In this document: piece by piece, positions 1 to 20,193 of the stretch
Position numbering within the stretch: the first letter of the stretch is position 1
Layout of the letters: the number at the start of each line of letters is the position of its first letter
IMG/VR virus record: IMGVR_UViG_3300043570_002639
Coordinates: 1 to 20,193 of that record
Origin: a virus
DNA length: 20,193 nt
Reading direction: 5' to 3' (one strand)
The notes under the pieces: model-generated
The model's database searches: none
What the model was told of the DNA's origin: nothing
What the model saw: only the letters and a program-made list of their open reading frames with translations
Program-made: the position numbers and the translations under genes

Positions 1-1
1 A

Positions 2-172
2 GAAGCGTTTATGGTGTTACCAATAAATGTAAAAAATCAAGTAACTGGCTTTTTATTGGTGCAATGGTGTAGTTCTATAAAAACAGAAGAAATAGACAAA
101 GAGCTTGTAGTTAAAGAAATTGGAAAAATTCGTAACCTAGTAGCCATACAGCTAGGTTTACAGAAACACTAA
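2..172 (+). CDS. C-terminal fragment of an unrecognised protein (5' truncated by window edge)
   Basis: An open frame enters from the left edge and ends at TAA 170-172, leaving 56 residues; its start lies outside the window. The fragment reads as a hydrophobic beta-like stretch (VTGFLLVQW) followed by a charged helix (KTEEIDKELVVKEIGKI) and the end LQKH. This strand-then-helix end is reminiscent of the last part of a GAF-type domain, but so short a piece cannot settle that. The stop overlaps the late-promoter-like box in front of the next gene, so the two genes are closely spaced on the same strand. Function unknown. Confidence 0.6.
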   Translation, partial: EAFMVLPINVKNQVTGFLLVQWCSSIKTEEIDKELVVKEIGKIRNLVAIQLGLQKH

Positions 173-176
173 ATAC
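169..176 (+). promoter_or_regulatory. T4-late-type promoter box CTAAATAC, leaderless arrangement
   Basis: CTAAATAC differs from the T4 late consensus TATAAATA mainly at its first bases. The TAAATA core ends at 175, five bases before the ATG at 181. In T4 the box spans about -13 to -6, so +1 would fall on the A of the ATG. No Shine-Dalgarno sequence precedes this ATG. The 12-mer CTAAATACCTTT next to the start codon recurs exactly in front of the resolvase gene on the other strand. Confidence 0.55.
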
Positions 177-180
177 CTTT

Positions 181-1386
181 ATGAATACAAAATTACCAAA
201 ATTATGCGAAGGTTGTGGCTGCGATCAACAAGAAAAGTTATCTAAACTTAAGAGTCAAATAAAAGCCAAGTATCTTGGTAGTGTTGATTCTGAAGAACAA
301 TCAAATACTCCTGTTACCGAATACGTAAATTCTATTATTGATGTAAATTTATCCAGTTTGGTTGGAAAAAAGGCATTAATAGAGTCTAATGATGGTATAT
401 TTTTTGGTACTTTTGGTTTCTTTAAAGATAAAATGGCTCTATATGAAGGAGATTTTGTTAAAAAGACCTTTATTTCTGAAAATATAATTAAATTTATTTG
501 TGAAGGTAGTAAGTTTGTTAAGAGAGATGTTGGAAGTGTGATTTCCACTAAAAATGACAAAAATCCTCATGACGAAAAGAAAAGAAAACATGACCATACC
601 ATTAAAGATAATAGCCGTGGTGAATTGATTCATGAAGAAATTCATAAGCGTGGAGACAATTTTGTTGTTACTACAAAAGGTGGTGAGCGAGTATTAGGCA
701 CACATCCAACTAAAGAAAAGGCACTAAAACAATTAGCTGCTGTTGAAATTAGCAAGCGTAGTGTAAATGAAGATTTTGCTGTTTTACTTCGAGATCGTTT
801 GAAATCTAAGTTTTTTGGTCAGCTTCAAGAAGAAGTAGTAAACCAAGAAAATGAATTTACTATGACGGAAGCAGAAATAGCAAAACGAGATAGAATGGCA
901 GATGCCATGATGAATAGTTCAAATTTTAATCCAAAGTTAAAGGGTAAAGATACCAAGGAAAATGCTGCTCATCGTATTGCCACATTTAAAGTGATGGGTG
1001 GTGGTAGAAAAGATAGTGGTTATGAACCAGGTTTATTCTCTGGCGGAAGAGATGAAAGTGCTCCTAAACGAACTAGAAGCCAAAGGCGTGATGATGCTCG
1101 TATAATAATGGGCGACAAGTCTCAAGAGAAATCTGATAAAAAGGTTTTAAAGTCTACTCGAAAGAAAATTCCAAACACTAACCGAACAACTGGTCTTTCT
1201 GGATCTAGCAAGAATGTTCCCAAGAATCGTCGAAAAGCAGCAAAGCAAAAGGCTAGTCGCAAGACAGTTACTGACCGCAAAACCTTTGCCAACCTTAAAG
1301 GCTCAGATAAATTATCTTTAGCTGCGTATCGAAAGAGGCGACTTGCCAGGAATTTGAAATCTAGTAGATATTCTGTCAGTAAATAA
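181..1386 (+). CDS. Basic phage protein with possible capsid-targeting N-terminus; putative internal virion protein
   Basis: This 401-residue protein has no recognised enzymatic domain. The N-terminus MNTKLPKLCEGCGC has L8-C9-E10 followed by G11, matching the L/I-x-E cut consensus of the T4 prohead protease gp21 in the same register as T4 internal proteins. Around residues 158-195 is a segment (FVVTTKGGERVLGTHPTKEK, then AL-rich helix) like a short module common in phage proteins: a two-strand G-rich turn and a helix ending in ISKR. Residues 228-275 (EAEIAKRDRMADAMM onward) resemble another T4-like phage segment. The last 110 residues are very rich in Lys and Arg, as expected for a nucleic-acid-binding internal protein. 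The ATG at 181 lacks a Shine-Dalgarno site and follows a TAAATA box by 5 bases. Virion role is inferred; the ORF itself is clear. Confidence 0.75.
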   Translation: MNTKLPKLCEGCGCDQQEKLSKLKSQIKAKYLGSVDSEEQSNTPVTEYVNSIIDVNLSSLVGKKALIESNDGIFFGTFGFFKDKMALYEGDFVKKTFISENIIKFICEGSKFVKRDVGSVISTKNDKNPHDEKKRKHDHTIKDNSRGELIHEEIHKRGDNFVVTTKGGERVLGTHPTKEKALKQLAAVEISKRSVNEDFAVLLRDRLKSKFFGQLQEEVVNQENEFTMTEAEIAKRDRMADAMMNSSNFNPKLKGKDTKENAAHRIATFKVMGGGRKDSGYEPGLFSGGRDESAPKRTRSQRRDDARIIMGDKSQEKSDKKVLKSTRKKIPNTNRTTGLSGSSKNVPKNRRKAAKQKASRKTVTDRKTFANLKGSDKLSLAAYRKRRLARNLKSSRYSVSK

Positions 1387-1391
1387 TTCCG

Positions 1392-1399
1392 TATAAATA
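1392..1399 (+). promoter_or_regulatory. T4-late-type promoter box TATAAATA
   Basis: Exact match to the T4 late consensus, 14 bases before the ATG at 1414. A strong Shine-Dalgarno sequence AAAGGAGA (1401-1408) lies between. By T4 spacing the transcript would start near 1405, inside that Shine-Dalgarno site, so either the start point differs slightly or the leader is very short. Confidence 0.6.
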
Positions 1400-1413
1400 C
1401 AAAGGAGACAAAA

Positions 1414-1980
1414 ATGAAAAAGTACAAAGATTTACGATTACAATTAAACGAAGGCGAAAATACCGAAGGCGGAGCTCTTGGCGGATACCCAGCACAGAGT
1501 GTTCGATCTGCGACATCTGATTACGGCGTTCACCGCATTGAAAGCACAGAACAAGTTCAAAGAATTCAGGCTTTCTTGAGCGCATTCACTGGTCGTGAGT
1601 ACCTGGAGCCTCGTGCAGCTTTGTCTTTGATGCGAGTCAAGATCAACTTGGCTGGTTTAGACTTTGAGTTTAACGGTAAGACTCCAATCAATGTTGGCGT
1701 TGTGAACTACCTGAAGCTGACTCGCTTTGGTGGCACGTTTGGTACCACACCAACACACAATCTGATGAAGGACGGCTTCAAGGTAACCGATGGCGTGGAA
1801 GATACGCTTGACGGAGACCATTTGGCTATTGCTCTTCGTGTAGACGAAGCACCGTCTGGACTGTACAAGATGACTGCTAGTGTTATGCGATACTCTGGAG
1901 ACAGTCCAGAACAAGGTCAACGCACTCCTGCTGCTATTGATACTCCTTTGGATGCTTCTGGACTTAATAACCAAAAATAA
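1414..1980 (+). CDS. Probable virion structural protein of unknown fold
   Basis: The 188-residue product has no family I can name with confidence. It has the strongest ribosome site of the rightward block (AAAGGAGA, six bases from ATG) and an exact TATAAATA box just upstream, which suggests high late expression as for a virion component. After a charged N-terminus the protein looks beta-rich (MRVKINLAGLDFEF at about 71-84, TRFGGTFGTT at 104-113) with a disordered C-terminal tail. Residues 11-13 are L-N-E followed by G, a possible gp21-type cut three residues later than in the neighbouring basic proteins. Codons are richer in G and C than those of the upstream gene. The next gene starts three bases after the stop. 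A capsid, decoration or tail component is plausible but not shown. Confidence 0.75.
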   Translation: MKKYKDLRLQLNEGENTEGGALGGYPAQSVRSATSDYGVHRIESTEQVQRIQAFLSAFTGREYLEPRAALSLMRVKINLAGLDFEFNGKTPINVGVVNYLKLTRFGGTFGTTPTHNLMKDGFKVTDGVEDTLDGDHLAIALRVDEAPSGLYKMTASVMRYSGDSPEQGQRTPAAIDTPLDASGLNNQK

Positions 1981-1983
1981 ATT

Positions 1984-2364
1984 ATGCTTTATGAACCTCT
2001 GAGTGAAGACAATTTTTTGTTGTATTCGATTAAAATGTATGATAATCCCAATTGTATTGGTATTTCAGAGTTTTATGACGATCTCAACAGAATCAAGTAC
2101 ATTAAGAGGTTGTTCAACAAGTATGATTTAAAGAAGACACTCAAGGATCGTTTACTGCTTAATCACATAATGATACTTAATAATGTGTTTGGAGTTGAAG
2201 CTTGCTCACGAATTCTTTTCTTTAAGACTGAACCCAGATATCATTCCTACCTAAAAACATTTCTATACTTTCTTCAAATCCTACCTAAAAGAGTGCCAGA
2301 AGTTAAATTAGAGGATATTCCGTTAGATCACCGAATAATGAAAGTGTTAAAAGAAATCACATGA
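1984..2364 (+). CDS. Conserved T4-like marine phage protein of unknown function
   Basis: This 126-residue protein is mostly helical, with the pattern EFYDDLNRIKYIKRLFNKY (residues 29-47), then LLLNHIMILNNVFGVEA (58-74) and a C-terminal LFFKTEPRYHSYLKTFLYFL stretch. I recognise this as a small protein seen repeatedly in uncultured marine T4-like phages (a DUF7207-like family, from memory), usually near structural genes; no biochemical role is known to me. There is no Shine-Dalgarno site and the ATG lies three bases after the upstream stop, so translation probably depends on coupling. Its TGA overlaps the next ATG (ATGA at 2361-2364). It also has L6-S7-E8, but lacks the rest of the targeting-peptide pattern and I treat that as chance. 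Confidence 0.75.
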   Translation: MLYEPLSEDNFLLYSIKMYDNPNCIGISEFYDDLNRIKYIKRLFNKYDLKKTLKDRLLLNHIMILNNVFGVEACSRILFFKTEPRYHSYLKTFLYFLQILPKRVPEVKLEDIPLDHRIMKVLKEIT

Positions 2365-2924
2365 ATGCAAGTAAACTCTCTCAAATAATTACCAGCTTTA
2401 CTCTGTATAAGTTTGTGGATGCCCTGACTACTCCATTCACCAGACTTGGTGCCTACAGTCTAGGCATTATTGATGCGAATGGCAGGCAACTAAAAGATCT
2501 TGGCAGTTTAACACCAAGAGAACTGCAACAGTTTACTCCGTTTGATCAGTTGATTGTGGCTTTAAAAAGAATTATTGTGAAAGTTCCTGATCCTTATGTT
2601 CGTGCTCATCTTACCAATGTGCCTGCCGCTCTTGCCCTGTTCACAGAAGAATGTGTGAAGGCTGGTGGTAATGGTGCCATGTTCCTGAAGGGAGCAATGC
2701 GTGAACTAGAGGCTTGTGGTGTTTTACAGGAAGACGGAGAAGCAGCCGTTGCTGCTCCTATTGCCAACAGCGTAGCCGCAGGTGGCATAGCTGGAATGAA
2801 GCCTGATGACATTGGAGTGCCTGTTTCCGTTCAAAAACGCATACAACAGAGTGCAGGACGACATATGGCACGTAGAAAGAAGAATAGCCTAAATACTACA
2901 GGAGAATCAAATGATACCAACTGA
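2361..2924 (+). CDS. Conserved T4-like phage hypothetical protein
   Basis: The 187-residue product opens with a helical segment (FTLYKFVDALTTPFTRLGAY) followed by LGIIDANGRQLKDL and a T-rich linker before a second helical part (FDQLIVALKRIIVKVPDPY). That N-terminal arrangement, a helix ending in LTTPFxxxxAYxLGIID, recurs in small proteins of marine T4-like phages, sometimes near head or scaffold genes; I cannot assign a role. An Ala/Gly-rich stretch (about 128-146) and a basic C-terminus with HMARRKK follow. The gene starts inside the stop of the previous gene (ATGA) and its last 14 bases overlap the next gene, so the three appear co-translated. Confidence 0.7.
   Translation: MNASKLSQIITSFTLYKFVDALTTPFTRLGAYSLGIIDANGRQLKDLGSLTPRELQQFTPFDQLIVALKRIIVKVPDPYVRAHLTNVPAALALFTEECVKAGGNGAMFLKGAMRELEACGVLQEDGEAAVAAPIANSVAAGGIAGMKPDDIGVPVSVQKRIQQSAGRHMARRKKNSLNTTGESNDTN
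2889..2896 (+). promoter_or_regulatory. T4-late-type promoter box CTAAATAC
   Basis: Located inside the 3' end of the upstream gene, 15 bases between the TAAATA core and the ATG at 2911, with the Shine-Dalgarno AGGAG at 2900-2904 in between. It would give the membrane-protein gene its own late start in addition to readthrough. Confidence 0.5.
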
Positions 2925-3348
2925 ACTAATTTCACTCATTGGTGGCGGATTCACTGGATTCCTTTTTCGTTACATGGCTCAGAAGAGTCAGGACCAAAAA
3001 GAGATGTTTAACCAACTCATGGCTGCTAACAAGCAGACCACCGAGAATCAAGATAAAGCCGTGCAGCGTGTCTCAGTGGATGCTGGACGTGTTGTGCGTC
3101 AAGTTATTGTGTTGGGAGTTCTGTTTGCCACACTACTTGCTCCGTTCATACTGCCGTTCTTTGGCACACCAACATTTGTGGAAGTTGATGCAACCACACC
3201 AGAGGGACTGTTTGGTTTGATTCCTTCTTCTACCAGAAAATTCTTTGTGGAAATCAATGGGTATTTGTTTACTAGTGAAAATCGTCAGATCTTACTTTCA
3301 ATCGTAGGATTCTATTTTGGATCAGCTGCAGCCAGCAATAAATCTTAA
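2911..3348 (+). CDS. Three-helix membrane protein, holin candidate
   Basis: The 145-residue protein has three hydrophobic segments: residues about 4-22 (ISLIGGGFTGFLF), 64-85 (QVIVLGVLFATLLAPFILPF) and 124-141 (QILLSIVGFYFGSAA). A Gln/Lys-rich, probably helical stretch lies between the first two. This size and topology match the small three-helix holin-type proteins common in marine phage genomes; holins open the inner membrane at the end of infection. It is unrelated in layout to the single-helix T4 holin gpT. The gene has its own late box and AGGAG ribosome site. The following gene encodes a tiny lipoprotein with a membrane helix, which supports a lysis context, though no endolysin is present in this window. 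Alternative: a virion or host-membrane protein unrelated to lysis. Confidence 0.6.
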   Translation: MIPTELISLIGGGFTGFLFRYMAQKSQDQKEMFNQLMAANKQTTENQDKAVQRVSVDAGRVVRQVIVLGVLFATLLAPFILPFFGTPTFVEVDATTPEGLFGLIPSSTRKFFVEINGYLFTSENRQILLSIVGFYFGSAAASNKS

Positions 3349-3357
3349 GGATATTAT

Positions 3358-3600
3358 ATGAAATATATTACAAAAGCTCGTTTAGTATTGGCGTTGACAA
3401 TTTTTTGTTTTTTTACTGCTTGCAACACAACTCCTGTGATCATTCCTGATATTTCCACCAATGCGGCACAACACGCAGATAATATTTCTCAACGAAATGG
3501 TTGGGGATGGATTTTGTGGTATCTTCCTGTGCTGTTCTTGGCAGTAGCATGGGGATGGACTGTACTGGTTAAACGAAAAAGAATTAATGCAGATTCATGA
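3358..3600 (+). CDS. Small lipoprotein with C-terminal membrane helix (spanin-like topology)
   Basis: The 80-residue protein has a signal peptide with a basic start (KYITKAR), a hydrophobic core (LVLALTIFCFF) and a lipobox-like FTAC, predicting cleavage before C22 and lipidation. The mature part has about 27 polar residues, then one membrane helix (about 50-71, WILWYLPVLFLAVAWGWTVL) and a basic KRKR end that should stay in the cytoplasm. A lipid anchor at one end and a membrane helix at the other is the layout of unimolecular spanins such as T1 gp11, which fuse inner and outer membranes during lysis. This protein is much shorter than that example. An AAGGA ribosome site (3347-3351) precedes the ATG by six bases. 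The stop overlaps the next ATG. Confidence 0.6.
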   Translation: MKYITKARLVLALTIFCFFTACNTTPVIIPDISTNAAQHADNISQRNGWGWILWYLPVLFLAVAWGWTVLVKRKRINADS

Positions 3601-3971
3601 AATCTTTTCTAGAATATCTAACCGAAGAAAAGGATGCTTGTTACCGAAAGGTAATGGCATCTTACGGTAAATGGAGTGCCAGAGCAGCACAAGCCACTGC
3701 TAAGTGTCGCAAATCAAAGGGTGATGTTCGCAAAACTAAAAGTGGAGCAAACCTTAAACGATGGGGAGCAGAAAAGTGGAAAGACACTAAATCGGGTAAA
3801 GCTTGCGGTGCGGGTGGAAAAAACGAGTACTGCAGACCAACTAAACGAGTGAGTTCTAGTACTCCAAAGACAACAGGAGAGATGAGTGCTGCCGAACTAA
3901 AAAGTAAGAAGGCAGAAAAGTCACGAGTAGGAATGAATGGAGCATTTGGAAACAAGGTAACACCAGCATGA
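3597..3971 (+). CDS. Basic Cys-containing phage protein with capsid-targeting-like N-terminus (DUF5872-like)
   Basis: This 124-residue, very Lys/Arg-rich protein begins MKSFLEYLTEE, close in pattern and register to the MKTYQEFIAE targeting peptide of T4 internal proteins, with L8-T9-E10 as a possible prohead-protease cut. Next is a segment with two cysteines (ACYRKVMASYGKW and ATAKCRKS, about residues 14-40) typical of small modules in marine T4-like phage proteins. Residues about 57-95 contain WGAEKWKDTKSG, CGAGG, YCRPTKRVS and STPKT, which I associate with the DUF5872 family; no function is established. The ATG overlaps the upstream stop (ATGA) and the gene's own stop overlaps the following ATG. 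The basic charge and N-terminus suggest an internal head protein. That role is inferred. Confidence 0.7.
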   Translation: MKSFLEYLTEEKDACYRKVMASYGKWSARAAQATAKCRKSKGDVRKTKSGANLKRWGAEKWKDTKSGKACGAGGKNEYCRPTKRVSSSTPKTTGEMSAAELKSKKAEKSRVGMNGAFGNKVTPA

Positions 3972-4342
3972 AATCATTTCGAGAATATCTAACCGAAGCT
4001 TGTTGGAGTGGATATAAGGCTGTAGGCAAAAAACGAAAAGGTAAACGTCAAGTTCCTAACTGTGTGCCTGTAAACGAAACTGCGGCATGGACACGCAAAG
4101 AAGGAAAGAATCCTACAGGTGGTCTGAATGCAGCGGGTGTTGCTTCTTATAGAAAAGAAAATCCTGGAAGTAAATTAAAGATGGCAGTAACAACACCTCC
4201 TTCAAAATTAAAAAAAGGATCTAAAGCAGCAAAAAGAAGAAAATCTTTTTGTGCCAGAATGGGCGGAATGCCTGGAGCCATGAAAAAACCAAATGGAGAG
4301 CCTACTCGTAAAGCCCTGGCTCTTCGCAAGTGGAATTGCTAA
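3968..4342 (+). CDS. Basic phage protein with capsid-targeting-like N-terminus (DUF6321-like)
   Basis: The 124-residue product begins MKSFREYLTEA: L8-T9-E10 then A11, the closest match in the window to the T4 internal-protein processing site. It continues with a CWSGYKAVGKKRKGKRQVP module ending NCVPV, frequent in phage structural and unknown proteins. It then has a domain running from AAWTRKEGKNPTGGLN (about 37) through KRRKSFCARMGGM to the terminal ALRKWNC; I associate this with the DUF6321 family, whose function is unknown. Its composition is strongly basic. The gene is joined by ATGA to the previous one, with which it shares the N-terminal ten-residue motif but not the rest, so the two look like different cargo domains on a common leader. 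The stop is followed by a late box. Confidence 0.7.
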   Translation: MKSFREYLTEACWSGYKAVGKKRKGKRQVPNCVPVNETAAWTRKEGKNPTGGLNAAGVASYRKENPGSKLKMAVTTPPSKLKKGSKAAKRRKSFCARMGGMPGAMKKPNGEPTRKALALRKWNC

Positions 4343-4346
4343 AACA

Positions 4347-4354
4347 CTAAATAC
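4347..4354 (+). promoter_or_regulatory. T4-late-type promoter box CTAAATAC
   Basis: Lies in the 32-base gap between two genes. The TAAATA core ends 21 bases before the ATG at 4375, and the Shine-Dalgarno AAAGGAA (4364-4370) lies between, leaving room for a normal short leader from about 4359. Confidence 0.55.
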
Positions 4355-4374
4355 AGTATAACCAAAGGAATAAA

Positions 4375-4965
4375 ATGAACTCAATGTTTCTATCTTTTTT
4401 AAAGAGTATGCAAACCAAAAGCCAAGACGCACAGAACCCAGGACTCTGGGTGAACGGCAATCGTATGCCTATGCAAGAAGGAAAAGGCAATATGGATAAG
4501 GAAAAGGTAATAGATCCAATGGGTACTGGACTAGATGGTTTAGCTGCATCTACTACAGGAGCAGCAGCCAGATCAATCAACCCATGGTCAAAAGTGTCCA
4601 GCAACGCTACAACACGACAAGTTTGGAATGCTAATTCTAGTAATAGAAATCCAGCTAGAGTAAATGTTGAAAACTTATACAGAGAAGATGCTAGAATGAA
4701 TCCATCAGGTAGTCCTAATATTTATAATCCATTAACTAATGTGGCAGATGCAGAAATAGAACTTATGGCTAGGCAAATTACAAGAGGTAATCTTGGTAGT
4801 GGCGGTGGTAGAGCTCCTGGAGCAATGCAGCCTGAACCGATGCAAGAAAACACAAATAGATCTATGTTCTTGACACATCTTCAGGGTATGCAAACCAAGA
4901 GCCAAGGGGCACAAAACCCAGGTCTTTGGGTGAACGGCAATCGTAAGATCAACCCAAACTTTTAA
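4375..4965 (+). CDS. Unrecognised protein with a repeated terminal peptide
   Basis: I do not recognise this 196-residue protein. Its most striking property is that residues 3-30 are repeated near the C-terminus at 163-190 with 23 of 28 identical, both copies containing MQTKSQxAQNPGLWVNGNR. The first copy is followed by PMQEG and the second is preceded by PMQEN. The middle is low in hydrophobic residues and rich in Asn, Ala, Gly and Arg, so it may be mostly disordered. The gene has its own late box and a good AAAGGAA ribosome site. Its 3' end overlaps the convergent resolvase gene by 17 bases, and a strong hairpin 40 bases downstream can end its transcript. A virion-associated protein is plausible from context only. 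Confidence 0.65.
   Translation: MNSMFLSFLKSMQTKSQDAQNPGLWVNGNRMPMQEGKGNMDKEKVIDPMGTGLDGLAASTTGAAARSINPWSKVSSNATTRQVWNANSSNRNPARVNVENLYREDARMNPSGSPNIYNPLTNVADAEIELMARQITRGNLGSGGGRAPGAMQPEPMQENTNRSMFLTHLQGMQTKSQGAQNPGLWVNGNRKINPNF
4381..4464 (+). repeat. Direct repeat copy 1 (in-gene)
   Basis: An 84-base stretch that recurs at 4861-4944, exactly 480 bases (160 codons) later in the same frame. The last 59 bases differ at six positions, and the first 25 are more diverged. It encodes the N-terminal copy of the MQTKSQ...LWVNGNR peptide. Confidence 0.85.
4861..4944 (+). repeat. Direct repeat copy 2 (in-gene)
   Basis: C-terminal partner of the repeat at 4381-4464, with 66 of 84 bases identical. Many of the differences in the conserved part change the encoded residue little, which suggests the peptide itself is kept by selection. 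Confidence 0.85.
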
Positions 4966-5506
4966 GTTTCGTATACAGACTCTTACAAATATAATAAGAA
5001 TCGACGATGTCGGAAACTGGGTTTCCGACATCTTTCTTGTCTGGACTAATAGTTCCCTTCAGATCTATTCCAGTCTCCATTAGAAATGCCTGATACATCT
5101 CTTCTTTGTTTGCGTTGCCCTTGCCAGCAGCTTGTTTTTTTACCGCACTCGGAGGAATCACTTCTACTGGAATACTTAGTTGATGCAGACGATATTTGAG
5201 AACGCCAGTGTTCTCTGCAATATGAAACACTTTACCCTTTGCGCCGTATGCATACCCTTCCAGGGCTATCTGGTCGCATCCTATGCACATCTGTAGTGCC
5301 CAGTCTGATATGCTTTCGAATCTGGCAAAATCAGAGTTCCAGTCATCAAACGGATCTCCACGAATATTGGTCAGGAATAATTTTTGATTTTTCTTTACAT
5401 CACTCAGAAAGTAGAATGAACATCTCTGAAACTTGAAAGGCTCTGTGGAGTTAAACACACAGATGCTTGGACTCGTCATGGAATAATCTATACCTGCGAT
5501 AATCAC
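4949..5506 (-). CDS. RuvC-like Holliday junction resolvase
   Basis: The 185-residue protein has the RNase H-fold nuclease pattern of RuvC: a first strand AGIDYSMTS with D7, the strand ALEGYAYG with E83, the PSAVKKQAAGKGNANKEEM segment (119-137), and D166 and D169 with the D-x-x-D spacing of the last two acidic residues of E. coli RuvC. Such enzymes cut four-way junctions; in T4 the unrelated gp49 does this late, to clear DNA for packaging. The start must be GTG at 5504-5506, because the first internal ATG would remove D7. It has no Shine-Dalgarno site and a TAAATA box five bases upstream, so its message may be leaderless. The gene stands alone on this strand among rightward genes. Codons 159-167 form a perfect hairpin. 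Confidence 0.85.
   Translation of the reverse strand: MIIAGIDYSMTSPSICVFNSTEPFKFQRCSFYFLSDVKKNQKLFLTNIRGDPFDDWNSDFARFESISDWALQMCIGCDQIALEGYAYGAKGKVFHIAENTGVLKYRLHQLSIPVEVIPPSAVKKQAAGKGNANKEEMYQAFLMETGIDLKGTISPDKKDVGNPVSDIVDSYYICKSLYTKLKSLG
5006..5040 (+). terminator. Intrinsic terminator-like hairpin inside the opposing resolvase gene
   Basis: The inverted repeat GATGTCGGAAAC (5006-5017), loop TGG, GTTTCCGACATC (5021-5032) is a perfect 12-bp stem with a 3-base loop, followed on the + strand by TTTCTTGT. It lies 40 bases past the stop of the rightward gene ending at 4965, so it fits termination of rightward late transcription. No T-run follows it on the minus strand. Confidence 0.7.
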
Positions 5507-5510
5507 AAAG

Positions 5511-5518
5511 GTATTTAG
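5511..5518 (-). promoter_or_regulatory. T4-late-type promoter box CTAAATAC for the resolvase, leaderless arrangement
   Basis: Read on the minus strand, CTAAATACCTTT immediately precedes the GTG start, identical to the 12 bases before the ATG at 181. By T4 spacing +1 is the G of GTG. Confidence 0.5.
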
Positions 5519-5521
5519 GAG

Positions 5522-5529
5522 TATAAATA
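5522..5529 (+). promoter_or_regulatory. T4-late-type promoter box TATAAATA, near-leaderless arrangement
   Basis: Exact TATAAATA ending six bases before the ATG at 5536, so +1 would be one base before the start codon. AGGAG at 5518-5522 is upstream of or within the box and 13 or more bases from the ATG; it would not be transcribed from this promoter. It is divergent from the resolvase box within a 29-base gap. Confidence 0.6.
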
Positions 5530-5535
5530 GGGTAT

Positions 5536-6507
5536 ATGAAAAGCTTTATTGAATTTTTAATGGAAGAAGTGGTAGACTTTTATCATCGAACAGACCCAAC
5601 GAGTGCTTTAAATATTCAAAAAAATGGTGTTAGAGCTTCAGGATTAAGTGTTTTTTTAAATCCAAAACAAGCAGCTGATTATGAAGGAGCAAAATCTAAT
5701 GATTTTGTTCCTAAAGGATCACCAACAATAACAGGAAAAGTTTCGACTAGTCAAATGATACCTGATATGGAAATGCACCCAGGAGCATTTAATAAGGTGT
5801 ACGCAAACATATCTAAAATGGATAGACCGCCATCGTTAAGTAGGACTTCACAAACAGCAAGCGGAAATTTTCAATATAATATACCTGGAATAAGACGTAA
5901 CCCAGAAACAGGTAAAGTAGAGCCTGGTTACAGTATAGTATATTCTAGTGATGGTCAAACATATCGTAAAGCTCACGAGACAGACCTTAATGATTCACGC
6001 CAGCATCCATATATTGATACTCGTTCTCAAACTCTAGTTGGTCCAAATGAAACAAGAGTATTACCTGTAGATAAACCAATAAAAATTGGTGGTCCTACAA
6101 ATCAAGGTGAGCATGGTTTTAAAGAAGCAGGAGATCTAGATAAAATTACTTCTAAATCTGGTCCAGAATCAAAAAAGAAAATAACAAAAGAATTTTTACA
6201 ATCGCCAGCACCAAATAAAGCATTGAGAACTACAAGTAATGTACAAGATATAAAAATAGTTTCACCAGAATCTATTCCACATAAACCTGGACTTGCTGGA
6301 AAACTTGGAATTGCTGGAGCAGCTTTAGGACTAGCCACAGGAGCTAGTGCAGCGGATTTAGTGCATGGTCTAAATCCTTTAAGTGTTCTTGATGGTGGTT
6401 CTTTGGGTACAGATGATGTGTTAAAGAACGATGAAGATAAGGAATCTGATTATGATCCTGCTCGTTATTTAAAACCCAAACACTCTAGCCAGAATAATAC
6501 CAAGTAA
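5536..6507 (+). CDS. Putative internal virion protein with ADP-ribosyltransferase-like N-terminal domain
   Basis: This 323-residue protein begins MKSFIEFLMEE, matching the leader of the basic proteins upstream (possible cut after L8-M9-E10). Directly after it comes VDFYHRTDPTSALNIQKNG (residues 13-31) and SGLSVFLNPKQAADYEG (35-51). This order, YHxT, then a helix and Gly, then a short hydrophobic strand and A-x-x-Y, resembles the start of ADP-ribosyltransferase-type folds (H17 and F40 in the places of the His and Tyr/aromatic of the H-Y-E group). A third catalytic acid is not obvious; E78 and E80 are candidates. The middle is polar and probably disordered. Residues about 252-277 form an Ala/Gly-rich hydrophobic helix, and the end is acidic then basic. 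T4 packages the ADP-ribosyltransferase Alt in its head, so the combination is meaningful but inferred. Confidence 0.65.
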   Translation: MKSFIEFLMEEVVDFYHRTDPTSALNIQKNGVRASGLSVFLNPKQAADYEGAKSNDFVPKGSPTITGKVSTSQMIPDMEMHPGAFNKVYANISKMDRPPSLSRTSQTASGNFQYNIPGIRRNPETGKVEPGYSIVYSSDGQTYRKAHETDLNDSRQHPYIDTRSQTLVGPNETRVLPVDKPIKIGGPTNQGEHGFKEAGDLDKITSKSGPESKKKITKEFLQSPAPNKALRTTSNVQDIKIVSPESIPHKPGLAGKLGIAGAALGLATGASAADLVHGLNPLSVLDGGSLGTDDVLKNDEDKESDYDPARYLKPKHSSQNNTK

Positions 6508-6541
6508 AAAACTACAGGCTGCAACTAGACCTCGTTGAACC

Positions 6542-7306
6542 CTACTCATTGATCTTCTCCATTTGTCTGATCCAAGGAACGTACAGGTCTACTCGTGCAG
6601 CAATCTGATCCACCACAGAGTACTCCATAATCATAAGTGCAGATATTACTCCTGTAAGTTTGCCGCCGTCTTCAAATACTGCACCTCCAGAATCACCAAG
6701 CCAGATGTTTCCTTTGTGTGCAAGAAAACGAATATAGGTTGGTTGCTCCACAATGGTTCCGTAATACCAGAATGTGTGTTCATTACTAATTTTTTTAATT
6801 TTATGAGAGAAGCCAACTGTTGTTAATAGCTCTCCTCGCTTTAAATCTTGAGGATCTGTCTGTAACTCTGCAGGAGTTTCCAGACACGCCTCCTCTAAGA
6901 AAAGTAAACCGATATCATTTTTTCCGTAATTCTCTTCCGAGTAGTCTGGGTGCATTACAGATTTTTTAATTTTGTAGCACTGGTTATTTGTTCGGAAATA
7001 TTCTAATTCAGAATCTTTAATTACGTGTGCTGCAGTAACCACAACTTTAGGAGCAATCAATGTTCCACTACCAATGAACTGACTATTAGTGACTAATATT
7101 TCTCCAACACATTTATAGGTATCTACACAGTCCTCAGTTACTACTGTGAAACCTGGATAATTGTCTACCTCTAGAAAGTCATCAATCACAGTTGCTGGAC
7201 TAGGAAGATTGATTTTAGGTAGTACAGGCTTTGCTTCTTTGTGCTTCAAGAGGAGCACCACGAAGACTACTGCGAAACTTATTGCAGCAAGCCTGAGGTA
7301 TTTCAT
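6542..7306 (-). CDS. Membrane-anchored or exported S1 (chymotrypsin-fold) serine protease
   Basis: The 254-residue protein has a complete S1 triad: H94 in VVVTAAHVI, D131 in KNDIGLLFLE and S206 in GDSGGAVF. An N-terminal hydrophobic helix (about 6-20, LAAISFAVVFVVLLL) followed by KHKEAKP could be a signal anchor or uncleaved signal peptide, placing the protease outside the cytoplasm. C60, C66, C110 and C141 could form disulphides. The residue six before the catalytic Ser, which sets S1-pocket preference in this family, is N200 rather than the Asp of trypsin, so Lys/Arg specificity should not be assumed. It is a lone leftward gene between two rightward virion-type genes, with no clear ribosome site, which gives it the look of an independently acquired cargo gene. 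Its substrate is unknown. It is distinct from a prohead protease, which is not of this fold. Confidence 0.85.
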   Translation of the reverse strand: MKYLRLAAISFAVVFVVLLLKHKEAKPVLPKINLPSPATVIDDFLEVDNYPGFTVVTEDCVDTYKCVGEILVTNSQFIGSGTLIAPKVVVTAAHVIKDSELEYFRTNNQCYKIKKSVMHPDYSEENYGKNDIGLLFLEEACLETPAELQTDPQDLKRGELLTTVGFSHKIKKISNEHTFWYYGTIVEQPTYIRFLAHKGNIWLGDSGGAVFEDGGKLTGVISALMIMEYSVVDQIAARVDLYVPWIRQMEKINE

Positions 7307-7340
7307 ACATTAGTATGTATACAGGTAAAGTTAAAAAAGC

Positions 7341-7348
7341 CTAAATAA
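7341..7348 (+). promoter_or_regulatory. T4-late-type promoter box CTAAATAA
   Basis: In the 63-base divergent gap between the protease and the next rightward gene, 22 bases separate TAAATA from the ATG at 7370, and the Shine-Dalgarno AAGGA (7358-7362) lies between. I could not find a convincing promoter for the leftward protease in the same gap. Confidence 0.45.
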
Positions 7349-7369
7349 AGTAGAAAAAAGGAACCCTTT

Positions 7370-8647
7370 ATGCAAAAACCAGTAAACAGTGAAATTGATT
7401 TGATCAGAGCGATTTATACCAGAAGTAACGATTTATTGCTAGAGGCTAAGGCTAAGAAGTTGACTCCTAAAGAACCTGATTTGTATAGTGGAGTTGCTGC
7501 GCCTGTTGCGCCTGTGGTTGCTGCGCCTGCGCCTGCTGTTGCATCTAAGACTACCAAAAGTAAGTCTAAATCTACAGCTAAAGCCAAACCTGCAGTTTCT
7601 GAGCCAATGACAGACACAACTACTGAGAGAGTAAATATCGATCCTATGACTAAAAAACAAGGAAATGCCGTATTTGCCAAACCAAAGGCATCAGTTTCTC
7701 CTGCTATCTCCTCAATTCCGATGAGTTCAACTATTTCTACTACTTCAACAAAATATGGCGATTCAAATGTGGCAACACCAGGGTCTTCAAATCCTAAAGA
7801 TTTGAATAAAGATGGATCTGTTACTCCAACAGAAATGAAAGTAGTGCCATCACAAGCTTATATGATTGGTCAAGGATTAGGTTTACTTGGTCGCACAGTA
7901 AAAAATGCTGTTAATAGTCCAAAGGTAATATCTGGTGTTCTTGGTGCTGGCATATTAGCTGCAGGTATTTTGGGCAGAAATATTGGCATGAATCAGCAAA
8001 TGCCAGCTAATAAATCAGTTACTCCAATTACTGCACAATCGGATACACCGCCTACTAGTTCATCCTTTGAAGCTCCACCAGATCCAGGACAACGTAAATG
8101 GACTCCGTATAATTATTTCACAGATCCAAAAAGAGTTGCTCCTATTAACGAACAACAAGAAATTACTGAATATTATCGCCAAGTATTGGCACAGAAATTA
8201 ATGGAACAAGAACACTGGGGTATGGATAAAGTTAATCGTGCAATACAAGCAGGCGAGATTGATCCTACCTCATATGCTTCAGGCAGAAAAGGCATGGAAC
8301 ATATGTATTCGGCACTTGAAGGCGGAACCATAAGTGCACCCGAAGGCAAAGAGAAAGGTGGCGGTCAAAGAAAAGATGTAACTCTTGATACCACAGCAAA
8401 AATTAATGTACCTGCTGGTCAAAAAATATTTCCAAATAGTCGTTCAGCACAAGCAAGTCTTCACATGATTATGAGAAGTATGGGAAATATTCATAGTTCA
8501 CAACCTTCAGTTGGTGGTGAAAAATTCCATCCTGCTCTTGCAGGAACAGTTCCTCATGACCCAAACACTCATGGTGCTCTGAATCAATTGGATCCGTCAA
8601 CAATTGCTCATACTCAAAATCTCAAAAAAACTTGGAAAGAACAATAA
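7370..8647 (+). CDS. Large low-complexity virion-type protein with an EF-hand-like loop
   Basis: I do not recognise the 425-residue protein as a whole. Its N-terminal helix ends NDLLLEAKAKK (L23-L24-E25 then A26, a possible prohead-protease site but far from the usual position). Residues 42-75 are an Ala/Pro- then Lys/Ser-rich linker. D144 to E155 (DLNKDGSVTPTE) fits the 12-residue calcium-binding EF-hand/dockerin loop, with ligands at 1, 3, 5 and 12. A Gly/Ala-rich hydrophobic segment (about 187-202, ISGVLGAGILAAGILG) may insert in a membrane. The C-terminal 170 residues are polar and helical, then His/Ser/Pro-rich. The architecture (linkers, one membrane-like segment, no enzyme core) would suit an ejected or internal virion protein. 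Its stop is one base from the convergent NrdJ stop. Confidence 0.65.
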   Translation: MQKPVNSEIDLIRAIYTRSNDLLLEAKAKKLTPKEPDLYSGVAAPVAPVVAAPAPAVASKTTKSKSKSTAKAKPAVSEPMTDTTTERVNIDPMTKKQGNAVFAKPKASVSPAISSIPMSSTISTTSTKYGDSNVATPGSSNPKDLNKDGSVTPTEMKVVPSQAYMIGQGLGLLGRTVKNAVNSPKVISGVLGAGILAAGILGRNIGMNQQMPANKSVTPITAQSDTPPTSSSFEAPPDPGQRKWTPYNYFTDPKRVAPINEQQEITEYYRQVLAQKLMEQEHWGMDKVNRAIQAGEIDPTSYASGRKGMEHMYSALEGGTISAPEGKEKGGGQRKDVTLDTTAKINVPAGQKIFPNSRSAQASLHMIMRSMGNIHSSQPSVGGEKFHPALAGTVPHDPNTHGALNQLDPSTIAHTQNLKKTWKEQ

Positions 8648-8648
8648 T

Positions 8649-10571
8649 TTAATTAGTTAGATCAACTAGTTCACACTTATCGCCAGTACACGCAAATGTC
8701 TGTGTACCCGTAGTCGTGTCTACCTTTTCATAGTTCTTGAGTTCTGACCAGTCCACATTGGTAGGAATCTTTAGCAGCAAAGCTTCGTATTCTTCCTTGG
8801 TACAGTCTTGGTATGGTGCCTGACGATACGAATGGTCGCTGTGTGGCAAGAAACTAATACCACTAACTTCATCGAAGTGCTTATATACCCAGGCACCAAC
8901 TTCCATCCACTCTTCTTCACGAACCGTTACTGTGATAGACGGCTTGTGTTCACACCAATACTTTTGATACGTCAACCACAACTCTAGATGATCCAGAGCA
9001 GACATATCATTGCGTGTCACTGATCCTACCGCTTTCATGGGAAACGAAAATACCATAACATGATCAGGCTTGGTTACGTCAGGCTCTGCAGGAAAACCCT
9101 TATCCGTCATCATCTGGCATAGAGGATCCTTGCGATCTGCACGAACAGTACGAACATAATATTCGTTGTGACGAGCATGAATACCGCTGGCTGCGTCAAC
9201 AAGTTGTGACACTGTTCCACTTGGCTTCACGCAGGTAATAGCAGCCGCTGCATTAATACCTAACTTCTTTGCCCATTCCGCATTTGTTGTTATTGCAACC
9301 TTCTTAAGGTCGGTAAGCAATGAGGCAATATCATCCTGAGATTCGCCACGCATAATATGATTATCTAAAATACCTGTAAGGGATACTCCCAACAGGGCTT
9401 CTTCTTCACAATTTTTTGTAAATTCGCTAGACAGATATGGGAAGTGTGTCAGGGACGCTTGCCATGTACCAAGAATAGCGGCAAGACGACACTTGCGTGT
9501 CAAAGACTCAATAGTGTCGTCTGCACGAACAACCACCTCTGTAAGATTACAGAATTGTCGGTCACGAAGAATGATTTCACTGCATGGATTTGTTCCAAAC
9601 TCGTAACTGGCATCACGACGATCTCCTAATCCCTCTGTTTGCTTCTGGGCAGCGGCACGATTGAAAATACCTCGCTCACCACTCTTGCTCTTGTACAGGG
9701 AAACCCATTCCTCCATGAAGGTACCAATCTCTGGTCGTTCATTATACACTACGCTATTATTCGCAAGTGCCCGTTGTGGGTTGGCTTCCCACCATGCTCC
9801 AGTTTTTGCATCACGCATACGTTCATCGGTGAGGTTTGATAAACTGATAAGAGCAGATCGACGCACTCCTCCCACCACCACAACCTCCGCAACCTTACAG
9901 ACAATATCATGGCATTCGATACTTGTGAGTTTGCGTCCAGCGGCACGTTTAAAAGTATCCACAGTGAACCTAAAGAGATCAACCAATGGTTGAGGTCCAC
10001 TGGCTCTACCTCCGAAAGTTTTAAGCCTTGCCCCATGAGCCCGTACCTTAGAGACATCCCATTTTGGAACTTGACCTCCAATAAGTAGGGACACCAATTC
10101 CTTGTAAGCCTTAGCCCAACCAGCCTTTGAATCCTGTACAATAATTGTAGTGTCCGAATCAGTAAACTGCTCTGCAATTGTTGGTAATTTTTCAACGTAT
10201 TGCCTTTCTACGGAGAATCCAACTCCTGTGCCACACATTAAAATATATAAAATTTCATCAAATGCTCGTACTCGATTAACAGCCACATACGAACAGTTGT
10301 ATCCTGCCGTATGGTCTCGCTCTAGTGCTTCTCCTGCAGTCATCAGGGAGCGCATGGAAGGCATGATCTCTAGATTAAGAATTGCTTGGCGTAACTCTTC
10401 TCTTGTTGCCTTGTCCAACTTACATTTAGTGTTTTCCTTGAGATGACCGTCAAAGAAATGGAAGTAACGATTAACGGTTTCTTCCCAGCTCTCACGACGA
10501 TTCTCCTCTTCTAGCCAGCGGCTGTAACGAGAAAGGTGAATGAATTGTTGAAATTGTGTTGGTAAATGCAT
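8649..10571 (-). CDS. nrdJ: Adenosylcobalamin-dependent (class II) ribonucleotide reductase
   Basis: The 640-residue enzyme reduces ribonucleotides to deoxyribonucleotides using a B12-derived radical, and should supply dNTPs for phage replication. Expected residues are present: the redox pair C93 (YNCSYV) and C341 (QFCNLTEV); the thiyl-radical site NPCSEI with N328, C330 and E332, with C330 and C341 spaced 11 apart as in the Lactobacillus leichmannii enzyme; CGTGVGFS (113-120); PSGTVSQLVDAASGIH; and the C-terminal shuttle pair C628 and C633 in ACTGDKCE. It is about 100 residues shorter than the monomeric L. leichmannii reductase (about 739) but has both ends, so it looks like a compact form rather than a fragment. 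Ribosome site AAAAGGAAA precedes the ATG. It is the last gene of the leftward operon, 25 bases after thyX. The host or environment must provide B12. Confidence 0.93.
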   Translation of the reverse strand: MHLPTQFQQFIHLSRYSRWLEEENRRESWEETVNRYFHFFDGHLKENTKCKLDKATREELRQAILNLEIMPSMRSLMTAGEALERDHTAGYNCSYVAVNRVRAFDEILYILMCGTGVGFSVERQYVEKLPTIAEQFTDSDTTIIVQDSKAGWAKAYKELVSLLIGGQVPKWDVSKVRAHGARLKTFGGRASGPQPLVDLFRFTVDTFKRAAGRKLTSIECHDIVCKVAEVVVVGGVRRSALISLSNLTDERMRDAKTGAWWEANPQRALANNSVVYNERPEIGTFMEEWVSLYKSKSGERGIFNRAAAQKQTEGLGDRRDASYEFGTNPCSEIILRDRQFCNLTEVVVRADDTIESLTRKCRLAAILGTWQASLTHFPYLSSEFTKNCEEEALLGVSLTGILDNHIMRGESQDDIASLLTDLKKVAITTNAEWAKKLGINAAAAITCVKPSGTVSQLVDAASGIHARHNEYYVRTVRADRKDPLCQMMTDKGFPAEPDVTKPDHVMVFSFPMKAVGSVTRNDMSALDHLELWLTYQKYWCEHKPSITVTVREEEWMEVGAWVYKHFDEVSGISFLPHSDHSYRQAPYQDCTKEEYEALLLKIPTNVDWSELKNYEKVDTTTGTQTFACTGDKCELVDLTN

Positions 10572-10596
10572 GATAAGTTTCCTTTTAATTTATAAA

Positions 10597-10604
10597 TTAT
10601 TTAG
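10597..10604 (-). promoter_or_regulatory. Possible late-type promoter box CTAAATAA before nrdJ
   Basis: On the minus strand CTAAATAA covers the end of thyX and its stop codon, and a second TATAAAT (10588-10594) follows. The nrdJ ribosome site (10578-10585) and ATG come 25 bases later. Part of the match is forced by the codons for the last residues of ThyX (ACT AAA TAA), so this could be chance. Confidence 0.3.
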
Positions 10605-11280
10605 TAAGAACATTCCAAGAGTTAGTAAACAATGGTTCAATTATTTCTCCAATAGCAGAAGCGTATTGTTGAACTTCCCATTGTGCGTGAGCATCTGATC
10701 GTTGTTTAAATATACGAGCAAATGCAGAGAGTGATCCAGTCCACCACCATTCAGTATACGTACTTTGTGGAAGTATGGCACGTGCTTGTTCTGGTGCCAC
10801 TCCATTCTGTAACAAATACTTGTAAGTTTCTATTGCCTTTTCAATTATACCTTCACTAATCTGATCCAATTCAATAGCCAATGCTGGATCAACAAAGTCA
10901 TAACTTCCTTGCTTTGCACCATTGATTGGAGCATTTCTCCAAACAGGAGTATAGAATTCTGGAGTGTCAGTGACATATCGTCGTGACATCTCATTCTCCA
11001 CCATTCCCACTTTGTGCTTGAACAATTGTGTTCTTACAAAGATAGGTGCCTTGACTCTTAGTGTGATTTGAGGATGTGCGAATGGTGTCCAGTGCTGATG
11101 CTTTGCCAGATAATTAATTAGTTTTATATCTTTATCGGCAAGAGTGTCTTCATCAACCGACCAGTCACTTTCTTTATTGAATGATACACGAGCAGCATTG
11201 ACCACAGTCAAGTCACTCCCCATATGCTCTACATACTCAACGTGTCCATAGTCTAAAATATTAATCTTCGTCTTCTTCAT
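10597..11280 (-). CDS. thyX: Flavin-dependent thymidylate synthase ThyX
   Basis: ThyX methylates dUMP to dTMP using FAD, NADPH and methylene-tetrahydrofolate. From the ATG at 11278-11280 the protein is 227 residues. The family motif RHRx7S appears as K88-H89-K90 ... S99 (FKHKVGMVENEMSRRYV): Arg is replaced by Lys at both positions and one extra residue precedes the Ser, a variant form I know from T4-like phages. Further conserved parts are AARVSFNK (29-36), HWTPFAHPQITLRVKAPIF (63-81), RAILPQSTYTEWWWTGSL and the FKQR-x-DAHAQWEVQ end. I prefer the start at 11280 over the longer frame from 11322, because GAGG stands nine bases upstream and the extra 14 residues are a Lys/Arg-rich readthrough of the upstream gene's acidic tail. 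It overlaps that gene by 20 bases. Confidence 0.92.
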   Translation of the reverse strand: MKKTKINILDYGHVEYVEHMGSDLTVVNAARVSFNKESDWSVDEDTLADKDIKLINYLAKHQHWTPFAHPQITLRVKAPIFVRTQLFKHKVGMVENEMSRRYVTDTPEFYTPVWRNAPINGAKQGSYDFVDPALAIELDQISEGIIEKAIETYKYLLQNGVAPEQARAILPQSTYTEWWWTGSLSAFARIFKQRSDAHAQWEVQQYASAIGEIIEPLFTNSWNVLTK

Positions 11281-11503
11281 TTTCCTCATCCTCAAAATCT
11301 TCTTCGTTCTCTTCTTCAACATCCTCTAGGTCATCTATGTCTTCAAGATCAATCTCGAAATTTGTTACATCAACTCCTGTGTGATCTTTGGCATACGAAT
11401 GAGCCTTTTCAAACAATTTCGGATCTGTTTCCTTTACGTATTCTATTAAAAGAAAACAAAAAATTAAAATCATATTTTCTGATTCAAAATCTATTTTTCT
11501 CAT
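11261..11503 (-). CDS. Small protein with extremely acidic C-terminal tail
   Basis: The 80-residue product has a short hydrophobic stretch (about 11-20, MILIFCFLLI), a Lys-containing middle, and a tail in which 22 of the last 30 residues are Asp or Glu. No family recognised. Its ATG overlaps the primase stop (ATGA at 11500-11503) and its end overlaps thyX, so it is translated inside the replication operon. Acidic tails in this setting occur on single-stranded-DNA-binding proteins, where they dock partners, and on DNA mimics; the part before the tail is too short for an OB-fold SSB. A second possible start is M11, which would leave a hydrophobic N-terminus. Role unknown. Confidence 0.6.
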   Translation of the reverse strand: MRKIDFESENMILIFCFLLIEYVKETDPKLFEKAHSYAKDHTGVDVTNFEIDLEDIDDLEDVEEENEEDFEDEENEEDED

Positions 11504-12531
11504 ATCTTTTTCCAGTTATTGAATTTGATTTTGCCAGACAGACCAGACACGGTATTTTCTTTAATCGTTTTTATTAATTCTTTTTCCGTCATACCAGCCA
11601 TGATCATGTCGTTCAGATCCTTATGCTTGATGTGGTCGGGCCAAACACAAACCTTCTTGTCTTGATCTAATAGTTTTCCTATTGTTAGCACTACTGCCTC
11701 GTTCCTTGGTTCATTATCTATAAGGTATACAAGAGATCTAGATTTCAAATGACTGGGAACATTTAAGGCATCACTAAGACCAATCATGGCAACACAATTA
11801 GGAATGAATAGAGAATCTAGTGGACCTTCTACCACATAGACGGTTCCAGTATCTACACGATCCAGACCAAACCATCCCTTGTGCTCTTGACCTTCGGTCT
11901 TAATGGTAATGTACCTAGCAGTCTTGCGAGCATTACGATCACCAGTAATACTAAGGGCTCTTCCTTGTGCTCCAACCAATTCACCCTTTTCATTCACGAT
12001 AGGAATGACTAGACGAGAACTCTGCTCTAGTGCCTCTGCAGATTCCGAGTTAATTGTTCTTGCCCAAGTTCCAAAGTCTTCTGCATAGTACAGATACTTC
12101 CATGCGGTTCTAGGAATCTTTCTAAGTTCCACAAAGGTTCTGCACGGATGATTTGGTGGAAGTTCTGATACTGGAGGCAACTCTATCGTATACTTTTTCT
12201 TTATTTTTTTAATAGCCACTACTGGTTCTGTTTTCTTTTTTGTCTTTAGTCCGTCTCCATCCTTCCAGACTTCTAAAGAATACTCCTTACACAAAGAAGG
12301 AGAAACTTTCTCTAGAAAGCCGTACAAGTTACACGAAACTCCGCAGTTGTGGCACTTGTAGAAGTATTTATTCTTGTTAACAAAGAAGAATCCTCTAGTT
12401 TTGTTTTTATTTTTGGAGGAGTCTCCGCAGATAGGACAACGACAAGAAGCAAGAGTATCTTTCTTCCAGGCGAACTTTTCCAGGCTTGCTCCTACAAAAT
12501 TAACAAACTTTTTGTCGATGTACATACTCAT
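11500..12531 (-). CDS. 61: DnaG-type primase (T4 gp61-like)
   Basis: Primase makes the RNA primers for lagging-strand synthesis and works with the helicase encoded just upstream. Numbered from the ATG at 12540, the protein has a zinc-binding region with C33/C35, C38, C63 and C66 (CRCPICGDSS and YKCHNCG), then a Lys-rich linker. A TOPRIM domain follows, with E238 in VYVVEGPLDS, D242, and D275 in LVYLIDNE, then HKDLNDMI near the end. Three in-frame ATGs are possible (12540, 12531, 12525). I choose 12531: it forms an ATGA overlap with the helicase stop, has AGGA eight bases upstream, and starts MSMYIDKK as related phage primases tend to. From there the protein is 343 residues. Confidence 0.88.
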   Translation of the reverse strand: MSMYIDKKFVNFVGASLEKFAWKKDTLASCRCPICGDSSKNKNKTRGFFFVNKNKYFYKCHNCGVSCNLYGFLEKVSPSLCKEYSLEVWKDGDGLKTKKKTEPVVAIKKIKKKYTIELPPVSELPPNHPCRTFVELRKIPRTAWKYLYYAEDFGTWARTINSESAEALEQSSRLVIPIVNEKGELVGAQGRALSITGDRNARKTARYITIKTEGQEHKGWFGLDRVDTGTVYVVEGPLDSLFIPNCVAMIGLSDALNVPSHLKSRSLVYLIDNEPRNEAVVLTIGKLLDQDKKVCVWPDHIKHKDLNDMIMAGMTEKELIKTIKENTVSGLSGKIKFNNWKKI

Positions 12532-13931
12532 ACCTTCCATCCTGTAAATTTGTCTGATTTCTTGAACTTGTTATTGAAACGTTGTTCATCATTATCTGGT
12601 GGACTCTGCGGATTACTATCCGACAACTGAGGCTGTTCCGACTTCGGAATATCATACAACTTCATCTTGGCTCGATTGATTCCAAGCACAAACTTACGAT
12701 TAGCCACCGTGTCGTTGTACCGATTCTTTAACTGCTTAACCATGATCTGATTGATTTCATCTAGGCGTTCTGTGGCAATCAAGGCAATCATGAAGTCAGC
12801 AGTAGCAGGAAGACCAAACGATTCACTCGTATCTTCCAAACCAAAATCTGAATTACCAAACCCAACACGATTAACCTGTGTGGCTGACCAGATAGGAACG
12901 TTTCGTTCTGTGGCTAATCCTCGTAGTTCTTCTGCAATGGCTTTGATGTAGGTGTATGAGTTTACATTCGTACCCTGCTTCATTCTAGAGGATGCACAGA
13001 TATTTAAATAATCTATAAAAATTACATCAGGCTTGAACTTCTTCTTGAGCCACAACTCATCCAACAGCACACGGAAATGATTCACACTGGAACTTGCAGT
13101 AGGATACTCTTTAATAATAAGTTTACCCTTGACTGTTTGCTTCATGTTATTGATTCTTTTGTCGTAGACTTCTTTGCTGAGATCACGCAGGGAATCAAGT
13201 GTGGTATCCAACAGATTTGCGTCGATGCGCTCTGCAATTCTTTCTTCTGCCATTTCACAAGTAATATAGAGAACGTTCTTGCCCTGCGAGATACAGTTAG
13301 CCGCATGATGACACAAGAACAAAGACTTACCTACTCCAGTTCCAGCCATAACAATATTAAGAGTCTTGTTTGGTGTACCACCCGCAGTAATCGTGTTCAA
13401 GTACTCTAGGTCAAACAGAACTCGTTGCTCTACCTTGTGATAGAAATCGTATCGAAGTTCCGTATCCTCTAGGTAATCGTGTCCGATATGAGTATCAAAA
13501 GACACAGACAAAGCCTTGCTCAAGATGTCAGGAATAGCCGTTTTGGTTTTATCCTTGCTCTTACCGTCAATGATGTGAATAGATTCCATGATGCCGTTGT
13601 AGAGAGCCTTTTCTTTACAAAACTTCTCGGTTTCTTCCACCAACCAATCAATGTTGTGCTTATCCGCTTCTTCTTTCTGAAACGACTCTAGCATCTCAAT
13701 GCAGATATCGTAATCTGCCTGACTGATACCCTTATGCTTTTCTAGACAGATACTGATTGCCTCTTTTGAAGGACAACCGTTATACTGAATAACAAAGTCA
13801 TGAATGCAGGTATACAACATCTGCACTGAGTTTCGATGAAAGTATTCCAAACTAATGAATGGAATAACTTTCTTGTAGAAGTCTTCTCGAAAGAGAAGTC
13901 CTTCTAAAAGGACATGCTCAAAATCTTTCAT
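12528..13931 (-). CDS. 41: Replicative DnaB-family helicase (T4 gp41-like)
   Basis: The 467-residue protein is a hexameric 5'-3' helicase of the RecA-like SF4 family. The N-terminal helical domain (about 1-145) precedes the motor: Walker A AGTGVGKS (196-203), catalytic Glu in ITCEM (E226), Walker B VIFIDYLN with D307, and the ATQVNRVGFG segment. Length is close to T4 gp41 (475). The C-terminus is polar (SEQPQLSDSNPQSPPDN) and ends KKSDKFTGWKV. It starts three bases after the uvsX stop with no clear Shine-Dalgarno site, suggesting coupled translation, and is joined by ATGA to the primase, its functional partner in the primosome. Confidence 0.92.
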   Translation of the reverse strand: MKDFEHVLLEGLLFREDFYKKVIPFISLEYFHRNSVQMLYTCIHDFVIQYNGCPSKEAISICLEKHKGISQADYDICIEMLESFQKEEADKHNIDWLVEETEKFCKEKALYNGIMESIHIIDGKSKDKTKTAIPDILSKALSVSFDTHIGHDYLEDTELRYDFYHKVEQRVLFDLEYLNTITAGGTPNKTLNIVMAGTGVGKSLFLCHHAANCISQGKNVLYITCEMAEERIAERIDANLLDTTLDSLRDLSKEVYDKRINNMKQTVKGKLIIKEYPTASSSVNHFRVLLDELWLKKKFKPDVIFIDYLNICASSRMKQGTNVNSYTYIKAIAEELRGLATERNVPIWSATQVNRVGFGNSDFGLEDTSESFGLPATADFMIALIATERLDEINQIMVKQLKNRYNDTVANRKFVLGINRAKMKLYDIPKSEQPQLSDSNPQSPPDNDEQRFNNKFKKSDKFTGWKV

Positions 13932-13934
13932 ATT

Positions 13935-14951
13935 TTATTGACCGTATTTAAATTCTTTTGCTGCTGCAAGTTCTAGTTGCGTCATTACGTCTGGGGTAAA
14001 AAACTTTTCTGGATCATCGTTAATGGTCTTCTCGAAAGTCTTGTCTCCGTTAGGAAGTTCAATGCGAGTTGAGACCTTCTTAAATATACCATGCTTTAGA
14101 GCTAAGTCAAGTAATCCGTAATAAAGATTTAAGCCGCTGTCGTAATTTAGTCGAACATCAACCATTTGATTCTCTTTGGTTAGGCGACTCTTGTATAACT
14201 TGCAGTGAATAATGTTGCCAATAACCTGACCTTCCGAATCCTTGTCCTTCTTCTTTGACAAGAATACAATGGTGGATGCAGCGTACTTGAGACCTGAACC
14301 TCCGCCCATTTCCTTCATTGGAACATAGGATCCAATAACATCATAGGTATGGTTAGTCATAATAAGAGGAATTCCTGCCTTACCCAACTTCAGAGTAAGC
14401 ACACGGAATGTACTCTTAATAACTTGAGCACGAGTCATGTCTCGGACTTCCTTGCCTTCTGTTGTGTCGTTGATTTCCTTGCTTGTAGACAACATTCCCA
14501 GAGAGTCAAGCACAACCATCATAGGCTTTCGCTTGGCGATATCTTGCTCTAGGTACTTGTCTGCAATAGTAATGAGTTGCTTGCGAAACTCTTCCACAGT
14601 CGCTACAGGAAAGATAGCCACACGCTTAGAGTCAATACCACGACTGATAAACATATCTGAAGTCACGGCTTGTTCTGTGTCAAAGTAAAGAACCACAGCA
14701 TCTTTATTGTTCTCTAGGAATCGCTTCACCATGCCGATAGCAAAGTAGGTCTTGCCTGTGGCAGACTCGCCAGCCAAAGCAATGATCTTATTGTTGGGGA
14801 TTCCGCCATAGAGGGAACCGCTCACCAAAGCATTAAATGCGTAACTGCCTGTATCAATAAAACCCTTAACATCACTGCCGTCAATACCATCTTCCACTGT
14901 GCAAGCGTATTCATTACCTGAATTTTTAATAATATCATTCAAAAAGCTCAT
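13935..14951 (-). CDS. uvsX: UvsX/RecA-like recombinase
   Basis: The 338-residue ATPase should coat single-stranded DNA and drive strand exchange for recombination-dependent replication and repair, as T4 UvsX does. Seen directly: Walker A GESATGKT (61-68), YFDTEQAV (89-96) with the catalytic Glu, Walker B MMVVLDS (144-150), and a loop [13 protein letters not shown] (214-226) in the place of the DNA-binding loop L2. It is shorter than T4 UvsX (about 390). AAAGG stands six bases before the ATG. Its ATG overlaps the stop of a tiny upstream membrane-peptide gene, and the helicase follows three bases after its stop. No loader (UvsY) or single-stranded-DNA-binding gene is in the window. Confidence 0.93.
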
Positions 14952-15058
14952 TTTTTTCCTTTACTTTTATTTTTAAATTCTTCAACCGTTTCACAAAAAC
15001 CAACAATAGTCAAACAGACAAATAATACAAAAAGAATTGTTACACAAATAAATTCCAT
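14948..15058 (-). CDS. 36-residue single-helix membrane peptide between polymerase and uvsX
   Basis: A short frame on the minus strand reads ATG at 15056-15058 to TGA at 14948-14950. The product begins [20 protein letters not shown], a continuous hydrophobic helix (about 3-21), then CETVEEFKN and the basic end KSKGKK, the layout of a small N-out/C-in or hairpin-free membrane peptide. It starts five bases after the polymerase stop and its own stop overlaps the uvsX ATG (ATGA), so it fills exactly the only gap of more than 25 bases inside this operon. There is no clear ribosome site, so reinitiation after the polymerase is likely. No homologue is recognised; the tight junctions are the main support. 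Confidence 0.55.
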
Positions 15059-15063
15059 CGTTA

Positions 15064-17637
15064 TCATTCGAAACAACTCTCCAAGGTACTAATTTTCTCT
15101 ACACTCCATTGTATCACATCTAGAATCCTTGTCAAGGGATCTTTGAAAGATTTCTCAAATTGTAGGTCTCGATTCACATACTTATCTAGGTGGAGTTCTT
15201 TGGGAATGTGTTGCATAAATGCAATTACTTGTTCTTTTCCGCTCACTATAGAGAACGGATTAGGTTCCTTCAAGTAAATAAATTTAATTTTATCTGCCTC
15301 AGCAATTTTTCTATATTTCTTCTCTAGATTATTCTTTTCCAAATAATCATTAAATAATAGGGATGCCTTCACCGCAATAGGAGTTCCCTTCTTATACACT
15401 GCCGTAGTACATTCGTATCGATCTAGACCAGACACGCTACGAGGAAACGCAATATCCTGTATGGAAGCCTTATTAAATTTATTCCTGAAATCTTCTGCAA
15501 ATTCTTGAACGTCAAATTCCGTCTTATTCATAACAATACTAATAGCAGTCTTCAGTGCTGTACGCACCATTAGTGGTGTAGAACTCCTTGCCGTCTCAAT
15601 ACCAACAATCTTGAGTTCAGGAATCTTTAATAATACTCCGTCTTCGCCCATGATATTGTTCAGCATGTATCGTTTCTTGGCAGTCCAAATACCTTTGGTG
15701 GAAATAGACTCTCGCTTCATGTGCATCTTTTGCTTGTAGGCATTCATGGTATTGGCGAGTTCTTGATACTTGGCTTCAATATAAGGTTCAATCTTGTCTT
15801 CACAAATCTTTTGTATTACTTCAGCAATTCGTTCTTGAGACGGCATCTTGCCACCAAACACCTTCTGGACCACTTTGTCAAGACACAGGTAGATGGAATC
15901 GGTATCTGATGCTGCCACATAGTCTTTTCCTGTGGTACCAACCATTTTGTTGACAAACTCGTTCAGGGCTTTCTCGATCCAACGAATACTTAACTGCCCA
16001 GAAATGGTGATTGCTTCTGCGATATCTAGATCGTAGTAGCGGAACCATCGGTTTCCAATGGCACCGTAAGCGGAATTAAGTTGAATCTTGCGACACAACT
16101 GAAAATTATTATACTTGGAGATCTTGTACTCTAGAAGTTCTCGTTCCTTCTTGGTTGCCGTACTAGGCAGATTTTTAAGTTCTGCCTTGCAGTCCAACAT
16201 CTTTTCCTTGTACATCTTTCGCTCTGAATACATGGTTTCCATCAGTTCAGGAAGAAAGCCTTGCTTCTCTCTTTTGAAATAGATGCCGTTAGAAGTAATG
16301 GCAATGTTATTTTCTTTGGCAAATTTCTGGTGATCTTCTAGACGAATAAAATTTGTTTGTGCATCATAGGATTCTGGGTGCAAAATGTCTTCAGGCTTCA
16401 GGGTATTTCGTTTACCCATCTTGTGCTTGGTTTCTGGAGACATATTATAATTAATAATTAAGTGAGGATACAGACTGTCCAAATCGAATGCCACAACCCA
16501 TTCATGCAAGCCCACCATAGGTTCTTTAACATACGCTCCCTGAAACTGAGTGTCTTGTTCTTCTCCTGAAACCTTTAGAGGAATTGCAATCTTTTTATCG
16601 TTCAGATGGTGGTAGATAATAGAATCCCAAGTCTTAACCTGAGAAAAGATGTCCATGAAATTAACCTTGGCGTTATATGCCATAGCCACAACCAGTTCCA
16701 TTAATTTCAACTTCTTGTCGAGTCGCTGCACCAGCACAACGTCTTGATTGTTGTACTCCATGAACTTCTGCCAGTCCTTGGTGTAGAAGTCCTTGATGCC
16801 GTCATACTCTTCGTAATTAGTCTTGGCTTCTCCCAGTTCCACGCTGGCAATATTGTTCAGGCTGTACGACTCCTGATTCGTGTACGTAAATTTAATGTAC
16901 AACTCATAGTAATCCATGGTGGCAACACCAACCAAGTCGTATACGTTATGATCCTTGCCCTTACGATTAATTATTCGGTCACGCACTTGACGAAACGGAG
17001 ACAATCGCTTTGCAGTCTTTTGGTCTATGATCTTGGCAATGCGACCATAGAGATACGGAATATCAAAGAACCGAATGTTCCAGCCAGTCACAATGTCAGG
17101 ATAATTCTGTTCCCAGTACTCCACAAAACTTTCAAGCATGTCTTGCTCGTCCCCAAACACATGACATTCCACATCAGGAATACTGAAGTCGTGAATGGCA
17201 AACGAATGACGAACACCGTCCATCTCCACGGTAATGGCACTCACTCGCTCATTGTATTCGGTTAGAGAAGGAAATCCGTCTTCACATTCCGTTTCAATGT
17301 CTAGAAATGCAACACGCAGGTCTGCATAATTATAAGGAATTTCTCCAGAGTATCGTTCCGCAATATACTGGGCAACATAATCTTCGTTGCCGTATATCTG
17401 AAAGTTCTCAACATTTTCGTATGTGGTAAACATCTCTCTACAGTCAGACACATCTCCAGGTTTATACGCTTCAAGCGGAATTCCTTCTAGTGTATGCCAC
17501 TCTACGTCACGCTTCAGGGAAGGTGTGAATAGTGTAGGCTGGAATCGAATAGTTCTTGTGCTTCGCTTTCCGTTACAGTAATAGATTTCTTTAATGTCGT
17601 TTCCGACAAGATGAACTGAGGTATAGAATTCACTCAT
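15064..17637 (-). CDS. 43: Family B DNA polymerase (T4 gp43-like) with proofreading exonuclease
   Basis: The 857-residue replicative polymerase is slightly shorter than T4 gp43 (898). The 3'-5' exonuclease motifs are complete: D113/E115 in FLDIETE, GWNIRFFDIPY (185-195) and YNNQDV with D299. Polymerase motifs follow: FDLDSLYP with D385 (motif A), KIQLNSAYGAIGNR (517-530, motif B) and ASDTDSIY with D578 and D580 (motif C). The thumb part includes TKGIWTAKKRY. The C-terminus ends STLESCFE, in the position where related polymerases carry a clamp-binding tail. The ATG overlaps the stop of the upstream DUF1599-like gene (ATGA at 17634-17637), tying it to the sigma70-like promoter ahead of that gene. 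No intein or split is seen. Confidence 0.95.
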   Translation of the reverse strand: MSEFYTSVHLVGNDIKEIYYCNGKRSTRTIRFQPTLFTPSLKRDVEWHTLEGIPLEAYKPGDVSDCREMFTTYENVENFQIYGNEDYVAQYIAERYSGEIPYNYADLRVAFLDIETECEDGFPSLTEYNERVSAITVEMDGVRHSFAIHDFSIPDVECHVFGDEQDMLESFVEYWEQNYPDIVTGWNIRFFDIPYLYGRIAKIIDQKTAKRLSPFRQVRDRIINRKGKDHNVYDLVGVATMDYYELYIKFTYTNQESYSLNNIASVELGEAKTNYEEYDGIKDFYTKDWQKFMEYNNQDVVLVQRLDKKLKLMELVVAMAYNAKVNFMDIFSQVKTWDSIIYHHLNDKKIAIPLKVSGEEQDTQFQGAYVKEPMVGLHEWVVAFDLDSLYPHLIINYNMSPETKHKMGKRNTLKPEDILHPESYDAQTNFIRLEDHQKFAKENNIAITSNGIYFKREKQGFLPELMETMYSERKMYKEKMLDCKAELKNLPSTATKKERELLEYKISKYNNFQLCRKIQLNSAYGAIGNRWFRYYDLDIAEAITISGQLSIRWIEKALNEFVNKMVGTTGKDYVAASDTDSIYLCLDKVVQKVFGGKMPSQERIAEVIQKICEDKIEPYIEAKYQELANTMNAYKQKMHMKRESISTKGIWTAKKRYMLNNIMGEDGVLLKIPELKIVGIETARSSTPLMVRTALKTAISIVMNKTEFDVQEFAEDFRNKFNKASIQDIAFPRSVSGLDRYECTTAVYKKGTPIAVKASLLFNDYLEKNNLEKKYRKIAEADKIKFIYLKEPNPFSIVSGKEQVIAFMQHIPKELHLDKYVNRDLQFEKSFKDPLTRILDVIQWSVEKISTLESCFE

Positions 17638-18113
17638 TTATAAATGGTGGTTGGAAGGCGTACATCTCCGAACATAGTGGCATTATCATTAATACTTTTT
17701 TCAATTTCCATTTGATATTCTCGGTTAAATTTCTTTACTGCTTCGTTTAATAATTCTTGAGGCACTAATTGTGTGGAATTATACTCTGCATTTGATTTAT
17801 TTGTCTTGTCTTGCAGGTAGGCATAGAACAGAACCATGTAATTAATCACATCAATAATTGTATCTTCAAATGATTCATTTTCCACTGCAAGTTTACCGCT
17901 TTCTGCAAAAGAAGAAAGACGACTCAATTTATCTGTGATTCGCACCAACATTCCAAGTTCTGTTGAGCAGATACCCATAGACTCGACACGAGTAAAGTTT
18001 GCGAAGGGTTCTGTGCCTCCACGACCAGCATAGTCACGATTTTTCTTGTCCATCAGTTCACGAGCACGGCGAGTAAGGTTTTCATGGATATTGAGTAGAT
18101 CTTCACGATTCAT
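17634..18113 (-). CDS. DUF1599/Nmad1-type MazG-like nucleotide-binding protein
   Basis: The 159-residue helical protein carries KKNRDYAGRGGTEPFANF (23-40), LVRITDKLSRL (56-66) and ENESFEDTIIDVINY (78-92). This pattern of KN-x-DY, R-x-x-DK-x-x-R and E-x-x-ED-x-x-x-D is that of the DUF1599 family (nucleotide modification associated domain 1), related to all-alpha MazG-type nucleotide pyrophosphohydrolases. The acidic residues E80, E83, D84 and D88 would bind metal. A nucleotide-related task such as removing unwanted dNTPs is inferred from family and position. It is the first gene of the replication operon, with Shine-Dalgarno AAAGGA (18121-18126) seven bases from the ATG and a sigma70-like promoter about 40 bases further upstream. 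Its stop overlaps the polymerase start. Confidence 0.8.
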   Translation of the reverse strand: MNREDLLNIHENLTRRARELMDKKNRDYAGRGGTEPFANFTRVESMGICSTELGMLVRITDKLSRLSSFAESGKLAVENESFEDTIIDVINYMVLFYAYLQDKTNKSNAEYNSTQLVPQELLNEAVKKFNREYQMEIEKSINDNATMFGDVRLPTTIYK

Positions 18114-18158
18114 AGTATTTTCCTTTGGTTGGTTTAATGTCTAGCAAACACTAAATCA

Positions 18159-18186
18159 AATATACCCTAGGAAAAGGCAAAGTCAA
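18159..18186 (-). promoter_or_regulatory. Sigma70-like (early) promoter for the replication operon
   Basis: On the minus strand TTGACT (18181-18186) and TATATT (18159-18164) are separated by 16 bases, giving close matches to both sigma70 elements. The predicted start near 18152 leaves a leader of about 38 bases including the AAAGGA ribosome site. It begins directly after the upstream small gene ends at 18194, and no TAAATA late box is placed for this gene, consistent with host-polymerase early transcription. Confidence 0.7.
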
Positions 18187-18193
18187 GTAAAAA

Positions 18194-18454
18194 TTATTGA
18201 GAATTTGACCAAGTTTCACCGTCATCAGCAGCGGTTTCAAACAGTGTTAAATCCACACCTGATGCTTGAATATGTGGCATCGCAAGCATGATGCGAATAT
18301 GTCCAGTTTGTCGCCCCATAATAGCAATAGGCGATTCGGGATTGATAATATTCACAGGATAGTTTCCTGCAATAATGATCCGAATCAGATCCGACACATC
18401 CTGCAATCCTTGAATGTGTTCTGCTGTATCTTCTGGTGTATATTCTGTACTCAT
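18194..18454 (-). CDS. Small unknown protein downstream of the tail fibre
   Basis: The 86-residue product is not recognised. It has a helical, acidic start (TPEDTAEHIQGLQDVSDLIRI), a short hydrophobic turn-rich middle (NYPVNIINPESPIAIMGRQ) and a likely beta part (HIRIMLAMP), ending acidic (AADDGETWSNSQ). No membrane segment or Cys. It begins 12 bases after the tail-fibre stop, with a CTAAATAC box overlapping that stop nine bases from the ATG and no Shine-Dalgarno site. Position suggests a fibre-associated or adhesin-related accessory protein, but nothing in the sequence shows it. The sigma70-like promoter of the replication operon starts right after its stop. Confidence 0.65.
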   Translation of the reverse strand: MSTEYTPEDTAEHIQGLQDVSDLIRIIIAGNYPVNIINPESPIAIMGRQTGHIRIMLAMPHIQASGVDLTLFETAADDGETWSNSQ

Positions 18455-18462
18455 AATATTAT

Positions 18463-18470
18463 GTATTTAG
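18463..18470 (-). promoter_or_regulatory. T4-late-type promoter box CTAAATAC before the 86-residue gene
   Basis: Overlaps the TAA of the tail-fibre gene; the TAAATA core ends nine bases before the ATG (18452-18454). There is no Shine-Dalgarno site between, so a transcript from here would have a leader of about four bases. Confidence 0.45.
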
Positions 18471-20193
18471 TAAGACGGATACCATTTTGTGGTAGTTGCA
18501 TCATAAGTCATAATCAAAGCCTTGCTGACAACTGCTGTGCTTGCCAGAGCAATATTTCCAGCGGCTGTTGTTGTGAATAGACCAGTTGGTATCAGTGTGA
18601 TTTGACCGCCAGTGGTTGCGATTGTAGACGGAGCCGTAATTGTGGCTACGGCTGCGGTTCCACTAATAAACACAATTGAAGTTGTTGGAGCAATCGTTGC
18701 TGCGCTTGCAATGGTTGGTGCAACCTGACCAGTTGACGCAACTCCAAAGATGCGATTGCCGAGTGTGGTACTGGTTCCAATAACGGTTGTGTTGGAACCA
18801 AGACCTAGAGCGTCAATGCTTCCGATTACAACTTCCTTAGTTACGCTGTCTCCGCTTGCTCTTGATTGGTAACCAATATAGATATTGCTGTCTCCAGAAA
18901 GAGTGTGATCAACATTGGACGCAGTTTTATATCTTCCAGCACTATGACCAATTCCTGTATTTTGTGCGCCATTTGTGATGTTTCGTAGTGCAGCAGTTCC
19001 AACCCCAGTATTACTATTTGTTGATGTAATTGCATATAAACTTTCTAGTCCACACGCTGTATTTTGTGAGCCAGATGTTAAACCATACAAGGCATTAATT
19101 CCAAATGCCGAATTATAAGTTCCACTAATAACGCTTACCATTGAGTTGTAACCCAACGACGAATTTCCTTGACCAGTTCCAGCAGCATTTCCAAATTGAG
19201 ATTGGTATCCAACGGCGGTACATGTCAGTGCTGTTGTTGCTCTGTACATTGCACTTGTTCCAATAGCAACATTTCCGTTTCCACTTGTAGACTTGGCTTG
19301 TAACGCATCTTTTCCAATGGCAACATTGTCGCTGACCGTAGTAGCTACCTTTAAAGCATTTGTACCAAACGCAAAGTTGTTGGAGCCTGTCGTGATTGCG
19401 CTGGCAGCATCTGATCCGATTGCCGCATTGTTGATGCCTGTGGTGAGTGCATCAAGCGTAAACTTTCCAATAGAAATATTATTATCTCCCTTGTTTAACA
19501 AGAGAGCATTATGTCCAACTGCAATACAATCAGAAGTTGTGACACCTGCACCTAATGCATCTGTTCCGATAGCAATATTTCGTGAGCCTATGGTGACTGC
19601 ATCACCTGCCGCAGATCCCAGAAAAATATTGTTTGCTCCAGTTGTTCCTGCCGTTCCAGCACCTGCACCAAGCACCGTGTTTGTTGCCACACTGCCTCCA
19701 CCACGACCAACACGAACACCATTGATGGCTATATCCGCAGCAAATGTTGCGCCACCTGCTGCATTAAATAATATATTATTTGCACTAGTGTCTGTGTTCG
19801 CAACAGTAAAAACTATCGGTGCAGCTCCAAGACCGTCCCATTCCAACACTGCGCCACCACTGCTTACCGTGACTGTGCTTCCAAACGTTCCTGTTCCTGA
19901 GATGTTTACTAAACTGTTGAGGTTTATTGCAGCAGCAGCAGAAATTGTTACTGCTTCATTAGTATCATCTACAATTATGTAAGTTCCACTACTATCTGTA
20001 GTCCAATCTCCAATATTGGTGATGGATCCTCCGCCGCCGCCGCCAGCATTTGCATTTATATAAAGAGTTCCTGCACTTCCAGCACCAGCAAGAGGCACAA
20101 CGCTATCTGTGAGAACGCCTGCACTTGCAGTCAACTGTTTACTGAATGCACCTGTTGTGCCAGAGAAGTTACCGCTGAATGTGACACCACCTG
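18467..20193 (-). CDS. Tail fibre/adhesin with bead-like 17-residue repeats (5' truncated by window edge)
   Basis: The frame is open to the right edge of the window; a TTG at 20132-20134 is not the true start, because upstream codons continue in frame as GVTFSGNFSGTTGAFSKQ. The visible 575 or so residues are Gly/Ala/Ser/Thr/Asn-rich. An N-terminal part with a Gly run (GGGGGG) and beta segments leads into sixteen repeats of about 17 residues on the theme NxAIGxxALxxxTTGxx, the pattern of left-handed beta-roll heads in trimeric adhesins (YadA/Hep_Hag type). It ends in a beta-rich C-terminal domain with TGGQITLIPTGLFTT and the terminal TTTKWYPSY, an ending I know from marine phage tail proteins. 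Receptor binding is the likely role. No S74 chaperone domain is present at this end. Confidence 0.85.
   Translation of the reverse strand, partial: GGVTFSGNFSGTTGAFSKQLTASAGVLTDSVVPLAGAGSAGTLYINANAGGGGGGSITNIGDWTTDSSGTYIIVDDTNEAVTISAAAAINLNSLVNISGTGTFGSTVTVSSGGAVLEWDGLGAAPIVFTVANTDTSANNILFNAAGGATFAADIAINGVRVGRGGGSVATNTVLGAGAGTAGTTGANNIFLGSAAGDAVTIGSRNIAIGTDALGAGVTTSDCIAVGHNALLLNKGDNNISIGKFTLDALTTGINNAAIGSDAASAITTGSNNFAFGTNALKVATTVSDNVAIGKDALQAKSTSGNGNVAIGTSAMYRATTALTCTAVGYQSQFGNAAGTGQGNSSLGYNSMVSVISGTYNSAFGINALYGLTSGSQNTACGLESLYAITSTNSNTGVGTAALRNITNGAQNTGIGHSAGRYKTASNVDHTLSGDSNIYIGYQSRASGDSVTKEVVIGSIDALGLGSNTTVIGTSTTLGNRIFGVASTGQVAPTIASAATIAPTTSIVFISGTAAVATITAPSTIATTGGQITLIPTGLFTTTAAGNIALASTAVVSKALIMTYDATTTKWYPSY
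18785..19630 (-). repeat. Sixteen 17-residue (51-base) coding repeats in the tail fibre
   Basis: Starts of the N-x-x-x-G unit fall at regular steps of mostly 17 residues (one 16, one 18, one 19 and one 25), for example NIAIGTDAL, NVAIGKDAL and NTGVGTAAL. DNA identity between units is low, so the repeat is old and kept at protein level. Confidence 0.85.

Follow-up and report, generated by a model that had tools for sequence, protein, structure and literature searches.

A leader of probable T4 capsid-targeting type shared by proteins with unrelated bodies in an uncultured aquatic T4-like phage

Three genes with a common N-terminus

The window analysed here is the whole 20,193-nucleotide stretch of IMG/VR record IMGVR_UViG_3300043570_002639 (positions 1 to 20,193), and its source is an uncultured aquatic T4-like phage. 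The T4-type DNA polymerase gp43 encoded on the minus strand at 15064..17637 (phrog_262, E = 1e-292) identifies the phage as T4-like, and 98% identity of this protein ties the window to a near-identical 154-kb genome, G031. On the plus strand, the ORFs starting at 3597, 3968 and 5536 are translated with the N-termini MKSFLEYLTE↓E, MKSFREYLTE↓A and MKSFIEFLME↓E, where the arrow marks the predicted cut. The leaders occupy 3597..3626, 3968..3997 and 5536..5565, and cutting by the prohead protease gp21 is predicted after bases 3626 (E10↓E11), 3997 (E10↓A11) and 5565 (E10↓E11). Aromatic residues are found at positions 4 and 7 in all three (F4 with Y7 or F7), and L/I-x-E lies at residues 8-10 (LTE, LTE and LME).

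The bases and residues of this shared start are as the sequence-only reading had given them, and its statement that the remainders are unrelated also holds (best E between bodies 0.07, 1.4 or none). When the motif search that it had proposed, MKxFxE[YF]LxE, was run at the DNA level, exactly three matches were found in the window record and none with the reversed pattern. With one mismatch permitted the number was still three, against a shuffle mean of 0.01, and 0 of 100 shuffles of the record reached it.

The body of the first protein (3627..3971, plus strand) contains a DUF5872 domain (Pfam PF19197, E = 5e-12), and that of the second (3998..4342, plus strand) contains a CWxGYxxxG..VPNCVP module and a DUF6321 domain (PF19846, E = 8e-24). 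The third body (5566..6507, plus strand; 313 residues) is strain-variable and matched no family: no match came from phage proteins, PHROGs, PDB sequences or Pfam searched to E 10, the relatives found were near-identical copies only, it is absent from G031, and single-sequence AlphaFold2 on the 5536 product reached a pLDDT of 39.9. A stretch of it, FYHRTDPTSALNIQKNG, resembles an ADP-ribosyltransferase by eye; with those searches empty we do not claim this identity for 5536, and it could be demonstrated for none of the three window leader proteins. All three bodies are candidate cargo. They had been described as strongly basic, which is true of 3597 (computed pI 10.2) and 3968 (10.9); the 5536 body is slightly basic only (pI 8.8, net charge +3).

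Two further proteins had been placed in the same cluster. The 181 protein, which starts MNTKLPKLCE, does contain L8-C9-E10-G11, and we nevertheless exclude it: it has no MKxF/Y start, and its L-x-E site is not conserved, because the G032 relative keeps CGC instead (NEDCGCEH against CEGCGCDQ in the window) and the G031 relative lacks the region. The 1414 protein is a tentative member with a possible longer leader, MKKYKDLRLQLNE (1414..1452, plus strand). It has an MKKY start and L11-N12-E13-G14, which places L-x-E at 11-13, and MKK[YF]..L..QL[NT]E recurs in G031 and G032; of three relatives, G031 (MKKYKDLRLQLNE↓A) and G032 (MKKFKQLKQQLTE↓D) retain the site and L237 has lost it. The proposed cluster of internal head proteins is supported in part: for the leaders of 3597, 3968 and 5536, with gp21 and the gp23 site in G031, and not for the 181 protein.

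Spread of the leader, body exchange and the gp23 site

In IMG/VR the leader pattern gave at least 120 matches and a codon-shuffled control none. In a set of 3427 ORFs whose retrieval made no use of the leader, the motif stood at the start in 42 cases and elsewhere in one. We collected 61 unrelated bodies behind it, with domains that include ADP-ribosyltransferase (in L154, PF03496, E = 2e-14), zeta-toxin-like kinase and nucleotidyltransferase. As proof of head location by itself, the largest leader family is weakened by relatives that lack L-x-E, in PA5oct (starting MKSFRDYYDAS, a virion protein proven by mass spectrometry) and in RaK2.

At the DNA level the leaders of 3597 and 3968 agree at 28 of 30 positions, and both flanks are about 27% identical. 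Comparison of close relatives showed that bodies are exchanged exactly behind the leader. In G031, leader 2 is fused to the sequence that precedes leader 1 in the window, which marks a recombination junction, and G034 keeps the upstream sequence and leader of 5536 and then continues with an unrelated body. DUF5872 with a leader lay in T4-like loci in 12 of 13 cases, and DUF5872 starting bare (MA or MP) in 5 of 67, a comparison that includes related contigs and a threshold picked after the values were seen. Close homologues of the 3597 body without a leader occur in non-T4-like contigs. The phage types of the leaderless DUF5872 contigs were judged from neighbouring genes, and a search of these contigs for an HK97-type capsid gave sub-threshold matches only.

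In the T4 genome the pattern matches only ipII, ipIII and gene 61.1. The earlier statement that T4 IPI-III start MKTYQEFIAE is correct for IPII and IPIII, and the propeptide of IPI is merely similar (PMC9026906). Residues 4 and 7 matter for targeting in T4, where rules of targeting and cutting have been described (PMC9026906). A pattern that keeps T4's key residues 4, 7, 8 and 10 had T4-GC190 as its sole match in the cyanophages S-SM1 and Syn9, at one place in S-SM1. The T4-GC190 leaders are MKSFSQFLTE in P-SSM2 and MKKFSAFLNE in S-SM1, and the protein was detected in S-SM1 virions (PMC3037559). The leader is not universal, since the strict form is absent from KVP40, S-PM2, HTVC008M, PA5oct and RaK2; the T4-like phages KVP40, S-PM2 and HTVC008M manage without it. 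An antisense match in HTVC008M was discarded as lying inside a CDS. The loosest motif also catches the gp41 helicase (MKDFEHVLLE), a false positive, and residues 7-8 must therefore be [YF][LIVM]. The leader strings turned up in no paper of the literature collection searched.

The window record ends short of the head genes, which are known from G031. This genome encodes gp21, and its gp23 has the putative cut site YISE↓A. G032 likewise has gp21, with a putative gp23 site LIE↓A, and other leader contigs have KYLTE↓S, KYLSE↓S and similar; the T4 site is LTE-65↓A, and the positions in the relatives are inferred from sequence. The gp23 of G031 and the leader ends, leader 1 among them, share the site type Y/F-[LI]-x-E↓small, so that the protease and capsid check suggested in the sequence-only reading came out in favour of the leader.

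A predicted head address and its alternatives

These results are best explained, with high confidence on our part, by a T4-type capsid-targeting sequence that is cut by gp21 after residue 10 and marks head cargo. For the products of 3597, 3968 and 5536, several lines of evidence that do not depend on one another give strong support to a gp21-cleaved leader. The shared leader, its restriction to N-termini, the gp23 site, the body swaps, the tracking of T4-like loci and the link to one virion-proven protein were all observed. In the window phage, a new protein would bind the prohead core through the leader, chiefly by the aromatic residues at positions 4 and 7, and be built into the prohead, where a gp21-type protease would cut after L/I-x-E at residue 10. 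The mature proteins, starting at E11, A11 and E11, would be freed inside the head, stay with the DNA and, by analogy with the T4 internal proteins and Alt, most likely be injected with it; on the same analogy they may act in host take-over or counter-defence. The leader would double as a swap joint, where recombination inside it or directly after it replaces the body and keeps the address, and the cargo would therefore be a strain-variable set.

The most serious alternative, which we still consider unlikely, is that the leader does direct its proteins to the prohead core, but as components of the core or scaffold comparable to gp67 and gp68, which function in assembly or are broken down, and not as cargo for the host. 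The commonest leader family, a head-related one (phrog_14802) located between gp16 and gp17, would suit such parts, and T4 IPIII itself influences head assembly (PMC9026906). However, leader-bearing bodies are depleted in L/I-x-E, with none in the three of the window, whereas the scaffold gp22 is enriched; the bodies are also strain-variable and include enzyme domains, unlike essential core parts. Docking of the proteins to tail, baseplate or portal is far less probable. The proteomics of S-SM1 gives T4-GC190 no location within the virion, which leaves room for it, but the leader has the same form as that of IPII and IPIII and as the gp23 cleavage site. We give slightly less credence still to a translation start or recombination sequence kept as DNA, with no peptide role: the near-identity of leaders 1 and 2 and the junctions at the leader fit it, but synonymous codons vary widely at the fixed residues (Leu8 uses six, Ser3 both TCN and AGY), the leader ends in a site of prohead-protease type as found in these same phages, and the T4 sequences with which it agrees are proven targeting signals. 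That three N-termini resemble each other by chance, conceivable for a short motif spotted by eye, is refuted by the shuffle, control and position counts (3 against 0.01, at least 120 against 0, and 42 against 1).

Relation to known systems and significance

The capsid-targeting reading draws its closest parallel from T4 IPII and IPIII, in which gp21 cleaves MKTYQEFIAE↓A. Both leaders are ten residues at the extreme N-terminus with aromatic residues at 4 and 7 (Y4 and F7 in T4, F4 and Y7 or F7 in the window), L/I-x-E at 8-10, unrelated and mostly basic bodies, and a gp21-type protease in the phage group. Unlike the T4 leader, that described here favours MKSFxE[YF]LTE and precedes at least 61 unrelated bodies, enzyme domains among them, and its cutting and targeting are predicted. 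T4 Alt is a packaged and injected ADP-ribosyltransferase with a gp21-clipped N-terminus, comparable to the domain behind the leader in L154, but its N-terminus is shorter, of other sequence and cut after ITE-6 (PMC5694885). T4-GC190, a cytidylyltransferase-like virion protein, has the same leader; the window has no gene of this type, and its published record mentions neither leader nor cleavage. Head cargo of the giant phages SPN3US and phiKZ likewise loses N-terminal propeptides to the prohead protease (PMC5694885), but these are much longer, mostly over 100 residues, with no MKxF leader. The targeting signal itself was described in T4. What is new is the range of cargo behind it, its part as a swap joint and the link to a virion protein.

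The leader is carried by dozens of unrelated families in related phages, and the cargo that these viruses probably take into bacteria is thus readable from sequence. Whether one interchangeable ten-residue head address, swapped as a cassette, preloads aquatic T4-like virions with fast-changing enzymes and basic proteins delivered at infection, with an injected proteome predictable from N-termini alone, we regard as evenly balanced. The enzymes named for such virions are ADP-ribosyltransferases, zeta-type kinases, nucleotidyltransferases, methyltransferases and HAD phosphatases.

Injected phage proteins are normally identified by virion proteomics alone. If the present reading is true, an N-terminal search would yield candidates for injection from many T4-like phages, with or without a cultured isolate, and the leader would give the mature end of each protein to the exact residue. 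The reading would also offer a reason for the presence of T4-GC190 in the cyanophage virion, and would make the phage head the probable place of dozens of families, among them DUF5872, DUF6321, DUF6267 and many unnamed ones.

The leader and its controls

The proteins starting at 3597, 3968 and 5536 carry, with high probability, a capsid-targeting sequence of the T4 type. They begin MKSFLEYLTE/E, MKSFREYLTE/A and MKSFIEFLME/E, where the slash marks the predicted cut by the prohead protease gp21, and behind this leader (MKxFxE[YF]LxE) their bodies are mutually unrelated (best E 0.07). Exactly three matches to the leader DNA pattern were found in the window versus a mean of 0.01 in shuffled window sequence with one mismatch tolerated, which bears out the sequence-only reading of a shared leader on unrelated proteins. 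The leaders at 3597 and 3968 are identical at 28 of 30 bases, and the DNA on either side at only about 27%. The L-x-E tripeptides noted earlier in the 181 and 1414 products are present, but the 181 tripeptide is not conserved among relatives. The 1414 tripeptide persists in two of three relatives, and this product, which starts MKK[YF], may have a longer leader.

The reversed leader pattern had no match in any record searched, and a codon-shuffled pattern had none in 2.9 million IMG/VR contigs versus at least 120 for the true pattern. Among 3427 ORFs (617,000 residues; loci fetched by the DUF5872 body or gp43, plus whole relatives), the peptide motif stood directly at the start Met 42 times and elsewhere once. 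The fixed residues are encoded by many synonymous codons, and therefore the peptide is conserved, not the DNA.

Other features of the window were also observed. The minus-strand gene at 6542-7306, adjoining 5536, encodes a trypsin-like protease with a hydrophobic N-terminal segment. Downstream of the membrane protein at 2911, an 80-aa protein (3358-3600) with a lipobox-like FFTAC/N start and a C-terminal membrane segment is possibly lysis-related. At 4375-4965, the N-terminal stretch MNSMFLSFLKSMQTKSQDAQNPGLWVNGNR recurs near the C-terminus and in other ORFs of relatives as a repeated module. In the 7370 protein, the N-terminal 20 residues (7370-7450; MQKPVNSEIDLIRAIYTRSN, then DLLLEA) are conserved in relatives with a differing middle part, and are perhaps another, longer head leader.

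Relatives and predicted capsid cut sites

At 20,193 bp, the window spans a whole virus record and represents a fragment of a T4-like phage genome, with genes of gp43, UvsX, gp41 and gp61 type on the minus strand. Its gp43 matches phrog_262 (E=1e-292), and the closest sequenced phages are cyanophages (gp43 identity 47%). Closer are two contigs, G031 (IMGVR_UViG_3300027754_000045, 153,850 bp; gp43 98% identical) and G032 (146 kb; 69%). Because the gene cluster keeps its gene order in G031, with about 91% DNA identity, we used G031 as a stand-in for the rest of the genome.

Among 30 leader contigs, mostly in long ones, gp21 (PF03420) was found in 7 and the major capsid protein gp23 (PF07068) in 10. 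With cuts read from sequence and a poor linker alignment, the gp23 N-termini gave KYLTE/S, KYLSE/S, KYLVE/S, KYLQE/S, RYLAE/A, FITE/D and NLWE/A, those of G031 and G032 gave QQYISE/A and QYLIE/A, and T4 gp23 has GSFLTE-65/A. Therefore, the leader ends in a site of the kind predicted for gp23 in those phages, in agreement with the protease consensus assumed earlier. The gp21 proteins of G031 and G032 themselves start MKLITE...FLTE/A.

When L/I-x-E was counted, it was depleted in leader-protein bodies (61 versus 81.1+/-8.4 in shuffles), enriched in the scaffold gp22 of G031 (11 versus 5.0+/-2.0) and neutral in window replication proteins (33 versus 32.5); the 3597, 3968 and 5536 bodies contain none. 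This is the pattern expected of proteins that are to escape destruction by the protease.

Exchange of bodies behind the leader

Between 5536 and its counterpart G034:2774 on another contig, more than 200 bp of upstream DNA is about 96% identical and the leader matches at 27 of 30 bases, and identity drops to 14/60 immediately past codon 11. G031 is without the DUF5872 gene, and 2002-3616 and 3967-4463 of the window are joined there at the leader. The DUF5872 ORF of contig G035 keeps CTAACCGAAGAA (LTEE) behind a different upstream sequence, and the same upstream peptide occurs in G034. As judged from these junctions, the leader is a constant address, and the bodies that follow it are exchanged.

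The 183 leader proteins collected, T4 ipII and ipIII included, fell into 61 groups with unrelated bodies, 39 of them with pI >8. By comparison with Pfam and PHROGs, the bodies include an ADP-ribosyltransferase domain (L154, PF03496, 2e-14), a zeta-toxin-type kinase with a cytidylyltransferase domain (L007), HAD acid phosphatase, methyltransferase, nucleotidyltransferase, DUF6267, DUF6321 and DUF5872 matches, and a weak DnaJ match. A 2120-residue protein with the leader MKHFIQYLTE (contig L011, 2950-9309) is a candidate for a very large head protein.

DUF5872 bodies 68-98% identical to that of 3597 occur both with and without the leader, and most leaderless proteins begin immediately with the body, as MA, MP or VA. 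T4-like surroundings were found for 12 of 13 loci with the leader versus 5 of 67 without (Fisher p about 1e-9; independence does not hold for every locus, and the cutoff of 8% locus coverage by T4-like proteins was picked after the values were seen); two of these five are the contig-end cases G034 and G035. Around the leaderless copies lie, among others, genes of non-T4 terminase and portal families, groEL and primase/helicase genes, and gp23 was absent from all leaderless contigs tested. In the non-T4-like phage contigs L241, L243 and L268, the leaderless gene lies close to groEL.

In cyanophages, a single long protein whose gene lies close to gp16 (L394 1810-3345; L395 1085-2854; S-SM1 98536-100023) combines the 3597 and 3968 modules, with a worn leader-like SFQEFQEKCW inside at the expected leader place. 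The two arrangements, as separate leader ORFs or as one long protein, look like alternatives of fission or fusion.

The signal in cultured phages

This kind of signal is already known from T4, where the first ten residues of IPIII are enough for incorporation, residues 4 and 7 being important for targeting, as are 8 and 10 for processing, and where cleavage by gp21 follows L/I-x-E; it was earlier proposed as a general loader of diverse proteins in T4-like phages (PMC9026906). Injection of the cargo into the host would follow by analogy with the T4 internal proteins and Alt.

Across the whole T4 genome the pattern occurs only three times, at the CDS starts of ipII, ipIII and 61.1. Gene 61.1 (NC_000866 18966-19130) encodes an uncharacterised 54-residue protein whose start, MKTFKEFIKE/D, is a good capsid-targeting sequence, and this product may be a small T4 internal protein that has so far escaped recognition. 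The strict pattern had no match in KVP40, S-PM2 or HTVC008M and is therefore not used by every T4-like phage. In addition, the largest leader family has a PA5oct relative that is a virion protein proven by mass spectrometry and starts without L-x-E; thus, leader and virion location are separable.

P-SSM2 has two matches to the pattern, each at a CDS start: one is PSSM2_115 and the other PSSM2_194, which encodes the T4-GC190 cytidylyltransferase-like protein. With a relaxed pattern (residues 1, 2, 4, 7, 8 and 10 only), one place each was found in S-SM1 and Syn9, both in cytidylyltransferase-like genes, that of S-SM1 being T4-GC190, which is among the proteins found in purified S-SM1 virions (PMC3037559). 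Our literature search found no paper connecting the leader with T4-GC190. The uncharacterised products of PSSM2_115 (NC_006883 100269-100529; MKSFKQFLEE) and KVP40.0066 (KVP40 39187-39834; MKQFCNFLAE) are candidates for head cargo.

What is new is how widely the leader is spread in uncultured aquatic T4-like phages and how diverse the bodies behind it are, its use as a swap joint, the comparison of one cargo, DUF5872, with and without it, and its tie to a virion-proven cyanophage protein, T4-GC190.
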